From NCBI GenBank assembly GCA_024222295.1, contig JAAEPF010000024.1, positions 310,001 to 374,000 on the forward strand: 64,000 nt of DNA, in the 5' to 3' direction. The notes beneath the pieces are model-generated. The model had not been told where the DNA came from. It ran no database searches and worked only from the letters and a program-made list of their open reading frames with translations. How positions within the stretch are numbered: the first letter of the stretch is position 1; each line of letters begins with the position of its first letter. The stretch comes from Actinomycetes bacterium (GTDB lineage Bacteria > Actinomycetota > Acidimicrobiia > Acidimicrobiales > Microtrichaceae). Both the position numbers and the translations under genes were made by a program. Below, one piece after another: positions 1-64,000 of the stretch.

Positions 1-1829
1 AACGTGACGTCGATCACCGGAGCTGTGTTGCCGGGGAAGAGCGTCTCGGTGGCCACGCTCGAGGCCCCGGACTCGTTGGTCACCCGCACCGACACGTCAT
101 GGTTGTCGTTCGTGTTCAGGTTCACCGAGGCAGTCGGGCCGGTGGCGTCGTCGAAGACTCCGTCGTCGTCCAGGTCCCAGGCGAAGGTCAGGATTCCGCC
201 ACCGGGTTGCGCCGAGCCTGACGCGTCGAGGTTCGAGGTGAACGGCAGCGGACCCTGCTGGGGTGACGCCACCAGATCGGCCACCGGTGGGGAGTCCGCA
301 CCGACGAGCCGTTCGATGGTGCCGGTTGCGATGTCGACTCCGTAGATGTAGCCGTCGGGGGAGTCGACCAGTGCCACGATGTTGGTTCGGTACGCGACTG
401 CCCTGGGTGGCACGTTGCGGCGCGATCCGTCCGGCTTGACCTCCACGGACCAGACATTCCCCTGCACGTAGTCCACGAAGAACAGGTCGCCGACGTACTC
501 CGCCGGGTACTGGCCATCGGGAACGAACCGGAGCCCCGTGATCGCAGCACCGACGTGGGGCCGCGTGTAGAACAGCCACGGGTTGCTCAGGATGCTGGGT
601 GATGCGGGATCCGAGATGAGGGTCTCGCACATGTGGTTCTCGAGTGTCTCGTAGCCGAGGTTGGTTCGGTCTCCCTCACGGCAGGGCCAGCCGAAGTTCT
701 TGACCGGACCGTCCACGGACACGACATCGATCTCCTCGGCATAGGCCTGCCCCACGTTGCCGATGTAGATGTCCTTGCTGCCGGGGCGCTGGGTGAACCG
801 GGTCGGGTTCCGCAGGCCGTGGGCGAGCATCTCGTCGTCATGGGCATACGGGCCGCCGTGGAGCGGGTTGTCGGCCAGCGACTCGCCTGTATCGGGATCG
901 ATCCGCACGATCGCGCCGTTCCAGCCCAGCGGGTCCCCGGGGGTGAGCAGGTCCTGGGACCGAAGGGAGCCGCCTTCGGCGACCGAGGGATGGCCGGCGA
1001 AGCCAACGCCGTCGGGTGGATCACCACAGGCGTTCTTGGGGGTCAGGTTCGGCACGGCGGGGAACAGCTGCGTGCCGCCGTACTGTCCGTAGTCGGTTCC
1101 GGTCCAGCTGGCACCCTCACCGGAGGTCACCAGCAGCGAGCCGTCCTCCATCATCTCAACGCTGCCGATGGCGTGCGCCCCGAACTGGTAGCACCAGCGG
1201 TCGTCCACCAGCGACTCCGGTGAGCCGACCATCAACCCGTTGCTGTCAAGGGTGATCCTTGAGACCCGCGATCCGGTGACGCAGCCGTTCACCTGGTAGC
1301 TGGCGTCGCAAGCATCGCCCCAGAGGCCGGTGATGTCCCAGCTGTAGCTGGCGTAGATGTATGGCCTGGCGGGGTACTCGTTGTCGACCGTCAGGCCGAT
1401 GAGGCCGTGTTCGCCGACGCTGCGCACCTCGTCCTCCATGTCAGCGGCGATCTCGGGCGTCGGGTCGTCGATCGAATCGAAGGTTTTGATGATCCCCTTC
1501 TTCTCAGCCACGAACACCCTGCCGTCCGGGGCGAATGCAACGTTCGTCGGTGTGTCGAATCCCTCGAGCACGGTGGAGAAGATGAAGTGGTCGGCGGCGG
1601 GGTCGACCTCGAGCGTCGTCGGCAGAGTCGGCTGGGCGTTCTTGATCGGCAGCTGCGGAGAACAGGATGCTCCGAGCATGCTGACGGCGAGCACGGCTGC
1701 AAGTGCGATCCACCTGTACAGCCTTCGTGGATGTCCCGTGGTCGATGTCTCCCAGCCCTTGACAACACCGGTGGTGCGAGCACCACGGCTGTGAAACCTA
1801 TGGCTGCGCACGCGGGGGCTGCAACCCAT
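1..1829 (-). CDS. PQQ-dependent sugar dehydrogenase-like lipoprotein with PKD domain, 3' end outside window
   Basis: Secreted protein, at least 609 residues, running off the left edge of the window. The N-terminus has a basic stretch, a hydrophobic segment and a lipobox ending in GASC (Cys near residue 61), so it should be lipid-anchored outside the cell. Next comes a glucose/sorbosone dehydrogenase-type beta-propeller, with phrases such as NVAFAPDGRVFVAE, GEHGLIGL, AHGLRNPTRF and GNVGQAYAEE. The last visible part (DLDDDGVFDDATGPTASV) is a PKD-type domain. I chose the ATG at 1829 because it is the furthest in-frame ATG before the signal peptide and lies 5 bp after the preceding gene's stop. 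A shorter start nearer the signal peptide is possible. It is probably co-transcribed with the upstream PNPOx-like gene. The oxidised substrate cannot be told from sequence. Confidence 0.85.
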   Translation of the reverse strand, partial: MGCSPRVRSHRFHSRGARTTGVVKGWETSTTGHPRRLYRWIALAAVLAVSMLGASCSPQLPIKNAQPTLPTTLEVDPAADHFIFSTVLEGFDTPTNVAFAPDGRVFVAEKKGIIKTFDSIDDPTPEIAADMEDEVRSVGEHGLIGLTVDNEYPARPYIYASYSWDITGLWGDACDASYQVNGCVTGSRVSRITLDSNGLMVGSPESLVDDRWCYQFGAHAIGSVEMMEDGSLLVTSGEGASWTGTDYGQYGGTQLFPAVPNLTPKNACGDPPDGVGFAGHPSVAEGGSLRSQDLLTPGDPLGWNGAIVRIDPDTGESLADNPLHGGPYAHDDEMLAHGLRNPTRFTQRPGSKDIYIGNVGQAYAEEIDVVSVDGPVKNFGWPCREGDRTNLGYETLENHMCETLISDPASPSILSNPWLFYTRPHVGAAITGLRFVPDGQYPAEYVGDLFFVDYVQGNVWSVEVKPDGSRRNVPPRAVAYRTNIVALVDSPDGYIYGVDIATGTIERLVGADSPPVADLVASPQQGPLPFTSNLDASGSAQPGGGILTFAWDLDDDGVFDDATGPTASVNLNTNDNHDVSVRVTNESGASSVATETLFPGNTAPVIDVT

Positions 1830-1834
1830 CTTGC

Positions 1835-2347
1835 CTACCGGGTCAACTCCTGGCGCGGCCTCGACCATGTGAGCACCTCTCCATCGCCACCGAGCAGCAC
1901 GGCTCCGGGGAACACCCGCAGCCGCCACGGGTCGAGCCTGAGCACGGAGAAGCCCGGCGATTCCGGTGAATCCCACCCGGGGATGATCGATGGGTCGTAT
2001 CCCACCGGGTCGGGTCCGTTCACGAAGAGGTCCCAGACCCGCTCGCGGGTCGCCATGTCCGTGTGCCAGGTGCCCAGGCACTCCGCGGTGCATGTGTCGT
2101 GGTCCTGCGCCCAGTAGTTGGCGGACAGCCAGGGCGAGTTGTCGAGGTGCGAGAGCTTCAGTGGTGTCTGCGCCGTGGCGATCCAGCCGACGAGTTCAGC
2201 GCCGTCCCATTCCCAGATGGGATGCAGGACCCTCGACCGCGGGACCGACCCTGGCCCTACCGTCGCCACCGATGCCCACACGACCCGGTGCGCCATCTCC
2301 ACAAAGGCCGTTGCGGTCCGTTCGAGGTTGTCGCTGAGATCGTTCAT
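1835..2347 (-). CDS. Pyridoxamine 5'-phosphate oxidase-like (PNPOx fold) flavin/F420-binding protein
   Basis: A 170-residue protein with the split-barrel PNPOx pattern. An early strand block (SVPRSRVLHPIWEWDG) is followed by KLSHLDNSPWLSANYW and a C-terminal FSVLRLDPWRLRVFPG. Relatives bind FMN, F420 or related cofactors and are often small oxidoreductases of unknown substrate. The ATG at 2347 (MNDLSDN) is chosen because the frame further upstream runs antisense to the DUF4112 gene and has no family similarity. The gene lies 5 bp upstream of the sugar-dehydrogenase lipoprotein gene on the same strand, so they probably share a transcript starting in the short divergent gap at about 2348-2401. 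Cofactor and substrate are not resolved. Confidence 0.75.
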   Translation of the reverse strand: MNDLSDNLERTATAFVEMAHRVVWASVATVGPGSVPRSRVLHPIWEWDGAELVGWIATAQTPLKLSHLDNSPWLSANYWAQDHDTCTAECLGTWHTDMATRERVWDLFVNGPDPVGYDPSIIPGWDSPESPGFSVLRLDPWRLRVFPGAVLLGGDGEVLTWSRPRQELTR

Positions 2348-2401
2348 GGGCGAAGCCTCGCGCATGGGATGCGCGAGGCGCTGGTGCGCCAAACTTGTTG
2401 G

Positions 2402-3040
2402 GTGACCGATCCGGGCACTGAACCAGACCCGGTCGACCTGGGGACGATCAAGGCACGTCCGATCCCGAACCAGCCGATCGAGGAACGCAAGCTCACCTCC
2501 ATCCTGGGCGAGGTGGGCACGGGCGCGTCGGTCATGGCGCGTGACATCGTCGACACGCACCGCAACCCGAAGCCCAACACCCGACCTGTGCCCAACTGGG
2601 TGCGTAGCCTCACATGGCTTCTCGACGAGTCGATACCGGTGGCCCCCGGTCGGCGCGTCGGTGTCGATGGGGTGGTGAGCTTCATCCCCGGCGTCGGAGA
2701 TGCCGCCGGTCTGGTGGCCTCGATGGTCGTGGTCCTGGCTGGCGTTGCGGCGGGCGTGTCGCTGCCCACGCTGACGCTGATGATGGTGCACGTCGGCATC
2801 GACACGATCGTGGGTGCCGTTCCGTTCCTGGGTGCCATCTTCGACCTGGGCTACAAGGCCAACACACGCAACCTGCGCCTCATCGAACGCGACCTTGCTG
2901 ACCGCGCGGGCGCGCGGCGTTCGGCGATCAGGACGTTCGTGCTGTCCGCGGTGGCGATCACCGGCGCAGTGGCGCTGTTCTGGATCGCGCTGATCGGCGG
3001 CACGTACCTGTTCGTACGTCTCGTGGTCGGGCTGTTCTGA
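2402..3040 (+). CDS. DUF4112 family membrane protein
   Basis: About 212 residues. The core (residues about 70-165) matches DUF4112: LDESIPVAPGRRVGVDGV, FIPGVGDAAG, then a long hydrophobic stretch, GAVPFLGAIFDLGYKANTRN and a final membrane segment. Three or so membrane helices are visible and the function is unknown. The start is uncertain. The GTG at 2402 begins good actinobacterial codon use and does not overlap the divergent PNPOx gene. Alternatives are ATG 2369 and ATG 2534, and no start has a convincing ribosome binding site. It is transcribed away from the PNPOx-like gene and towards the TetR gene. Confidence 0.75.
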   Translation: MTDPGTEPDPVDLGTIKARPIPNQPIEERKLTSILGEVGTGASVMARDIVDTHRNPKPNTRPVPNWVRSLTWLLDESIPVAPGRRVGVDGVVSFIPGVGDAAGLVASMVVVLAGVAAGVSLPTLTLMMVHVGIDTIVGAVPFLGAIFDLGYKANTRNLRLIERDLADRAGARRSAIRTFVLSAVAITGAVALFWIALIGGTYLFVRLVVGLF

Positions 3041-3095
3041 CCGCCGTCGGCCAATGGCTGCATCGCAGCGCGACCACAGGGTTACCCTGACGAAT

Positions 3096-3761
3096 ATGAC
3101 GACCAGTCAGAGAGTCGATGAGGCAAGGGCTGTCGACGGCCGCGTGCCCGGCCGCCGTGGCCAGGCCACACGAACCCGTCTACTGGAACAGACCCTCGAG
3201 ATGCTGGCCTCGACGAGTTACCGGGACCTCAAGGTGGTCGACATCGCCCGCGGTGCCGGCACTTCACCCGCGACCTTCTACCAGTACTTCCCAGATGCCG
3301 AGTCGGCGCTGTTGGCGCTGGCCGACGAGCTGGTCGGCGAGGGCCGCGAGCGACTGACCCGCCCTGTCGTCGACGGTGACTGGTCACCCGAGGGTGCATA
3401 CGACACCTGTGACCGGGTGGCGGGTGCGTTCATGGGTTTCTGGGCCGACCACGGGCCGCTCATGGGCGTGATCGACCTGGCGGCGCTCGAAGGCGACCAG
3501 AGATTCCGCGAGATCCGCACCCAGATCCTCAACCGGTTCACCGAGTCGATCGACGAGGTGGCCCGCGAGCAGCGCGCCGCAGGACACCTGCCCGCGGACC
3601 TCGACCCCACGGCCAACGCGGCTGTTCTGGTGGCCATGCTCGCCCACGTGTCGGGCCACCAGTACGGCATCGAGGCCTATGGCACCTCCACCGCGGCTAT
3701 CCGCACCTCGATGGCCCGCCTGCTGTTCGCCGGGCTCACGGGCGAGAAGCCACCCGCCTGA
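3096..3761 (+). CDS. TetR family transcriptional regulator
   Basis: A 221-residue repressor-type protein. The N-terminal helix-turn-helix (residues about 25-70) contains DLKVVDIARGAGTSPATFYQ followed by YFPDAESALLALADELV, the classic TetR recognition helix. The C-terminal ligand domain has no recognisable ligand signature. ATG 3096 is preferred over an earlier in-frame start at 3054 because the extra residues look non-coding. The gene ends 46 bp before a perfect inverted repeat at 3808-3828 and 79 bp before the acyl-CoA dehydrogenase operon. I infer it is the best candidate to bind that repeat and its three relatives elsewhere in the window. The ligand is probably an acyl-CoA, as for other TetR regulators next to such genes. 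Confidence 0.88.
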   Translation: MTTSQRVDEARAVDGRVPGRRGQATRTRLLEQTLEMLASTSYRDLKVVDIARGAGTSPATFYQYFPDAESALLALADELVGEGRERLTRPVVDGDWSPEGAYDTCDRVAGAFMGFWADHGPLMGVIDLAALEGDQRFREIRTQILNRFTESIDEVAREQRAAGHLPADLDPTANAAVLVAMLAHVSGHQYGIEAYGTSTAAIRTSMARLLFAGLTGEKPPA

Positions 3762-3807
3762 GCGGGCCCCGACGGCCCAACTGGCGAATCCGCGGCGCCT
3801 GGTACAG

Positions 3808-3828
3808 AATCTGACGGTCCGTCAGATT
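3808..3828. promoter_or_regulatory. Inverted-repeat operator AATCTGACG-N3-CGTCAGATT (site 1 of 4)
   Basis: Two perfect 9-bp arms separated by GTC. It ends 12 bp before the GTG start of the acyl-CoA dehydrogenase gene and touches the ribosome-binding region (AGGAG at 3831). The same CTGACG-N3-CGTCAG core recurs at 12710, 20076 and 30404, each upstream of an acyl-CoA or aldehyde gene. Size and symmetry fit a TetR dimer site; the neighbouring TetR gene at 3096 is the natural candidate. Confidence 0.75.
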
Positions 3829-3840
3829 TCAGGAGTTGCC

Positions 3841-5061
3841 GTGGATTTCGAGTTCTCCGACGAGCACAAGGCCTTCAAGGCCGAGGTTGATGCGTTCATC
3901 GCCGACAACGACACGATCGACATCTTCGATGTCACCCGGGAGAACATGGCCCAGATCGTGGACACGCCAGAGCGCCGCGCCTTCATGAAGAAGCTCGGCC
4001 AGAAGGGCTGGCTCGGAATGACCTGGCCCGAGGAGTACGGCGGCAGCGACGGCGAGGGCGTCTACGAGTACATCCTCAACGAGGCGCTCGCCGGCAAGGG
4101 CGGCCCCCAGATCGGCAAGGGCGTCGGCATCATCGGCAAGACCCTGATCGCCCACGGCTCGGACTTCCTCAAGGAGAAGTTCCTGCCGATGATCCTCGAC
4201 AACGACGTTGAGTTCGCCGTCGGCTACTCCGAGCCCAATGCCGGCTCCGACGCCGCCTCGATGCGCCTGAAGGGTGTGCAGCACGTCGACGAGGACGGCC
4301 GCTCCGGCTGGCTGCTCAACGGCCAGAAGACCTGGACCACGTCGGCTCACTTCGCAGAGTGGTACTGGTGCGGCGTGCGCACCGACCCCGACAACAAGCA
4401 CATGGGCATCACGCTGATGCTCATCCCGATGGACGACCCCGGCATCACCATCAACGGCATCTGGACCATGGGCGACGAGCGCACCAACGAGGTGTGGCTC
4501 GACAACGTGTTCGTGCCCGACGAGTACGTGGTGGGCGAGGTCAACCACGGCTTCCGCTACATCTCCCAGGCGCTCGACCTCGAGCGATTCACGATGTTCA
4601 CCTACGCCCCGATCAAGCAGCGCCTCGACCTGCTGACCGACTACGTGACCGACACCACCCGCGACGGCGAGCCGCTCAAGGACGACGAGGTGGTGCGATC
4701 GAAGATGGCGAACCTGCACACCGATGCAGAGGTGGCCCGGGTGATGGGACTCAAGTTCGTCACCGAGGCCGTGAAGGTGGAGAAGAAGGCCAAGGCCGGC
4801 GAGGACTTCCAGCCCCCGACTGTGCCGGCCTCTGAGTACAAGCTCTTCGCTACCGAGTACTCGCGCCGCCTCGCCTCGGCCAGCATGGACATCGGCGGCG
4901 CCGGTGCCCAGATGCGTGTGCGGACACAGGACGCACCGATGGCCGGGCGAGCCGAGTCGACCTACCGCTACACCGTGATCGACACGATCGGCGGAGGTGC
5001 CTCGGAGATCCAGAAGAACATCATCGCCCGCCGCGGCCTCGGGCTTCCCAAGAACTTCTGA
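3841..5061 (+). CDS. Acyl-CoA dehydrogenase, large subunit type
   Basis: A 406-residue FAD enzyme that would introduce a 2,3-double bond into an acyl-CoA. It begins [16 protein letters not shown] and has the mid-domain [17 protein letters not shown] and [12 protein letters not shown] segments and a C-terminal [20 protein letters not shown]. The usual catalytic glutamate of the YEG motif is absent at the C-terminal site (IGG there), as in actinobacterial enzymes that work as two-subunit complexes. The GTG at 3841 is chosen for its AGGAG ribosome site at 3831 and the family N-terminus. The stop overlaps the next gene's ATG (TGATG). First gene of a five-gene operon under the inverted repeat at 3808. 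It may pair with the second dehydrogenase at 7215. Confidence 0.92.
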
Positions 5062-6215
5062 TGCCTGCTGCCCTGGACGGCATCACCGTCCTCGACCTCG
5101 CCACCGTGGGCCCGGCTGCGCGCGCCTCGCGCATCCTGGCCGACTACGGCGCGGACGTGGTCAAGGTTGGTGCGGTTCCGCGTGCGGGCGGCGTGCAGAT
5201 CGTGCCGCCCTACTACGCCTACTCGGGCAACCGTGGCATGCAGCGGGCGCTGTTCGACCTCAAAGCGGACGAGGGCTGCCAGGCATTCCTTGCCCTCGCC
5301 TCGAAGGCGGACGTGGTGATCGAGAGCTTCCGCCCCGGCGTCGCCGACCGCCTCGGCATCGGCTACGAGGCGCTCAAGGCCACCAACCCGGGGATCATCC
5401 TGTGCTCCACCTCGGGTTTCGGCCAGAGCGGCCCCCGCCGTGACTGGGCGGGCCACGACGTGAACTACCTCGCGACCGCCGGCTTCCTCGACTGCACCGG
5501 CCGCCGTGAAGACGGCCGGCCCGCGCTGCCCGGTGCCACTGTCGCCGACATTGCAGCCGGAGGAATGCAGGCCGCCATGGCCGTGATGGCTGCCCTGTTG
5601 CGCAAGGACCGCGGCGAGCACCTCGACGTGTCCATCGCGGACGGCGCCTTCGCCATGATGTCGCTCTACGTGGACGAGTACCTCGCCACCGGCATCGAGC
5701 CCGGGCCCGGGCACTACATACTCACCGGCCGCTACGCCTGCTACGAGGTGTACAGGTGCGCCGATGGCAAGCACATCTCCGTGGGCGCCATCGAGCCGAG
5801 GTTCTGGACCAACCTGTGCGAGCTCGTCGGCCTGGCCCAGTACTCGCAGTCCCAGATGGACGACGACTCACAAGACGAGATCCGCACCGAGATGGCCAAG
5901 GTGTTCGCCACGAAGCCTCGTGACGAGTGGGTGGACCTGCTCGGCCCCGCCGACACGTGTGTGGCTCCGGTCAACACGGTCGCCGAGGCCACCGAAGATC
6001 CGCAGTACCTGTCCCGGGCCCTGGTGGTCGACGCGGTGTCAGAAACCGACGGCCCCTTCCGGCAGGCCGCACCCATCTGGGCCGGCACCACCCCGCCTGA
6101 GGGCCCCTATGAAGTCCGCGACGGCACCGTCACCGACACAGCCTCGCTTCTCCAGGATGCGGGAATGGACCCGGCTGCCGTCGAGAGGCTGATCGAACAA
6201 GGAGCCGTTGCATGA
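5061..6215 (+). CDS. CoA-transferase family III protein, alpha-methylacyl-CoA racemase-like
   Basis: A 384-residue CaiB/BaiF family protein. The N-terminus ([20 protein letters not shown]) and [16 protein letters not shown] are family hallmarks. GHDVNYLA (His132, Asp133) and VADIAAGG (Asp163) match the His and Asp positions used by alpha-methylacyl-CoA racemases, so epimerising a 2-methyl-branched acyl-CoA is more likely than CoA transfer. Such a step is needed before beta-oxidation of branched chains, which fits the flanking dehydrogenase and hydratase genes. It overlaps the genes on both sides by 1-4 nt and so must be translationally coupled. Confidence 0.85.
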
Positions 6216-6727
6216 GCGATGACCTGCCCGATGACGTGACGGGGCTGATCGGCAAGCCGCAGTACCCGGTCACGGCCACCTTCCCTGTGGAGCGGGGCTA
6301 CACCTACAACACCCTGGCCGCCACGCAGAACGGCAATCCCCTCTACTGGGACGAGGCGGTCGCCGAAGAGCTGACCGATGGGATGACCGCACTTCCCAGC
6401 ACGCTGTCGCTGTGGATGCGTCCGCACTACTGGGAGCCCGGCGCGGACGGCGAACAGGTCGCGCTCAAGGTGCACTTCGACCTCAAGGAGCGTTTCGGCC
6501 TTCCAGAGGCCGTGATGACCGACAACACCCTCACCTTCCACGAGCCGGTGCGGCCCGGTGACGTGATCAGCCACGCGCAGGTCCTCAAGTCCGTGTCGGC
6601 ACCGAAAACCACCAAGTTGGGAAGCGGCCGCTTCTGGGTGATCGACATCGAGTACCGAAACCAGGACGACGCTCTCGTGGGTGTCGAGTCGTACACCGGC
6701 TTTGGCTACGTCAGGGGGGAACAGTGA
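6212..6727 (+). CDS. MaoC-like hot-dog protein, probable non-catalytic hydratase subunit
   Basis: A 171-residue MaoC N-terminal-type hot-dog protein (GLIGKPQYPVTATFPVERG, ALPSTLSLWMRPHYW, NTLTFHEPVRPGDVI). The usual enoyl-CoA hydratase-2 motif D-x4-P-x-H-x-D reads QNGNPLYWD here, so the Asp and His that activate water are replaced by Gln and Tyr. The next gene (6724) keeps the full motif. This suggests a heterodimeric hydratase with one active subunit, the architecture known for mycobacterial ChsH1/ChsH2. It starts inside the preceding gene's stop (ATGA) and its own stop overlaps the next GTG. Confidence 0.82.
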   Translation: MSDDLPDDVTGLIGKPQYPVTATFPVERGYTYNTLAATQNGNPLYWDEAVAEELTDGMTALPSTLSLWMRPHYWEPGADGEQVALKVHFDLKERFGLPEAVMTDNTLTFHEPVRPGDVISHAQVLKSVSAPKTTKLGSGRFWVIDIEYRNQDDALVGVESYTGFGYVRGEQ

Positions 6728-7212
6728 GCGACCTGCTGCTGTCGGCGGTGTCCGTCGGCGACGAACTGCCCGAGCTGTGCGTCGAGGTGACTCCCACCAC
6801 GGTGGTGTTGGGCGCGCTCGCCAGTCGCGACTGGCGGCCCATGCACCACGACTACAAGTTCGCCACCGAGCGCAACGGCGTGGCCGACATCTTCCTCAAC
6901 ACCCCCAACCAGGCCGCCTGGTTCGAGCGCTACATCACCGACTGGACCGGCCCCAGGGGCCGCATACGTTCGATGACCTTCCGGATGCGCGACTCGGTGT
7001 TCCCCGGCGAGGACATGGCCTACCGGGCCACCGTGACCGACAGGGGCACCGACTCCACCGGCTGTGGCTGGGTGGCGCTCGACATCACCCTCACCGCCGG
7101 TGAGGACCGGATCGCAACGACTTGCGCTGCCACCGTGGCACTGCCTGTCGATGACAACGACAACCCGTGGGCACGCCACGGGGACAACTGGACTCCCGCA
7201 GAACGGAGCTGA
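6724..7212 (+). CDS. MaoC-like enoyl-CoA hydratase, probable catalytic subunit
   Basis: A 162-residue hot-dog protein with an intact hydratase motif RDWRPMHHD (residues about 35-43), carrying the catalytic Asp and His pair. Later strands include MTFRMRDSVFPGEDMAYRA, typical of MaoC proteins. It would add water to the double bond made by the dehydrogenases of this operon. The GTG start at 6724 overlaps the stop of the partner subunit gene by four bases, consistent with co-translational assembly. It ends just before the second dehydrogenase gene. Confidence 0.85.
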   Translation: MSDLLLSAVSVGDELPELCVEVTPTTVVLGALASRDWRPMHHDYKFATERNGVADIFLNTPNQAAWFERYITDWTGPRGRIRSMTFRMRDSVFPGEDMAYRATVTDRGTDSTGCGWVALDITLTAGEDRIATTCAATVALPVDDNDNPWARHGDNWTPAERS

Positions 7213-7214
7213 AG

Positions 7215-8348
7215 ATGCTGAACCTGGACTTCACCGAGGAGCAGGACATGCTGCGGGACATGGTCCGCGGCCTGTGCTCCCAGTACGCCTCCACGGAAGC
7301 CATCCGCGAGGCCGAGGACGACGCCACCGGCTACTCGACCGGCATGTGGGACCAGCTCGCGGAGCTGGGCATGGTCGGCCTGTTGATCCCCGAGGAGCAC
7401 GGGGGCGCCGGGTCCTCGATAGTGGACGGTGTGGTGCTCTACGAGGAGCTCGGCCGCGCGCTCGCCCCCACCCCGCACCTCGAGAGCACGGTGCTCGCAG
7501 CCGGTGCGCTGCTTCGTGCCGGAAGCGACGCCCAAAAGGAGCAGTGGCTACCCGGGATCGCCTCCGGCGAGTCGATCCTCGTGCCAGCGTGGCTCGAGCC
7601 CGACAACGGCCATGGCCCCAAGGGCATACAGATGCGCGCCGAGGCATCGGGTGACGGCTTCACGATCAGCGGCACGAAGACCCTCGTACGCTTCGCGTCC
7701 TCAGCCGAACGCCTCGTCGTGCTGGCCCGCACCGGCGACGGCGAGGGCGACGTGGACCTGTTCCTGGTGGACCCCGACGCAGCGGGCGTGACACTCGACC
7801 AGCGTCACTCGATCAGCTCGGACAACCAGTACCGGGTCGACTTCGACGGGGTGTCGGTCTCGGCCGATGACCGCATTGGTGCCGCCGGCTCCGGCTGGGC
7901 CACCTGGGACGCAACCATGGTCGACGCCATGACCCTCGCCGCGGCGTACGCCAACGGCGGCTGCGACTACGCGCTGGAGATCACGGTGCAGTACTCCAAG
8001 GACCGCGAGCAGTTCGACAAGCCGCTCGGAGCCTTCCAGGCGCTGTCGCACTACATGGCGGACGCCAAGACAGCAGTCGACGGCGCCAAGCTCATCACCT
8101 ACGAAGCGGCCTGGGCGATCGACCGCGAGGGCGACGAGCCGGCCCGCCGCTACGCAGCGATGGCGAAGCTGTTCAGCTGCAACTCCTACCGCGACACCAC
8201 TGCGATGGCCCAGCAGATCTTCGGCGGTGTGGGCTTCACCCTCGAGTACGAGATCCAGCTCTACTTCCGCCGTGCCAAGGCGCTCCAGCTCTCGTACAAC
8301 GACACATCGCGCTGCGAGCAGATAGTGGCCGAGGAAGTCCTGGACTGA
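7215..8348 (+). CDS. Acyl-CoA dehydrogenase, second subunit type
   Basis: A 377-residue acyl-CoA dehydrogenase. It starts MLNLDFTEEQDMLRDMVRGL and carries GLLIPEEHGGAGSS, then DREQFDKPLGAFQALSHYMA and QQIFGGVGFTLEYEIQLY. At the C-terminus, YND stands where many single-subunit enzymes have YEG, so the canonical glutamate base is missing here too. Two unlike dehydrogenases in one operon with two MaoC subunits is the pattern of alpha2beta2 acyl-CoA dehydrogenases in actinobacterial steroid and branched-chain breakdown. The ATG at 7215 lies 2 bp past the preceding stop. Last gene of the operon, convergent with the CoA-transferase gene 14 bp away. Confidence 0.9.
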   Translation: MLNLDFTEEQDMLRDMVRGLCSQYASTEAIREAEDDATGYSTGMWDQLAELGMVGLLIPEEHGGAGSSIVDGVVLYEELGRALAPTPHLESTVLAAGALLRAGSDAQKEQWLPGIASGESILVPAWLEPDNGHGPKGIQMRAEASGDGFTISGTKTLVRFASSAERLVVLARTGDGEGDVDLFLVDPDAAGVTLDQRHSISSDNQYRVDFDGVSVSADDRIGAAGSGWATWDATMVDAMTLAAAYANGGCDYALEITVQYSKDREQFDKPLGAFQALSHYMADAKTAVDGAKLITYEAAWAIDREGDEPARRYAAMAKLFSCNSYRDTTAMAQQIFGGVGFTLEYEIQLYFRRAKALQLSYNDTSRCEQIVAEEVLD

Positions 8349-8362
8349 GCTGACCGCCCTGA

Positions 8363-9610
8363 CTACTCAGGGCTGATCACGCCGTCGGCACGCAGCGAGT
8401 CGAGCTCCGAGTCACCCAGGCCGAGTTCGCCGGACAACACCTCGGCTGTGTGCTCGCCGACCCAGGGCACCCGCGTCTCGGGACCTTCGGCAACGCCCGA
8501 CATCTTCACGGGGTTGCCCGGAATCAGCACTGGTTCGTGGACCCCGTCGACGCGCTCCATCTCCACCAGCATGTTGCGCTGGGCGACGTGCTCGTCGTCG
8601 ATCACCTCGGGTGTGGTGAAGCAGGGACCCGAGGGGATGTTGGCGGCGCCGAGTGCCTCGCACACCTGGATGCGGTTCTTGTCGGCCGCCCATGCCTCCA
8701 CGGCCGGGCGCACGATGTCTTCGGTGTGTGACGCCCAGCCCCGGCGGGTGGAGAGGCGTTCGTCGGTGAGCCACTCCGGTCGACCCACCAGCTCCGCCAG
8801 CGCCTCGAACTGGTGCTCACGGGCTATCTGCATGGCGAAGAATCCATCGGATGCGTGGAAGCTCCCCACGATCACCGACGGGAGCGAGCTGCGTTCGCCG
8901 AGCGACCAGAAGTTCGTGACCACGTCGCCCATGGCGAGCATCGCGTCGAGCATCGCTATGTCGACCATCTGGCCTTTGCCCGTGTGGTCGCGGTGGCGCA
9001 ATGCGGCCTGCACGCCGATCACGGCGAACAGCGCCGAGGAGATGTCACCCAGAGCGCCGGCGGGGATCACCCGGGGTGGCTCGTCGCCGACACGCGAGTA
9101 CTCGTACAGCCCCGACATCGCCTCGGGCACCATCGCGTACGCGGGCCAGCTCCGGTATGGCGAGTCGCCGAGATTGCCGAATCCCGACACGGACACGTAG
9201 ATGAGCTCCGGCCAACGCTGCGAGAGAACGTCGTAGCCGAGCCCGAGCCGGTCCATCGTGCCGGCCTTGAAGTTCTCGCCGACCACGTCGAACCGTCCGG
9301 CCAGCTCGACGAACAGTTCCCTGCCCCGCTCGCTCTTCAGGTCGAGCCCGACCGACCGCTTGTTGAGGTTGTTGCGCAGGAACGTCGCCCCCACGGTGCG
9401 GCCCTCGGGGTCCTGCATGGAGGGTGCGGCTCCACGCCCGGACTCACCCGCCACCGGGTGCTCCACCTTGACCACCTCTGCTCCGAGCCGCGCCAGCAAC
9501 TGTGTGGCGAAGGGCAGCGCCTGCATCTGCTCGGCTGCAAGCACCCGAACGCCGTCAAGCGGCTTGCCGTTGCCGGCGGCGTCGTCATTGGCTGTCTCCC
9601 CTAGGCGCAT
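8363..9610 (-). CDS. CoA-transferase family III (CaiB/BaiF) protein
   Basis: A 415-residue family III CoA-transferase. Hallmarks are LDGVRVLAAEQMQALPFATQ, GAEVVKVEHP, LRNNLNKRSVGLDLKSERG, FKAGTMDRLGLGYDVL and GALGDISSALFAVIGVQAAL. Unlike the racemase-like paralogue at 5061 it lacks the GHDxNY motif (PAYAMVPEAM stands there) and keeps an Asp in GDISSA, so true CoA transfer between acyl groups is more likely. ATG 9610 is chosen at the beginning of family similarity. It lies downstream of the exporter gene on the same strand, with a 38-bp gap. Donor and acceptor are unknown. Confidence 0.85.
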   Translation of the reverse strand: MRLGETANDDAAGNGKPLDGVRVLAAEQMQALPFATQLLARLGAEVVKVEHPVAGESGRGAAPSMQDPEGRTVGATFLRNNLNKRSVGLDLKSERGRELFVELAGRFDVVGENFKAGTMDRLGLGYDVLSQRWPELIYVSVSGFGNLGDSPYRSWPAYAMVPEAMSGLYEYSRVGDEPPRVIPAGALGDISSALFAVIGVQAALRHRDHTGKGQMVDIAMLDAMLAMGDVVTNFWSLGERSSLPSVIVGSFHASDGFFAMQIAREHQFEALAELVGRPEWLTDERLSTRRGWASHTEDIVRPAVEAWAADKNRIQVCEALGAANIPSGPCFTTPEVIDDEHVAQRNMLVEMERVDGVHEPVLIPGNPVKMSGVAEGPETRVPWVGEHTAEVLSGELGLGDSELDSLRADGVISPE

Positions 9611-9648
9611 GCTCCAAGGATGCCCGACATCCGGTGTCGGCCGGAACT

Positions 9649-11223
9649 TCAGTGTCCGCTCGAAACCTCGATCCTCCGGGGAACGGCGAACGCCGAAACG
9701 ATGGCGGTCAGAACCATGACCCCGGCGGCGAACCAGAACGCGGTGGACATGCCCGATACGAACGCGTTCGATGCCGTGGCCACCATCGTCTCGGCCATCT
9801 CCGGGGTGGGCGCCCGCTCGGCGACCGCCAACGCGGGGCCGATCCCCTCGAGTGCGACCTCGCTCGCCTGCTCGAAGCCCTCGTCGAACGGTGGCGGGGG
9901 AGTGGGCATGGCGGCGATGTCGGACTCGGCCTCGGACACATAGACGCTGGTGACGATCGTTCCGAGCACCGCGATGCCGAGAGCACCACCGACCTCGCGG
10001 GTGGTGTCGTTGACCGCGGAGGCGACACCGGCCTTGTCGAGGGGTAGCGAGGTCACGATCGCGGACGAGGCCGGCGCGGTGCACAGCGCCACAGCGGACG
10101 CCACCAGCACGAGCGCCAGGGCGACCAGCCAGTAGTCGGAGTCGACCTGGAGGTTGGCGAAGGCGACGAACCCGACCGCTCCGAGCGCGGCTCCGCCGAC
10201 CACCACCCTGCGGGCTCCGAAGTGGGCGGCCAGGTCGGCCGAGCGCGGGGCCACGAGGATCATCGTCGCAGCCGCGGGCAGCCCGGCGGCCCCTGCTTTC
10301 AGCGCCGAGTATCCCTGCACGAACTGCAGGTACTGGGTGAGCAGGAAGAACATCCCGAACATGCCGAAGAACACTGCTGTAACCACGCCGGAGCCGGCGG
10401 TGAACGCGGGGATGCGCAGGAAGCGCGGGTCCAGCATCGGCTCGGGCACGTGCAACTCCCAGGCGAGGAACGCCACCACGGCCACGACGCACAGTGCGAA
10501 GGAGCCGACCACCACCGCCGAAGCCCACCCGGACTCGGGCCCCTGGATGATGCCGAACAGCAGCGCCCCGAGCGCCACCACGGAGATCGCCGCCCCCAGC
10601 CAGTCGAGTCGGGTCTCGCGGCTGTCCCGGCTCGTGGGGATGAGGGCTGCCACGAGCACCATCGTGGCCAGCACGAACGGCACGTTGATCAGGAACACTG
10701 CCTCCCAGTTGCCGGGCCACGCCTGCAGCACGAACCCGCTCAGCAGCGGTCCGATGGCTCCTCCGGCACCGGCGAACCCGGCCCAGGTGGCGATGGCCTT
10801 GGGTCGCTCGGTCGGCGGAAAGACGGAGGTGATGATCGACAGCGTCGCCGGCATCACGAACGCGGCGCCGAGGCCCATGACGCCGCGGGTGAGGATCAAC
10901 ATCTCGGGGCCGGTCGCGAAGCTGGACAGGATCGCTCCGATGCCGAACACCACGAGGCCGGACAGGAACGCCCCCTTTCGTCCGTAGCGGTCACCGATCG
11001 CGCCGGCCAGCAGGAGCATCCCGGCGAAGACGAGTGCGTACGAGTCGATGATCCAGAGCAGTTGGGACGACGTCGGCTGGAGGTCGTCGATGATCGTGGG
11101 GATCGCGATGTTGAGGCTGGAGACCGACAGCACGACCAGCACGAGCCCGAGGCACGCGACCGCGAGGATCAGCTTCCGGCGGGGATGTCCCTCGTCGGGG
11201 TCCCATTCCGGGCCGGCGTTCAC
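9649..11223 (-). CDS. MFS transporter, DHA2 (14-helix) drug:H+ antiporter family
   Basis: A 524-residue inner-membrane exporter with about 14 hydrophobic helices. The first helix ends LNIAIPTIIDDLQPTSSQ, followed by WIIDSYALVFAGMLLLAGAI and the loop motif GDRYGRKGAF, all standard for EmrB/QacA-type proton-coupled exporters. A long central loop around YVSEAESDIAAMPTPPPP separates the last helices. The start is GTG at 11223. It lies 12 bp downstream of the fatty acid hydroxylase gene and beyond that the TetR gene, so the three may be one regulated unit. The exported compound is unknown; a lipid or hydrophobic toxin is plausible. Confidence 0.88.
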   Translation of the reverse strand: MNAGPEWDPDEGHPRRKLILAVACLGLVLVVLSVSSLNIAIPTIIDDLQPTSSQLLWIIDSYALVFAGMLLLAGAIGDRYGRKGAFLSGLVVFGIGAILSSFATGPEMLILTRGVMGLGAAFVMPATLSIITSVFPPTERPKAIATWAGFAGAGGAIGPLLSGFVLQAWPGNWEAVFLINVPFVLATMVLVAALIPTSRDSRETRLDWLGAAISVVALGALLFGIIQGPESGWASAVVVGSFALCVVAVVAFLAWELHVPEPMLDPRFLRIPAFTAGSGVVTAVFFGMFGMFFLLTQYLQFVQGYSALKAGAAGLPAAATMILVAPRSADLAAHFGARRVVVGGAALGAVGFVAFANLQVDSDYWLVALALVLVASAVALCTAPASSAIVTSLPLDKAGVASAVNDTTREVGGALGIAVLGTIVTSVYVSEAESDIAAMPTPPPPFDEGFEQASEVALEGIGPALAVAERAPTPEMAETMVATASNAFVSGMSTAFWFAAGVMVLTAIVSAFAVPRRIEVSSGH

Positions 11224-11235
11224 CGGCCCATCCTG

Positions 11236-11871
11236 TCAGGCGTCGGGAGTCTGGCTGGCGAATGCCTTGGCGCGGTCGATCCCGGCCTGGCGCTCGGAGA
11301 CGTCGTAGCTGCCCACGAGTTCGTAGTCACCCGCGAACTCGGGTCGCAGTTCCCCGTCGTCGTCGATGATCCAGCCCAGCCCGGCAGCGAGGCGCCGTGG
11401 CACCCGCACCGTGCCGGGCAGGTCGCTGGTGCGGAACACGACGTCCCACCAACCGACGCTCACGCCGTGGTTGTGCATCGGTGCTCCGAAGTGGTGCTGG
11501 AAGTGGTGCTTGCGCACCCAGTGCTGGTAGCGGGTCTTCGGCGGGCGTAGGTGGCACATGGCGTGCTGGTACTCATAGAACGCGTAGCCGACCGGCCAGC
11601 CCAGAGCGAGCGGCATCGCAACCCACATGCCACCGATCAGGTATCCGACGGGGAACCAGACGGCCCCGCCGACGAGCCCGACCCCCAGCCAGGAGAGGAT
11701 GTGCGTGTAGTCGAAGCTCCAGCCCGCGGCGACGTGGTGTTCGAGGTGCTCACGGCTCATGATCCCCTTGCCGTGCAGCTCGTGCATGGCGAAGCGGTGC
11801 AACAGGTACTCGAAGAGAAACCAGAGGTTGATTCCCGCGACGAATGCCGCGAGGGCTACGAGCCAGTTCAT
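11236..11871 (-). CDS. Fatty acid hydroxylase / sterol desaturase superfamily membrane protein
   Basis: A 211-residue integral membrane di-iron protein. The histidine boxes are visible: HRFAMHELHG and REHLEHH near residues 26-48, HAMCH near 107, and HHFQHHFGAPMHNHG near 125-140. Four hydrophobic helices surround them. The family hydroxylates or desaturates lipid chains and sterols using oxygen. The gene lies 11 bp downstream of a TetR gene on the same strand and 12 bp upstream of the DHA2 exporter gene, suggesting lipid modification and export under one control. The substrate cannot be assigned. Confidence 0.85.
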   Translation of the reverse strand: MNWLVALAAFVAGINLWFLFEYLLHRFAMHELHGKGIMSREHLEHHVAAGWSFDYTHILSWLGVGLVGGAVWFPVGYLIGGMWVAMPLALGWPVGYAFYEYQHAMCHLRPPKTRYQHWVRKHHFQHHFGAPMHNHGVSVGWWDVVFRTSDLPGTVRVPRRLAAGLGWIIDDDGELRPEFAGDYELVGSYDVSERQAGIDRAKAFASQTPDA

Positions 11872-11882
11872 CGAGCTGTCCC

Positions 11883-12647
11883 TCAGATCGCTGCCGGGAG
11901 CAGCTTGTCTGCTGCTTCGAGGTCATCGAGGGCGCTCGTGGCCGCCTCGATGAGTTCGCGGCTGGCGCCCCAGGCCATCATCAGGTCGGCCACGTTGCGG
12001 AGACCGACGTTGAACCTGTTCCAGGCATCCGGGTCGATGTCGGCCACGGAGGCGCCGGCCTGGGCCACCAACACCGAGCCCTCGGTCGCAGCCATCCAGC
12101 GAACGGTGCGGCCCCGGCCGTCGTCGCCGGGCCGGTCGGGGTCGCAGTCGAACACGCCCAGGTCGACCGCGGCGTCGATCAGCACCCGGCCCTCGGCGAA
12201 CAGCGTCAGGGCCTGGGGGATCACGGTGACGGCGTCTTCCATGGAGATGACCTCCTCCTGGGTGGTGATGAGAACCTGCAGGAAGTCGAACTCGCGCGGC
12301 TGGAGTTCCGGCCAGGACAGCAGCAGTTTGGTCAGGGCGAACATGCGTGTGACGGCTGCGACCTGCGGGTCCACGTCCATCGCCTCGAAGCGCTCCTCCC
12401 ACGCGCTTGCGGCGGCCTCGTGGCTGTCGGCCAGAACCCGGATGGCGTCCATCTGCAGCGCCGCCAGAAGTGCTGACTTGGAGTTGAAGTAGGTGTAGAT
12501 CGTGCCCACGGCGCAGTCGACGCGGTCTGCCACTTCCTGCATGGTGAGGGCCGCTATGCCCTCTTCTGAAAGAATTGCGGATGCTGCTTCGGTGATCTGC
12601 TTGTGGCGGGCCGCGCGGTTGCGGGCCCTGCGTCCTGTGTTGGCCAT
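11883..12647 (-). CDS. TetR family transcriptional regulator
   Basis: A 254-residue regulator. The helix-turn-helix (residues about 15-60) reads ALTMQEVADRVDCAVGTIYT then YFNSKSALLAAL, a strong TetR signature. The C-terminal ligand pocket is unassigned. A 15-bp inverted repeat, CTGAAC-TAG-GTTCAG (12658-12672), lies 10 bp upstream of its ATG, the expected place for autoregulation. It is first in a minus-strand unit with the hydroxylase and DHA2 exporter genes and divergent from the thiolase-type operon at 12750. That operon carries its own different repeat, so two regulators may meet in this 102-bp region. Confidence 0.9.
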   Translation of the reverse strand: MANTGRRARNRAARHKQITEAASAILSEEGIAALTMQEVADRVDCAVGTIYTYFNSKSALLAALQMDAIRVLADSHEAAASAWEERFEAMDVDPQVAAVTRMFALTKLLLSWPELQPREFDFLQVLITTQEEVISMEDAVTVIPQALTLFAEGRVLIDAAVDLGVFDCDPDRPGDDGRGRTVRWMAATEGSVLVAQAGASVADIDPDAWNRFNVGLRNVADLMMAWGASRELIEAATSALDDLEAADKLLPAAI

Positions 12648-12657
12648 GCCACTTATT

Positions 12658-12672
12658 CTGAACTAGGTTCAG
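12658..12672. promoter_or_regulatory. Inverted repeat CTGAAC-TAG-GTTCAG, likely autoregulatory TetR site
   Basis: Perfect 6-bp arms with a 3-bp spacer, 10 bp upstream of the TetR start codon at 12647 and in its promoter region. The half-site (CTGAAC) differs from the CTGACG half-site 38 bp further on, so a different regulator, most simply the adjacent TetR, is expected to bind here. Confidence 0.6.
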
Positions 12673-12709
12673 CTTTTGGTCAAGCCTTTCGCTGTTTCGG
12701 GGAACCAGC

Positions 12710-12730
12710 GATCTGACGACCCGTCAGATC
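12710..12730. promoter_or_regulatory. Inverted-repeat operator GATCTGACG-N3-CGTCAGATC (site 2 of 4)
   Basis: Perfect 9-bp arms around ACC, 19 bp before the ATG of the HMG-CoA-synthase-like gene. Eight of nine bases per arm match site 1 at 3808. The position next to the start codon is consistent with repression of the plus-strand operon; it is 62 bp from the divergent TetR start. Confidence 0.75.
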
Positions 12731-12749
12731 TTGGCGTAAGTTGGGCCTC

Positions 12750-14177
12750 ATGACCCGTGGACTCATCGCCGCCGCCGGCTACCTGCCCCACTGGCGCCTG
12801 CAGGCCAGCGCCGTCGCCTCCGTGCTCGGGGGCAACCAGGGCAAGGGTGCGCGCACCATCGCCTCCTATGACGAGGACAGCCTCACGATGGCAGTCGCCG
12901 CGGGCCGCCGGGCCCTGGCCGCTGCACCACAGGCGAGCCCCTCCACGCTGTGGTTCGCCACCACCTCGCCGGCCTATGCCGAGAAGTCGAGTGCCCCGAT
13001 AGCGCATGCAGCGCTGAGACTCGCGCCCGATGTGCTCGCAGCAGACGCTTCGGGCGGACTCCGCGGTGCCAACGCGGCGCTCATGGCTGCCCTTCGCTCG
13101 ACCGACCCGGCCACTCTCGTTCTCGCAGGTGATGTCCGCACCGGGCCCTCGGGCAGCTCCGAGGAGCGCGAAGGTGGCGACGCCGCGGCCGCCCTGCTGG
13201 TGGGTGACTCCGAGACAGCCCCGCTGGTCGCGGAGTACCTCGGTGGGGCGTCGGCGACCCGCGAGTTCCTCGACCGCTGGCGTGCGCCCGGCGAGTTGCG
13301 CATGCACGCGTGGGAGGAACGCTTCGGCCAGCAGCGGTACGCGGAGCTTGCCGGCGCGGCCTGGACGGCAGCGCTGAAGGACAGCGGTCTCGACACCGAT
13401 CAAGTCACCTCGGTGGCGATCGTCGGCCCTCACGCCCGCGCCGGAGCGAAGCTGGCCAAGCAGCTCGGTGCCGCCGGGGTGGGCGTCGCCGACACCCTGT
13501 CAGCCTCAGTCGGATTCAGCGGTGCGGCGCACGGTCCTCTGATGCTCACCCAGCTCGTCGAGTCGGCCGGGGCCGGCCAGGTGGTCGCCCTCGTGTCGAT
13601 GGCCGACGGGGCAGACGTCTTCCTGTTCAGGGCTACCGGAGACGGCGCAGCCGCCACCCCTGCTGTGGCGGAGCAGCTCGAGGGCGGTGACGACAGCCTC
13701 ACCTACGCCAAGTACCTCCAGTGGCGGGGCGTGCTGCCTACCCAGCCCCCCAACCGCCCGGAGCCGGCACGCATTTCCGCCTCCGCAGCCGAACGGCGCC
13801 TCGACTGGAAGTACGGGTTCGTGGGGTCGGTCGACCGGGACTCCGGCGCCATGCACCTGCCTCCCGCCCGGGTCAGCTTCAGGGGCGGCGCGGTGGACGA
13901 CATGGATCTGGCCCCGATGGCCGACGTGGCCGCGTCGGTTGTCACGTTCACCATCGACTCGCTGGCCTACTCGCCGTCACCCCCCACCATCTTTGCGGTC
14001 TGCGACTTCGACGGCGGTGGCAGGCTGCCGGTGGAACTCACCGACGTCACATCCGAGCAAGTGAGCATCGGCATGCCGGTCGAGATGACCTTCAGGCGAA
14101 TTAACACCGCGGACGGCATAGCCAACTACTTCTGGAAGGCACGACCCGCACAGGCGACGAGCAAGGGGCAGAACTGA
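12750..14177 (+). CDS. HMG-CoA synthase-like (thiolase fold) protein fused to a DUF35-type OB-fold, active-site Cys replaced
   Basis: A 475-residue two-domain protein. Residues about 1-310 have the thiolase fold of HMG-CoA synthase and FabH-like proteins (RGLIAAAGYLPHWRL, ARTIASYDEDSLTMAV, a HARAGAKLAKQLG helix). Residues about 325-475 resemble a DUF35 OB-fold, but the zinc-ribbon cysteines are absent. Where the family has its nucleophile (AC-x-G), this protein reads ASGG with Ser101. It is therefore probably a non-condensing or scaffold subunit for the SCP2-type thiolase encoded next, with overlapping stop/start (TGATG). ATG 12750 is chosen over the upstream TTG at 12741. First gene of a plus-strand operon under repeat site 2. 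Confidence 0.8.
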   Translation: MTRGLIAAAGYLPHWRLQASAVASVLGGNQGKGARTIASYDEDSLTMAVAAGRRALAAAPQASPSTLWFATTSPAYAEKSSAPIAHAALRLAPDVLAADASGGLRGANAALMAALRSTDPATLVLAGDVRTGPSGSSEEREGGDAAAALLVGDSETAPLVAEYLGGASATREFLDRWRAPGELRMHAWEERFGQQRYAELAGAAWTAALKDSGLDTDQVTSVAIVGPHARAGAKLAKQLGAAGVGVADTLSASVGFSGAAHGPLMLTQLVESAGAGQVVALVSMADGADVFLFRATGDGAAATPAVAEQLEGGDDSLTYAKYLQWRGVLPTQPPNRPEPARISASAAERRLDWKYGFVGSVDRDSGAMHLPPARVSFRGGAVDDMDLAPMADVAASVVTFTIDSLAYSPSPPTIFAVCDFDGGGRLPVELTDVTSEQVSIGMPVEMTFRRINTADGIANYFWKARPAQATSKGQN

Positions 14178-15370
14178 TGGGAAGCCACGGCATCAAGGAC
14201 AGGGTCGCGATCATCGGGATGGGCTGCACGCCCTTTCGTGAGCACTGGGACCGCAGCACCGACGACCTCATGGTCGACGCCGTCACAGACGGACTCGACA
14301 ACGCCGGTGTGGCCAAGGCCGACATCGACGCCTGGTGGCTGGGAACCGCCCAGTCGGGCATGTCCGGCATCACCCTTGCGGCACCCCTCAAGCTCGAGGG
14401 TCGGCCGGTCACCCGCGTCGAGAACTACTGCGCGACCGGTTCCGAGGCACTCCGGCAGGCCTGTTACGCGGTTGCTTCAGGCGCCTACGACATGGCCGCG
14501 GCCGTGGGCGTCGAGAAGGTGAAGGACTCCGGGTACCAGGGCCTCAACGCCTTCCCGATCCCCACCGACGGCACCCAGCGAACGTTGACCGCCGCCGCGA
14601 TGTTCTCCCTGGTGGCACCCGCCTACGCCCAGCGCTACGGAGTCGACCCTGACGAGCTGCGCCGCACGCTGGCGCGCATCGCGTCGAAGAACCACTCCAA
14701 CGGTGCCAAGAACCCGCGTGCCCAGTTCCGCCGTGAGATGGACGTGGACGCCATCTGCAAGATGCCTGCTGTGGCCGGGATGCTGTCGGTGTTCGACTGC
14801 GCCGGTGTCGCCGATGGGGCGGCGAGCGCAATAGTCGTGAGGGCCGAGGACGCCCACAGGTACACCGACAATCCGATCTACGTGAAAGCACTCAGCTTCG
14901 TGGCCGGCAACGGCTCGGGCCTGCTCGACCCCGACTACGACTACACCCACTTCCCCGAGTGTGAGTGGGCGGCCAACGATGCCTACGCCCAGGCCGGCAT
15001 CACCGACCCGCGCGCCGAGCTCGCCATGGCCGAGGTGCATGACTGCTTCACCCCTACGGAACTGGTCCTGATGGAGGACCTCGGGTTCAGCAAGCGAGGC
15101 GAGTCCTGGCAGGACTGTGAGGCCGGCGTATTCGACCTGCACGGTGAGCTTCCGGTCAACACCGACGGCGGCCTCAAGTCCTTCGGTCATCCCGTCGGTG
15201 CCTCGGGGCTGCGCATGTTGTTCGAATGCTGGCTCCAGCTGCGCGGTGAGGCACCCGATGACCGCCAGATCGATACGATCGACCGTGGGCTCGCCCTGAC
15301 CCACAATCTCGGCGGCTACCCCGGTGAGATGGTGAGCTTCGTCGGCATCTGGGGCAACAGCACCGATTGA
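14177..15370 (+). CDS. SCP2-type thiolase (acetyl-CoA acetyltransferase family)
   Basis: A 397-residue thiolase of the sterol-carrier-protein type. The acyl-accepting Cys85 lies in VENYCATGSEALRQA. The HDCFTPTEL block and the C-terminal GGLKSFGHPVGASG provide the other catalytic residues. It would cleave a 3-ketoacyl-CoA (or a related beta-keto or aldol intermediate). SCP2 thiolases in actinobacteria commonly need a DUF35/OB-fold partner, and the preceding gene supplies one in fused form. Its ATG overlaps that gene's stop. Confidence 0.92.
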   Translation: MGSHGIKDRVAIIGMGCTPFREHWDRSTDDLMVDAVTDGLDNAGVAKADIDAWWLGTAQSGMSGITLAAPLKLEGRPVTRVENYCATGSEALRQACYAVASGAYDMAAAVGVEKVKDSGYQGLNAFPIPTDGTQRTLTAAAMFSLVAPAYAQRYGVDPDELRRTLARIASKNHSNGAKNPRAQFRREMDVDAICKMPAVAGMLSVFDCAGVADGAASAIVVRAEDAHRYTDNPIYVKALSFVAGNGSGLLDPDYDYTHFPECEWAANDAYAQAGITDPRAELAMAEVHDCFTPTELVLMEDLGFSKRGESWQDCEAGVFDLHGELPVNTDGGLKSFGHPVGASGLRMLFECWLQLRGEAPDDRQIDTIDRGLALTHNLGGYPGEMVSFVGIWGNSTD

Positions 15371-15391
15371 CCGCGGTACGGTGAGGAAGGA

Positions 15392-15835
15392 ATGAAGATG
15401 GACCCGATCACCGGCCTGCCCGACCGAAGCCAGCTCGTCAGCACCCTCACCGAGATGCTCGCCGAGTCCGAGAAGCCGGCTCTGTTCGCCGTGTCCATAG
15501 ACGGCTACGACTCGTTCGCCGGGCAGGACCCGACCTCCGCCGAAGCCGCGATGCGCGAAGTCGGTTCGCGCTTGAGCCGGCTCGTGCGCTCCAACGACGT
15601 TCTGGGCGTGCTCGCGCCCGGTGTGTTCGCCCTGGCCGGCCCCGGCGTCGAGGCCGCCGACACGGAGGTGCTCCTCGAGCGCATCCGGGGCGTGTTCGCG
15701 ATGCCGGTCGAGGTCGGCGGTTCGGTGGTCTCCTTTCCGATCACGGTCGGAGTGGCCCACCACGACCCCGCTGTAGATGCAGCCGCCATGGTGGTTGCGG
15801 CCGAAGAGGACCTGTCGCGCCACCTCGACGAGTGA
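15392..15835 (+). CDS. Degenerate GGDEF-domain protein
   Basis: A 147-residue cytoplasmic protein with the GGDEF fold (MDPITGLPDRSQLVSTL at the start, LFAVSIDGYDSF, RLSRLVRSNDVLGVLAPGVFALAG, then FPITVGVAHHD). The signature loop reads GVFAL instead of GG[DE]EF, so diguanylate cyclase activity is very unlikely. It could sense nucleotide or act as a structural partner. A good ribosome site (AGGAAGGA) precedes ATG 15392. The stop overlaps the GTG of the next gene, so it is fixed in this acyl-CoA operon, an unusual place for a c-di-GMP-type domain. Confidence 0.75.
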   Translation: MKMDPITGLPDRSQLVSTLTEMLAESEKPALFAVSIDGYDSFAGQDPTSAEAAMREVGSRLSRLVRSNDVLGVLAPGVFALAGPGVEAADTEVLLERIRGVFAMPVEVGGSVVSFPITVGVAHHDPAVDAAAMVVAAEEDLSRHLDE

Positions 15836-16686
15836 GCCTGCGCGAACTTCTCGCAACAGGCGAGGTGGTGGTGGCTGCGGGTTGCTTCGACCCGCTGTCG
15901 GCCCGCGTCGCAGCGGACGCCGGCTTCGAGGTGGTCTACATGACCGGCAACGGCACCTCCGCGGTGCGCCTCGGCAAGCCGGATGTGGGCCTGCTCACAC
16001 TGACCGAGATGGCGGACCAGGCCGGCCGCATCGCCGCCGCCGTGGACGTGCCACTCATCGCGGATGCGGACACCGGCTACGGGAATCCGCTCAACGTGAT
16101 CCGCACGGTCGAGGCCTATGAGCGAGCCGGGGTGGCGGCCATGCACCTCGAGGACCAGGTCATGCCCAAGAAGTGTGGCCACCTCGAGGGCAAGCAACTG
16201 GTGCCGGCCGCCGAGCATGCCGCCAAGGTCCGCGCCGCGGCGGACGCACGCAGCGACGACGGCGTGCTGGTGATCGCCCGCACCGACGCAGTCTCGGTTG
16301 AGGGGGTCGACTCGGCCATCAGCCGGGCCCGCTCCTACGGCGAGGCCGGCGCCGACATCCTCTTCGTGGAAGGCCTGCCCACCGAGGCCGACATCACCAA
16401 CGTCGTCGCGGAGCTGGGGGACTGGCCGCTCGTCTACGCATGGGTGGAGGGTAGGGGCCCCCAACTCCGACCAGACCAGCTGGCGGACCTGGGCATCCGG
16501 ATCGTGATCTTCCCGATTACGGCGCTGCTGTCGACGGTGGCGAACCTGCAGCGCACCTACAGGACCCTGTTGCGGGAAGGCACCCCCACCTCGATGCTGG
16601 CCGACATGGCGAGTTTCGAGGACTACAGCGACTTCATGGGGGCATCCGAGGCAGCCGCGCTCGAGGAGAAGTACGGAGAGAACTGA
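15832..16686 (+). CDS. PEP mutase / isocitrate lyase superfamily enzyme
   Basis: A 284-residue TIM-barrel enzyme. GCFDPLSARVAADAGFEVVY, the metal-binding DADTGYGNPLNV, HLEDQVMPKKCGH with the mobile-loop cysteine, VIARTDA and LFVEGLPTEADI are typical of the methylisocitrate lyase, oxaloacetate decarboxylase and carboxyvinyl-carboxyphosphonate group. It would break or make a C-C bond of a 2-oxo or 2-hydroxy acid. The KKCGH motif favours a lyase over PEP mutase. The exact substrate is open; methylcitrate-type propionate disposal would fit branched-chain catabolism. GTG 15832 and the 3' TGATG overlap couple it to both neighbours. Confidence 0.85.
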   Translation: MSLRELLATGEVVVAAGCFDPLSARVAADAGFEVVYMTGNGTSAVRLGKPDVGLLTLTEMADQAGRIAAAVDVPLIADADTGYGNPLNVIRTVEAYERAGVAAMHLEDQVMPKKCGHLEGKQLVPAAEHAAKVRAAADARSDDGVLVIARTDAVSVEGVDSAISRARSYGEAGADILFVEGLPTEADITNVVAELGDWPLVYAWVEGRGPQLRPDQLADLGIRIVIFPITALLSTVANLQRTYRTLLREGTPTSMLADMASFEDYSDFMGASEAAALEEKYGEN

Positions 16687-17597
16687 TGGCAGCGATCATC
16701 CCCGAAGGGGAAACCGTGTGGGGCTTCCAGCTCCCGATCCAGTCCCAGTCGACCATCTACGTCCAACCGTGGGAGGTCGACGCAGGCACTGCTGAACTGG
16801 CCGACATCGTGGCCGCCGCCGACCGGGCGGGCGCCTTCTATGTGGCAGTCTGCGATCACGTCGGGATCCCCCGCCCGGCGGACGAGGCCATGTCCGCCAC
16901 CTGGTACGACACGATTGCCACGCTCGGCTGGATCGCCGGAATCACCGAGTCGGTGCACCTGCTCAGCCACGTGTACGTGTTGCCGTACCGTCCTGCCCCT
17001 ATGACCGCCAAGGCGTTCTGCACCCTCGACTCGCTCTCGGGTGGCCGCGCCATCCTGGGCGTCGGTGCCGGACACCTCAAGTCGGAGTTCCAGATGCTCG
17101 GCGTCGACCACGCGACGCGCGGTGCTGACCTGGAGGCTGCGATTCCGGTAATCCGCTCAGCCTTCGAGGAGAGCTATCCGGTCGTCGACTTCGGCGGTGA
17201 GCATCACGAAGTCGCCATGTCTCCACGGCCGGATCGCGCCGGTGGTCCGCCCATCTGGGTGGGTGGCTCATCCCCTGCAGCGATCCGCCGCGCGGCACAG
17301 TTCGCCGATGGCTGGCTGCCCCAGGGGCCACCGGAGATCGGCACCCGCGCCGCCATCGCCCGGATCCACGAGCTGCGCGAGGAGGCGGGGCTACCCGCCG
17401 CGTTCGACATGGGCTTCAACTGCGCCCCCGTCCACCTGGACGGCACCAACACCGACGAGGTCGCCGAAGGCCTCCGCACGTTCGCGGGCCGGGGGATCAA
17501 CCAGCTCCAGATGCGCTTCACGGCTTCGAGCACGGCAGAGTACTGCGAGCAGGTCGAGCGCTTCGGCGCCGACGTGGCACCCTTGCTCAACCAGTGA
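16686..17597 (+). CDS. Luciferase-like (LLM) F420-type oxidoreductase
   Basis: A 303-residue bacterial-luciferase-fold protein. GFQLPIQSQSTIYVQPWE, AADRAGAFYVAVCDH, LPYRPAPMTAKAFCTLDSLS, GRAILGVGAGHLKSEF and PIWVGGSSPAAIRRAAQFAD form the usual barrel core, and relatives in actinobacteria mostly use F420. It ends the five-gene operon that starts at 12750 and overlaps the PEP-mutase-family gene by one base. It could oxidise or reduce an alcohol or ketone intermediate of the operon's substrate. The substrate is not known. Confidence 0.85.
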   Translation: MAAIIPEGETVWGFQLPIQSQSTIYVQPWEVDAGTAELADIVAAADRAGAFYVAVCDHVGIPRPADEAMSATWYDTIATLGWIAGITESVHLLSHVYVLPYRPAPMTAKAFCTLDSLSGGRAILGVGAGHLKSEFQMLGVDHATRGADLEAAIPVIRSAFEESYPVVDFGGEHHEVAMSPRPDRAGGPPIWVGGSSPAAIRRAAQFADGWLPQGPPEIGTRAAIARIHELREEAGLPAAFDMGFNCAPVHLDGTNTDEVAEGLRTFAGRGINQLQMRFTASSTAEYCEQVERFGADVAPLLNQ

Positions 17598-17605
17598 GGG
17601 CCCCG

Positions 17606-18064
17606 CTAGCTGCGCGAACGCAGCTCGTGGTTCTCAGTTTCGAGGTCGGCCATGCGCTGGGCCATGCCCTTGAGCATCGCCCGTGACAGGGTCGGCAGGT
17701 CATCCAGCAACGTGTTGAATCCGCGCCGGTCGATCACCTCGAGCACCATGTCGGTGGCGGCAACCACGGAGGCGGTTCGGGTGATCGAGTCGAGTAGCGC
17801 GACCTCGCCGAAGTAGGCACCAGGGCCGAGGCGGGCGACGACCTCGTCGTCCTTCACGATGTCGGCCTCGCCGGACACGATCAGTGCGAACTCCTGGCCC
17901 AGGTCGCCCTGGCGCAGAACCGTACGGCCGGCCTCCACATGGACCTCATCCGCGACGCGGTCGATCTCGGAGAGCTGCTGCTCGTCGCACCCCGCGAAGA
18001 TCGGCAGATTGCGGAAATGGGCGTTGGTGTCCGTCGGCTCGTTCACGACCCGGAGGTTAGTCAT
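17606..18064 (-). CDS. Cyclic-nucleotide-binding (cNMP) domain protein
   Basis: A 152-residue protein that is almost entirely one cNMP-binding beta-roll: FRNLPIFAGCDEQQLSEIDR, GRTVLRQGDLGQEFALIVSG, LGPGAYFGEVALLDSITRTA. The phosphate-binding cassette FGEVALLD..RTASV keeps Glu and the RTA arginine, so cyclic nucleotide binding is plausible. No helix-turn-helix is attached, unlike CRP, and the C-terminus is a short helix rich in Glu and Arg. The ATG at 18064 shares its CATG with a candidate start of the divergent SDR gene, so no conventional promoter lies between them. Confidence 0.85.
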   Translation of the reverse strand: MTNLRVVNEPTDTNAHFRNLPIFAGCDEQQLSEIDRVADEVHVEAGRTVLRQGDLGQEFALIVSGEADIVKDDEVVARLGPGAYFGEVALLDSITRTASVVAATDMVLEVIDRRGFNTLLDDLPTLSRAMLKGMAQRMADLETENHELRSRS

Positions 18065-18080
18065 GTGCAAGCATCCCCGG

Positions 18081-18872
18081 ATGGCCCAGACGAAACAGAC
18101 TCCCGGTACCGTTGTCGTCACAGGCGGCGCTTCGGGTATCGGTGAAGCGGTGTGTCGCCACATGGCGGGCGCCGGGCACCAGGTCGTCGTGCTCGACCGC
18201 AACAGCGACGGGGCCGAAGCCGTGGCGGATTCGGTGTCGGGCATCGCCGTCGCCGCCGACGTCGCTGACCCGGGGGCGGTCGAGCAGGCGTTCGATGCGA
18301 TCGCGGACCTGTCCTGTGGTGAGCTGCGGGCCCTGGTCAACAATGCCGGTGTCGGAAACCTGAAGCGGCTGGAGGACTACACGCCCGCCGAGGTCGACCT
18401 GATCTGGCGCGTCAACGTGGCCGGCACCTACAACTGCCTGCGGTCGGCCGCGCCGTACCTCCGCGCCACCGATGACGCTGCGGTGGTGAACATCGCGAGC
18501 GTGTCCGGGGTGCGTCCCACACGCGGTGAGGCGCCCTACTCCGCTGCCAAGGCCGCCGTCGTGGCGCTCACCAGTTCAGCGGCACTGGAGTGGGCGCCGC
18601 AGGTGCGGGTGAACTGCGTGTCGCCCGGCTTCATCCGCACACCGCTCAACGAGGTGCTGGCTTCGAATGACGGGATGCGTTCGGGCATCGAGGAGCGCAC
18701 TCCCGCCGGCCGGGTGGGGACGGCCGAGGAGACCGCCCGGCTCGTAGGCATGCTGCTCGACCCGGCCCTCGGCTACCTGACCGGCCAGAACATCGTGCTC
18801 GACGGTGGTTCCATGCTGTCCAGCGACCAGATGGACGCCGTGCTCGGCCCGCTCCTCGAGGCCGGCATTTGA
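18081..18872 (+). CDS. Short-chain dehydrogenase/reductase
   Basis: A 263-residue classical SDR. TGGASGIG (residues about 14-21) binds NAD(P), NNAG follows near 88, and the active site is Ser in NIASVSG with YSAAK. The C-terminal FIRTPLNEVLASNDGMRSGI and LTGQNIVLDGG are standard. It probably oxidises or reduces a hydroxyacyl or alcohol substrate. ATG 18081 (MAQTKQ) is preferred, 16 bp from the divergent cNMP gene; ATG 18063 would overlap that gene's own start codon. No ribosome site is visible, so a leaderless message is possible. Confidence 0.88.
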   Translation: MAQTKQTPGTVVVTGGASGIGEAVCRHMAGAGHQVVVLDRNSDGAEAVADSVSGIAVAADVADPGAVEQAFDAIADLSCGELRALVNNAGVGNLKRLEDYTPAEVDLIWRVNVAGTYNCLRSAAPYLRATDDAAVVNIASVSGVRPTRGEAPYSAAKAAVVALTSSAALEWAPQVRVNCVSPGFIRTPLNEVLASNDGMRSGIEERTPAGRVGTAEETARLVGMLLDPALGYLTGQNIVLDGGSMLSSDQMDAVLGPLLEAGI

Positions 18873-18915
18873 GCTGTTGAGCCCTAGGCGGTTCTCGGGA
18901 TCGCAGGCGTTCGCT

Positions 18916-19905
18916 TCACGAGAGTTCCTTCTCCATCCAGATGCTGGCGTCCGCATTCGAGTTGTACGGCTCGATCTCGGAGTAGCCGTGGGCCGAGTAC
19001 ATCGACACTGCCGACTCGAGGGTCCGCATCGAGTCGAGCCTGGCCGTGGCACAGCCCATGACCCGCGCCGAGGTCTCCAGGGCGGCCAGCATACGACCGC
19101 CGAGCCCGCGCCGGCGGTGCGAGTCGGTCACCCACATGCGCTTCAGTTCGGCGACACCGGGCTCGAGTTCGCGCACGGCGCCGGAGGCGACAGGGGTCGC
19201 GTCGTCCCACGCCACGAGGAACGTGCCGGCGGGCGGCGTGTACTCCGAGCCGTGGCGGGCCGCGTCGGTGCTCACGTCCAACTCGTGCGGCTCGTGCTCC
19301 TCGAGGAACGCCACGTACTCCGCCACCAGCTTTCGGGCGGCGTCGCTGTCGGGTTCCTCCGAGCGCACGTGCACGCCGGTATGGTCGCCCGCCTCACCCG
19401 CCCGGGCCAGCACCCCGGTCACGAATCCGGTCTTGGCGTCGGTGTAGTCCAAGCTGTTGTCCTGCTCGACAGCCGCGCGCCGCTTGAGGGTGACGTAGTC
19501 GTCGCGCAACGAATCATCGGCCCGCAAGGCATCGCGGAACACGAGCCGCGGATCCCGAATCGCACCCTGCCGCCCCGCCTGTTCCACATGCACGTTGCAC
19601 GCATCGCTCCCATCGCGCCTGAAGAACAGACGCTCGGGCAGGTACAGCCCCATCTCCGGCAGGTGCTCCAGACCGAGTGCGGTGAGCGGCCCGACCACGT
19701 CGGCTGCCTCCGTGCCGAGCGGGACCTCCACGAGCACGTCGACGCGGTCCTTCGAAGCGGTACCCGGCACCGAGGTGGACCCGACGTGGTGGATCTGCAC
19801 ACCCGCGACATCGATTGCCTCGCCCACGGCGGACGCTATCGAACGGAACCGCTCGGGCCACCGCGCATCCGCCTCCACGAGTCGAGGAGCTTGCGCAGAA
19901 GTCAT
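18916..19905 (-). CDS. GrpB/UPF0157 nucleotidyltransferase-like protein fused to GNAT acetyltransferase
   Basis: A 329-residue two-domain protein. Residues about 1-165 match GrpB (UPF0157): RWPERFRSIASAVGEA, HHVGSTSVPGTASKDRVDVL and MGLYLPERLFFRRDG. Residues about 180-329 match GNAT acetyltransferases: AELKRMWVTDSHRRRGLGGR with the acetyl-CoA loop RRRGLGG. Both halves also exist as separate proteins in other bacteria. The joint is in frame without a stop. The start is ATG 19905. It lies between two oppositely oriented dehydrogenase genes and no shared pathway is obvious. Probably a small-molecule or antibiotic modification enzyme. Confidence 0.82.
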   Translation of the reverse strand: MTSAQAPRLVEADARWPERFRSIASAVGEAIDVAGVQIHHVGSTSVPGTASKDRVDVLVEVPLGTEAADVVGPLTALGLEHLPEMGLYLPERLFFRRDGSDACNVHVEQAGRQGAIRDPRLVFRDALRADDSLRDDYVTLKRRAAVEQDNSLDYTDAKTGFVTGVLARAGEAGDHTGVHVRSEEPDSDAARKLVAEYVAFLEEHEPHELDVSTDAARHGSEYTPPAGTFLVAWDDATPVASGAVRELEPGVAELKRMWVTDSHRRRGLGGRMLAALETSARVMGCATARLDSMRTLESAVSMYSAHGYSEIEPYNSNADASIWMEKELS

Positions 19906-20075
19906 GTTCTCTCTCCAACACGTTTGCAGCCTCCGCAGGCGGCGCATGCCAGCATGGCGCATCGGTGCCCTGGCCGGCCATCCCGACCGGTTCCATGAGC
20001 GCAGCGGCAACAAGTGGAAGTCGTCACCGTCATCCCGGTCGTCTCGATCAGCACGACCTGGTCGACCGACCAGAT

Positions 20076-20090
20076 CTGACGCCCCGTCAG
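20076..20090. promoter_or_regulatory. Inverted-repeat operator CTGACG-CCC-CGTCAG (site 3 of 4)
   Basis: Perfect 6-bp arms, preceded by AGAT as in sites 1 and 2, and ending 21 bp before the ATG of the aldehyde dehydrogenase gene. It is followed by AGGAGTTGCC, identical to the bases after site 1. Same putative TetR regulon. Confidence 0.7.
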
Positions 20091-20111
20091 GAGTTGCCAT
20101 AGGCTCACGCC

Positions 20112-21575
20112 ATGGCCAAAAGCGAACGCGAATACGGGCTCATCATCGGCGGCGAAAAGGTGCCTGGGGAGGGGTCCTACGACATCGTGAACCCGGCGAC
20201 CGAGGAGGTCATCGCCGAGGCACCCGAAGCTTCGGTCGCGCAGGCAGAGGCGGCAGTGGACGCCGCCGGAGCGGCGTGGGACTCCTGGTCGCGCACCAGG
20301 TCCGAAGAGCGCGCCGAGTTGCTGAACAAGGCCGCCGACCTGATCGACCAGCACGCAGACGAACTGATCCCGCTCACCGTGGCCGAGACCGGCGCCACGC
20401 TGCGCACCACGTCCACCATCCAGGTGCCCCAGGCGGCGGCCCGCCTGCGCCGCTACGCGGAGGGCGCGATGGAGCCCACCATCGATCCGCTGCGCCCCTC
20501 GGTGATGCCGTCGACCGCACTGGCGCCCGGCGGGCTCGTGTCCGCCGCGGTGAACCGTGCGCCGGTCGGCGTGGTGGCCTGCATCACCTCCTACAACTTC
20601 CCGATGGTGAACATGGCCGGCAAGATCGGCCCTGCCCTCGCCATGGGCAACCCGGTTGTCGTGAAGCCCGCCCCGCAGGATCCGCTCGGCGTGATCCGCA
20701 TGGTGGAGCTGATGAACGAGGCCGGCTTCCCGCCCGGCGTCATCAACGTGGTGGTCGGCTCCGAGGTGGCGCCGTCGGAAGCCGTCGTGGCGCACCCGCG
20801 CACCGACATGATCTCCTTCACCGGATCGACCGTGATCGGCCAGCACATCGGCGCCGTCGCCGGTGGGGCCAACAAGCGCCTGCTGCTCGGGCTCGGCGGC
20901 AAGGGCGCCGCGATCGTGCGCGAGGACGCAGACCTCAAGACGGCGATCAATGGCATTGCCTCGGTGTGGGGCTTCCATTCGGGGCAGATCTGCACCGCCC
21001 CCACCCGTGTGATCGTGCATCGCTCGAAGCACGACGAGCTGGTCGGCGGCCTGAAGATGGCAGCCGAGTTCATGAAGGTGGGCGACCCCAACGACAAGGA
21101 CACGCTCGTCGGGCCGCTCATCTCCGCCAAGCAGCGCGGCCATGTCGAGTCGCTCGTGGCGACCGGAGTCGGACAGGGCGCCGAGATCGCCGTTGGCGGC
21201 GGCCACGGCGGCATGGACACCGGCTTCTTCTACGAGCCCACCCTCATGGTGGGCTGCACCCAGGAGATGGAGCCGGTGCGCGAGGAGTTCTTCGGCCCCG
21301 TGATCGTGGTCGTGCCCTATGACGATGACGACGAGGCGGTCGCCATCGCCAACGACTCCGACTATGGGCTCTACTCCTATGTGTTCTCCGCTGATGCGGG
21401 TGCGGCCTGGGGCATCGCCAAGCGGCTGCGGTCGGGCAACGTCGGCATCAACACGCTCCAGCGCAACCACGAGGCGCCCTTCGGTGGCTTCAAGCAGTCA
21501 GGCGTGGGCCGCGATGGCGGGAGCTACGGGCTGCTCGCCTACAGCGAGTTGCAGTCGATCGTGTGGTCGACCTGA
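20112..21575 (+). CDS. Aldehyde dehydrogenase family protein with catalytic Glu replaced by Gly
   Basis: A 487-residue NAD(P)-dependent aldehyde dehydrogenase. The conserved Asn is in TSYNFPMVN (Asn162), the coenzyme loop is FTGST (about 236-240), and the nucleophile Cys294 lies in SGQICTAPTR. EEFFGPV and NHEAPFGGFKQSGVGRDGG complete the signature. The general-base glutamate usually in ELGGK is Gly260 here (LGLGGKG), so hydrolysis of the thioester may be slow, use another base, or release to CoA. It is controlled by repeat site 3 and overlaps the downstream DUF454 gene. Confidence 0.9.
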   Translation: MAKSEREYGLIIGGEKVPGEGSYDIVNPATEEVIAEAPEASVAQAEAAVDAAGAAWDSWSRTRSEERAELLNKAADLIDQHADELIPLTVAETGATLRTTSTIQVPQAAARLRRYAEGAMEPTIDPLRPSVMPSTALAPGGLVSAAVNRAPVGVVACITSYNFPMVNMAGKIGPALAMGNPVVVKPAPQDPLGVIRMVELMNEAGFPPGVINVVVGSEVAPSEAVVAHPRTDMISFTGSTVIGQHIGAVAGGANKRLLLGLGGKGAAIVREDADLKTAINGIASVWGFHSGQICTAPTRVIVHRSKHDELVGGLKMAAEFMKVGDPNDKDTLVGPLISAKQRGHVESLVATGVGQGAEIAVGGGHGGMDTGFFYEPTLMVGCTQEMEPVREEFFGPVIVVVPYDDDDEAVAIANDSDYGLYSYVFSADAGAAWGIAKRLRSGNVGINTLQRNHEAPFGGFKQSGVGRDGGSYGLLAYSELQSIVWST

Positions 21576-21961
21576 TTGACGCCGAACAGCAGGGCTGGCT
21601 CGCACGAGCCGGCTGGATCGCCCTCGGCCTCGTCGCGGTGGGTATCGGTGGCATAGGGATCGTCGTACCAGGCCTGCCATCCACGGTGTTCTTCGTGGTT
21701 GCGGCGTGGGCCTTCGCCCGTTCCAGTCCACGGCTGGAAGCCTGGTTGTTGGGCCTGCCGAAGGTGGGCCCGTTGGTGAGGGACTACCGAGACGGCAAGG
21801 GCATGCCCCGCTCCGCCAAGGTGACGGCGGTGACGATGATCGTGGTGTTCGTGGGCCTCAGCGCCTTCATCGTCGACAACTGGATCCTGCGAGCAGTCGT
21901 TGTCGCCGCAGGCGCGAGCGGGATCGCGACCATCCTGATCCGCGTGCCGACCAAGGCCTGA
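21563..21961 (+). CDS. DUF454 (YbaN-like) inner-membrane protein
   Basis: A 132-residue membrane protein of the DUF454 family: RAGWIALGLVAVGIGGIGI, VVPGLPSTVFFVVAAWAFAR, SSPRLEAWLLGLPKVGPLV and a C-terminal hydrophobic pair. Function unknown. The GTG start at 21563 lies inside the end of the aldehyde dehydrogenase gene (13-nt overlap), so it is probably co-translated with it. Confidence 0.8.
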   Translation: MVDLIDAEQQGWLARAGWIALGLVAVGIGGIGIVVPGLPSTVFFVVAAWAFARSSPRLEAWLLGLPKVGPLVRDYRDGKGMPRSAKVTAVTMIVVFVGLSAFIVDNWILRAVVVAAGASGIATILIRVPTKA

Positions 21962-22175
21962 ACGCGCCCGATCCAGGCCGCCACTCGTCGCCAACTACTC
22001 CCTCGGGGCGCCGCCGCACAGACAACCGCTTGCCGCGACGGGCCTGTAGCCGCTCGCCGTGGGAGCGCACTGCGTCGCGGGGTGTCCGGCCATGCCCGAG
22101 GTCGAACTCTCGTTCGTTCCTGGACAGGGAGCCCCGCCGTGCAAAGGGGTTCGTGGCCATGGCGCAAGGAAATCC

Positions 22176-22258
22176 GGAAGTTCTGCAGAAATCGCTGAAG
22201 TTTCTGTCAGATCCGGTCGGCCACGTCTCTTGCACCCCGAAGGCGACAACGGATCGCC
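22176..22258 (+). promoter_or_regulatory. Upstream leader of LAxTG gene 1, shared motif and hairpin
   Basis: This lies in the 315-bp gap 21962-22276, which has no convincing gene. It contains GGAAG, the palindrome TTCTGCAGAA (22181-22190), GTCAG (22206-22210) and a small hairpin, GGCGA-N7-TCGCC (22242-22258), 18 bp before the ATG. The block resembles the leader of the second LAxTG gene (25034-25107), which has GGAAC, GCAGAAA, GTCAG and GGCGAC-N5-GTCGCC in the same order. The rest of the gap shows nothing I can name. Confidence 0.45.
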
Positions 22259-22276
22259 CCGAACCTGGAGAACGAC

Positions 22277-22960
22277 ATGAACAACCACACCGCACACAAC
22301 GACACCAAGGCCAGCACCGGAGGCTCGTTCCTCCGTCGCAACGGTCGGCGTCTCGCCGCCGCTGCCATCATCGCCACCGCCGGTTCTGCCGGTGCGGGCG
22401 CCATTGCATCGGCCGAGCCACATGTGCCCGGTCCGCACTTCGAGGACTTCGAGCCAGTGGTTCCGGACTTCACGGTGGACACCATGCCGCGCGTCACCAT
22501 CGCGCTCCCCGAGCCCAGCATCCCCGACTCCCCGGTGCCGATCCAGCCCGAGGTGACCATTCCGGTGCCGTCGGCGCCCGGCTTCCCGGACGGGCCGACC
22601 ATCGACACCATCCCCGGTGCGCTGGACCCACACATCCCGGACTTCCCCGAGATCCCCACCGATCCGATCGACCCTGAGGACCCCGAGGACTACCCCGGTG
22701 ACGAGACGACCGACACCACGGTCCCCGAGAGCACCACATCCACGACCGTGCCCGAAACCACTGTCCCGGAGACGACCCAGCCCGAGTACCCAGAGGTCGA
22801 GGTCGAAGAAAGGCAGCAAGAGCGCAGCGACGCCAAGGAACTCGCCTACACGGGTTCCGACAGCAAGCTTCCGCTCGTGGGCGCCGGCCTCGTGGCCGCA
22901 GGCGGAATGGTGGGCGGCCTGTCGCTGCTGGCCCGCCGGTCCAGGGTCTCCGAGGGCTGA
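22277..22960 (+). CDS. Sortase-type surface protein with LAxTG anchor (paralogue 1)
   Basis: A 227-residue exported protein. An N-terminal signal (RRLAAAAIIATAGSAGAGAI, then ASAEP) is followed by a low-complexity Pro/Asp/Thr-rich exterior (VPGPHFEDF, TIALPEPSIPDSPVP, TTVPESTTSTTVPETTVPE). The C-terminus has the sorting signal LAYTG, then a hydrophobic helix and a final RRSR, as in actinobacterial class E sortase substrates. It would be covalently anchored to the cell wall, but no sortase is in the window. The exterior is probably a spacer or adhesive stalk. It has a paralogue at 25125, and the two flank a kinase and FHA-like pair. Confidence 0.85.
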   Translation: MNNHTAHNDTKASTGGSFLRRNGRRLAAAAIIATAGSAGAGAIASAEPHVPGPHFEDFEPVVPDFTVDTMPRVTIALPEPSIPDSPVPIQPEVTIPVPSAPGFPDGPTIDTIPGALDPHIPDFPEIPTDPIDPEDPEDYPGDETTDTTVPESTTSTTVPETTVPETTQPEYPEVEVEERQQERSDAKELAYTGSDSKLPLVGAGLVAAGGMVGGLSLLARRSRVSEG

Positions 22961-22996
22961 GATCCGCTAGCAGCAGAATCTCCCCCGACCCCGGTG

Positions 22997-23027
22997 GTGC
23001 CGGGCCCCCACGACGGGAGCCCGGCAC
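22997..23027 (+). terminator. Hairpin after LAxTG gene 1
   Basis: Perfect 9-bp stem GTGCCGGGC / GCCCGGCAC with a 13-nt loop, 36 bp after the stop. No T-run follows, as is usual for GC-rich actinobacterial terminators. Confidence 0.55.
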
Positions 23028-23101
23028 TGTCGCGTGCCAACACTGTGAGCTGTTTTCCTGAGTCATCCAAAAGGTCCAGAATTCAGCGCAATTGGCCTCA
23101 C

Positions 23102-24321
23102 ATGTATCGTTTGTCCATGGGAGACGGGCACGCTGCTGTGGGCCGCGCGGGCGGCCGGTTCGGACCTGAGTACGCCGACGTGGTCCAGATCAGCCGAGGT
23201 GGATCCGGGACCGTTTTCAGGGCCAGGCACGCGCGGCTCAACCGCACCGTCGTCATCAAGGCTCTCGACGCGATCGGGACGGATGGCACGAGCAGTGCTG
23301 TGGAGGAAGCCCGAACCCAGGCCTCCGTCTGCTGGCACTCGAACGTTCTCACGGTACTGGGAGAGGGAACCACGGATTCGGGTTGGCCGTACCTGGTCCT
23401 GGAGGACGCGGAGGGAGGCTCGTTGGACGAGGTCGTCCGGGAGTGCGGCCCGCTTCGAGCGGATCGCGCGGTCGAGGTTGCCCGTCAGTTGGCCGGTGCC
23501 CTCCTCGCAGCCCGTTCGGAGTCGGTGATCCACTGCGATGTGAAGCCGTCGAATGTCCTGCTTGCCCGAGACGGTTCGGTGCGCCTGTCGGACTTCGGTG
23601 CGTCGGTGAGATCGGCGAGCCACACCATCGACCCGCTCCAGGGCTCGCTGCCGTTCGCCCCGCCCGAGCTGCTGGAAGGCCGGAGTCCCGGGCCCTCGAA
23701 CGACGTGTACGGGCTGGGCGCAACTCTCTGCTTCGGTCTCACGGGCAGGGCTCCGTTCGGCGACGCTGACCAGCCGGCGTCCACCACCATCGCCAGGATC
23801 CACACTGAGACCCCGTGCCTTGGTACCGTGGATGCACCGTCGTGGTCCACGGAATTGATCGGCCGGTGCATGGCCAAGGACCCATCGGCGCGTCCGACCA
23901 TCCGCCAGGTGTGCGCAGAACTCGATCGTGCCAACTCGAGCCGCTCCGAGGACGATCAGCCGGCCGTCACCGACGTCTCTGCAACCGCCCACCAGGTCAT
24001 CGGGGCCCGGCGAGCAGTGGTCGAGCGCCTCTACGCAACCCTCGGTGAACAGAGGGGAGCCGTCGCTCTGGTCAGGGGCCTGTTTGCTGCCTTGCGAGGG
24101 AGTGGGTCGAGGCGATCGCCCCGATCATCCGGATGGCCGCCTATGAGCACCCATCTATGTTCCTCGTCATGCTGTCCAACCTCGATGATGTGCACGCGGC
24201 CCTGCCGTCGCAGTGGGTGGCGGAGAACCACACCGGCGTGATGTGGCTGCCGACCTGGCAGAGAGCAGGCCTGCGCGATCGATTCCCCGAACAGTGGGCG
24301 CGGCTCGGGCTGGAACTGTGA
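23102..24321 (+). CDS. Soluble Ser/Thr protein kinase with an apparent frameshift near 24095
   Basis: Eukaryotic-type kinase of about 405 residues. Visible are the Gly-rich loop (ISRGGSGTVFRARH), VVIKALD with the ATP-binding Lys, a catalytic loop HCDVKPSNVLL (Cys in place of the usual Arg, a non-RD kinase), SDFGAS, APPELLEG and NDVYGLGATLCFGLTG. No transmembrane helix is present. The reading frame that encodes the kinase becomes implausible after about 24097 and would stop at 24241. The -1 frame from there encodes a well-formed C-terminus (EWVEAIAPIIRMAAYE, WVAENHTGVMWLPTWQ) and ends at 24321, where TGA overlaps the next gene's GTG. I therefore annotate one gene with a frameshift or sequencing error. 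The start could instead be ATG 23117. Confidence 0.72.
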
Positions 24322-25028
24322 GCGAGTGGCGGGCCGACCCGGGAGACCTCGTGGTCGAGCTCGCGGGGGAGCAGATCGAGGTCGACGCCGGTGAGATGAC
24401 CTTCGGCCGTTCGGGTGACCTCGTGATCGACTCCAACCAGTTCATGCACCGACTCGTGGGGCGTTTCCTTCGCCGCGAGGGTGTCTGGTGGTTGCAGAAC
24501 GTCGGCACCCGCATGCGCCTCGAGCTCGTGGATGTCGATGCCGCCACCACCATGGAGCTGGCTCCCGGCCAGCAGTTGCCGGTCGCTGCAAGCAACTTCG
24601 CGGTCCGTTTCAGCGCGGGCGCGTCCAACTACGAGCTGACCGGCGTTCGCAGGGGTGATCCGATGCAGGCGGACAACGCGGGCGAGATGATCGGCACGGC
24701 GACTGTGGATTTCGGCCAGATCCCGCTGTCGCCGGAACAGCACCTCCTGCTCGTCACCCTGTATGAGTCGAAGCTGCGAACGGGCCGGATCGAAGGATCG
24801 AGCGTGCTGGCATCGCGGCTTGGTTGGACGGGCAACAAGTTCAATCGGAAGCTCGACGCGGTCTGCGACAAGCTCCACCGCATCGGCTTGGAGGGCGTGA
24901 AGGGCACGCAGGGTGTCAGCGCCGACGGGCGCCGCGAGACGGTGCTCGATTGGGCGCTGTCCAACGGCGTCATCGCCCGCAACGACCTGGCCCTGTTGCG
25001 GGCCGTCTCTTCACAGGTCGAGGACTGA
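24318..25028 (+). CDS. FHA-like phosphopeptide-binding protein with C-terminal helical domain
   Basis: A 236-residue protein. Residues about 10-90 resemble an FHA fold: MTFGRSGDLVIDSN, HRLVGRFLRREGVWWLQNVG, with Gly-Arg-Ser and His-Arg in the loop positions that hold phosphothreonine. The second half (IPLSPEQHLLLVTLYESKL, LASRLGWTGNKFNRKLDAVC) looks like a winged-helix or helical DNA-binding domain, so it may be a phospho-controlled regulator. GTG 24318 overlaps the TGA of the kinase gene, a coupling typical of kinase-FHA pairs. The likely upstream signal is phosphorylation by that kinase. Confidence 0.65.
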   Translation: MSEWRADPGDLVVELAGEQIEVDAGEMTFGRSGDLVIDSNQFMHRLVGRFLRREGVWWLQNVGTRMRLELVDVDAATTMELAPGQQLPVAASNFAVRFSAGASNYELTGVRRGDPMQADNAGEMIGTATVDFGQIPLSPEQHLLLVTLYESKLRTGRIEGSSVLASRLGWTGNKFNRKLDAVCDKLHRIGLEGVKGTQGVSADGRRETVLDWALSNGVIARNDLALLRAVSSQVED

Positions 25029-25033
25029 CACCG

Positions 25034-25107
25034 GAACGTCTTCGCAGAAAAGTGTCAGAAAATGCGGGGCTCTGGCTCCTGAAGGGTGAAGGCGACGACA
25101 GGTCGCC
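25034..25107 (+). promoter_or_regulatory. Candidate ECF-type promoter and leader hairpin of LAxTG gene 2
   Basis: GGAAC (25034-25038), a 16-bp spacer and GTC (25055-25057) fit the general -35/-10 pattern of ECF sigma factors. A hairpin GGCGAC-N5-GTCGCC (25091-25107) follows in the leader, 17 bp before the ATG, and a GGAGG-type ribosome site comes after it. The same elements lie upstream of the first LAxTG gene. The ECF-type sigma gene at 26167 is the obvious candidate to read this promoter (inference). Confidence 0.45.
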
Positions 25108-25124
25108 ACCTGGAGGAGTCGGAA

Positions 25125-25997
25125 ATGAACGCATCACGCATCAATCGCAAGCAAGTCGGTATCCGCAGTGAGCGGCGCTCGGTGGCCCCTGCGCCCGTCC
25201 GGCCCGGGATGTTCGTGCGGTTCGCGCTCGCATCGGTGGTCGTGTTGGCCGCAGGGGCTGTGGCTTCCACCGCGGCTTCTGCAGCGCCTGCCGGTGACGG
25301 CTGGGACGACGACGTCGCGGACCGGCTCGGCTCGGTGCCGGCGAAGACCACGCCACCGCTGATCACGATCCCGCCATTGCCAGACGTGAGCGACCTGCTC
25401 CCCGAGCTCGAGCACACGCCATCCGCGCCGGGCGCCCCCCAGCCGGCGATGCCACCTCTGAAGGACCCCGTCGGTGATCAGGCGGGTCCCGACAGCTGTG
25501 ACGACTGCTGGGACCCTTCTGAGCCCGACGTTCCCGAGGACCGGCACCGCATCGTCGCAGAGGAAAGCTACGACGAGGACTACGAAGGCCCGTACCCCTA
25601 CGGATGTGGACCCGACGAGCTCGTCGCCTGCCCCGAGCGCGAACGCCAGGTCCCTAACGACGACCACCGTGACTGCGAGGACTTCGAGGTCTTCGCTGCC
25701 GGAATCTGCGACGAGCCCGGCGAGTCGACGACCACGGTCGTGACCGACACGACCGCTCCCAGCACCGCACCCAGCACGACGACGACTGTCTATGACCTCG
25801 AGGAGATCGAGGTACAGGTCGCGGAGGAATCAGAGGTCCGAACCGGCAAGGACGACAACCTTGCCTTCACGGGCGGAAACTCGCTCCTCTCGCTGGTCGG
25901 AGCCGGTGTGCTGGCGGTGGGCGTGCTGATCGCCGGGCTCTCGGTCGCGGCCCGCAGCCGTGACGAGGCCACCGGTGAGCACCAGGGCCGGGTGTGA
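25125..25997 (+). CDS. Sortase-type surface protein with LAxTG anchor (paralogue 2)
   Basis: A 290-residue exported protein. After a basic N-terminus, a hydrophobic signal (FVRFALASVVVLAAGAVAST) ends at AASAAP. The exterior is acidic and Pro/Thr-rich, with a Cys-containing middle (DSCDDCWDPSEPD, YGCGPDELVACPERE, DCEDFEVFAAGICDEP) that could form disulfides. The C-terminus has LAFTG, a hydrophobic helix and AARSRDE. It shares architecture and leader sequence with the gene at 22277. ATG 25125 is chosen for its GGAGG ribosome site and the shared MN start. The sigma-factor gene follows. Confidence 0.85.
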   Translation: MNASRINRKQVGIRSERRSVAPAPVRPGMFVRFALASVVVLAAGAVASTAASAAPAGDGWDDDVADRLGSVPAKTTPPLITIPPLPDVSDLLPELEHTPSAPGAPQPAMPPLKDPVGDQAGPDSCDDCWDPSEPDVPEDRHRIVAEESYDEDYEGPYPYGCGPDELVACPERERQVPNDDHRDCEDFEVFAAGICDEPGESTTTVVTDTTAPSTAPSTTTTVYDLEEIEVQVAEESEVRTGKDDNLAFTGGNSLLSLVGAGVLAVGVLIAGLSVAARSRDEATGEHQGRV

Positions 25998-26166
25998 CAT
26001 GACCTGGGAATCGCGATTGGCAGTGCAATACGAGCATTGGGACGCAACACTGGAGGGGTCCACCTCGGAAGGGGTCGGGCCCATCCGGTCAGGTCACCGA
26101 GATCCAGCCGGTGGGAACGAACCCACGATCACGATCACAGGCATGGAAGAGGAGACGGCACTCCCC

Positions 26167-27570
26167 ATGGCAGACATCGACGACACGATGGTTGACCTCC
26201 CCGCAGTTGGTGGGGACGACGCGTCGCTCGTTGCCCGGGTTCTCGACAAGGACTCGGATGCCATGGCGGAGATGTACGACCGCTACGCCGATCGGATCAA
26301 CACGATGTGCACGCACATGCTGCGTGACGCCGACGAGGGCGCGGACGTGTGTGGCCAGGTGTTCCTCACCGCTTTCCAGCGGTTGCACCAGCTCCGCGAT
26401 CCCGCCAAGTTGCGTCCCTGGCTGTATGCGATTGCACGAAACGAGGTCTACAGGCGTTCACGGGACCGAGCCCGGGTGCGCCCCATGCAAGAGGTGGACG
26501 ACATGAAGGCACTCTCGATGGACCCGACGGAGTTCGAATCCGCGGGCCCCGACGCAACTGCCGAGTTGCCGAAGGCCGACCCGGCCGAACTGGCTGCGCT
26601 CGTGCAGGCGGCGGCGGGTGGTCTCGACGACCGGGACCGGATGGTGCTGGAGCTCAACCTCACCCAGGGCCTCGACGGCGAGGATCTCGCCGACGCCCTC
26701 GGGGTGAAGGTCGACAACGCCTACCAGATGACCCACCGGATGAAGGAGCGGCTCGAGCGCTCGATGTCGGCGCTGCTCGTGGTTTCCGCGGGTCGTGACC
26801 AGTGCGGCGACCTCGAGGGTGTCGCCAAGAAGTGGGATGGCACCTACGACGTGCTGTGGCGCAAGCGTTTCGCCCGTCACGTGGATGGCTGCGACCGCTG
26901 CCAGAAGATGAAGGCGAAGCTCCCGAAGGCAGTGCTCTCGGGTGCGGCACTCAGCCAGGCTGCCCAGTCGGCGCTGCTCGCGGCTCCGATCTCGGTGCGC
27001 GACGAGGTACTCGGCCAGGGCGCGGCGGTCGTGGCCAGCGCTTCGGGCAAGCCGTGGTCCTCGAGCGGGTTCCCACCGTTGGCGAAGCCCCCTCGGAAGG
27101 TCTGGAAGTACGCCGTCGGGGCTGTGCTGGCCGCTGCCCTGGCGGTGGTTCTCGCAGAAGGACTCGGCAACGGCGAGTTGCTGCCGGTCGACAGCACCGA
27201 CTCACCCGACGTGTCCACACCGTCGAGCGTTGTCACGACCTCGCCTCCTACGACAGTGCCGGGAACGGTTCCGCCCACGACCGGTGCGCCGGTGCCCTCC
27301 ACCACGGTGCCGGGTGCCTCGACGACCACCACAACGCCCCGCGGCTCGGCCACAACCACCCCCGGAGCGACAACGACGGTTCCGTCCGACGGGGGGACCA
27401 CGACCACAACGATCACCGAGGGCGTGCCGGACCCACCGCAGGACCCCAAGTACGAGACCCCACCACAGATCACGCCGATCAATCCACCGTCGTTGTCGAT
27501 CCCGATGCCGAGCATCTACCTGCCGCCGATCTACCTGAACACGACCACGACGTACTACGGCCTGTACTGA
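26167..27570 (+). CDS. ECF-type sigma factor fused to anti-sigma-like zinc motif, membrane helix and Thr/Pro-rich tail
   Basis: About 467 residues in one frame. Region 2 (DKDSDAMAEMYDRYADRINT through RPWLYAIARNEVYRRSRDRA) and region 4 (GLDDRDRMVLELNLTQGLDG, EDLADALGVKVDNAYQMTHR) are sigma-70 domains. Next comes RHVDGCDRCQKM, the His-x3-Cys-x2-Cys pattern of zinc-binding anti-sigma factors. A membrane helix (KVWKYAVGAVLAAALAVVLA) and about 140 residues rich in Thr and Pro outside the membrane follow, ending in a Tyr-rich tip. It is probably a membrane-tethered sigma factor that carries its own inhibitor. ATG 26167 is chosen, with GAGGAG about 13 bases upstream; ATG 26143 or 25999 are alternatives. 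Neighbours are surface proteins, a kinase and an FHA protein, suggesting envelope signalling. Confidence 0.8.
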   Translation: MADIDDTMVDLPAVGGDDASLVARVLDKDSDAMAEMYDRYADRINTMCTHMLRDADEGADVCGQVFLTAFQRLHQLRDPAKLRPWLYAIARNEVYRRSRDRARVRPMQEVDDMKALSMDPTEFESAGPDATAELPKADPAELAALVQAAAGGLDDRDRMVLELNLTQGLDGEDLADALGVKVDNAYQMTHRMKERLERSMSALLVVSAGRDQCGDLEGVAKKWDGTYDVLWRKRFARHVDGCDRCQKMKAKLPKAVLSGAALSQAAQSALLAAPISVRDEVLGQGAAVVASASGKPWSSSGFPPLAKPPRKVWKYAVGAVLAAALAVVLAEGLGNGELLPVDSTDSPDVSTPSSVVTTSPPTTVPGTVPPTTGAPVPSTTVPGASTTTTTPRGSATTTPGATTTVPSDGGTTTTTITEGVPDPPQDPKYETPPQITPINPPSLSIPMPSIYLPPIYLNTTTTYYGLY

Positions 27571-27587
27571 TCGGCTCCACGATCCGA

Positions 27588-27605
27588 ACTGAAACGCGTT
27601 CTAGT
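27588..27605. promoter_or_regulatory. KstR-like operator overlapping the ADH promoter
   Basis: An 18-bp near-palindrome in which TGAAACGCGTTCTA (27590-27603) fits the pattern TnnAACnnGTTnnA reported for the steroid regulator KstR. A -10-like TAGAGT follows at 27614 (also seen upstream of the gene at 35038 in the same TAGAGTCGTGCG context), so the site would overlap the -35 region and block it. It is distinct from the CTGACG regulon. Confidence 0.55.
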
Positions 27606-27667
27606 TGGCGCGTTAGAGTCGTGCGGTCCCACTGCGGGACTGGATCGACCAACAAGGGGTGGCCGAA

Positions 27668-28738
27668 ATGAAGGGAATCGTCTTCGACGGCGAGAAAGCC
27701 GAGCTGCGAGACGACGTGGAGGTCCGTGACCTCCGCGCCGGCGAGGTGCGGGTGAAGCTGGCGGCAGCCGGGCTCTGCCACAGCGACGTGTCGGTGCTCG
27801 ACGGCACGATCATGTTCCCGCCACCGGTTGTGCTCGGCCACGAGGGCGCCGGCGAGGTTGTCGCCAAGGCCGACGACGTGACCAGCCTCGAGGTCGGCGA
27901 CCACGTCGTGCTCACGACGCTCGGCAACTGCGGCCGCTGCGACGCATGCAGCCGCGGCAAGCCCACGTTCTGCCGCCAGTCGCTCGGCAAGCTTTCGCGC
28001 CCATTCACCGTCGGCGGGGAGAAGGCATTCCAGTTCGCGAACACGTCCGTGTTCGTCGAGGAGACAGTCGTTACCGAGACCTCGGCTGTGAAGATCCCCG
28101 ACGACGTGCCCCTCCCCTCGGCATCGCTCATAGGTTGCGGTGTCCTCACCGGCGTCGGCGCAGTGATCAACCGGGCGAAGGTCACCCACGGCCAGTCTGC
28201 AGTGGTGATCGGCGTGGGCGGGATCGGGCTCAACGTGATCCAGGGCCTCGCCCTCAGCGACGCGCTGCCCGTCATCGCAGTCGACACCAACCCGAACAAG
28301 AAAGACCTGGCGCTCCAGTTCGGCGCCACGCACTTCATCTGCCCCGAGGAGGGCGCCGACCTCGTCGAGGCAATCAAGGAAGTCTGCCCCAACGGCGTGG
28401 ACTTCGTGTTCGAGTGCGTCGGGTCCACCGCCCTCATCAAGGCCGGCACCGAGATGCTCGACTTCGGTGGCAGCGTGGTGATGGTCGGAGTTCCCAAGAT
28501 GGGCACCGAGGCCAGCTTCGTCGTCAACACGATGTACAACGACAAGTCACTCATGGGCTGTCGCTACGGCTCTGCCCGGCCGGCCTACGACATACCGTTG
28601 ATGGTCGAGCTCTACAAAGCGGGGCGCCTCAAGCTGGACGAGCTGGTCACCGCCACCTACCCGATCGAGGGATTCCAGTCGGCTCTCGACGAGCTGCACG
28701 ACGGCAAGCTCGCCCGCGGCGTGCTGGTACTCGACTGA
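27668..28738 (+). CDS. Zinc-dependent alcohol dehydrogenase (MDR family)
   Basis: A 356-residue medium-chain dehydrogenase. AAAGLCHSDVSV holds the catalytic zinc Cys and GHEGAGEVVA the second ligand region. The structural zinc knuckle is CGRCDACSRGKPTFC. GVGGIGLNVIQG binds NAD and DTNPNKKDLALQFGATH follows. The family includes mycobacterial nicotinoprotein and mycothiol-linked alcohol dehydrogenases. ATG 27668 is chosen because AAGGGG sits 8-10 bases upstream; GTG 27659 is less likely. It overlaps the start of the next gene (TGATG) and lies behind a KstR-like site, so a role in alcohol steps of a terpenoid or steroid-type substrate is plausible. Confidence 0.92.
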   Translation: MKGIVFDGEKAELRDDVEVRDLRAGEVRVKLAAAGLCHSDVSVLDGTIMFPPPVVLGHEGAGEVVAKADDVTSLEVGDHVVLTTLGNCGRCDACSRGKPTFCRQSLGKLSRPFTVGGEKAFQFANTSVFVEETVVTETSAVKIPDDVPLPSASLIGCGVLTGVGAVINRAKVTHGQSAVVIGVGGIGLNVIQGLALSDALPVIAVDTNPNKKDLALQFGATHFICPEEGADLVEAIKEVCPNGVDFVFECVGSTALIKAGTEMLDFGGSVVMVGVPKMGTEASFVVNTMYNDKSLMGCRYGSARPAYDIPLMVELYKAGRLKLDELVTATYPIEGFQSALDELHDGKLARGVLVLD

Positions 28739-29730
28739 TGCCGCTTCCGGGAGAGCTCGCCGACCTGGCTGAGGACGTCCGCAACTGGGGCCGATGGGGC
28801 GACGACGACGAACTGGGTTGCGGCAACCTGCTCGACGACGATTCCGCCCGTCGGGGCAACGAGGCGATCGGCAGCGGCCAGCGGGTCAAGCTGGCGGTGG
28901 ACCTGCGCTCTGACGGCATCCAGGTCGGTCAGCCGGCCCGCCGTTTCAACCCGATCCTCACCCATACGTCGATCAACGAGCGTGACCCTTTCGCTCCGGG
29001 GATCTGGGAGGGCACCGACGACGTGGTGACCATGAGTACCTGCGCCGGCACCCACCTCGACGCACTGTCGCACGTCGGATACGACGGCTTCCTCTACAAC
29101 GGCTACTCGAGCGATGAGATCACCGCATTCCACGGCGCGCGGAAGCTCGGAGCGGAGAAGCTGCCCGCCATCGCCACCCGTGGTGTGTTGCTCGACGTCG
29201 CCCGTGCCAAGGGCGTCGACGGCCTCGACGAGGTCGACCAGGGCTATGCCATCACCGGCGACGACCTCGACGCGGCTGCCGAGTTCGCGAAGGTCGAGGT
29301 GTGCCCCGGTGACTTCGTGGTGATCCGCACCGGCGAGATGCGCCACTACCTGGCCGACGACCGTGAGCCCTTCGTGCCGATCCAGGACACCAAGCGCTGG
29401 CGGTACGCCGTCGGCACGGGTGAGTCCAAGTTGCCCGGTCTGTCCGTGAACTCGGTGCGCTGGATGCACGAGAACGACGTAGCCGGCGCGGCAGTCGACT
29501 CCTACGCCTATGAAGCGTTCCCCCCGTCGCGCGAGGACTGGCTGGACTGCCTGGCGGTCCACCTGATCCAGGTGCGCGACATGGGGCTCATCCAGGGGCA
29601 GAACTGGAACCTCGAGGAACTCTCGGTGGCCTGCGCGGAACGCGGCAGCGGGGCCTTCATGCTCGTGGCTGTGCCTGAGCCCTTCACAGGTGCGGCTTCG
29701 ACTCCCGTGGCACCGGTCGCCGTACTCTAG
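28738..29730 (+). CDS. Cyclase family protein (kynurenine formamidase-like hydrolase)
   Basis: A 330-residue metal-dependent hydrolase of the cyclase family. The motif CAGTHLDALSHV holds the metal-binding H-x-G-T-H-x-D-x3-H residues. RRFNPILTHTSINERDPF and GVLLDVARAKGVD are typical of long-form members found in actinobacterial catabolic loci. Relatives open amide or lactone rings. It is directly coupled to the alcohol dehydrogenase by overlapping stop and start, which suggests oxidation followed by hydrolysis of the product. Confidence 0.85.
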   Translation: MPLPGELADLAEDVRNWGRWGDDDELGCGNLLDDDSARRGNEAIGSGQRVKLAVDLRSDGIQVGQPARRFNPILTHTSINERDPFAPGIWEGTDDVVTMSTCAGTHLDALSHVGYDGFLYNGYSSDEITAFHGARKLGAEKLPAIATRGVLLDVARAKGVDGLDEVDQGYAITGDDLDAAAEFAKVEVCPGDFVVIRTGEMRHYLADDREPFVPIQDTKRWRYAVGTGESKLPGLSVNSVRWMHENDVAGAAVDSYAYEAFPPSREDWLDCLAVHLIQVRDMGLIQGQNWNLEELSVACAERGSGAFMLVAVPEPFTGAASTPVAPVAVL

Positions 29731-29737
29731 GGAGTCC

Positions 29738-30340
29738 ATGGCGGCCGACGGCGAGGACCAGAGGAAGACCTACACGATCTGGGGCTTCGCGCTCCTGTTC
29801 ATCGCCATGATCGCGGTGGGCACCTACGCGGTGATCGCGTATGGCACGCACGACCGCGAGCCGACCGAGGAGGTCAGCTCCGACCAGAAGGCCGGTCCCG
29901 ACCCCACCACGCCGCCCAGCGAGTCCACCGAGGTCACGATGCTCGATGGCAACCCGGCGCCGGAGGGAGTTTCGGAGGTTCTGGAGGTCGGCGACGGCCA
30001 GTGGAGCTACCTGTTCGAGATTCCCGACGCTTTGCTGGAGGCACCGACTTCCTCGGTCGTGGCCGAGAGCGACCTCGTGGTGTCCGAAGACCGCCAGTCG
30101 ATCACGGTGACCATGTTCTGCGCAGTGTCGAACGACTCTGTTCCCGCGCTTCTCGAGGTGTCCGAGGATCCCTTCGAGATCAACGTGCGCCCGATCGTGA
30201 TCGGCGCCTCGTTCGGGCTTGCGTGCGAGCCGGAGGCCGAGCTCGTCACCGTGACGGTGCCACTCGAGGAAGCGGTCGGCGGTCGTCGCGTGGTGCTGGC
30301 ACAGGCGGGGAATTCAGTGGCGCTGGGCGAGATCGGCTGA
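29738..30340 (+). CDS. Single-pass membrane protein of unknown function
   Basis: A 200-residue protein. A short basic-acidic N-terminus (MAADGEDQRKTYT) leads into a membrane helix (IWGFALLFIAMIAVGTYAVI), then a Thr/Ser/Pro-rich linker and an exported beta-rich domain (GQWSYLFEIPDALLEAPTSS, SITVTMFCAVSNDSVP, IGASFGLACEPEAELVTV) with two cysteines that may pair. I do not recognise the family. ATG 29738 has GGAG directly upstream. It sits between the cyclase and acyl-CoA synthetase genes and may simply be a bystander. Confidence 0.7.
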   Translation: MAADGEDQRKTYTIWGFALLFIAMIAVGTYAVIAYGTHDREPTEEVSSDQKAGPDPTTPPSESTEVTMLDGNPAPEGVSEVLEVGDGQWSYLFEIPDALLEAPTSSVVAESDLVVSEDRQSITVTMFCAVSNDSVPALLEVSEDPFEINVRPIVIGASFGLACEPEAELVTVTVPLEEAVGGRRVVLAQAGNSVALGEIG

Positions 30341-30403
30341 GCCGACCCGACCCGTTGCACATCACTCACTGCGAGCAGGCACGCACGGCGGCGGCCACCT
30401 AGG

Positions 30404-30418
30404 CTGACGCCTCGTCAG
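30404..30418. promoter_or_regulatory. Inverted-repeat operator CTGACG-CCT-CGTCAG (site 4 of 4)
   Basis: Perfect 6-bp arms with a 3-bp spacer, 46 bp before the ATG of the acyl-CoA synthetase gene. Same core and spacing as sites 1-3; the flanking bases (GG and GT) are less conserved. Confidence 0.65.
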
Positions 30419-30464
30419 GTCATAGAGGCCGCCACCAACCACGGCGGCAGTTGGGAGCACACCG

Positions 30465-32000
30465 ATGCTGCAGGGGCGGACCCTCTGGGAGTTGCTGGAC
30501 AAGCGGGTCGATGCCACGCCGGATGCCCTGATGGCAGTCGACGAGGACATGCGCACGATCACGTTCGCGGAGTACTGGGCAGAGGCCGAGCGCGCAGCGG
30601 CGGGCCTTGCCGCCCAGGGTGTGAAGTCCGGTGACGTCGTGTCCTGGCAGCTGCCGACTTGGATCGAGTCACTGGTTCTCGTGGGAGCACTGAGCCGCAT
30701 CGGAGCGGTGCAGAACCCGATGCTGCCGATCTACCGCGAGCGCGAGGTCGGCTTCGTCACCAACCAGGCAGGGTCGTCGCTGATGATCGTGCCGTCGGTG
30801 TGGAAGGAGTTCGACTTCGAGGCCATGGCCACGTCCATCTCGGAGTCCAACGACGGGTCGATGCGGGTGCTGGTCGCCGACAGGGCGCTTCCCCAGGGTG
30901 ACCCGGCCTCGCTGCCCCCGATCGAGGTCGCGCTGGACGCCGACAACCAGCCGGTGCGCTGGCTGTTCTACACCTCGGGCACCACTGCTGACCCCAAGGG
31001 CGCACAGCACACCGACGCGTCGATCGCGGCGGTCGCACACGGCATGGGCGAGCGGCTCGGCTGTATCGCGGATGACCGCAACGCGCTCATCTTCCCGTTC
31101 ACCCACATCGGTGGGATCACATGGCTGTTCACCAGCCTGCAGAGTGGTTGCTCCAACATCCTCATGGAGGGCTTCGACCCGGTGGCCACCCCCGAGGTGC
31201 TGTCACGCGAGAGCGTCACCCTCGCCGGATCCGGCACGATCTTCCACCAGACCTACCTGGCCTACCAGCGCAGCCAGCCGACTCCGGTGTTCCCCAACGT
31301 GCGCGGGTTCCCCGGCGGTGGCGCCCCGAAGCCTCCTGCTCTGGTGGCAGAGATGCGCGAAGTGTTCGACGCTCCGATCCTGTCCGGCTACGGCCTCACC
31401 GAGGCACCGATCCTCACGATGGCCGACCTCTCGGACTCAGATGACGAGCTGGCTGCCAGCGAGGGCAAACCGATGCCGGGCGTCGAGCTCAAGTTCGTCA
31501 CCCTCGACGGCGACGTGGCGGCACCCGGCGAAGAAGGCGAGATCCGTGCCAAGGCGCCCCAGGTGATGCGTGGCTACCTCGACTCCAGCCTCGATGCCGA
31601 CGCATTCGACGAAGAGGGGTTCTTCCGAACCGGCGACCTCGGCAAGCTTGATGACCGCGGCAACGTGATCATCACGGGCCGGGTGAAGGACGTGATCATC
31701 CGCAAGGGTGAGAACGTGTCCGCCAAGGAGGTCGAGGACCTGCTCTACATCCACGATGCCATCGGCGACGTGGCCGTGATCGGCCTTCCCGACCCTGAGT
31801 CGGGTGAGCGGGTTTGTGCGGTGGTGCAGCCGGCCGCCGGCGCGGAGCCGATCGGGTTCGACGACATGATCGCCCACCTGAAGGCTGAGGGCCTCATGAC
31901 CCAGAAGCTGCCCGAGCAGCTCGAGATCATCGACGTCATACCCCGCAACCCTGCCGGCAAGGTGCTCAAGCACGTCCTGCAGGACCAGTACAAGGGGTGA
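30465..32000 (+). CDS. AMP-dependent acyl-CoA synthetase
   Basis: A 511-residue adenylate-forming enzyme that would activate a carboxylic acid with ATP and CoA. The phosphate loop is YTSGTTADPKG. GFPGGGAPKPPAL, GYGLTEAPIL and the C-terminal FRTGDLGKLDDRGN, GRVKDVIIRKGENVSAKEVE and NPAGKVLKHVLQ (with the catalytic Lys) are all present. It most resembles the cyclohexanecarboxylate/FadD-type ligases. It lies behind repeat site 4 and so probably supplies CoA esters to the other loci with the same repeat. Its stop overlaps the GTG of the GNAT gene. Confidence 0.92.
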   Translation: MLQGRTLWELLDKRVDATPDALMAVDEDMRTITFAEYWAEAERAAAGLAAQGVKSGDVVSWQLPTWIESLVLVGALSRIGAVQNPMLPIYREREVGFVTNQAGSSLMIVPSVWKEFDFEAMATSISESNDGSMRVLVADRALPQGDPASLPPIEVALDADNQPVRWLFYTSGTTADPKGAQHTDASIAAVAHGMGERLGCIADDRNALIFPFTHIGGITWLFTSLQSGCSNILMEGFDPVATPEVLSRESVTLAGSGTIFHQTYLAYQRSQPTPVFPNVRGFPGGGAPKPPALVAEMREVFDAPILSGYGLTEAPILTMADLSDSDDELAASEGKPMPGVELKFVTLDGDVAAPGEEGEIRAKAPQVMRGYLDSSLDADAFDEEGFFRTGDLGKLDDRGNVIITGRVKDVIIRKGENVSAKEVEDLLYIHDAIGDVAVIGLPDPESGERVCAVVQPAAGAEPIGFDDMIAHLKAEGLMTQKLPEQLEIIDVIPRNPAGKVLKHVLQDQYKG

Positions 32001-32494
32001 GCGCGGCGCAGGTCCGCGAGCTGGCTCCGGGCGACCTGGAAGCGGCGCTCGAACTCAACCAGCACTGGGTGCCCCATGTCGGTTCGATCGACGCGGCCGG
32101 CCTCGGCGCCCTGGTCGAGCAGGCCTCGTTGTCGTTGGTGGCGGAAACCACGAACGGAGAGCTCGGGGGCTTCGCCGTGGTTCTACGTGAGGGTGCCGAC
32201 TACGGCTCGCCCAACTACCGGTGGTTCGCAGGGCGCCACGGTGCGTTCACCTACCTCGACCGAATCGCCATCGCTCCGGAGTCGCAGGGCTCAGGGCTGG
32301 GCCGGATGCTCTATGGCGTCGTGGCGGACTGGGGTCGCAGCGTCGGCTCGCCGGTGTTGTGTGCCGAGGTCAACCTGGTGCCACCCAATCCCGAGTCGCT
32401 TGCCTTCCACCGCCGCCTGGGCTTCGCCGACGCAGGCACCCAATGGACCTACGACAACACCGTGCAGGTGCAGATGCTCGAGATGGAACTCTGA
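31997..32494 (+). CDS. GNAT family N-acetyltransferase
   Basis: A 165-residue GNAT protein. YLDRIAIAPESQGSGLGRML contains the acetyl-CoA loop QGSGLG, and CAEVNLVPPNPESLAFHRRL is the next conserved strand. The substrate is unknown. GTG 31997 overlaps the stop of the acyl-CoA synthetase gene by four bases, so it is co-translated with it. Confidence 0.85.
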   Translation: MSAAQVRELAPGDLEAALELNQHWVPHVGSIDAAGLGALVEQASLSLVAETTNGELGGFAVVLREGADYGSPNYRWFAGRHGAFTYLDRIAIAPESQGSGLGRMLYGVVADWGRSVGSPVLCAEVNLVPPNPESLAFHRRLGFADAGTQWTYDNTVQVQMLEMEL

Positions 32495-32555
32495 CCGACC
32501 TTGGGGCGGCCCATCGCCCATCTGCGCGTCGCGGTCATAGCTACCATTCGGCCCC

Positions 32556-33719
32556 GTGAGTGAACGACCGACGGCTCGCGAGCTGACCGCCCCCGTATTC
32601 GACGGCGACACCCGCAACGACCCGCACCCGGCGTATGCGCGGCTGCGTGCCGAGGCGCCGGTGGTCTGGCACGAAGATCCCGGCATCTGGGTGCTGAGCC
32701 GCTACGCGGACGTGATCATGGTCAACAAGGACACGGCCACGTTCTCCTCCAAGGGCGGAATACTGCCGATGGAGATCGGCATCGAGTACCCGTCGCCGCC
32801 CACGATGATGCACACCGACCCTCCTGAGCACACACGGCTGCGCACCGCGGTGGCAGAAGGGTTCAGGCCCTCGCGGATCGCCGCACTGGAGCCAGATGTG
32901 AGCGACCACGTCGCGGGCCTGGTGGCGGCGCTTCCGACCGCCAAGCCGTTCGACGTGGTGGAGTCCTTGGCGGCCCCGCTGCCGCTGATGGTCATCTGCG
33001 ATCTGCTCGGCCTTCCATCGAGCGACTGGCCTCTGTTCTGGCAGTGGTCCGATGCAGTGATCCCCGGTGCGGCGGACATGTCCGACCAGCGTCGTGGCGA
33101 GCTCAAGACGGCGCTCGAGGCACTGTTGCGCCGCCACATCGCGGCCTGCGAAGGGCTCGTGGCAGACCTGTGCGACCGCGGCCTCGACGACGAAGAGGTC
33201 TACATTCTGCTCAACCAGCTGCTGGTTGCGGGCAACGAGACCACTCGCAACCTCGTGTCTGCAGGCCTGCTGGCGCTCGCCGAGAACCACCAGGAGTGGG
33301 CGAAGCTGGTGGCGGACCCGGTTTTGATCCCGTCTGCGGTGGAGGAGTTGCTGCGCTGGACCACTCCGGTGGCGTCCTTCATGCGCACCGCCACCCGCGA
33401 CGTCGAGATCGGAGGCCAGGCCGTGCATGCGGGTGACCCGGTACTCATGTTGTGGGCCTCGGCCAACCGCGACGAAGCGGAGTTCGGCGCCGATGCAGGC
33501 GAGCTGCACGTGGACCGCGACCCCAACCACCACCTCGCATTCGGCTTCGGGCCGCACTTCTGTGTGGGCGCGGCGCTCGCCCGCATGGAGGGGCGGCTGG
33601 TACTCGAAGCCCTCGTGGGGAGGTACGCGACGCTGGAACCAGCAGGCCAGGCCGTTCGGAGCCCGTCAACGGTGATCGCTGGGTTCCAGTCGGTGCCGCT
33701 GGTGGGATCTGCGGGCTGA
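32556..33719 (+). CDS. Cytochrome P450
   Basis: A 387-residue soluble P450. The heme loop FGFGPHFCVGAALARME holds the axial cysteine. The I-helix is LLVAGNETTRN with the paired Thr, and the K-helix ExxR is EELLRW. MHTDPPEHTRLRTAVAEGF is the C-helix region. It would hydroxylate a hydrophobic substrate with electrons from a ferredoxin. No ferredoxin gene is adjacent. The start is GTG 32556. Its place after an acyl-CoA synthetase and GNAT suggests a role at the start of substrate oxidation. Confidence 0.93.
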   Translation: MSERPTARELTAPVFDGDTRNDPHPAYARLRAEAPVVWHEDPGIWVLSRYADVIMVNKDTATFSSKGGILPMEIGIEYPSPPTMMHTDPPEHTRLRTAVAEGFRPSRIAALEPDVSDHVAGLVAALPTAKPFDVVESLAAPLPLMVICDLLGLPSSDWPLFWQWSDAVIPGAADMSDQRRGELKTALEALLRRHIAACEGLVADLCDRGLDDEEVYILLNQLLVAGNETTRNLVSAGLLALAENHQEWAKLVADPVLIPSAVEELLRWTTPVASFMRTATRDVEIGGQAVHAGDPVLMLWASANRDEAEFGADAGELHVDRDPNHHLAFGFGPHFCVGAALARMEGRLVLEALVGRYATLEPAGQAVRSPSTVIAGFQSVPLVGSAG

Positions 33720-33734
33720 TCCGGGACGCGTGGG

Positions 33735-34310
33735 ATGCCTGTCGCAGCGGTCGTCCTTGCAGCCGGGTCGGGGAGCCGGTTCAGCGGCTCCACCCACAAG
33801 CTGCGCGCCGAGGTCGACGGCCGGCCGCTCATCTGCACAGCGGTCGACGCGGCGCTCGAATCGGGCATCGGCCCCGTGATCGTTGTGACCGGAGCCGAGC
33901 CCCTCGGTGACTTGCTGGCGCCTTCGGTAATCGAGGTACACGCCGGGGACTGGTCGGCGGGGCAGTCACACTCCCTGGCTGCGGCGGTGGGCGCGGTCGA
34001 GGCCACGAGTGTTCAGGCCATCGTGGTGGGGCTCGGTGACATGCCGGGCGTGACGGCCGAATGCTGGCGTGCCGTGGCCGGCTCCGGGGCGCAGATCGGC
34101 GTGGCCACCTATGGCGGCCACCGGCGCCCGCCGGTCCGTATCGCACGTGAGTTGTGGCCGGAGCTGCCCGCGGCGGGTGATGAGGGCGCCAGGGCCCTGA
34201 TGCGGCGCCGGCCCGACCTGGTGGTCGAGGTGCCCGTCGACGGCGACAGTCGTGACGTGGACACCGTGGATGACCTTCGCTCCGAGGCGGGACCGACCGG
34301 CGATCAGTGA
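33735..34310 (+). CDS. MobA-like nucleotidyltransferase (molybdopterin cytidylyl/guanylyltransferase family)
   Basis: A 191-residue nucleotidyltransferase. VVLAAGSGSRFSGSTHKL is the nucleotide-binding signature and VVGLGDMPGVT the acidic metal site. The family attaches CMP or GMP to molybdopterin. A CoxG-type gene lies 0.7 kb downstream, the usual company of a molybdenum hydroxylase, yet no such hydroxylase is in the window. The two may serve an enzyme encoded elsewhere. Confidence 0.78.
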   Translation: MPVAAVVLAAGSGSRFSGSTHKLRAEVDGRPLICTAVDAALESGIGPVIVVTGAEPLGDLLAPSVIEVHAGDWSAGQSHSLAAAVGAVEATSVQAIVVGLGDMPGVTAECWRAVAGSGAQIGVATYGGHRRPPVRIARELWPELPAAGDEGARALMRRRPDLVVEVPVDGDSRDVDTVDDLRSEAGPTGDQ

Positions 34311-34385
34311 GACAACTGCGCCTAGTGGTGGATTTCGACGGGTGAGTGCATATTTGCTTGGGGTTGGAGGAAGAAGGGAACCACC

Positions 34386-34961
34386 ATGTCTGAACGAGCA
34401 CTCCGAGCAGCAGAGCAGCACGGTCCGCCGAGGCACCTCGGCGATCCGACCGACCTTGCCGCGCTCGTGGGCGGCTCCGGCGACCATGGCCCTGCCGACG
34501 TGCCCGTCTGGGCTGCAACGGCTTCGATCGAGCTTCCACGCAGTGCCTTCGAGCGATTCGTGGTGGCGATTCCCCTGTTCCTGGTGGGTGCACTGGTGTT
34601 CATGTCCGGGATCGCCCAGCCAGTGTCTCTCGGGTTGGCGGTGTTCCTCTGGATCTGGGCCGTCGCCACGCTGGTGGTCGAACACGACTGGGACGGCCGC
34701 CACTTGCGCCTGAAGGTCTTCGGGCGCCCCTTCCGGCTCGTCAATGTCGACCCCGCAGCCGTTCTCTCCGTGCCGCGGATGAGCGGCCTGCTCGGCAGGT
34801 CGTTGGTGATAGCGGCGCCCGACATCGACGAACCCGTCGTGATGCGGGGCCGGTCTCTCGTCACCAGTGTCAGGGACACCATCGTTCCGCTGATCTGGGT
34901 GCCCGACCGCACGGCCCAGCTCTGGGCCGACCTGCTCGCGGTCGACTACGAGCGCTACTGA
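34386..34961 (+). CDS. Membrane protein of unknown function
   Basis: A 191-residue protein. After a soluble N-terminus, a hydrophobic pair (FERFVVAIPLFLVGALVFMS and PVSLGLAVFLWIWAVATLVV) forms two membrane helices, followed by a basic/acidic domain (DGRHLRLKVFGRPFRLVNVD). I do not recognise a family; the C-terminal part resembles membrane-bound PH-like domains only loosely. ATG 34386 follows AAGAAGGGAACC, a reasonable ribosome site. It lies between the MobA-like and CoxG-like genes. Confidence 0.65.
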   Translation: MSERALRAAEQHGPPRHLGDPTDLAALVGGSGDHGPADVPVWAATASIELPRSAFERFVVAIPLFLVGALVFMSGIAQPVSLGLAVFLWIWAVATLVVEHDWDGRHLRLKVFGRPFRLVNVDPAAVLSVPRMSGLLGRSLVIAAPDIDEPVVMRGRSLVTSVRDTIVPLIWVPDRTAQLWADLLAVDYERY

Positions 34962-35037
34962 GCCCGGCACCGTCCAATCACCCGGCCACCGCGGCGGGTC
35001 GGAGCATCCCCCGGTAGAGTCGTGCGCTCGGAGGTAG

Positions 35038-35748
35038 ATGGTGCAGCTCAGGAACTCGTTCACAGTGGATGTTGGCCTCGACCGGGCCTGGCAGGTCCTC
35101 ACTGACGTGCCCGCCATAGCGCCCTGCCTGCCGGGAGCGCAGCTCAAGGAGGTCGACGGCGAGGAATACCTGGGCATCGTGAAGGTGAAGGTGGGCCCGA
35201 TCGTCGCCCAGTACAAGGGCATGGCCACATTCGTGGAACAGAACGCGACCGATCACCGGATCGTGTTGCGCGCCGAAGGTCGCGAGACACGCGGCCAGGG
35301 CAACGCGACTGCGCTGATCACAGCCACGCTCCAGGAGCGTGGCGAGCAGACCGAGGTGGTGGTCGACACCGACCTCACGGTCACGGGCAAGGTTGCCCAG
35401 TTCGGGCGTGGAGTGATGGCCGACGTTTCCTCCAAGCTGATGGAACAGTTCGCCGACAACCTCGCCTCCACAGTGCTGGCGGCCCCCGATGATGCAGCCG
35501 GTGAGGACTCACCCGCCGGCACTCCAGGAGGTTCCGGCCAGAGCGACCAGTCGCGAAAGGACTCCGGTTCCGGGCAGTCCAATGGCACGGAGCCGGACCG
35601 CGACCCGCCGGTTGGGGCGGATCCCGAGCCGATCGACCTGCTCGGAACGGCTGGTGCCCCGGCTGCGCAGCGCCTGATCCCCGCGGTCATCGCGGCGGTG
35701 GTGGCGGTGCTTCTGGTCAGGTTCATCATGCGCCGCCGCCGCCGCTGA
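35038..35748 (+). CDS. CoxG/SRPBCC family protein with C-terminal membrane anchor
   Basis: A 236-residue protein. Residues about 1-150 match the CoxG SRPBCC lipid-binding fold (LRNSFTVDVGLDRAWQVLTD, IAPCLPGAQLKEVDGEEYLG, VAQFGRGVMADVSSKLMEQF). A Ser/Gly/Asp-rich linker follows, then a terminal membrane helix (LIPAVIAAVVAVLLVRFIMR) with a basic end, so it is anchored with the domain inside. CoxG recruits molybdenum CO dehydrogenase-type enzymes to the membrane. ATG 35038 has GGAGG just upstream and a TAGAGT -10 at 35015. No Mo hydroxylase lies in this window. Confidence 0.82.
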   Translation: MVQLRNSFTVDVGLDRAWQVLTDVPAIAPCLPGAQLKEVDGEEYLGIVKVKVGPIVAQYKGMATFVEQNATDHRIVLRAEGRETRGQGNATALITATLQERGEQTEVVVDTDLTVTGKVAQFGRGVMADVSSKLMEQFADNLASTVLAAPDDAAGEDSPAGTPGGSGQSDQSRKDSGSGQSNGTEPDRDPPVGADPEPIDLLGTAGAPAAQRLIPAVIAAVVAVLLVRFIMRRRRR

Positions 35749-35759
35749 GCGGCATCGAC

Positions 35760-36239
35760 GTGGGCGGCAGCACACAGCGCAGCAGAGCGGAGGACGTTGC
35801 TGCGGTCACGGAGTTGCTCGGCCGCGAGCCGAGGGCCGGTTTCGAGGTCGTGGTTCGCAACGACCAAGGTATGCCCGTGGTCATACGCAACCATCCGTTG
35901 CTCGACGACGGCACCCCGATGCCTACCCGCTTCTACCTGGTGGACCGCGAGCTCAACCGTCGCATAGGCACGATCGAGGCCGAGGGTGGTGTGCGGCGTT
36001 CCGAGGCGGAGGTCGGACTGGAAGCAATCGCGCGGACCCATGACCTGTACCGCGTGGAACGCGACGCACACATACCCGCCGACTGGAACGGCCCGAGGCC
36101 GGTCGGAGGCGTGGGAGGCACCCGCCAGGGCGTCAAGTGCCTCCACGCCCACTACGCGCACCACCTGGCCGGGGGCGATGATCCAGTCGGGCGCTGGGTG
36201 CAGCATCAGCTCGACCTTGGAGGCGCAGACCGTGACTGA
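35760..36239 (+). CDS. DUF501 family protein
   Basis: A 159-residue cytoplasmic protein (GREPRAGFEVVVRNDQG, NHPLLDDGTPMPTRFYLVDR, IEAEGGVRRSEAEVGLE, CLHAHYAHHLAGGDDPVG). DUF501 proteins, of unknown function, are regularly paired with Ppx/GppA phosphatases in actinobacteria, as here, where the two genes overlap by 8 nt. The start is GTG 35760. Confidence 0.85.
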   Translation: MGGSTQRSRAEDVAAVTELLGREPRAGFEVVVRNDQGMPVVIRNHPLLDDGTPMPTRFYLVDRELNRRIGTIEAEGGVRRSEAEVGLEAIARTHDLYRVERDAHIPADWNGPRPVGGVGGTRQGVKCLHAHYAHHLAGGDDPVGRWVQHQLDLGGADRD

Positions 36240-37155
36240 GCCGCTGTGGGCAGCCGTGGACTGCGGTACCAACTCGACGCGGCTGCTCGTGTCCGACGGC
36301 TCCAATGCCCTCGAGCGGCAGATGGAGGTGACCCGGCTGGGCAAGGGCGTGGACGCCACGGGAGAACTGGCCGGTGAATCCGTGGCCCGCACGCTCGAGG
36401 TGCTCGCCGACTACAAGGAACGGATCGACCACCACGGTGTGCAGGGCGTGCGCATCGCCGCCACGTCTGCGTGCCGCGACGCCACGAACCGTGACGAATT
36501 CCTCGGCCCGGCCCGTGAACTGCTCGGTGTGGATGTGGAGCTCCTGAGCGGTGAGGAGGAGGCAGAGCTCTCGTTCTTCGGGGCAACGACCGGACTCGAC
36601 CCGGTCGACGGCCCGTGGCTGGTCGTCGACATCGGGGGTGGCTCCACTGAGTTCGCGCTGGGTTCGGACCGGGTCGAAGCCGCAGCCTCGGTGCAGATGG
36701 GCTGCGTGCGTCTGACCGAGAAGTACCTGCATGGCGATCCGCCACGTCCTGAGGAACTGTCCAACTGCCTGGCCGAAGTCGAGTACTACCTCGACGGCGT
36801 GCTTCGCGAGAACCCGATGGTCACCGCTGCCAACCGCCTGGTCGGGCTGGCGGGAACGATCACGAATGCGGCTGCGATCGAGATCGGGCTGGCCGAGTAC
36901 GACCCCGACGAGGTGCACCACTTCGAGCTGACCAAGGCGGCAGCCGAGGACGTGTTCCGCACCGTTGCCACGGAGCCGCTGGCAGACCGGGTCCACAACC
37001 CGGGCTTGGAACGACAGCGTGCGGATGTGATCGTTGGCGGAATGTGCGTACTCGTGGGGATCATGCGCAACTGGGGGTTCGACAGCTGTGTCGTGTCCGA
37101 GTCGGACATCCTCGATGGCCTCGTGCTGTCACAGGTCGACGGCCGGCGGCACTGA
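36232..37155 (+). CDS. Ppx/GppA family exopolyphosphatase
   Basis: A 307-residue phosphatase of the actin-like ATPase fold: AAVDCGTNSTRLLV, EEAELSFFGATTGL, VVDIGGGSTEFALG and GLAGTITNAAAIE. It would hydrolyse polyphosphate or (p)ppGpp-type phosphates. It belongs to the short single-domain class (about 300 residues) common in actinobacteria. The start is GTG 36232, inside the end of the DUF501 gene. The TGA overlaps the ATG of the GNAT gene. Confidence 0.9.
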   Translation: MTEPLWAAVDCGTNSTRLLVSDGSNALERQMEVTRLGKGVDATGELAGESVARTLEVLADYKERIDHHGVQGVRIAATSACRDATNRDEFLGPARELLGVDVELLSGEEEAELSFFGATTGLDPVDGPWLVVDIGGGSTEFALGSDRVEAAASVQMGCVRLTEKYLHGDPPRPEELSNCLAEVEYYLDGVLRENPMVTAANRLVGLAGTITNAAAIEIGLAEYDPDEVHHFELTKAAAEDVFRTVATEPLADRVHNPGLERQRADVIVGGMCVLVGIMRNWGFDSCVVSESDILDGLVLSQVDGRRH

Positions 37156-37790
37156 TGCCCCTGCGCCGCCGGTCCCAGCCGACATCTCCCCCGACCGAGC
37201 CGGTCACAATCCGGGGGGGCCGAGTTGTGCTCCGGCCGCTGGCAGCCTCGGACTTCGAACAGTGGCGCGAGGTGCGCCGCCGCTGCGCCGACTGGCTCAC
37301 CCAGTGGGAACCACGGCCGTCCCCCGGCCAGCCCGACACCGTGGAGGATCGCAACGCGTTCGCCTCCCGCTGCTCGGTGCGGCTGCGCGAGATCCAGCTG
37401 GGCACGGGGTTCGGCTTCGGCATCTTCGTGGATGGAGGCTTCCGCGGTGAGGTCAACCTCAACACGATCCACCGGGGGGCCCGCCAAAATGCCTACGTCG
37501 GCTACTGGATCGACGAAGCCGTGGCAGGGCAGGGCTACATGCCCGAGGCGGTGGTGGCCGTGCTGCAGTTCGCGTTCGAGCAACTGCACCTGCACCGGGT
37601 GCAGATCGCGATCGTGCCGCGCAACATGGCCAGCCGGCGCGTGGTCGAGAAGCTGGGCCTGCGCGACGAAGGCGTGGCGCTTCGCTACCTGCAGATCAAC
37701 GGCGTGTGGGAGGACCACATCCGCTACGCCGTCACCTCCGAGGAGTGGGCCGAACACGGCGAGGCGATGGTCGCCGGCTGGCTGGGTTGA
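37155..37790 (+). CDS. GNAT acetyltransferase, RimJ-like
   Basis: A 211-residue acetyltransferase of the ribosomal-protein type: VVLRPLAASDFEQWREVR, NAYVGYWIDEAVAGQGYMPE with the acetyl-CoA loop, and MASRRVVEKLGLRDEG. It probably acetylates a protein N-terminus or a small amine. It is coupled to the Ppx/GppA gene by a one-base TGATG overlap. The next gene is convergent, 2 bp away. Confidence 0.85.
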   Translation: MPLRRRSQPTSPPTEPVTIRGGRVVLRPLAASDFEQWREVRRRCADWLTQWEPRPSPGQPDTVEDRNAFASRCSVRLREIQLGTGFGFGIFVDGGFRGEVNLNTIHRGARQNAYVGYWIDEAVAGQGYMPEAVVAVLQFAFEQLHLHRVQIAIVPRNMASRRVVEKLGLRDEGVALRYLQINGVWEDHIRYAVTSEEWAEHGEAMVAGWLG

Positions 37791-37792
37791 GC

Positions 37793-38545
37793 TCAGTCCG
37801 CGTTTATGCGGGCTCGCAGGTCGGCGAGTCGCTGGGAGAACTCGGGTGTGTCCATCGACGTGACCTGCTTGGCAAGCTCATGGTCCACTGCATCTGTGTG
37901 CCGATCGATGTCGGCCACCTCGCACAGCGTGGCCTTGGTGTCGACGATCAGTTTCCTCGGTGTGGACGTGGCCCGGGCCGCGACCATGAGCGCACGCTCC
38001 ATCAGGGACTCGGCGGGCGCCGCCTCCCATGCCAGGCCCGCCTCGACGGCTTCCTCGGCGCCGAGGATCTGGCCGAACAGCACCATCGCTGCCGCGGTCT
38101 GTGGCCCGACGATCCGCCGGAGCATCCAGGTGTGGCCGCCGCCAGGGTGGATGCCGAGGTCGAGGAAGCGGCAGTCGAAGCGGGCGTCGGTACCGGCGAT
38201 GCGCAGATCGCATGCGAGGGCGAGGTTGAGTCCGGCGCCCACAGCTGGTCCGTTGACCGCCGCGATGGTTGGAAGGCGGCTGGCGGCGACGGCGAGGAAG
38301 CCGTCGTAGATCGAGCGCAGGCCTTCCTCGCGCGAGTCACCCAGTTGGGTGAGGTCCGCGCCCGCACAGAACGCCTTGCCCGCACCGGTGACCACTACGA
38401 CTGTCACATCCTCGTCGGCCTCCAGCACCGCCATGGTGTCGACAAGCTCCGCGCACAGGCCGAGCGACAGGGCGTTGCGCCGAGCGGGATCGTCGAGGGT
38501 GATGACGGCAACGCCGTCGTGTCGCTCGAGTCGAAGGTGTGCCAA
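37793..38545 (-). CDS. Enoyl-CoA hydratase/isomerase family protein
   Basis: A 250-residue crotonase. LERHDGVAVITLDDPARRNA, AFCAGADLTQLGD and NGPAVGAGLNLALACDL (oxyanion hole) are typical, followed by FLDLGIHPGGGHTWML. It would hydrate or isomerise an enoyl-CoA. It does not carry the CTGACG repeat upstream. Convergent with the GNAT gene and divergent from the glycosyltransferase, whose start is 29 bp away. Confidence 0.9.
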   Translation of the reverse strand: MAHLRLERHDGVAVITLDDPARRNALSLGLCAELVDTMAVLEADEDVTVVVVTGAGKAFCAGADLTQLGDSREEGLRSIYDGFLAVAASRLPTIAAVNGPAVGAGLNLALACDLRIAGTDARFDCRFLDLGIHPGGGHTWMLRRIVGPQTAAAMVLFGQILGAEEAVEAGLAWEAAPAESLMERALMVAARATSTPRKLIVDTKATLCEVADIDRHTDAVDHELAKQVTSMDTPEFSQRLADLRARINAD

Positions 38546-38573
38546 CTGGGGGCCTCCTGTACCGTCATTCGCC

Positions 38574-39818
38574 GTGAGAATCCTCGCGGTCGCCGAACTG
38601 TACCCATGGCCCGCTGTCGACGGTTACCGGCAGCGCCTGGAACACATGCTGGGCGGCCTCGCATCGGCGGGCACGGTGGACCTCTTCTCTCTCGCTCCCG
38701 TCGACGGTGCACCATCGCAGCCCCCTCCGATCGACGGGCTAGGTGAAGTGGTCACTTCCCCGACGGTGCATCTCCCCTCCGGCGAGTGGATGCGCACATG
38801 GGTCCGTTCCGACGCCCCGCGGAGGCTGCTCACCTTCGACTGGACCGAAGCCCGCCGCGAACTGGCCGCATGGGGCCCCGAGCCGGACGTGGTCTGGTAT
38901 TCGCTGCTCGACACCTGGGTCGCCGTTGGCGACCTGTTCCCCCACGCGGCGTCCATCGTCGACTTCGACAACCTCGAGAACCTGCACATGAGGTTGCGTC
39001 GCCGGCGCCCACCGCGCTTCGCGCCCGGGTCCGCGGTCGCGGAGAAAGTGCGCGGCAGCGCCCGGTGGATGGCATCACGGTCCCTCGATGTGGTCGACGA
39101 ACGTCGTTGGGACGCCGGGCAGCGCCGCTGCGCCGAGGAGGTCGACCGTGTGGTTGTGTGCTCCGAGCTCGACGTCGAACGCTCGGGGTGCGACAACGCG
39201 GTTGCGGTGCCCAACGGCGCGGACCGTCCCAGCGGGGTCGACACCGATCGAACCCAGCTGCGCGGCGATGTACCCACGATGCTGTTCGTCGGCGCGCTCG
39301 ACTACGAGCCCAACAGGGAGGCGGTCGAGTGGATGGTGCGTGAGGTGCTCCCGCTGATCCGGCGCAGGCTCCCCGCCGCGGTGCTTCGGATCGTGGGTCG
39401 CGGCGCCGAACGAGTCGACTGGGTGGCGCCGGTTGCCGGTGTCGACCTCGTTGGCGAGGTCGATGAGATCCGACCCGAACTCGACCGGGCCGACGTGTCG
39501 GTGGTGCCGATCCGGGCCGGGGCTGGCACTCGCCTCAAGGTGGTCGAGGCGCTTGCACACCACATCCCGTTGGTGACCACCACGGTTGGCACCGAGGGAA
39601 TCGACGTGGTCGACGCACAGCACGGCCAGATCGCGGACGACGAGCGCACCTTCGCCGATGCCTGCCTGCGGTTGCTCACCGACGGGGCCCTGCGCCAACA
39701 GATGGCGGACAGCGGTGCGGAACTGTTCGAGCAGCGCTACACGTGGGATGCGATCGGCCAACGCGTGGCCGAGCTCGCGCTCGAGGTCGGTGGCGAAGGC
39801 GACCGGCCCGCGAGCTGA
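38574..39818 (+). CDS. Glycosyltransferase, GT4-like (family 1 group)
   Basis: A 414-residue GT-B enzyme. The N-terminus RILAVAELYPWPAVDGYRQR holds the acceptor loop. The C-terminal half (MLFVGALDYEPNREAVEWMV, VDLVGEVDEIRPELDRADV, GAGTRLKVVEALAHHIPL) is the nucleotide-sugar-binding GT4 pattern. The visible E-x7-E-like site is VEALAHHIPLVTTTVGTEGI. It probably adds a sugar to a lipid or glycan. GTG 38574 is chosen; an upstream ATG in frame would overlap the hydratase gene. Confidence 0.85.
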   Translation: MRILAVAELYPWPAVDGYRQRLEHMLGGLASAGTVDLFSLAPVDGAPSQPPPIDGLGEVVTSPTVHLPSGEWMRTWVRSDAPRRLLTFDWTEARRELAAWGPEPDVVWYSLLDTWVAVGDLFPHAASIVDFDNLENLHMRLRRRRPPRFAPGSAVAEKVRGSARWMASRSLDVVDERRWDAGQRRCAEEVDRVVVCSELDVERSGCDNAVAVPNGADRPSGVDTDRTQLRGDVPTMLFVGALDYEPNREAVEWMVREVLPLIRRRLPAAVLRIVGRGAERVDWVAPVAGVDLVGEVDEIRPELDRADVSVVPIRAGAGTRLKVVEALAHHIPLVTTTVGTEGIDVVDAQHGQIADDERTFADACLRLLTDGALRQQMADSGAELFEQRYTWDAIGQRVAELALEVGGEGDRPAS

Positions 39819-39819
39819 T

Positions 39820-40899
39820 TCAGTCAGAACCCGAGCGGGGGCGCACGACAGCGGGGGAGTGGCGGAAGAACTGCTCCACGTCTCGTTCGTAGCGGTAGGT
39901 CGTCGAACTGCCCACGACATCGCGCAGGCGGGTGGTCTCGACGAAGTCCCGCACGGCCTCGGCGGAGGTGTACTCGTACTCGAACCCGGCTGCCGTCAGC
40001 TTCGAGTTGTCGACACCGCGGCCGAAGCGCAGCAGGTCGAGGTACTCCTGGGGCAGATCGACCCCGAGCAGCTTCAGCGGTGAGGTCAGAAGGCCGGTAC
40101 CCACGGGGAGGATCGGCACCGTGCGCTTGTGGCACATCGCAGCGACCTCGGACCAGGGCAGCAGGCCGTCGCCGGCCACGTTGTAGACGCCGGGTATCTC
40201 GTTGCGCAGGGCGAAGATCATCGCCCGCACGACGTCGTCTTCATGGACGAACTGGAAGCGCGGGTCGAACCCGAGGATGGATGGCACCACCGGCAGTCGC
40301 AGGACCCGGGTGAGCGGGGTCTCGATGTCGTCGCCGATCACGTTGGAGAACCGCAGCAGCGAGACGTTGATGTGCGGGTTGTCCTCCGCGAAGTCACTCA
40401 CGTAACCCTCGACCGCTTCGAGGCTGCGCTCCACCGGGCGGCTGGCGGTGCGTGACCGGGGCGTGGTCTCGGTGAACCACACCGGGTCCTCCGGTGCGCA
40501 GCCGTAGATGACGGTGGACGACTTGACCAGCACGTTGCGCACGGTCGACTCGGCGCTGGACGCGGCCGCAAAGAGGTTCATCGTGCCGATCACGTTGATC
40601 TCGTGCATCTCCCGTTTCGACATCAGGGTGGGGTCGACCACGAGGAACGTGTGCACGATCGTGTCGACCTCGGTGGCCTTCACGATACGGGCGAGCGTGG
40701 AGTAGTTGGCATCGACGCGGACGTACTCGGTGCGTTCGAGCTCGACTGTGGGTTCGGTGGTGTCGAGCCCGACGATCACCTCGACCGACGGATCGGCTTC
40801 GAGCGCCTGGGCGGCCAGTCCGCCCCAGAAGGTGCCGAGTCCGGTAACGAGAACCCGCTTGGGTCCCCTCGATGCCGCGGTGCCGTTGGTGTCGCTCAT
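39820..40899 (-). CDS. NAD-dependent epimerase/dehydratase (extended SDR)
   Basis: A 359-residue extended SDR. VLVTGLGTFWGGLAAQAL is the nucleotide loop, YVRVDANYSTL and VDTIVHTFLVV follow, and VLVKSSTVIYGCAP holds the Ser and Tyr region. FSNVIGDDIETPLTRVLRLP and FVHEDDVVRAMIFAL are further marks. It probably works on a sugar nucleotide or lipid precursor. The ATG at 40899 overlaps the acyltransferase stop (ATGA), so the two are co-translated. It ends 1 bp from the convergent glycosyltransferase. Confidence 0.85.
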   Translation of the reverse strand: MSDTNGTAASRGPKRVLVTGLGTFWGGLAAQALEADPSVEVIVGLDTTEPTVELERTEYVRVDANYSTLARIVKATEVDTIVHTFLVVDPTLMSKREMHEINVIGTMNLFAAASSAESTVRNVLVKSSTVIYGCAPEDPVWFTETTPRSRTASRPVERSLEAVEGYVSDFAEDNPHINVSLLRFSNVIGDDIETPLTRVLRLPVVPSILGFDPRFQFVHEDDVVRAMIFALRNEIPGVYNVAGDGLLPWSEVAAMCHKRTVPILPVGTGLLTSPLKLLGVDLPQEYLDLLRFGRGVDNSKLTAAGFEYEYTSAEAVRDFVETTRLRDVVGSSTTYRYERDVEQFFRHSPAVVRPRSGSD

Positions 40900-41855
40900 C
40901 CGAACCACACCGACTCGCGGTTGCGGAGCATCTCGTACAGAGCCGACTGGATGTGGTCGCGGATCGCCTCTGACTCCTCCATCACCCTCGAGCGGCTGTA
41001 GCGCTCCTGGTCGGGTGGCACGTCGAAGTGGACCGGGTCGAGCACCTTGAGGGTGAACTTCGCGGGGAAGTAGCCCGCCACGCCGAGCGGGCCGAGGGCC
41101 AACATGTTGGCGGTCACCGGCGCGTAGGGGGCGCCGATCACCTTGGCCAGGCCCGGGATGTGCGCCAGGGTCGGCATGGCCTCCTCGGAGCCGACCACCG
41201 CGATGGGCACCACCGGGACTCCGGCGCGCATGGCGATCTCCACGAAGCCACCGCGGCCGAACCGACGTAGCTGGTAGCGCTCGTCGAAGGTCTTGGCGGG
41301 GCCTTTGGAGCCCTCGGGGAACACGAGCACGAGCTGGTCCTGGTCCTTCAGCAGGCGGTAGGCGTTGTCCGGGTGGGCGGGCAGCCCACCGAGGCGCGAC
41401 CACAGGGTGCCGATCACTGGCATGGAGCGGAAGTAGTTGTCGGCGAGCCCGTAGACCGGGCGCTCGAGCTCGGTCTCGATGCCGTGCATGATCACCGGTG
41501 CGTCTGCGGGGATGGCGCCCGCATGGTTGGCCACGAGCAACGCCCCGCCGTCGGTGGGAATCTTCTCGAGGCCGTGCCAGTCTGCGCGGAACCACTTGCG
41601 GTACAGCGGGTCGTACATGCGCCTGGCGATGGCGCGCATGCTCTCGGAACGACCCCATTCGTCGACATCGGACAGCCTTGGATCGTCGGCGGGCCCGGGC
41701 TCTTCCTCGCGGGGCACGAGGATCAGTTCGCCACCGCGCTTGGGGGCGTCGGCGTCCAGCTGGACAGCTCGACCCGCAGCTGCGGGTCGGCCCTGGTCGG
41801 GCGCGTGCGCCTCATCTGGTGTTTCGGGGGGCGGGGCCCCTGAATCGGCGGCCAT
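40896..41855 (-). CDS. PlsC-type lysophospholipid acyltransferase family protein
   Basis: A 319-residue acyltransferase. After a Pro/Asp-rich N-terminal segment of about 70 residues, the catalytic block reads LLVANHAGAIPADAPVI (H-x6-D spacing, as in the DGAT-like branch rather than HX4D). The PEGSKG motif follows in LVLVFPEGSKGPAKTF. It transfers an acyl chain from acyl-CoA or ACP to a glycerolipid. No membrane helix is obvious; it may associate peripherally. Operon partner: the epimerase gene downstream (4-nt overlap). Confidence 0.82.
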   Translation of the reverse strand: MAADSGAPPPETPDEAHAPDQGRPAAAGRAVQLDADAPKRGGELILVPREEEPGPADDPRLSDVDEWGRSESMRAIARRMYDPLYRKWFRADWHGLEKIPTDGGALLVANHAGAIPADAPVIMHGIETELERPVYGLADNYFRSMPVIGTLWSRLGGLPAHPDNAYRLLKDQDQLVLVFPEGSKGPAKTFDERYQLRRFGRGGFVEIAMRAGVPVVPIAVVGSEEAMPTLAHIPGLAKVIGAPYAPVTANMLALGPLGVAGYFPAKFTLKVLDPVHFDVPPDQERYSRSRVMEESEAIRDHIQSALYEMLRNRESVWFG

Positions 41856-41930
41856 GACCGCAGCCTAGGTCCGTGCGGGCCGGGTGTCAGCATGCCGGTG
41901 CGCGTCGGGTCTGACGCCGGGGCGGCGCGC

Positions 41931-42548
41931 TCAGGGTGCGGCAGCGAAGGCGACCAGCTCGTCGTGGAGACGATGGATCTTCGACGAGTATCCGGGGTCG
42001 GTCGCCCAGATCCCGTTGCCGAAGTTGCCCCAGCTGGCGGCAGAACCCTTGTTGACGAGATCGAAGCGCGGATCGACCAGCGGGTTGCTCAGGGTCTGTC
42101 CGGTCACGCTGGGGTCGGCGTAGGCCCGCAGGTGCTGGATCTGGGCACGTACCCCGGCGCGTGCGTGGGGGAATGCTGCAGATGAGCCTCCGCCGTCGAC
42201 TGCTCCGATTCCCGAGAAGTTGTTGTGGTGCATCGGCATGCGCGCGGAGAAGCGGAGCCAGCCGGTCTCGACCATTGCCTGCACGAACGCGAGGTCGCCG
42301 GCGACGCCTTCGGCGTTTCCTTCCTCGATGAACATGGCGGCGAGCTGTTCAACCGGAACCGATGCAGAGCCTCCGGAGCCCTTCGTGTGGAACCAGGTGG
42401 CCATGTCGGCGGCGGACACGGCGGACTGGCCCATGACCGGCTTGGAGGCGGGGGGCGCGCCGCATGCTGCGGTGCTGAGTGTGACCATGGCGGCGACGAG
42501 GAGGGCGGGACCACGAAACCTGCTGCGGTGAGTCCTGTTCGGATACAT
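41931..42548 (-). CDS. Glucosaminidase-type (lysozyme-like) lipoprotein
   Basis: A 205-residue exported protein. Signal peptide and lipobox ALLVAAMVTLSTAACG (Cys near residue 30) anchor it. The domain GDLAFVQAMVETGWLRFS with the catalytic Glu and MHHNNFSGIGAVDGG matches the FlgJ/LytF glucosaminidase family that cuts peptidoglycan. Other marks are RAGVRAQIQHLRAYADP and ASWGNFGNGIWATDPGY. ATG 42548 is chosen, with the AT-rich TATTAT close upstream suggesting a leaderless or near-leaderless message; ATG 42605 is less likely. Confidence 0.75.
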   Translation of the reverse strand: MYPNRTHRSRFRGPALLVAAMVTLSTAACGAPPASKPVMGQSAVSAADMATWFHTKGSGGSASVPVEQLAAMFIEEGNAEGVAGDLAFVQAMVETGWLRFSARMPMHHNNFSGIGAVDGGGSSAAFPHARAGVRAQIQHLRAYADPSVTGQTLSNPLVDPRFDLVNKGSAASWGNFGNGIWATDPGYSSKIHRLHDELVAFAAAP

Positions 42549-42679
42549 CCGATAATATTGCGGATTTGTTACAAACATTGCGATGGGATGATGTCCCAGT
42601 GTCATCTGAATGACGCTCAGGTCGCATGGGGCTTGCGCCGCCAGAAGGCGCTGTCACAGGGGGATGCGACGATTGGCCC

Positions 42680-43126
42680 ATGTCGAGGCCGCAGCTCACC
42701 GTCGTCACAAGGGATCCATCCAATAGCCACCGCCGGGCCACTGCCGCCACGGCACTGGAGTTCTCCGAAACCGTGCGCACTGTCGTGGCCCTGTCGCGCA
42801 GGGGAAGGCTGGTGGTGCCGGTGTTTCGTTCCCCGCCTCGTGTTGAGGATGTCGACCGGACGATCCGGTGGCGCTCCGCCAGGTCGCCCGTGGTCGCCAT
42901 CCGCCGGACGGGCCGCCCGCTTGCCGCCATCCAATCCGACGTGATCGAGGCCGTGGTGGTGGCCAACGACCTTCCGCGTGACCGCGCCGATCGCTTCCGG
43001 CACGCCGCATGGTCCGCGCTGCAGGGCACCGGTGGCTCACCGCAGCGCATGGCCCGGGTCGACACCGTGGGTGACCGCGACGAGCCCGCAGGTGGCGATG
43101 CTCCCGGCTCCGAGAGGGTGGCCTGA
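42680..43126 (+). CDS. Hypothetical protein
   Basis: A 148-residue protein, Arg-rich and without signal or helix: RDPSNSHRRATAATALEFSE, LVVPVFRSPPRVEDVDR, SPVVAIRRTGRPLAAIQS, RDRADRFRHAAWSALQG. I recognise no family. ATG 42680 is preferred because the codons before it look non-coding, and it lies 131 bp from the divergent lipoprotein. Codon use is actinobacterial and consistent with a real gene. Confidence 0.55.
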   Translation: MSRPQLTVVTRDPSNSHRRATAATALEFSETVRTVVALSRRGRLVVPVFRSPPRVEDVDRTIRWRSARSPVVAIRRTGRPLAAIQSDVIEAVVVANDLPRDRADRFRHAAWSALQGTGGSPQRMARVDTVGDRDEPAGGDAPGSERVA

Positions 43127-43275
43127 CCGATTGACCTTCAGTTGCATCTGCCGGCACTCCTGTCGGTGCCTCGGTCCACGCGCTCCACGGCCATTGCGAC
43201 CCATCGGCTCCACGACGCGGAAGGTCGTGGCTCTGCCCGTAGTTGCTGACAGGATGGGGCCAGGATTTCCGACCC

Positions 43276-43366
43276 GCCCGGGTGGCGTAACTGGCAGGCG
43301 CAGAGGGCTTAAACCCCTCGGACCCCCACAGGGGTCGTGTGAGTTCGAATCTCACCCCGGGCACCA
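43276..43366 (+). tRNA. tRNA-Leu(UAA): tRNA-Leu (UAA anticodon)
   Basis: 91 bases including an encoded CCA. The acceptor arm GCCCGGG pairs with CCCGGGC, and the anticodon stem GAGGG/CCCTC flanks the loop CTTAAAC (anticodon TAA). A long variable arm (GGACCCCCACAGGGGTC region) marks a class II tRNA, and the T arm is GTGAG-TTCGAAT-CTCAC. The gap before it (43127-43275) shows no further feature. Confidence 0.97.
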
Positions 43367-43819
43367 CACCCAGGCAGTCAGGCTTCGTGCGACGCAGAAC
43401 TGAGGGGATCGCGCCAACGGTGGGCGCCTGCGCGGCAGGACGCAGTGCCCGGCCGAGCCGCCGCACCGGTGGCCGTAGGGCTGGCGGAGGATCCGTTCGG
43501 CCGGTTGGCGCTCGAGCTCGCAGGCACAGCATCCTGGGGCTCACCTCCGGCCGTATTCGGCCGATTCGGCCGATTCGGTCGCGATTCGGTCGTGAATTTC
43601 GTTGCCATCGGAGCGCGATGGCGCGGTGATGGCACCAGCACGCTGGCTTTCCCCGTCGGTGTGCTCCCATCCTCCGGCGAGGAGGGGCCAGCCGGAGCCT
43701 CCGGGCCGTCCGGTCGACGTAACACCACACGCGATCGGCCGGACGGCACCGGGGAGAATTCCCTGCGCACGGGGATCGAGAATCCGCGCCGGGGTGGCGA
43801 CGGGAGAGGAGATCCATCG
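43367..43819. other. Gap without a confirmed gene after tRNA-Leu, with short repeat
   Basis: 453 bp. The frames here are Arg/Ser/Pro-rich on both strands with no family signal, so I read it as mostly non-coding. At 43551-43591 the hexamer ATTCGG occurs four times at 9-11 bp spacing (Cys-free GRFGRFGRD or RPNRPNR in translation). tRNA genes are common integration sites, but no integrase or flanking repeat is seen. Confidence 0.5.
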
Positions 43820-43969
43820 GTGTCCCAGGTGGCGGAGCTCAACCTCGCGGCTGACATCCTGGTGCCGGAGGCCTACTGGGGCCAGTCGGTCGACGGCCTG
43901 CATCCGCTGGACTTCACCCAGTTCGCCGCCTACCTCCAGGCCGAGCTGGTCGGCCTCGGGATTCTCTGA
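43820..43969 (+). CDS. Possible 49-residue small protein
   Basis: GTG start with GGAGAGGAG about 8 bases upstream, a very good ribosome site. The peptide (SQVAELNLAADILVPEAYWG, then HPLDFTQFAAYLQAELVGL) is acidic and amphipathic with no signal. The frame is open further upstream without a better start. It ends 25 bp from the convergent gene at 43995. Family unknown; it could be a small regulator or a remnant. Confidence 0.4.
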   Translation: MSQVAELNLAADILVPEAYWGQSVDGLHPLDFTQFAAYLQAELVGLGIL

Positions 43970-43994
43970 GCGAAGCTCGTCGGGGATTGCGCTA

Positions 43995-44708
43995 CTAGAC
44001 GCAGCCCTCGTCGTCTCCCCAGAACTCGGCCGAGCCGACCTTCACTTCGCTGACCAGGTCGTCGGTGAGTGTGTAGGTGATGGCACGGCTGTCGTCGCGG
44101 ATCGCCGCGACGTCGGAGTATGAGCCCAGCAAGCCAGCGGTCGGTGCATCCCAACCATCGGCGCGGTCGACCACGAGGTCGCTGCCGTAGACGCGCTCCA
44201 GCGTGGCCAGGTCCGTGCCCACCCCGATCGCGGAGGGTGACCGGTATGCACTGGAGCGGGTTCTCACGTCGACGACCTCCCACGAGCCACCGGTGAGGGT
44301 GGCTGTGCCGAAGATGTTGCCGAAGTCCCAGTAGCCACATGGTGGGAACTCGCTGTCCACCTCGGACTCGGACAAGCCGTCACCGGGACCCATGCCTCCG
44401 ATGCCCTCGAAGGCGATGAGGCTCGAGGTGGCGGCGGGCGCGGCGCTGGTGGGCAGCGGGTCTGTGGCCGGTGGGGCCTCGCTGCTCGAGGGCCCGTTGG
44501 CCGTTGTGGAGCTGCTGATGCCCGCGGTGGTTGTCGTGGGACTGGTCGTCGCCGCTGACTCGGCGGGCGAGTCATCGTCTGTGAAGAACATGAAGGCGGC
44601 GAGGCCAAAGCCCACGGCGGCGAGCACGATCGCCACCGGCAACGCCTTGCGCTCCCATCCGGAACCACGGGCGTCCGGCTGGGTCGGGGTCTCGCCGGCG
44701 CCGGTCAT
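43995..44708 (-). CDS. Single-pass membrane-anchored protein of unknown function
   Basis: A 237-residue protein. The N-terminus WERKALPVAIVLAAVGFGLA leads to a membrane helix, then a long Thr/Ser/Pro linker (SPTTTTAGISSSTTANGPSS) and an exported domain (FGNIFGTATLTGGSWEVVD, GVGTDLATLERVYGSDL) with two Cys (residues around GYWDF and the C-terminus). The linker-plus-domain layout is common for actinobacterial envelope proteins. I do not recognise the domain. Confidence 0.75.
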   Translation of the reverse strand: MTGAGETPTQPDARGSGWERKALPVAIVLAAVGFGLAAFMFFTDDDSPAESAATTSPTTTTAGISSSTTANGPSSSEAPPATDPLPTSAAPAATSSLIAFEGIGGMGPGDGLSESEVDSEFPPCGYWDFGNIFGTATLTGGSWEVVDVRTRSSAYRSPSAIGVGTDLATLERVYGSDLVVDRADGWDAPTAGLLGSYSDVAAIRDDSRAITYTLTDDLVSEVKVGSAEFWGDDEGCV

Positions 44709-44750
44709 GTTTCCAGTGTGCGGTGGGTGGCCCCAGATGCGGTCAAAAGG

Positions 44751-45800
44751 TCACAGGGCGAGCATCTTCGGCATCGGCAGGTCCGTGGGCGAGAGGATTC
44801 CCGGCTGAGCAGCCACCACCGACGGGATCGCGTTGAGGGCCTTGGTTCCTGTGGCCCATGCACCTGTGAAACCGGGGGAGTCGTACAGCTCGTGGGTGAT
44901 CCGGCTGCCCGGTACGCCGCGCACATCCACGTCGATCCAGCCGTGGCGGGGGCCGTCGGCCAGCCATGAGTCGCGCACGTAGTCGGTGCCGAGGAGGAAT
45001 CGGATCTCCATCGATGCCACGGGGCGACCGCGGTCGGTGGTGGAGGCAGTGAGCAGGAGTCCGGCCATCGTGCCCTTGCGCACCTCGATCTTGCCGTCGT
45101 AGTCCTTCGTGGCCGGCTCGAACTCGTAGGTGAACGAAGTGTCGTCGTGGGCGAGCCCGAGTTCCTCGCACAGCAGGTCGGTGATCTCGTGCAGCGTGCG
45201 GGCGAACACCGAGTAGACGCCGCTCGGTCCCTCTGAGAGTTCGTCCTCGGTGCGGCCGAAGCCGAACATCTCGAGGAACACCGCGCTGAGTGTGTCCTGG
45301 GGCTCACAGGTCCTGATGTGCACGGAGTCGATCTCGGAACAGATCGATGACGCAAGCAGCGCGAGCTCGTAGCTGAAGCCTGGGTTGAGGCCCGTGCCGT
45401 ACAACGAGGCTTTCCCGTCATGGCATGCCCTCACCAGTTCGGGGTGGCTCGAGCGCTTGTCGGGGTGCCAACCCGCCATGATGCTGATCACGTCCTTTCC
45501 CGCATCCAGCATCGTGATGACCTCGTCGTAGCGTTCCATCGGCGGGTTGTAGAGCACCACGTCGGCATCGAGGGCGAGGGCTTCGGCGCCGTCGGTGGTG
45601 GCGACCACGCCGATCGGATCGATCCCCGCGATCTCCCCGGCGTCGAGCCCGGCCTTCTCCTCGTGGTGCACCACGGCACCGACGAGCTCGAGCCAGGGGC
45701 ACTGTGAGATCGTGCGGATCTGGTGGCAGGCGATGTCGCCCGTGTACCACTGGATGACCCTGATGGGCTCCTGGCGGTCTGTGTCGTCACCTCTTGACAT
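44751..45800 (-). CDS. Dihydrodipicolinate reductase-like oxidoreductase
   Basis: A 349-residue protein with the NAD(P) Rossmann fold of the DapB N-terminal type: IRVIQWYTGDIACHQIRTI, ALALDADVVLYNPPMERY and TMLDAGKDVISIMAGWHPD. LYGTGLNPGFSYELALLASS is the second domain. It resembles 2,4-diaminopentanoate dehydrogenase-type enzymes rather than biosynthetic DapB (which is shorter). It may reduce an aldehyde- or imine-type intermediate. ATG 45800 (MSRGDD) follows a G-rich ribosome site (AGGGGG). Its context, between two envelope protein genes, gives no pathway. Confidence 0.75.
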   Translation of the reverse strand: MSRGDDTDRQEPIRVIQWYTGDIACHQIRTISQCPWLELVGAVVHHEEKAGLDAGEIAGIDPIGVVATTDGAEALALDADVVLYNPPMERYDEVITMLDAGKDVISIMAGWHPDKRSSHPELVRACHDGKASLYGTGLNPGFSYELALLASSICSEIDSVHIRTCEPQDTLSAVFLEMFGFGRTEDELSEGPSGVYSVFARTLHEITDLLCEELGLAHDDTSFTYEFEPATKDYDGKIEVRKGTMAGLLLTASTTDRGRPVASMEIRFLLGTDYVRDSWLADGPRHGWIDVDVRGVPGSRITHELYDSPGFTGAWATGTKALNAIPSVVAAQPGILSPTDLPMPKMLAL

Positions 45801-45933
45801 GGGTCCCCCTGGAGTGCTCAACGCATCCTCGCGTAGGTCGGTGCCCCGCTGGCGCGCCGGAACGGTGTTCCGGTACTTTCTGTGGTCACGGCAGCGCTGA
45901 GCGGCGCGGTTCGATTGGGGATGCGAGGGCGAG

Positions 45934-47070
45934 ATGACTGGGCGACCTGGGATGACTGGATCGAGCCGAGGGCGGCTGCGCGGAGCTCTCGTGGCCACTG
46001 CCGCGGCTGCCGTCGCAACACTGCTCGGCACCGCCTGTGCGCCCGAGGTGCCGACAGACCCACCGCCACCGGCGGCCGAGGGCCATGTCGGCCAACGGCG
46101 GGTGTCGGTCACCCTCGCCGGCGGTGCCGCGTACTCGGTGACCGCCATCGTCGACTCGGGGCGCCTCGTCAGCCGGTGGAACGGTGCCGAGGTGGAGACC
46201 CTGTCGGGCACGGTCGAGTTCACCGGCTCCGGCGGGCCGGCCACTGCGACCTTCGACCTGACACGAACCGGTTCCGCCTATGACGGCACGGTGCAGGTGA
46301 CCGACGCCGGCGCAGGCGTGGACGAGACCATCACGCACACCCAGGTGTCGATCGACTTCAACGGCGACGGTGACGCCCAGGCAGTCGCAAGTGACTCGGG
46401 CACCCAGCTCAACTGGCGTACCGACACGCTCCAGGCCGATGGCCTCGTGCCGGCGCTGGATGCGCTCACGGCGCTGGAGGCCGACTTCTGCACGGACGCC
46501 CAGCGCAGCCTCGTGGGTGTCGACGAAGTTGCCCTGCCGACCGTCGTGGAGACCAACCACACCGACCGCGACGCCTTTGTGGCATCGAAGGTCGACTACG
46601 GGCCACTCGGGGTACATGGATGGAGCGACCCCGACATGGCCACGACCGCCGCAGGTGAGACGGTGGCGATCAGCCACCGCATCAGCTGCAAGACCTCGAG
46701 CTCCGACAAGCTCGACTCGCTCGGCATCGTGACCTCCCCCGACCTGGAGTGCTCGACGCTCACAGCCGGGTCGATCGCCGCCGCCCGCGCCGAGATGACC
46801 CAGGCCGAGCGCGACGCCTACGACGCGACGGGTCGCCAGGTCAGCCTGGAGCCCGACCTGCTCGCCCCTGCAGGCCCGGTCTGGCTGGCTCCGTTCGCCG
46901 ACGAGGTCGTCAACGGCGACCTCGAGGTCACCGCAGCGGCGCTGCGTGTCGACTGGACGGACCCCAACTACTTCGTGCTGCCGGAGAGCTTCCGCGGCGT
47001 GCACTACTGCACGGTGTGGTCCCCCGCATGGGCTTACTGGTGGATGACCGTCGGAGCATTCGCCCCCTGA
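45934..47070 (+). CDS. Secreted lipoprotein of unknown function
   Basis: A 378-residue protein. The signal segment LRGALVATAAAAVATLLGT ends in the lipobox LGTAC (Cys near residue 35), then a Pro-rich linker. The exterior is a beta-rich domain (VSVTLAGGAAYSVTAIVDS, TATFDLTRTGSAYDGTVQV) and a longer helical region (RAEMTQAERDAYDATGRQV), with several Cys late in the protein. I recognise no family. The start is ATG 45934. Confidence 0.75.
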   Translation: MTGRPGMTGSSRGRLRGALVATAAAAVATLLGTACAPEVPTDPPPPAAEGHVGQRRVSVTLAGGAAYSVTAIVDSGRLVSRWNGAEVETLSGTVEFTGSGGPATATFDLTRTGSAYDGTVQVTDAGAGVDETITHTQVSIDFNGDGDAQAVASDSGTQLNWRTDTLQADGLVPALDALTALEADFCTDAQRSLVGVDEVALPTVVETNHTDRDAFVASKVDYGPLGVHGWSDPDMATTAAGETVAISHRISCKTSSSDKLDSLGIVTSPDLECSTLTAGSIAAARAEMTQAERDAYDATGRQVSLEPDLLAPAGPVWLAPFADEVVNGDLEVTAAALRVDWTDPNYFVLPESFRGVHYCTVWSPAWAYWWMTVGAFAP

Positions 47071-47111
47071 AATCGGGGACCCTGCCACGGGCCGGTCGCT
47101 AGATTCCGCCC

Positions 47112-48305
47112 ATGACTCGGACGACAGGGATATCGCTGTTCGGTGACCGACCGCTGGGCCTTGCCGCGGCCTCCGTGCGTGACCACCGTGAACTGGCACG
47201 GCGGCGGCTCCCGCGTCAGCTGTTCGACTACATCGACGGTGGCGCCTATGAAGAAGCCACGATGCGGGCCAACGAGTCGCAGCTGCGATCCATCCGCCTG
47301 CGCCAGCGGGTGATGCGCGACGTGTCGGAGCTCAACACGTCCACAGAGGTGTTCGGCTCGCAGCTGCGGGTGCCCGTGGCGCTGGGCCCGGTCGGGCTGG
47401 GCGGCATGTTAGCGCGGCGAGCGGAGGTCCAGGCCGCGCAGGCGGCCGAGGCCTTCGGTGTGCCGTTCTGTGAATCGACCGTGTCGATCTGTTCTATGGA
47501 GGAGGTGGCCCGCGAGACCAGCCGGCCTTTCTGGTACCAGCTCTACGTGATGAAGGACCGCTCCTTCGCAGAGGACCTGATGGCCCGTGCCGCTGCGGTC
47601 GGCTGCGAATTGCTGGTGCTGACCGTCGACTTCCCCGTGGTGGGGGAGCGCTACCGCGACGCGCGCAACGGCATGACCGTGCCGGTCGGGCCGGCGGGCC
47701 GGATCGCCAGGGCGGTGGACCTCGGCCGCCACGTGGGCTGGGTCCGGGATGTGGGCCTCGGCGGGCGGCCGCTCACATTCGGCAACCTCGAGGATGCCGT
47801 GCCGGGTGCCAGCAGCCCCGAGGACTTCAAGGGGTGGGTCGACTCGCAGTTCGACGCCTCGGTCAGCTGGGATGACCTGGCCTGGGTCCGCCAGCACTGG
47901 GACGGGCCGGTGGTGATCAAGGGTGTGCTCGATCCAGAGGACGCCGCGACCGCCGTCGGCATCGGGGTCGACGGGGTGGTTGTGTCCAACCACGGCGGAC
48001 GTCAACTCGACGACACCGTCTCGACCATCGAGGCGCTACCGGCCGTCGTTGACGCGGTCGGCGACGATGCCACCGTGCTGTTCGACGGAGGCATCCGGTC
48101 GGGGCTCGACGTGCTGAAGGCGCTCGCACTGGGCGCCCAGGCGGTGCTGCTCGGCCGCGCATGGGCCTGGGCAGTGGCCGGTGGTGGCCGCGAGGGCGTG
48201 GCCCACGTGCTCGACACGATCGAGGCCGAACTCCGGGTGGCGATGGCGCTCTGCGGCGCCACCGACGTGAACTCGCTCGACCCGTCGATACTGGTCGAGC
48301 GCTGA
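47112..48305 (+). CDS. FMN-dependent alpha-hydroxy-acid dehydrogenase (L-lactate dehydrogenase-like)
   Basis: A 397-residue FMN TIM barrel. FDYIDGGAYEEATMRANES, PVGLGGMLARRAEVQAAQAA and FWYQLYVMKDRSFAEDLM are typical. VVSNHGGRQLDDTVSTIEAL holds the active-site His and Arg. LFDGGIRSGLDVLKALALGA and VLLGRAWAWA bind the FMN phosphate. It oxidises lactate or a related 2-hydroxy acid, feeding electrons to quinone or oxygen. TAGATT at 47099, 8 bases before ATG 47112, suggests a leaderless message. The pre-mycofactocin enzyme MftD is related, but no mycofactocin genes lie here. Confidence 0.9.
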   Translation: MTRTTGISLFGDRPLGLAAASVRDHRELARRRLPRQLFDYIDGGAYEEATMRANESQLRSIRLRQRVMRDVSELNTSTEVFGSQLRVPVALGPVGLGGMLARRAEVQAAQAAEAFGVPFCESTVSICSMEEVARETSRPFWYQLYVMKDRSFAEDLMARAAAVGCELLVLTVDFPVVGERYRDARNGMTVPVGPAGRIARAVDLGRHVGWVRDVGLGGRPLTFGNLEDAVPGASSPEDFKGWVDSQFDASVSWDDLAWVRQHWDGPVVIKGVLDPEDAATAVGIGVDGVVVSNHGGRQLDDTVSTIEALPAVVDAVGDDATVLFDGGIRSGLDVLKALALGAQAVLLGRAWAWAVAGGGREGVAHVLDTIEAELRVAMALCGATDVNSLDPSILVER

Positions 48306-48309
48306 GGGG

Positions 48310-49803
48310 TCAGTGACCGTTGGTCAGATGTCCTGACAGGCGGTCGTGGATGGCCGAGCTCTCGCGGTTGAGGCCCACCACCTCGGCGTGGGTGCCATGT
48401 CTGGCGAACTTGGCCACGATCGTGTCGAGCACCACGACCGCGGAGCTGTCCCAGATGTGTGCCTCGGAGAGGTCGATCACCACGTCGGGTGTTTCCTCGA
48501 AGTAGTCGAATGCATGCACGAGCTCGTTGGTCGAGGCGAAGAACAACTCGCCGGTGACGTGGTAGATGCGCGTGGGGCCGTCGGGGTCGACGATGTCGGT
48601 GACCTCGACCAGGTGTGCCACGCGGCGTGCGAAGAACACGGCGGAGAGCAACACGCCGGCGAGCACGCCGAGCGCCAGGTTGTGGGTGATCACCACGATG
48701 GCGACCGTGACGACCATCACCGCAGTCTCGCTTCGCGGTGCGCGGCGCAAGGTGGCCGGCGTGATGCTCTTCCAGTCGAAGGTGCTCACGGCGACCACGA
48801 CCATGACGGCGACGAGTGCCGCCATGGGGATCGCGGCCACCACCGGCCCTGCCAGCAGGATCATCACGAGCAGGAACACGCCGGCAGCAAGTGTGGACAG
48901 CCTGGTGCGGCCACCGCTGCGGTGGTTGATCATCGACTGGCCGATCATGGCGCAGCCGGCCATGCCACCCAGAAAGCCGGTGATGACGTTGGCGATGCCC
49001 TGTCCGCGGGCTTCGCGGTCGTTGTCGGAGTTCTCGTCGGTCATGTCATCCATCAGCTGTGCGGTGAGCAGCGACTCGAGCAGTCCCACGACGGCCAGCG
49101 TGAACGCGACCGGCAGGATGATGCCAAGTGTCTCGAGCGAGAACGGCACATTGGGCAACGCCAGTGAAGGCAGTGAGCCCGGTAGCTCACCCATGTCGCC
49201 GACGGTCGGCACGACGACGCCGAACACAGCGCCTCCGATGCCGACCACGCCGATCGCCACGAGCGGCGAGGGAACAGCCGATGTGACCTTGGGGAGGAGG
49301 TAGATGATGGCGATGCCGACGGCCACCATCGCGTAGACGGCGATTCCCCCGCCCACCACGTGCTCGAGCTGGGCCGTGAAGATCAAGATGGCGAGGGAAT
49401 TCACGAATCCGGTCATCACCGAGCGGGGGATGAACCGCATCAGGCGGCCGACCCCGAGCGCCCCGAAGGCCAACTGGAGTGCTCCGGCGAGGATGGTTGC
49501 CGCGAACAGGTACTCGACTCCGTGATCGCGCACGAGAGGCACCATCACCAGGGCCATCGCACCCGTGGCTGCGGAGATCATGGCCCTGCGACCGCCTGCG
49601 AAGGCGATGATGATGGCGATCGAGAACGACGCGTACAGGCCCACCTTCGGGTCGACCCCGGCGATGATCGAAAAGGAGATGGCCTCGGGGATCAGCGCGA
49701 GGGCTACGACGAGGCCTGCGAGCAGGTCCGAGCGGGTGTTGGAGAACCACTCGGAGCGCAGGCGTTGCGCGTCGGGGCGTGGCAAGGCAGTCGCGATCGA
49801 CAT
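48310..49803 (-). CDS. SulP family anion transporter with STAS domain
   Basis: A 497-residue protein with about 11 membrane helices: [40 protein letters not shown] and [20 protein letters not shown], the SulP core. The C-terminal STAS domain ([20 protein letters not shown]) keeps the Ser that is phosphorylated in relatives. It imports sulfate or exchanges bicarbonate. ATG 49803 (MSIATAL) is chosen over an upstream ATG at 49890, whose extra residues are Arg/Pro-rich. Convergent with the lactate dehydrogenase-like gene (4 bp gap). Confidence 0.9.
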
Positions 49804-49995
49804 TCGGATCTTTCGTAGGGGGCTCGGACGCACAGCCGCGCGGCGAGCCGGGGGATTTCGGGGGGTCCACGCACGGAACGGTCGTGGCAACAGCGCCGAG
49901 AGTACCGACCGTCGCTGTCGGTGGCCTCATCGGCGCGCCGCGTGTGCGGGGCGGTCATCGGTCGGGGGGCGCCTGTCACAGAGTCGTCGTAGGTT

Positions 49996-52900
49996 GTGGA
50001 CGACGCCATGGCCTTGCTCGATTCACACCCCGAACCCACCCAGCCCCGGCCGACTCCGTGCCCCGGCACTCCATGCACCGACACTCCATGCACCGACACG
50101 CACGGAGTGCCGGTGCTCTTCGATCCCGTGGAGGGCTCCGGTGCCACCCTGCGGCGCGACCTTGTGCCGGGGGTGGCGTTGCACCCAGCCGTTGCCCGCT
50201 GGTTCGAGACCCGGTTCCCCCAGGGGCCATCTGAGCCTCAGCGCCAGGGCTGGCCGTTGCTCGCCGCCGGCAAGTCCACACTGATCGCTGCACCGACCGG
50301 GTCGGGCAAGACGCTGGCCGGGTTCCTCATGTGCATCAACGGCCTCTACCTGGACCACCTGGCGGACAGGTCCACCGCAGGAGCGCAGGTCGCGTACGTG
50401 TCGCCGCTCAAGGCGTTGGCGGTGGACATCGCGCAGAACCTCACCAAGCCGCTCGAGGAGATCGAGTCGATCGCCACATCCATGGGCCTCGGAGCGCCCA
50501 GTCTCACCGTGGGTGTGCGCACCGGGGACACCACCGCCTCGGAGCGGGCCTCGATGGTGCGCAACCCGCCCACCTTCGTGGTCACCACGCCCGAGTCGCT
50601 CTACCTGATGGTCACCGCTGCCAAGAGCAGGGCGACCCTCAAGGGGATCGGCACGGTCATCGTCGATGAGATCCACGCCCTCGCGCGCGACAAGCGGGGC
50701 GCCCACCTTGCTCTGACTCTCGAGCGCCTCGAGCACGTCTGCGACGAGTCACCGGTGCGGGTGGGTCTGTCTGCAACCCAGAAGCCGATCGAAACGGTGG
50801 CCGGCCTTCTCGTCGGCAACCGCACCGCGGTCGATGGTCGCCCGGCCGCCGAGATCGTGGATTCCGGCCACCAACGCCACCTCGACCTGGCACTCGAGTT
50901 GCCGGCCGGCGAACTCGAGGCGCTCATCTCGGCTGCGCAGATGGACAGCGTGCTCGACCGGATCGCACAGCTCGTTGTCGACCGTCGCACCACGATCGTG
51001 TTCGTCAACACCCGCAAGATGTCCGAGCGGCTCGCCCACCAACTCGGTGAGCGCCTTGGCGACGATGTGGTGGCGGCACACCACGGATCATTGAGCAGGG
51101 AGCGACGCCACCGGGTGGAGACCCGTCTTCGTGCCGGGGAACTCAAGGCGCTTGTGGCCACCGCCTCCCTCGAGCTGGGGATCGACATCGGACCGGTGGA
51201 ACTGGTTTGCCAGATCGGCTCCCCCCGCTCCATTGCCACTTTCCTGCAGCGTGTCGGCCGGTCAAACCACACCCGGGCCGGCACGCCGACCGGCCGCCTG
51301 TTCCCGCTCACGCGTGACGAGCTCGTGGAGTCGACCGCGCTGCTGGCTGCTGTGCGCGCCGGTCGCCTCGACTCTGTGCAACCACCCGTGGCACCGCTGG
51401 ACATACTCGCGCAGCAGATCGTGGCCGAGACCGCTGCCGCGCAGTGGTCCACCGACGCGCTGTTCGGGTTGTTCCGCCGGGCACACCACTACCGCGACCT
51501 CACCCGCGAGCAGTTCGACGAAGTGCTCGAGCTGACCAGCAAGGGGGTGCAGACCGGTCGCGGTCGGCGTGCCGCATGGGTGCACCACGATGGGGTCAAC
51601 GCCGAGGCCAGGGGCCGCAAGGGGGCCCGTCTCGCAGCTCTCACCTCGGGCGGGGCCATTCCCGAGCTCGGTGACTACCGGGTTGTGCTCGAGCCCGAGG
51701 AGACCTTCATCGGCACGGTCAACGAAGACTGGGCCACCGAGTCCATGGCCGGCGACATCTTCTTGCTGGGCACCCATGCCTGGCAGATACGCCAGGTCAC
51801 AGCAGGCCAGGTCCGTGTGGTCGACGCGGGCGGCAAGCCGCCCACGATCCCGTTCTGGCTGGGCGAAGCGCCGGCGCGCACGGTCGAGCTGTCAGCCGAG
51901 GTGTCCGCTCTGCGCGCGGGTGTCGAGGGCCGTCTGCACGCGGGCGACCCGGCAGGCGCGCTCGCATGGGTGCGCGAGGTGTCGGGAGTGCACCTGGAGG
52001 CCGCTGAGACCGTGGTCGACTACCTGGTGGCGGGGCGGGCATCGCTGGGCCTGCTGCCCACCCAACAGGACCTGGTCTTCGAACGGTTCTTCGACGAGAG
52101 CGGCGGTATGCAACTCGTGATCCACTCGCCCTGGGGTGGGCGTATCAATCGTGCCATGGGCTACGCCCTGCGCAAGAAGTTCTGCCGCACCTTCAACTTC
52201 GAGCTGCAGGCGTCCGCCAACGACGACACGGTTGTCATCTCGCTGGGGCCACACCACAGCTTCCCGCTGTCCGACGTGCCGCGGTTCATCAACCCGCACA
52301 ACATCCGCGAGACACTCACCCAGGCGATCCTCGACCAGCCGGTGTTCCAGTCGCGTTGGCGATGGAACCTCAACCGGGCGCTGATCGTGCTGCGCTTCCG
52401 CGGGGGCAGGAAGAACCCGCCACCCATCCAGCGCATGGAGTCAGATGACCTGATGGCGGCGCTGTTCCCCGGAGCGGCTGCGTGCCAGGAGAACATCACC
52501 GGCCCGATCGAGGTGCCGGACCATCCTGTCGTGCGCCAGACCGTGCACGACACGCTCACCGAGGCGCTCGATGTCGACGGCCTGATCGAATTGTGGGAGC
52601 TGATCGGCAGCGACTCGGTGAGGATTCACTACCGCGACACAACAGAGCCGTCGCTGCTGGCGCACGAGATCCTCACCGCGATGCCGTATGCATTCCTCGA
52701 CGACGGCGAAGCGGTGGACCGGCGCACCAATGCGGTTCCGCTGAAACGGGGACTCCCGGTCGAACCCCGGGAGTTGGGCCGGCTGCTCCCCGAGTCGATA
52801 CGACGGGTGCAGCAGGAGACCGCACCCCACCCCGAGAGTCCCGACGAGCTTCACGACCTGTTGTCGGCGCTCGTGTTCACGAGCGCCCGCCCGCAGTGGC

Positions 52901-54387
52901 AGGTGTTGTTCGATCAGCTCCGCGATCGCGGTCGGGCGGTGGCCCGGCGCGATGACCGCGGTGAGCGCTGGCACCCCGCCGAGGCGAGCGAGGCCGTTGA
53001 TGCGCTGCTCGGAGTGGACGGTTCGGATGCGTCCCTCGCCGACGCAGCCGTGGTCGACCTGGTGAGGGGCCACCTCGAGCTGCACAGCCCTGCCACCGTG
53101 GCCGACCTCGCCGCGCTCACCGGCATGGCGGCGTCGTCGGTGAGCATCGGCCTGGCAGCACTTGAGGGCACCGGGTTCGCGATCCAGGGCTCCTTCACCG
53201 GCACCGACCTGCCCGAGCCCGAGTGGTGCTCGCGACGGTTGCTGACGCGTATGCACAGCTACTCGCGCACCACTCGACGCCGCGAGATCGAACCGGTGTC
53301 CCCCGACCAGCTCGTGCGCTTCTGGTTGCGGTGGCAGCACGTGGCGCCGGGCAGCCGGGTGCGTGGCCGCGCGGGGCTGTCGGTCGTGCTCGGCCAGTTG
53401 CAGGGGGCCTCCGCCGCAGTCGCCGCGTGGGAGCCCGACGTACTGGCAGCGCGTATCGAGGACTACGACCCGCGATGGCTCGACGAGCTCTGCCTCGAAG
53501 GTGAGCTTCGCTGGCTGCGCCTCCAGCCGCCCGCCCAGTCCGACCCCGACAAGCGTGCCAGCGCGCCATCCCGGGCCACACCGGTTTCCCTCGTGTACCG
53601 CGAGGACCTGCGCTGGCTGCTTGCAGCATCGCGGGGCCCCGACGCCGAGCCGACCCCATCCAGGGGAGCGGTGGCCGAGGTGGTCGACGCCATCCGGTCA
53701 CACGGCGCATGTTTCGCGGGTGAGCTGGTGGAGCTCACCGGCCGCATGCCGACCGAGGTCGAGGCGGCGCTGTGGGAAGCGGTCGCCCGCGGCCTGGTCA
53801 CCAGCGACGGGTTCTCGGCCATCCGCGCACTGTCGGAGGGCCGGCCCCGCCAGAGCCGCAACGCACCCAGGATGAGCCGCCTGCGCAAGGGCGGCCGGGT
53901 GAAGGGCAGGGCAGCAGGCCGTTGGTCGCTCGTGGGCGACCCTCTGGCGGTGCGAGGTTGGTACGGCGCCGACACCCCCGTCGGCAGAGCATCGGAATGC
54001 GAGGAGGCATGCAGCGGCGATGCGGCGATCGACCGCGAGGAGCTGGCGGAGGCGATGGCTGAGCAGTTGCTGGCCCGCTGGGGCGTGGTGTTCTACGACA
54101 TCGCCGCCCACGAAAGTGCGGCGATGCGCTGGCGCGACATCCAGTGGGCGCTGCGACGGATGGAGGACCGGGGTCAGATCCGCGGCGGGCGTTTCGTCAA
54201 CGGGTTCAGCGGGGAGCAGTTCGCCCACCCCGAGGCGCTCGAAGGACTCAAGGCCGTTCGCAGGCTCGAACCATCGAACCGCACCGTGAAGGTGAGCGGC
54301 GCTGATCCCCTCAACGTCACCGGCGTGATCCTGCCCGGTGACCGGGTACCCGCCCGCCGCACGGAATCGGTCGAACTGCCCGTATAG
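49996..54387 (+). CDS. lhr: Lhr-type DEAD/DEAH ATP-dependent helicase
   Basis: A 1463-residue large helicase. Walker A is [11 protein letters not shown] (about residue 98), motif [15 protein letters not shown], motif [11 protein letters not shown] and motif [14 protein letters not shown]. After the helicase core comes the long Lhr C-terminal half ([58 protein letters not shown]) with a winged-helix-type DUF4910/Lhr-C region. Lhr unwinds DNA/RNA duplexes in repair. It is intact and full length for the actinobacterial form. GTG 49996 is used; ATG 50008 is possible. A hairpin-forming tandem repeat lies in codons 23-39. Confidence 0.93.
50063..50113 (+). repeat. Tandem repeat within an inverted repeat at the start of lhr
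   Basis: Arms CCGGCACTCC (50063-50072) and GGAGTGCCGG (50104-50113) are perfectly complementary. Between them, and including part of the left arm, the 15-mer ACTCCATGCACCGAC occurs twice (50068-50097), encoding TPCTD twice. The mRNA would fold into a long stem near the start codon. Confidence 0.8.
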
Positions 54388-54478
54388 ACGCATTCATCCG
54401 CATGTCTGCATAAGGTGGTGATCCCTGTTCCTAGCCCATCTGTCGGAGACTGCTATCTCCCAACAGAAAGACATCGAC

Positions 54479-55258
54479 GTGCCCCCGACACCTGAAACGA
54501 CAGCCACAGGCATCGACGGACCGCGGCTGGAATCGCTGCGCCATTGGAACATCGGCCTGGCGGTGCTGCACATCGGCCAGGCCGTCGCGGTGCTCGTTCT
54601 GGCCAGTGGGTTCACGATCGCGATCACATCCACCTTTCCGGTCGGTGCGCCCGGTTCGCCAGCCCCGGCGCCCGACAATCTGTTCGAGGTGCCGATCGGT
54701 GGCGCAGTTGCGTTGTTCCTGGTGATGGCCGGGCTCGACCACCTGTTGACGGCGACGGTGGGCCGCCGTGCATACGAGGCCGACCTGCGGCGGGGGATCA
54801 ACCGGTTCCGCTGGGTCGAATACAGCTTCAGCGCCACCCTCATGGTGATCCTGATCGGCATGTTCTCCGGGGTCACCGACATCACGGCGGTGATCGCCAT
54901 CGTCGGGGCCAATGTCGGGATGATCCTCTTCGGCTGGGTGCAGGAGAGGATGAACCCACCGGGGCGGGAACGCACCACGATGGTTCCGTTCTGGATGGGA
55001 ACGGTCGTGGGCATCGCACCGTGGATTGCGATCGTGGTCAACGTGATCGGGGCAGAGGTCGTGCCCGGGTTCGTCTACGGCATCATCGTCGCCCAGTTCC
55101 TGTTCTTCTTCAGCTTCGGGCTCAACCAGTGGCTCCAGTACCGGGGCGTGGGCAAGTGGCAGGACTACGGCTACGGCGAGTGCGCATACCTCGTGTTGAG
55201 CCTCGCAGCGAAGACGGTGCTCGCCTGGCAGATATTCGGCGGTTCACTGGCCGGGTGA
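54479..55258 (+). CDS. Heliorhodopsin
   Basis: A 259-residue seven-helix retinal protein of the heliorhodopsin family. Family marks include SLRHWNIGLAVLHIGQAVAV in helix A, RRGINRFRWVEYSFSATLM with the counterion-type Glu114, FGWVQERMN, APWIAIVV, PGFVYGIIVAQF and GKWQDYGYGECAYLVLSLAA. The Schiff-base Lys is Lys245 in LSLAAKTVLAWQ. The order and spacing (Glu in helix C, Lys in helix G) match heliorhodopsins rather than type-1 pumps, which have Asp pairs there. They bind retinal with an inverted topology; the physiological role is not settled. The start is GTG 54479. No retinal synthesis gene lies in the window, but an SDR of the retinol-dehydrogenase-like class does (57897). It follows lhr by 91 bp. 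Confidence 0.92.
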   Translation: MPPTPETTATGIDGPRLESLRHWNIGLAVLHIGQAVAVLVLASGFTIAITSTFPVGAPGSPAPAPDNLFEVPIGGAVALFLVMAGLDHLLTATVGRRAYEADLRRGINRFRWVEYSFSATLMVILIGMFSGVTDITAVIAIVGANVGMILFGWVQERMNPPGRERTTMVPFWMGTVVGIAPWIAIVVNVIGAEVVPGFVYGIIVAQFLFFFSFGLNQWLQYRGVGKWQDYGYGECAYLVLSLAAKTVLAWQIFGGSLAG

Positions 55259-55371
55259 GCCCGCGGCACCCCACAAGGGGGCCGCTCGGCATGGGTGGAT
55301 GTGCCCGGATGGGGTACTCACGGGGCCGGTGCGGGTTGACACCCTGCGTGGCGCGGTGACACCTTGAGCAG

Positions 55372-56463
55372 GTGTCTGTGGGCGACGTGGGCGACGTGAC
55401 GCGGGGCGGAGAAGCACCCGAACCCGAAGATTCCGCGCCCGCGCAGGCGCGCTCACCGCAGGAGGACACGCAACGCCAGATGCCCCCTGTAGTTGCGATG
55501 AACCGCCTCGCATTCATCGACGTCATGCGCACGGTCGCGGTCGGCCGCGTCGTGGTCAACCACGCCCTGCCGTGGGCGTGGATGAAGTGGTTCGAGTCGC
55601 TGCCGGTGATGTTCTTCGCGTCCGGCCTGCTGGTCGGACGCAGCCTCGCGACACGCGACTGGAAGTCCGTGTTCATCGGACGCTTCAAGCGCCTCGCCAT
55701 GCCCACCGGCCTGTACCTCGCGTTTGCCGCCACGATGAAGCTGACCGGTGCGATGGCGGGCACCACCACCCACCTCTGGTACGTGTGGACGTTCCTGTTG
55801 TTCACCGCGCTGTCGGGTGTGTTCCTGAAGCTGATCCGCTGGTCGCGGTGGGTCACCCTCTCCGCGGCGGCGCTGATGGTCGTGGCGCTCACCCTCTCGG
55901 AGGTCAACTCGACCGCCCTTAGCGGTGCCTACCTCCTCGCCTGGCTCGCCGGGATGATCTGGGCCGAGGACGACTGCCGACTGCCCTCGCGCCGCTTCCT
56001 CGTGACGACGGCTGTGCTCGGCGCCACGGCAGCCGTCGTGTCGGTCGCCCTGTTGCGCCAGCTCGACCTGCTCACGTCGCCCAGTGAACTGGGCATCTCG
56101 ATGGCCGCGCTGGGTGCTGCATGGCTCGCGGTCGGGCTGCTTCTGCGTGACCAACTCGAGGCCCTCATGCACATGCGGGGCATCGGGCCGTTCATCCGCT
56201 ACCTGAACAAGCGCCTGCTCACGATCTACCTGTGGCACCTGCCGGCAACCATCATCGGTCGCCAGTGGGCGGCCGACCTGGAACTGTCGTCGGTCTGGAG
56301 CGCGTTGTTCGTACTGGCGGTGACCTTCCTTGTCACCGGTATCGCCACCGTGGCACTGGGTGGTCTGGAAGATCGTGCTTCGGCATCCTCCAAGAAGGTG
56401 AAGGCCCGCGCTGCAGCTGGCTCCGGGAGCCCAGAAGACGGCCCCGCGATCGACCTGCGCTGA
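55372..56463 (+). CDS. Acyltransferase family 3 membrane protein
   Basis: A 363-residue multi-pass membrane protein. The first helix block (MNRLAFIDVMRTVAVGRVVV) carries the Arg and His (VVNHALPWAWMKWF) expected of acyltransferase-3 enzymes. About 10 helices follow, and the last block (NKRLLTIYLWHLPATIIG) is the other signature. It moves an acetyl or acyl group onto an envelope sugar or lipid. The N-terminal 40 residues are soluble and Pro/Glu-rich. GTG 55372 is chosen; ATG at MNRLAF is the internal alternative. It lies 113 bp after the heliorhodopsin gene on the same strand. Confidence 0.8.
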   Translation: MSVGDVGDVTRGGEAPEPEDSAPAQARSPQEDTQRQMPPVVAMNRLAFIDVMRTVAVGRVVVNHALPWAWMKWFESLPVMFFASGLLVGRSLATRDWKSVFIGRFKRLAMPTGLYLAFAATMKLTGAMAGTTTHLWYVWTFLLFTALSGVFLKLIRWSRWVTLSAAALMVVALTLSEVNSTALSGAYLLAWLAGMIWAEDDCRLPSRRFLVTTAVLGATAAVVSVALLRQLDLLTSPSELGISMAALGAAWLAVGLLLRDQLEALMHMRGIGPFIRYLNKRLLTIYLWHLPATIIGRQWAADLELSSVWSALFVLAVTFLVTGIATVALGGLEDRASASSKKVKARAAAGSGSPEDGPAIDLR

Positions 56464-56505
56464 GATCGCGCCGCCTGTGCCGGCGTACCGCTACGGTCGG
56501 GTGCC

Positions 56506-57378
56506 ATGAAGAAGCGCCTGGCCCTCTTGTTCCCGACCCTGGTGGTGTTCTCGGCTCTGCTGCTCGCAGGCTGTTCCAACGACGACAGTACGTCCGACGA
56601 GGCAAGCGAGGGCGATGCCACATCGTCCAGCTCCACCTCGGCTGTGGGTGACGCGGCCGGAGAGGCCGAGTCCGGGGCGGAAGCGCCCGTCAAGGTCATG
56701 GTGACCAACGACGACGGCATCGGTTCTGAAGGAATAGATGCGCTCGTCCAAGCCCTCGTAGCGCGCGATGACGTGGAGATCGTGGTGGTCGCCCCCGCTG
56801 AGAACCAGTCCGGCTCAGGTGGCAAGACCACGGACGCGGTGCTGGAGGCCAACGACGCGCTGACTGCCTCGGGGTACGAGGCGACGGCCGTCGTGGGCTT
56901 CCCGGCTGATGCGGTGCTGTACGGGATCGAGGAGCTCGAGGTCGAGCCCGACCTCGTCATCTCGGGCATCAACGACGGCCAGAACATCGGCCCGCTGGTG
57001 AACATCTCCGGGACCGTCGGCGCCGCCCGCCAGGCGGCCCAGCTCGGGGTCCCCTCGCTCGCGACGAGCCAGGGGTTCGGTGACCCACCCGACTTCGAGA
57101 CCTCCGTGGAGGCCGTGATGACGTGGCTCGACGAGAACCTCGACGCCGTGCGCGACGGCACCCTCGGCGTTGCCACCGTGAGCAGCCTGAACGCCCCGAC
57201 GTGTCCCCAAGGAGAGGTGCAGGGAGTCGTCGAGGTGCCGGTGGCTCCGGACACAGGTGCCGACCTCAACGCGGTCGACTGTGCAGGCACGGCCGATCCG
57301 GTCGACGACGTGACGGCCTTCAGCAATGGCTGGGTGAGCCTCTCGGCACTCGAGCCGTCCGGCAGCATCACTTCCTGA
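56506..57378 (+). CDS. SurE-like phosphatase/nucleotidase as exported lipoprotein
   Basis: A 290-residue protein. The N-terminus MKKRLALLFPTLVVFSALLL and lipobox LLAGC (Cys23) place it outside the membrane. An acidic Ser-rich linker of 40 residues follows, then a SurE domain (about 62-280): VMVTNDDGIGSEGIDAL with the two metal Asp residues, VVVAPAENQSGSGG, DLVISGINDGQNIG and NISGTVGAARQAAQLGVPS. SurE is normally a cytoplasmic survival nucleotidase, so an exported form would act on extracellular nucleotides or phosphate esters. The start is ATG 56506. Its neighbours are the acyltransferase and a truncated sugar-epimerase gene. Confidence 0.88.
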   Translation: MKKRLALLFPTLVVFSALLLAGCSNDDSTSDEASEGDATSSSSTSAVGDAAGEAESGAEAPVKVMVTNDDGIGSEGIDALVQALVARDDVEIVVVAPAENQSGSGGKTTDAVLEANDALTASGYEATAVVGFPADAVLYGIEELEVEPDLVISGINDGQNIGPLVNISGTVGAARQAAQLGVPSLATSQGFGDPPDFETSVEAVMTWLDENLDAVRDGTLGVATVSSLNAPTCPQGEVQGVVEVPVAPDTGADLNAVDCAGTADPVDDVTAFSNGWVSLSALEPSGSITS

Positions 57379-57412
57379 ACGGGCCTTCGATCCCGACGCC
57401 GGGTGCAGCCCG

Positions 57413-57802
57413 TCAGGCGGCGCGGCTGTCGACGGCCGCCGGTTCACCGATTGGCTCGCGCACGAGTGCACCGGCCGGATAGCCGCGCTCGAACACGTCC
57501 TCGAGGTCCATCGCCCTCACCCGGTGCGAGCCGTCGTGGTCGTAACGCCGTTCGCAGAACTCCTGGAGGTTGCCCATCACAGCGGTGGAGAGGTCGTTCA
57601 GCGAACCGTCAGTGGCCGAGCCCAGGTCGACGCCCGGTGTCACATCGGCAATGGCGAGGATCTCGCGCACCATCTCGCTGTGCTGGCCCGTGGACACCAC
57701 GACGGGGTCCATGAACTCGCTGCGGCGCAGGGCGGTGACGACGGGGAGCATCTTGATGGCTTCGGGTCGCGTGCCGATGACCGTGAGTACGTGAGCTGTC
57801 AC
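57413..57802 (-). pseudogene. Truncated UDP-GlcNAc 2-epimerase (WecB-like), N-terminal part only
   Basis: A 129-residue frame. Residues about 3-85 match the N-terminus of UDP-N-acetylglucosamine 2-epimerases: VLTVIGTRPEAIKMLPVVTA, VVSTGQHSEMVREILAI and SLNDLSTAVMGNLQEF. The family is about 370 residues and continues with the HGDTT and sugar-binding blocks; those are absent here, and the last 40 residues (DHDGSHRVRAMDLEDV) are unrelated. It is probably a remnant, or a short free-standing domain. GTG 57802 is the likely start. Genes on both sides run in the plus direction. Confidence 0.6.
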
Positions 57803-57896
57803 AGGCCAACAGTCGCCCAGTGGAGCCACCGGGTTGAGGTGTTCGGGAACCGCGATCGGCGTGAGGGTGCACCGAATCAATGGCACTCTGTGGGGA

Positions 57897-58820
57897 ATGC
57901 TTGATCCGTCGCAGTACAGGGTGCCCGACCAGGGCGGCAAGGTCGCCGTGGTTACGGGCGCCAATGGAGGGCTCGGCCTCTGTGTGGCCGAGCGACTGGC
58001 GGCCGCCGGCGCGGACGTGGTCATGGCCTGTCGCAACATGAAAAAGGCGGCGGACGCGGCTCGCCGGGTCGAAGCAGCATCAACCGGCGGCCGAGTGAGC
58101 GTGCTCGCGTTGGACCTGTCGTCGCAGAGCTCGGTGCGCGAGGCGGCATCGAAGGCAACGGCCGAGCTCGGGCGGGTCGACATGCTCGTCAACAACGCCG
58201 GAGTGATGGCGGTGCCGCGTGAGCTCACCGAGGACGGCTGGGAGCGCCAGTTGGCGACCAACCACCTCGGACACTTCGCGTTCACGGCGCTGTTGTGGCC
58301 GCTGCTGGCCGAGGCTCCGGCCGCGAGGGTCGTGGCGGTCAGCTCCAACGCGCACAGGATGGGGCGGATCCGCTTCGACGACCTCGACGGCGAGCGGTCC
58401 TACAACCCGTGGGTGGCCTATGCGCAGTCCAAGCTGGCGGACCTGTTGTTCGTCGCCGAGTTGCAGCGGCGGCTCGACGCCGTCGGCTCACCGGCCATGG
58501 CCACCGCAGCCCATCCCGGGTGGTCGGCCACCGACCTGCAGACCACCGGTCGAGGGGCGGGCCGTCTCGAGACGCGCCTCATGGACTTCGTCAATGGCCT
58601 GTTCGGCCAGTCAGCCGCAATGGGCGCCCTGCCGACGGTCCATGCAGCCACTTCACCCAACGTCGTGGCGGGTGGCTACTACGGCCCCGGCGGCCCGCTC
58701 GAGATGCGCGGCTTCCCTGTGCCGGTGGGCCGGTCGAGGGCCGCCGCCGATGCAGCGACCGCACACGCTCTGTGGGAGGTCTCGGAGCTGCGCACCGGCG
58801 TGGAGTTCACGGCCGGCTGA
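57897..58820 (+). CDS. Short-chain dehydrogenase/reductase, retinol-dehydrogenase-like class
   Basis: A 307-residue SDR. VAVVTGANGGLGLCVAERLA is the nucleotide loop, VDMLVNNAGVMAVP follows, and VVAVSSNAHRMGRIRFDD with YAQSKLADLLFVAEL gives the Ser/Tyr/Lys catalytic set. The long C-terminus (HAATSPNVVAGGYYGPGG) is typical of the RDH/protochlorophyllide reductase-like group. The substrate is unknown; a link to retinal and the heliorhodopsin gene 2.6 kb away is only speculation. ATG 57897 has GGGGA upstream. Confidence 0.85.
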   Translation: MLDPSQYRVPDQGGKVAVVTGANGGLGLCVAERLAAAGADVVMACRNMKKAADAARRVEAASTGGRVSVLALDLSSQSSVREAASKATAELGRVDMLVNNAGVMAVPRELTEDGWERQLATNHLGHFAFTALLWPLLAEAPAARVVAVSSNAHRMGRIRFDDLDGERSYNPWVAYAQSKLADLLFVAELQRRLDAVGSPAMATAAHPGWSATDLQTTGRGAGRLETRLMDFVNGLFGQSAAMGALPTVHAATSPNVVAGGYYGPGGPLEMRGFPVPVGRSRAAADAATAHALWEVSELRTGVEFTAG

Positions 58821-58831
58821 CCTGCTCGTGC

Positions 58832-59824
58832 TCAGAGGTGCCGCGACAGGGTGAGCAGGAAGTCCCCGGCCGCGTCGGTCCAGCTCGCATGTACCCCAAG
58901 GCCCGCCGCCGCGAGTTCGCTGCGGACCTGGTCCTCGGTGAACTTGGTGCTGATCTCGGTGCGGATGTGCTGGTCGCGTCGCAGTGCGACGTCCAAGCCG
59001 CCTAGGGCGGCCAGATGCACCGACTGATCAGCCAGCGACACGAGGTGCATCTCGATGCGCGAGTCCGCTTCGTTCCACACGGCGCGGTGCTCGAAACCAC
59101 CGATGTCGAAGTCGGCCCGCAGCTCGTCGTTGATGACCGACAGCGCGTTGAGGTTGAACCGGGCGGTCACGCCCTGGGAATCGTCGTAGGCGGCCAGGAG
59201 GCGGGCAGCCGGCTTGACCAGGTCGGTACCCAGCAGGAACCAGTCGTCGTCATCGAGCGTGGCGGCCACCTCGGCGAGGAATCCCTTGCGCTGTGCCGGG
59301 TCGAGGTTGCCGATCGTCGAGCCGAGGAAGGCGAGCAGGCAGGTTCCCTCGGTGGGCAGACCTTCGAGATGCTCGTGGAAGTCGCCCACCACGGCATGTA
59401 CGCGTATGTCGGGTCGCCCGGCGGCGATCGACTCGGCCGAGCTGCGCAGCACCTCCTCGGAGCAGTCGAAGGGCGCAAAGGTGTCGAGCGTGCCTCGGCG
59501 GTCCAGCGCGTCGAGCAGGATGCGGGTCTTGTCCGATGTGCCGGCCCCGAGCTCGGCGAGCGTGTGTGCGCCCGTGATTTCGGCGATCTCGTCAGCTCGC
59601 TGCACGAGGATCGAGCGCTCGCTCTCGGTGGGGTAGTACTCCTCGAGGCGCGTTATGTGGTCGAACAAGTCAGAGCCGACTTCGTCGTAGAACCACACCG
59701 GCGGAATCCACGGCGGGTCGTCGCTCAGTCCTTCGAGTGTCTCCTCGGCCAGGTGAGTTGACCACGCCGACTGGTCGAGGTGGATGTCCACGGTTATTCG
59801 CGAGTCGGTCATGTCAGTTGTCAT
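58832..59824 (-). CDS. egtD: L-histidine N-alpha-methyltransferase EgtD
   Basis: A 330-residue SAM enzyme that trimethylates histidine, the first step of ergothioneine synthesis. PPVWFYDEVGSDLFDHIT, EYYPTESERSILVQRADEI, LAELGAGTSDKTRILLDAL (SAM loop) and FLGSTIGNLDPAQRKGFL are family blocks. NLNALSVINDELRADFDI and FHLEAR-like MHLVSLADQ follow. It overlaps the EgtB stop by 11 nt, so both are made from one message. egtA, egtC and egtE are not in the window. Confidence 0.93.
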   Translation of the reverse strand: MTTDMTDSRITVDIHLDQSAWSTHLAEETLEGLSDDPPWIPPVWFYDEVGSDLFDHITRLEEYYPTESERSILVQRADEIAEITGAHTLAELGAGTSDKTRILLDALDRRGTLDTFAPFDCSEEVLRSSAESIAAGRPDIRVHAVVGDFHEHLEGLPTEGTCLLAFLGSTIGNLDPAQRKGFLAEVAATLDDDDWFLLGTDLVKPAARLLAAYDDSQGVTARFNLNALSVINDELRADFDIGGFEHRAVWNEADSRIEMHLVSLADQSVHLAALGGLDVALRRDQHIRTEISTKFTEDQVRSELAAAGLGVHASWTDAAGDFLLTLSRHL

Positions 59825-61118
59825 GGGCCAGCCTCAGTCCGCTGAACGCCCAGCGCGACCGTGTGGGAAAGAAGTTGCGGTAGGACACGCGCTCGTGGCC
59901 CGGCGGAGTGACGCTGGCGCTGCCGCGCAGGACGTGCTGGTCCACCATGAACTTGCCATTGTATTCGCCGACAGCACCGGTGGCCGGCTTGAACCCGGGG
60001 TAGGGCAGGTACGCCGAGGTGGTCCACTGCCAGACCTCGCCACAGAACTGAAAGGGGTCGGTGCCCGGCGACCCGACCCGGCTCGGGTTCAGTGCCGGGC
60101 ACGCGCCGCGCCGGGGAGGCTGCCAGTGTGCTCGGGCGACGGCCTCCCATTCGGATTCGGTGGGCAGGCGGGCCCCACGCCAACGCGCGAATGCGTCGGC
60201 CTCGTGGTAGCTGACGTGTGTGACCGGTGCAGCAAGGTCGACCGGTTCATTGCCGTACAGCGTGAACTGGTGCCATTGCTGGTGGGCGTGTGACCAGTAG
60301 AGGGGCGCAGTCCACTCGCGGTCGGAGCGCAGGTGCCACCCGTCGCTGAGCCACAGCTCGACGCGGTCGTAGCCGCCGTCGTCCATGAACTCGATCCACT
60401 CGCCATTCGTGACCAGTCGGTCCTCGAGCGCGAACGGCTCCAGCCACTGGCGGTGCACTGGCCGCTCATTGTCGAAATGGAACCCGTCTTCGGAGTCGGC
60501 ACAACCGACCTCGATGAGTCCACCGTCGTGTTCGAGTCGACCGGCAGGGGGTGTGTGAGTGGGTACGTTTCCCGCTGGGGCAGCCGTGCGCGGCTCATAG
60601 GCGGGGTCGAGGGGGTTCTGGGACAGCATGTGCTTGGCGTCCATCAACAGCAGCTCCTGGTGCTGCTGCTCGTGTTGCAGGCCCAGCTGCACCAGGTCCA
60701 GCGCGAACGGGTCCAACGCGCCGTTGTCGAGCGCAGAGGTCATCGCATCGTCGACCGCTGCGCGGTAGCGGCCCACCTCCGCCACGTCGGGCCGGGTGAT
60801 CATGCCGCGGCGGGGGCGTGGCTGACGCGGTCCGACTGCCTCGTAGTAGCTGTTGAACAGGTACCGGAAGTCGTCGTCGAACGCCTGGTACCCATCGAGA
60901 CGTGACAGCACGAACTCCTCGAAGAACCACGTCGTGTGGGCCCGGTGCCACTTGGTCGGGCTCGCGTCGGGCATCGACTGCACGACCTGGTCCTCGGCGC
61001 CGAGTGGAGAGGCGAGTGAGTCCGTGATCGCGCGGACAGCCTGGTAGGCCGAGCCGTCGGCCCGGGGCGGTTCGGGTGCGGTGTTGTTCTCCCGTATGAG
61101 GCTCACAACCCGGTTCAC
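59814..61118 (-). CDS. egtB: Ergothioneine biosynthesis sulfoxide synthase EgtB
   Basis: A 434-residue non-heme iron enzyme. The iron-binding LQHEQQHQELLLMDAKH (H-x3-H-x-E) and DASPTKWHRAHTTWFFEEF come from the DinB-like N-domain, and the C-domain is a formylglycine-generating-enzyme-like sulfatase-modifying fold (GGYDRVELWLSDGWHL, RLPTESEWEAVARAHWQ, RGSASVTPPGHERVSYRNFF). It joins hercynine to cysteine or gamma-glutamylcysteine. GTG 61118 is chosen, since an upstream ATG in frame would add an unrelated basic tail. It precedes egtD in the operon. Confidence 0.92.
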   Translation of the reverse strand: MNRVVSLIRENNTAPEPPRADGSAYQAVRAITDSLASPLGAEDQVVQSMPDASPTKWHRAHTTWFFEEFVLSRLDGYQAFDDDFRYLFNSYYEAVGPRQPRPRRGMITRPDVAEVGRYRAAVDDAMTSALDNGALDPFALDLVQLGLQHEQQHQELLLMDAKHMLSQNPLDPAYEPRTAAPAGNVPTHTPPAGRLEHDGGLIEVGCADSEDGFHFDNERPVHRQWLEPFALEDRLVTNGEWIEFMDDGGYDRVELWLSDGWHLRSDREWTAPLYWSHAHQQWHQFTLYGNEPVDLAAPVTHVSYHEADAFARWRGARLPTESEWEAVARAHWQPPRRGACPALNPSRVGSPGTDPFQFCGEVWQWTTSAYLPYPGFKPATGAVGEYNGKFMVDQHVLRGSASVTPPGHERVSYRNFFPTRSRWAFSGLRLAHDN

Positions 61119-61166
61119 GATATGGCCATTCCGATGGCCGTTGGGGTCAATCTCGCCATTGCGCGG

Positions 61167-61200
61167 GGAAGCGCCGGGTCTTCGGTGACCCGGCGCTTCC
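61167..61200 (-). terminator. Strong hairpin terminator downstream of amt
   Basis: A perfect 14-bp stem (GGAAGCGCCGGGTC and its complement) with a TTCGGT loop, lying between the end of the ammonium transporter gene (61260) and the start of egtB (61118), both minus strand. It separates the two transcripts. Confidence 0.85.
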
Positions 61201-61259
61201 AGATGATCCCCCAAGGGATCGGTCGAACCGCCTCCACCGACGGTCCGACCAGGCTCCCG

Positions 61260-62579
61260 CTAGACCGAGACGGTTTGCCTCGCGCCCACACCCGCTCCGG
61301 CGGGCCCGCTGCCACCGATGTGAGCGGTGTCCTCGTTGTAGCCGGGGGCACCGTGCTCGAGGATGTCGAGTCCCTCGATCTCCTCCTCGGCGCTGACCCG
61401 CAGCCCGACGGTGTACTTGATGGCCAGGAACAGGGCGAACGATGCGGCCAGTACGAATGCTGCGATTCCGGCCACGCCGACCAGCTGGGTGAACAGCAGG
61501 TCGAAGGAGCCGTCGGAGATTACGCTTCCCTCGAGGGCGAACACGCCGACCAGCAGGGTGCCCAGAGCGCCGCAGGTGCCGTGCACCGAGATGGCGCCGA
61601 CCGGATCGTCGATGCGGACCCGGTCGAGGAACAGCACCGACACGACCACGACTCCACCGGAGAGCACACCGATGGCGATGGCGCCCCAGTTGCCTACCGC
61701 TGCGGTACCGGCAGTGATGCCGACCAGGCCTGCGAGCAGGCCGTTGGCCGCCATTGCCACGTCGGGCTTGCCGGACTTGAGCCAGATGGCTCCCATGGCG
61801 GTGAGGGCTCCTGCTGCTGCCGCCAGGACGGTGGTCAGAGCGATGTTGCCCACCTCCGGGAAGTCAGCCGCCAGCTGGGATCCCGGGTTGAAGCCGAACC
61901 AGCCGATGAGCAGGATGACCGCACCGATCACGGCGAATGGGATGTTGTGTCCCAGGATGGCTCGCGGCTTGCCGTCGGGGCCGTACTTGCCGAGGCGTGG
62001 TCCGAGCACTACTGCTCCGGCCAGCGCTGCGAGGCCACCGGTCATGTGCACGATCGAGGAGCCGGCGAAGTCGGTGAACAGGCCGTCGTTGAACTGTGAG
62101 ATCCAGCCGCCGCCCCAGGTCCAGTGGACCACGATCGGGTAGATGAATCCCGTGATCACCAACGAGTAGAGGAAGTAGCTCTTGAACTTGGTGCGCTCCG
62201 CCATGGCCCCGGACACGATCGTGGCCGCTGCGGCGGCAAACGCCATCTGGAAGAAGAAGTCCACCCCGGGTGACAGACCGCCGTCGGCGGCGCTCCATTC
62301 CCCGGTGGCGCGGAGTGCCTCGTTGCCCCAGCCGATCAGGCTGTTTCCTTCGGGGCCGTAGGCGATCGAGTAACCGATCAGGAAGAACATGATGGCGCCT
62401 CCGGAGAAGTCCATGAGGTTCTTCATCATGATGTTGGACACGCTCTTGGAACGTGTCAGGCCAGCCTCGACGAGCGCGAACCCGACCTGCATGAATATGA
62501 CAAGGACCGCTGCGACGAACACGAATGTGTTGTCCAGAAAGACCTTGTTGGCTTCCGGTACCAACTCTTGGGCTAGCAA
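61260..62579 (-). CDS. amt: Ammonium transporter Amt
   Basis: A 439-residue membrane channel with about 11 helices. MQVGFALVEAGLTRSKSVSN, FLIGYSIAYGPEGN, FQMAFAAAAATIVSGAMAER, VVHWTWGGGW, DFAGSSIVHMTGGLAALAGA (the pore His) and VHGTCGALGTLLVGVFALEG (second pore His region) are standard. It conducts ammonium into the cell. The start is TTG 62579, chosen because GAGGAG lies 5 bases upstream and no ATG or GTG fits. No glnK lies next to it. The 230-bp gap to the divergent phoD gene holds the promoters. Confidence 0.92.
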   Translation of the reverse strand: MLAQELVPEANKVFLDNTFVFVAAVLVIFMQVGFALVEAGLTRSKSVSNIMMKNLMDFSGGAIMFFLIGYSIAYGPEGNSLIGWGNEALRATGEWSAADGGLSPGVDFFFQMAFAAAAATIVSGAMAERTKFKSYFLYSLVITGFIYPIVVHWTWGGGWISQFNDGLFTDFAGSSIVHMTGGLAALAGAVVLGPRLGKYGPDGKPRAILGHNIPFAVIGAVILLIGWFGFNPGSQLAADFPEVGNIALTTVLAAAAGALTAMGAIWLKSGKPDVAMAANGLLAGLVGITAGTAAVGNWGAIAIGVLSGGVVVVSVLFLDRVRIDDPVGAISVHGTCGALGTLLVGVFALEGSVISDGSFDLLFTQLVGVAGIAAFVLAASFALFLAIKYTVGLRVSAEEEIEGLDILEHGAPGYNEDTAHIGGSGPAGAGVGARQTVSV

Positions 62580-62809
62580 GGTGACTCCTCGGGGTTGCGT
62601 TACAGAGATCGTTCGCCTGCCAGCCACACTGCTCGCAGGTGATGGTGCAGACCTTGGTCGCCTCCCGTTGCCGCTTTGTTCGGTGAATGTGAACGTGCTG
62701 TTACACGTCGCCAGGCCGGCCTTTCGGCGCTCGGGCGGCCTCGGGTACCGTTCTGCCAGGCGTTGCGGGCCCCGGGGCCCGCAGTCGGGCGGAGAAGCGG
62801 GGGACAGCA

Positions 62810-64000
62810 GTGGCTGCGTGGATCGACAGGCCGAGCAGGCGGAAGTTCCTGTGGGGCGGAGCGGGTGCCGTGGGTGCCGCGACGGTCGCAGGCTGCACCA
62901 CCCTGCCATCGTTGGAGACTGTCGAGGGGCCCTGGGACTGCGGTGTGGCGTCCGGGCTGCACTCACCGGACGCCGCCGTGTTGTGGACCCGTTTCGCCCC
63001 TGCGGTGATCTCCTCGGTCGAACTCGCCTGGGAGGTGGCCACGGATGCCGGTTTCGCGGCGGTTGTCGCTTCCGGCACCGTCGCTGTCGACGCCGACACC
63101 GACGGCTGTGCCAAGGTGCTCGCCGAAGGACTCGCCCCGGGAGTGCGCCACTGGTACCGGTTCCTGGTCGGTGACTTGGCGTCGCCTGTGGGGCGCACGA
63201 AGACGCTGCCGGAAGCCGGCGCATCACCCGCGTCGATCCGCCTTGCCGTGGCCAGCTGCCAGGACTTCTCATCCGGCTGGTACCCGGCGTGGCGCGAGGT
63301 GGCCGATACCGATGTCGATGCGGTGCTGCACCTGGGTGACTACATCTACGAAAAGGCAGGCTCTCCCAACCCGATCTGGGGCGTGCGTGACGACCCGAGC
63401 GACGCAGCGGTCGACCTTGCCACCTACCGCGCGAAGTACCGGATGTACCGCTCGGACCCCGACCTGCGCGCGGCGCACGCGGCGCATCCGTTCTCGCCGG
63501 TCTGGGATGACCACGAGTTCGTCAACAACCACGACCGTGCACGCATAGCCGAGGACGCGGTGCGTGCCGCCGACGCCCACAGGGCCTGGTTCGAGTACCA
63601 GCCGGTCTGGCCGATCGACGGAACCCGCATATACCGCCGCCACCGCTTCGGAGACCTGCTCGAGGTGTCAATGCTCGACACCCGCCAGTACCGCGACCCC
63701 AACCCGGATGCGCAGATCCTCCAGGTCACCTCGGTGCCGCCCGCGTCCATGGTGCACGACGAAGGGCGCAGCATCCTCGGGACCGACCAGCGCGACTGGC
63801 TGCTCGACGGACTCGGCGCAGCCCAGGGCGACGGTGTGCGCTGGAAGCTGCTGGGCCAGCAGGTGATGGTTGCTCCACTGCGATGGATAGACCTCGACGA
63901 GCCGGTGTTCGGCGACGTTCCCCGCCATGCGGGCGTGTACTTCAACCTCGACCAGTGGGACGGCTACTCGGCTGAGCGGGACCTGCTCACGGCCTTCCTG
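62810..64000 (+). CDS. phoD: Alkaline phosphatase D (PhoD) family, Tat-exported lipoprotein, 3' end outside window
   Basis: At least 397 residues, cut by the window end. The twin-arginine signal RPSRRKFLWGGAGAVGAATV ends at the lipobox VAGC, so it is exported folded by Tat and lipid-anchored. An N-terminal Fn3-like domain (GVASGLHSPDAAVLWTRF) precedes the catalytic part: ASCQDFSSGWYPAWREVAD, HLGDYIYEKAG (metal Asp) and VWDDHEFVNNHD, then SMLDTRQYRDP. Such enzymes free phosphate from phosphodiesters using calcium and iron. The start is GTG 62810. Divergent from amt. Confidence 0.92.
   Translation, partial: MAAWIDRPSRRKFLWGGAGAVGAATVAGCTTLPSLETVEGPWDCGVASGLHSPDAAVLWTRFAPAVISSVELAWEVATDAGFAAVVASGTVAVDADTDGCAKVLAEGLAPGVRHWYRFLVGDLASPVGRTKTLPEAGASPASIRLAVASCQDFSSGWYPAWREVADTDVDAVLHLGDYIYEKAGSPNPIWGVRDDPSDAAVDLATYRAKYRMYRSDPDLRAAHAAHPFSPVWDDHEFVNNHDRARIAEDAVRAADAHRAWFEYQPVWPIDGTRIYRRHRFGDLLEVSMLDTRQYRDPNPDAQILQVTSVPPASMVHDEGRSILGTDQRDWLLDGLGAAQGDGVRWKLLGQQVMVAPLRWIDLDEPVFGDVPRHAGVYFNLDQWDGYSAERDLLTAFL

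Follow-up and report, generated by a model that had tools for sequence, protein, structure and literature searches.

A predicted self-inhibited membrane sigma factor and a candidate promoter-like leader shared by LAxTG surface genes in an Acidimicrobiales genome

Within the window, the 64-kb stretch of DNA that was analysed, a 5.3-kb block of plus-strand genes lies between an aldehyde dehydrogenase gene (20112-21575; PF00171) and a zinc-type alcohol dehydrogenase gene (27668-28738; PF00107, PF08240), also on the plus strand; by synteny these are recurrent left and right neighbours, respectively, of the locus formed by a surface gene and a sigma gene, and lie outside the switch proposed below. 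The block holds a surface protein gene, LP1 (22277-22960), a Ser/Thr protein kinase gene (23102-24241), a gene for an FHA-fold protein with a LuxR/GerE-type HTH (24318-25028), a second surface protein gene, LP2 (25125-25997), and, directly 3' of it, an ECF sigma factor gene (26143-27570). No sigma-70-type promoters were found in the block, and one terminator-like site was observed versus 2.7 expected. The inventory given in the initial annotation, of a LAxTG pair, a kinase and an ECF sigma factor with zinc motif, helix and tail, has held, with frames and starts corrected for the kinase, FHA and sigma genes.

The sorting-signal scan placed a hydrophobic stretch and a basic tail after the LAYTG motif of LP1 and the LAFTG motif of LP2; with an N-terminal export signal, called from hydropathy alone, both show the features of sortase substrates and are predicted to be sortase-anchored wall proteins. 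Sortase genes are represented in this genome (G000) by two PF04203 matches, and a third LAxTG gene, LP3, lies on a different contig. LP1 and LP2 had been called paralogous: both carry LAxTG, and their mutual similarity is confined to the sorting-signal region (43% over 84 residues).

The sigma ORF opens at 25960 in the ORF list, but codon use and the ribosome site point to a start at about 26143-26167 (26143 or 26167). Region 2 is matched by PF04542 (E 1e-9), region 4 by PF08281 under its cut-off (20.3 of 25.7 bits) and the protein by TIGR02937 over its cut-off, while fold comparison gave SigW at probability 1.00; with regions 2 and 4 the protein qualifies as an ECF sigma factor. The C-terminal zinc domain, anti-sigma-like, has as ligands C221, H246, C250 and C253, which are invariant in 21/21 sigma sequences, with HxxxCxxC present in 38/38; it is followed by a membrane helix (about 27112-27168) and a Thr/Pro tail ending at 27567. 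By this architecture the sigma factor looks membrane-tethered and self-inhibited, as had been proposed. The RsbN-BldN structure is among its fold matches. In Streptomyces, BldN is an ECF sigma factor driving LAxTG-type surface proteins (the chaplins) and its anti-sigma RsbN is a separate protein; LAxTG-type targets are predicted here too, but the anti-sigma element is fused to the sigma factor. An ECF52-type zinc domain, a membrane helix and a Pro-rich exported tail are all present; the protein has not been filed as ECF52 because its tail in the window gave no Pfam match to a C-terminal carbohydrate-binding module at E 0.1. The best reading is that it is ECF52-like by architecture.

A leader element precedes LP1, LP2 and LP3. 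Its consensus is TGTCAG, 16-17 nt, CTC, GA and a covarying hairpin. The LP1 leader (22205-22258, plus strand; exact pattern match, 65.9 bits with the leader model R1) has TGTCAG at 22205-22210, a 16-nt spacer, CTCTTG at 22227-22232 and the hairpin at 22242-22258; that of LP2 (25053-25107, plus strand; pattern match, 74.5 bits), which may also serve the sigma gene, has TGTCAG at 25053-25058, a 17-nt spacer, CTCCTG at 25076-25081 and the hairpin at 25091-25107. Among the 18 model leaders TGTCAG is exact in 13, the spacer is 16-17 nt in 17 and GA is kept in all 18. The hairpin of R1 was placed by hand from pair counts; its covariation is 0.399, versus 0.145 when shuffled and at most 0.105 when slid, and its stem score is 789 versus 538 (sd 21) for letter shuffles, while on one covariation measure, pairs changed on both sides, 110/500 shuffles reach its value. 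Fold stability equals that of shuffles for the LP1 leader (z 0.02) and gives z -1.73 for that of LP2. The leader is regarded as a candidate promoter, probably recognised by the sigma factor.

The exact pattern matched five times in 17 genomes, each time 5' of a LAxTG gene, and its reversal matched nowhere in the same 17. A search of 99 genomes with R1 gave 43 matches at E<=1e-4, in 20 genomes; the sigma factor was found in at least 19 of these 20 and in at least 12 of the other 79. These counts, like all those of leader and sigma given here, are raw and ignore shared ancestry. In the 33 genomes of the family, 17 have leader and sigma, one the leader only, one sigma only and 14 neither; G007 has sigma and no leader. 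Some sigma absences may be misses because sigma presence was scored on the best 16 candidates per genome in the 99-genome set and on the best 8 in the order sample. R1 matches linked to sigma are in part circular, because R1 was built from leaders mostly adjoining sigma genes, and short contigs hide linkage between the two. When the only family leader matches counted are those on other contigs, 7 of 8 genomes have sigma (p 0.046), a weak association; for three order-sample genomes outside the model (G095, G109, G163) the association has p 0.001. Matches in L113 (E 0.03) and G002 (E 0.002) were taken as chance.

The genes 3' of the leader are mostly of one kind. An exported-like product, as defined by a hydrophobicity cut-off, is encoded by 39 of 42 readable ORFs (including ORFs of 41-74 residues and ORFs cut by contig ends) versus 83 of 297 background genes, and a LAxTG product by 17 of the 42 versus 4 of the 297, these four being the island's own genes in the window, L031 and L032. 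In the two sigma-bearing genomes G109 and G163, outside the model, all four leader sites precede exported-like proteins, none with LAxTG; the three in G163 are each >1 Mb from its sigma gene, and the single site in G109 is just beyond its own. The suggestion of the initial annotation that sigma reads out surface genes is likely, because the leader of LP1, LP2 and LP3 goes with sigma across genomes.

These observations are probably best explained by a self-inhibited membrane sigma factor that activates its own gene along with a regulon of exported and wall-anchored proteins and stands apart from the kinase and FHA genes. The working unit would be the LP2 surface gene and the sigma gene. To judge from the architecture, the sigma factor's own zinc domain and helix would hold it at the membrane; a signal at the exported tail would, by analogy with ECF52, probably lead to cleavage and free the sigma domains, which may then bind TGTCAG-N16/17-CTC promoters 5' of LP1, LP2, LP3 on its other contig and a lipoprotein-like gene (this label, like RCC1-like, WXG-like and Ig-like elsewhere, was assigned by eye). 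Transcripts would begin near the invariant GA and the hairpin, and the LP2 promoter, reading on into sigma as the next gene, would provide positive feedback; the output would be the coordinated production of exported and sortase-anchored proteins. A bolder version, which we think unlikely, has the sigma factor paired with its upstream sortase substrate to monitor surface assembly, the tail sensing the partner's anchoring, the regulon of exported or wall-anchored proteins extending across the lineage, and transcripts stabilised by starting with the hairpin.

The initial annotation had known of no described system of this composition. No description of the present gene set was found in a literature search by titles and abstract openings, but the sigma architecture itself has been described: in passages of PMC8999054, the sigma of groups ECF48, ECF52 and ECF53 is regulated, as is predicted here, from within the same polypeptide by a membrane helix and a zinc domain (likely ZAS) at the C-terminus, with activation by proteolysis expected, and in those of PMC5826349, SCO4117 of Streptomyces coelicolor, called the first ECF52 member to be characterised, likewise combines ECF sigma, zinc finger, membrane region and Pro-rich exported tail in one protein. 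The same passages of PMC5826349 propose positive autoregulation of SCO4117 and make the chp and rdl genes dependent on it. They also give it a carbohydrate-binding module, for which the present sigma has no Pfam match, and a proposed motif, CSGYN-17-SRHA, said still to need proof, versus TGTCAG-16/17-CTC here; a paired surface gene and a hairpin leader do not appear in them, nor does the word 'sortase' anywhere in the text. Fused sigma/anti-sigma proteins of ECF52 type are little characterised, and comparative genomics here supplies an ECF52-related architecture with a candidate promoter and leader, genes that may form its regulon and a partner among the surface genes; since these are now available, the targets of a membrane-tethered sigma factor could be tested with a reporter.

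The leader might instead be the target of a different regulator, or of a different ECF factor co-occurring with this sigma by chance. Sigma-leader binding is a prediction from sequence, of the 33 order-sample genomes with sigma among the best 8 candidates, 23 have no leader, and G027, 81% complete, has a leader with no sigma found among the best 16 candidates. Against this, the spacing is promoter-like, two of the three leader-preceded ORFs without an exported-like product are themselves sigma genes (G010, G030), and all 10 leader genomes among the 258 of the order sample fall within the at least 33 that are sigma-positive, so that this alternative appears improbable. That the leader acts chiefly as an RNA regulator in the 5' region, downstream of an ordinary promoter, seems quite improbable: an invariant TC stretch is able to pair with the ribosome site, RNAalifold on alignment A1 pairs the CTC with that site (CTCY-GGAG, 17 to 18 of 18 sequences at 4 of 5 pairs) and the hairpin covaries, though it is absent from that prediction; but the near-fixed length and little-conserved sequence of the spacer and the A-rich run 5' of TGTCAG fit DNA recognition, and Rfam gave only a tRNA above threshold in the 64-kb window. 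Four weak Rfam matches in the island (a snoRNA, a miRNA, a mycobacterial sRNA and a flavivirus element) were taken as chance.

The self-inhibited sigma reading leaves the kinase and FHA genes apart. The kinase has a complete catalytic domain (PF00069 positions 2-259 of 263, E 1.9e-37), with HCDVKPSNVLL and DFG recognised by eye, and no membrane-helix-like stretch 3' of it. Although its ORF extends to 24241, the homology with relatives passes out of this frame near 24091 and is picked up in another, in a C-terminal remnant (24097-24321, plus strand; tblastn E 3e-5 to L038, 1e-5 to L039); it is shortened and frame-broken relative to them. A kinase tree, with the L042 and L043 rows excluded, left its position without resolution. 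In the ORF list the FHA ORF begins at 24213; its likely start, judged by eye, is the GTG at 24318, which overlaps the stop codon that ends the homologous C-terminal kinase frame.

For the FHA-like gene of the initial annotation, a predicted fold supports the name and the Pfam FHA profile does not, matching 0/34 members at E 0.1. The AlphaFold2 model (pLDDT 67, from three sequences) has an FHA domain at residues ~6-114 and a LuxR/GerE-type HTH at ~133-221; Foldseek gave the APLF FHA at probability 1.00, VIA fold matches had Z 9.1 and 9.8, and the best FHA matches from this model have E 0.002-0.006; EmbR and Rv1747 FHA structures are among its fold matches. The sole matches of the FHA alignment in a PDB sequence search were to Rv1264 (E 0.085 and 0.43). 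Gly-Arg is invariant in 34/34 members, and the position, placed by eye, of what we take to be the usual phosphothreonine-contacting Ser is Met or Leu. In Mycobacterium, the FHA proteins EmbR and Rv1747 work with the Ser/Thr kinases PknH and PknF, respectively, and Rv1747 links FHA to an ABC transporter; the present FHA domain precedes an HTH in one protein and is not joined to ABC genes, of which the window has none at this locus.

Conservation does not extend to the block as a whole, the outcome that the initial annotation had named as refuting its proposal; the conserved core is the surface gene and sigma, and kinase and FHA accompany sigma at 3 of 36 sigma loci. The kinase of two relatives carries a membrane helix and is separated from FHA by a GNAT-like gene and an ABC transporter, neither of which lies between kinase and FHA in the window; ABC ATPase and permease were found in L031, L032 and L036, with a GNAT Pfam match in L036 and a resemblance in L031 and L032. 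A closed circuit acting as one unit, with exterior tail, kinase/FHA relay and sigma output, as first envisaged, is very improbable: an FHA-HTH protein close to a kinase makes phospho-signalling plausible, and this genome shares with G001 and G016 an orthologous FHA gene (support 100/99) and the order FHA, LAxTG gene, sigma, but relatives interpose other genes, the cassette of kinase, GNAT, ABC and FHA occurs also without sigma, R1 finds no leader 5' of the kinase or FHA gene, and the window kinase is broken. Kinase and FHA in the window look like a decayed form of this cassette, a separate insertion, which probably entered the locus in an ancestor of the present genome and the G001/G016 genus.

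Using a sorting-signal scan, two exported sortase substrates, LP1 (LAYTG; 22277-22960) and LP2 (LAFTG; 25125-25997), have been identified, and they are the only LAxTG proteins in the 64-kb window; the same scan of 269,896 bases of control loci gave one LAxTG-like ORF. On the same plus strand lie a kinase gene (23102-24241; PF00069, E 1.9e-37), an FHA gene recognized by its predicted fold (24318-25028) and, at about 26143-27570, a gene for an ECF sigma factor (PF04542, E 1e-9) fused to a zinc anti-sigma-like domain, a membrane helix and an exported Thr/Pro tail. The initial annotation described this block mostly correctly, though the reading frames of the kinase, FHA and sigma genes need qualifying. 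With LP2 as query, three genes were found in the source genome, G000: those for LP1, LP2 and LP3, the last on contig C34. G000 encodes two sortases, and may have further sortase substrates.

Pfam gives no match for the FHA protein, and its FHA profile misses all 34 relatives as well. Its model (AlphaFold2, three sequences, pLDDT 67) has an FHA fold, with matches to APLF (probability 1.00, E 0.002-0.006) and to VIA (Z 9.1), and it also contains a LuxR/GerE-type HTH (up to Z 9.8). For the sigma factor, the predicted structure matches SigW; in its fused zinc domain one Cys and the HxxxCxxC motif are kept in all 21 aligned relatives, and HxxxCxxC is present in 38/38 proteins.

LP1, LP2, LP3 and the LAxTG genes of genomes G001 and G016 are all preceded by a shared leader, in the order TGTCAG, 16 or 17 nt, CTC, GA, hairpin, ribosome site. 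The exact pattern has five matches in 17 genomes, all upstream of LAxTG genes, and its reverse has none there. Nineteen leaders were extracted and 18 aligned, the L107 leader being omitted as near-identical to one from L101; TGTCAG is exact in 13 and CTC present in 17, with a spacer of 16-17 nt in 17 leaders and 18 nt in one. The hairpin varies in sequence and keeps its pairing: covariation, scored on an alignment fitted to the search model R1, was 0.399 vs 0.145 (sd 0.021) for shuffles and at most 0.105 for slid controls. The six pairs changed on both sides were reached by 110 of 500 shuffles, so there is no excess on that measure; the unfitted stem score over 50 sites was 789 vs 538 (sd 21). 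Eight leaders folded singly gave z from 0.02 (LP1) to -3.76.

Among 99 genomes, R1 matches occur in 24 at the E<=0.05 cut-off; at E<=1e-4 there are 43 hits in 20 genomes, one running past its contig end and 42 with a readable downstream ORF. An exported-like product follows in 39/42, short and contig-cut ORFs included, vs 83 of 297 background genes taken with our own gene caller from the window and 20 loci; an LAxTG product follows in 17/42 vs 4/297, all four being the island's own genes. Of the remaining three hits, two (G010:C37, G030:C28) precede sigma genes and the third is without a clear product. G000 has a fourth site (E 2e-5), upstream of a lipoprotein-like gene, and in two new genomes, G109 and G163, all four sites precede exported-like proteins, none of them LAxTG. 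Behind the leader and upstream of the sigma gene, L183 (13659-13751) and L107 (2299-2391) share a conserved ORF of 45 residues that contains a hydrophobic stretch; in L092, L094 and L095 the leader upstream of sigma is followed by an ORF of 41 residues, without LAxTG but with a hydrophobic stretch and a tail rich in Arg.

Taking at most 16 sigma candidates per genome, the sigma was found at E<=1e-20 in 19 of 20 leader genomes, and 33 family genomes divide into 17 with both, one with the leader only, one with the sigma only and 14 with neither (Fisher p 2.6e-7; p 0.046 when restricted to leader sites on contigs lacking sigma), in tests that ignore shared ancestry. Across 258 genomes of the order, with at most eight candidates each and shared ancestry likewise ignored, sigma is present in 33, including all 10 that have the leader. 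In both samples an absence of sigma depends on a capped list of candidates. The three G163 sites lie >1 Mb from sigma, and that of G109 just past it. In a scan of 13 named loci, several of them identical to contigs of the genomes above and hence not independent, R1 matched 11, all Microthrixaceae or unclassified actinobacterial MAG loci, and neither of the two Acidobacteria loci.

Gene order, protein architecture, the leader and its pairing, co-occurrence and the kind of downstream genes are consistent with a mechanism in which the leader would act as a promoter recognized by the sigma factor, the fused zinc domain would inhibit sigma, and cleavage would release it. The earlier proposal that sigma reads out surface genes gains strong comparative support from the leader, the co-occurrence and the exported-like downstream genes, tempered slightly by the capped candidate lists and by the covariation measure without excess, the reading of the promoter itself being presumed. 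The closest known analogue is ECF52 SCO4117: according to PMC5826349, a truncated form from which the sugar module, the membrane region and the zinc finger are missing accompanied activation of its own gene, and chp and rdl genes depended on SCO4117; proteolysis is the expected activation route for ECF48/52/53 according to PMC8999054.

As a whole, the block is not conserved. Relatives of the FHA protein occur in 40 of the 99 genomes, up to five per genome. The FHA gene of the window (part of G000:C24) groups in the FHA tree with those of G001 and G016 (support 100/99). In these two closest genomes the locus runs from aldehyde dehydrogenase through kinase, a GNAT-like ORF, the ABC ATPase and permease genes, FHA and a single LAxTG gene to sigma and alcohol dehydrogenase. 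Elsewhere, the cassette or the kinase-FHA pair stands without sigma within the stretches examined. Because kinase and FHA genes occur at 3 of 36 sigma loci (the window, G001 and G016, some contigs being short), and aldehyde and alcohol dehydrogenases at 8 and 13, we infer from gene content that the ancestral locus was probably dehydrogenase, surface gene, sigma, dehydrogenase, with the cassette a later insertion. A relay through kinase and FHA protein, as had been suggested, finds no support in the same comparison.

The cassette (L031 9791-15084; L032 4774-9944; L036 884-6054; L039 360-4709) contains a membrane Ser/Thr kinase whose C-terminal domain is conserved, a GNAT-like gene, an ABC ATPase and an ABC-2 permease, followed in L031, L032 and L036 by the FHA-HTH gene; it is possibly a signalling-coupled transporter. 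Pfam matches were obtained for the ABC genes in both L032 and L036 and for the GNAT of L036, but none for the GNAT-like ORF in L032. The window lacks the GNAT-like and ABC genes between kinase and FHA. Its kinase is without most of the C-terminal domain of its relatives, the homologous frame being lost near 24091, which may be a sequencing error. The strongest hydrophobic stretch after its kinase domain scores 0.83; of ten relatives, eight score 2.3-3.0, whereas L038 and L039 have no such stretch at that place. The window kinase forms a long branch of unresolved placement in the kinase tree, and third-position GC is 0.788 for the kinase and 0.861 for FHA. The arrangement closest to the window is that of L038 (7825-10228) and L039 (4824-7224), where the gene for a kinase that has no membrane helix in the usual position lies immediately next to an FHA-HTH gene.

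A second sigma/zinc/helix fusion of G000 was found at L121 6682-9140 (contig C2), with no R1 leader at the locus; by eye, a lipoprotein-like gene lies upstream and apparent ATP synthase genes nearby. The sigma tails of many relatives (L092, L094, L095, L096, L116) end like '..ATDGNGNTSS..C', which hints at a possible Ig-like domain; the window tail has no such ending. Contig C2 also carries a second, truncated FHA relative (L120 6509-6958), roughly 3 kb away from one of the sortase genes and adjoined by a small ORF that looks WXG-like by eye.
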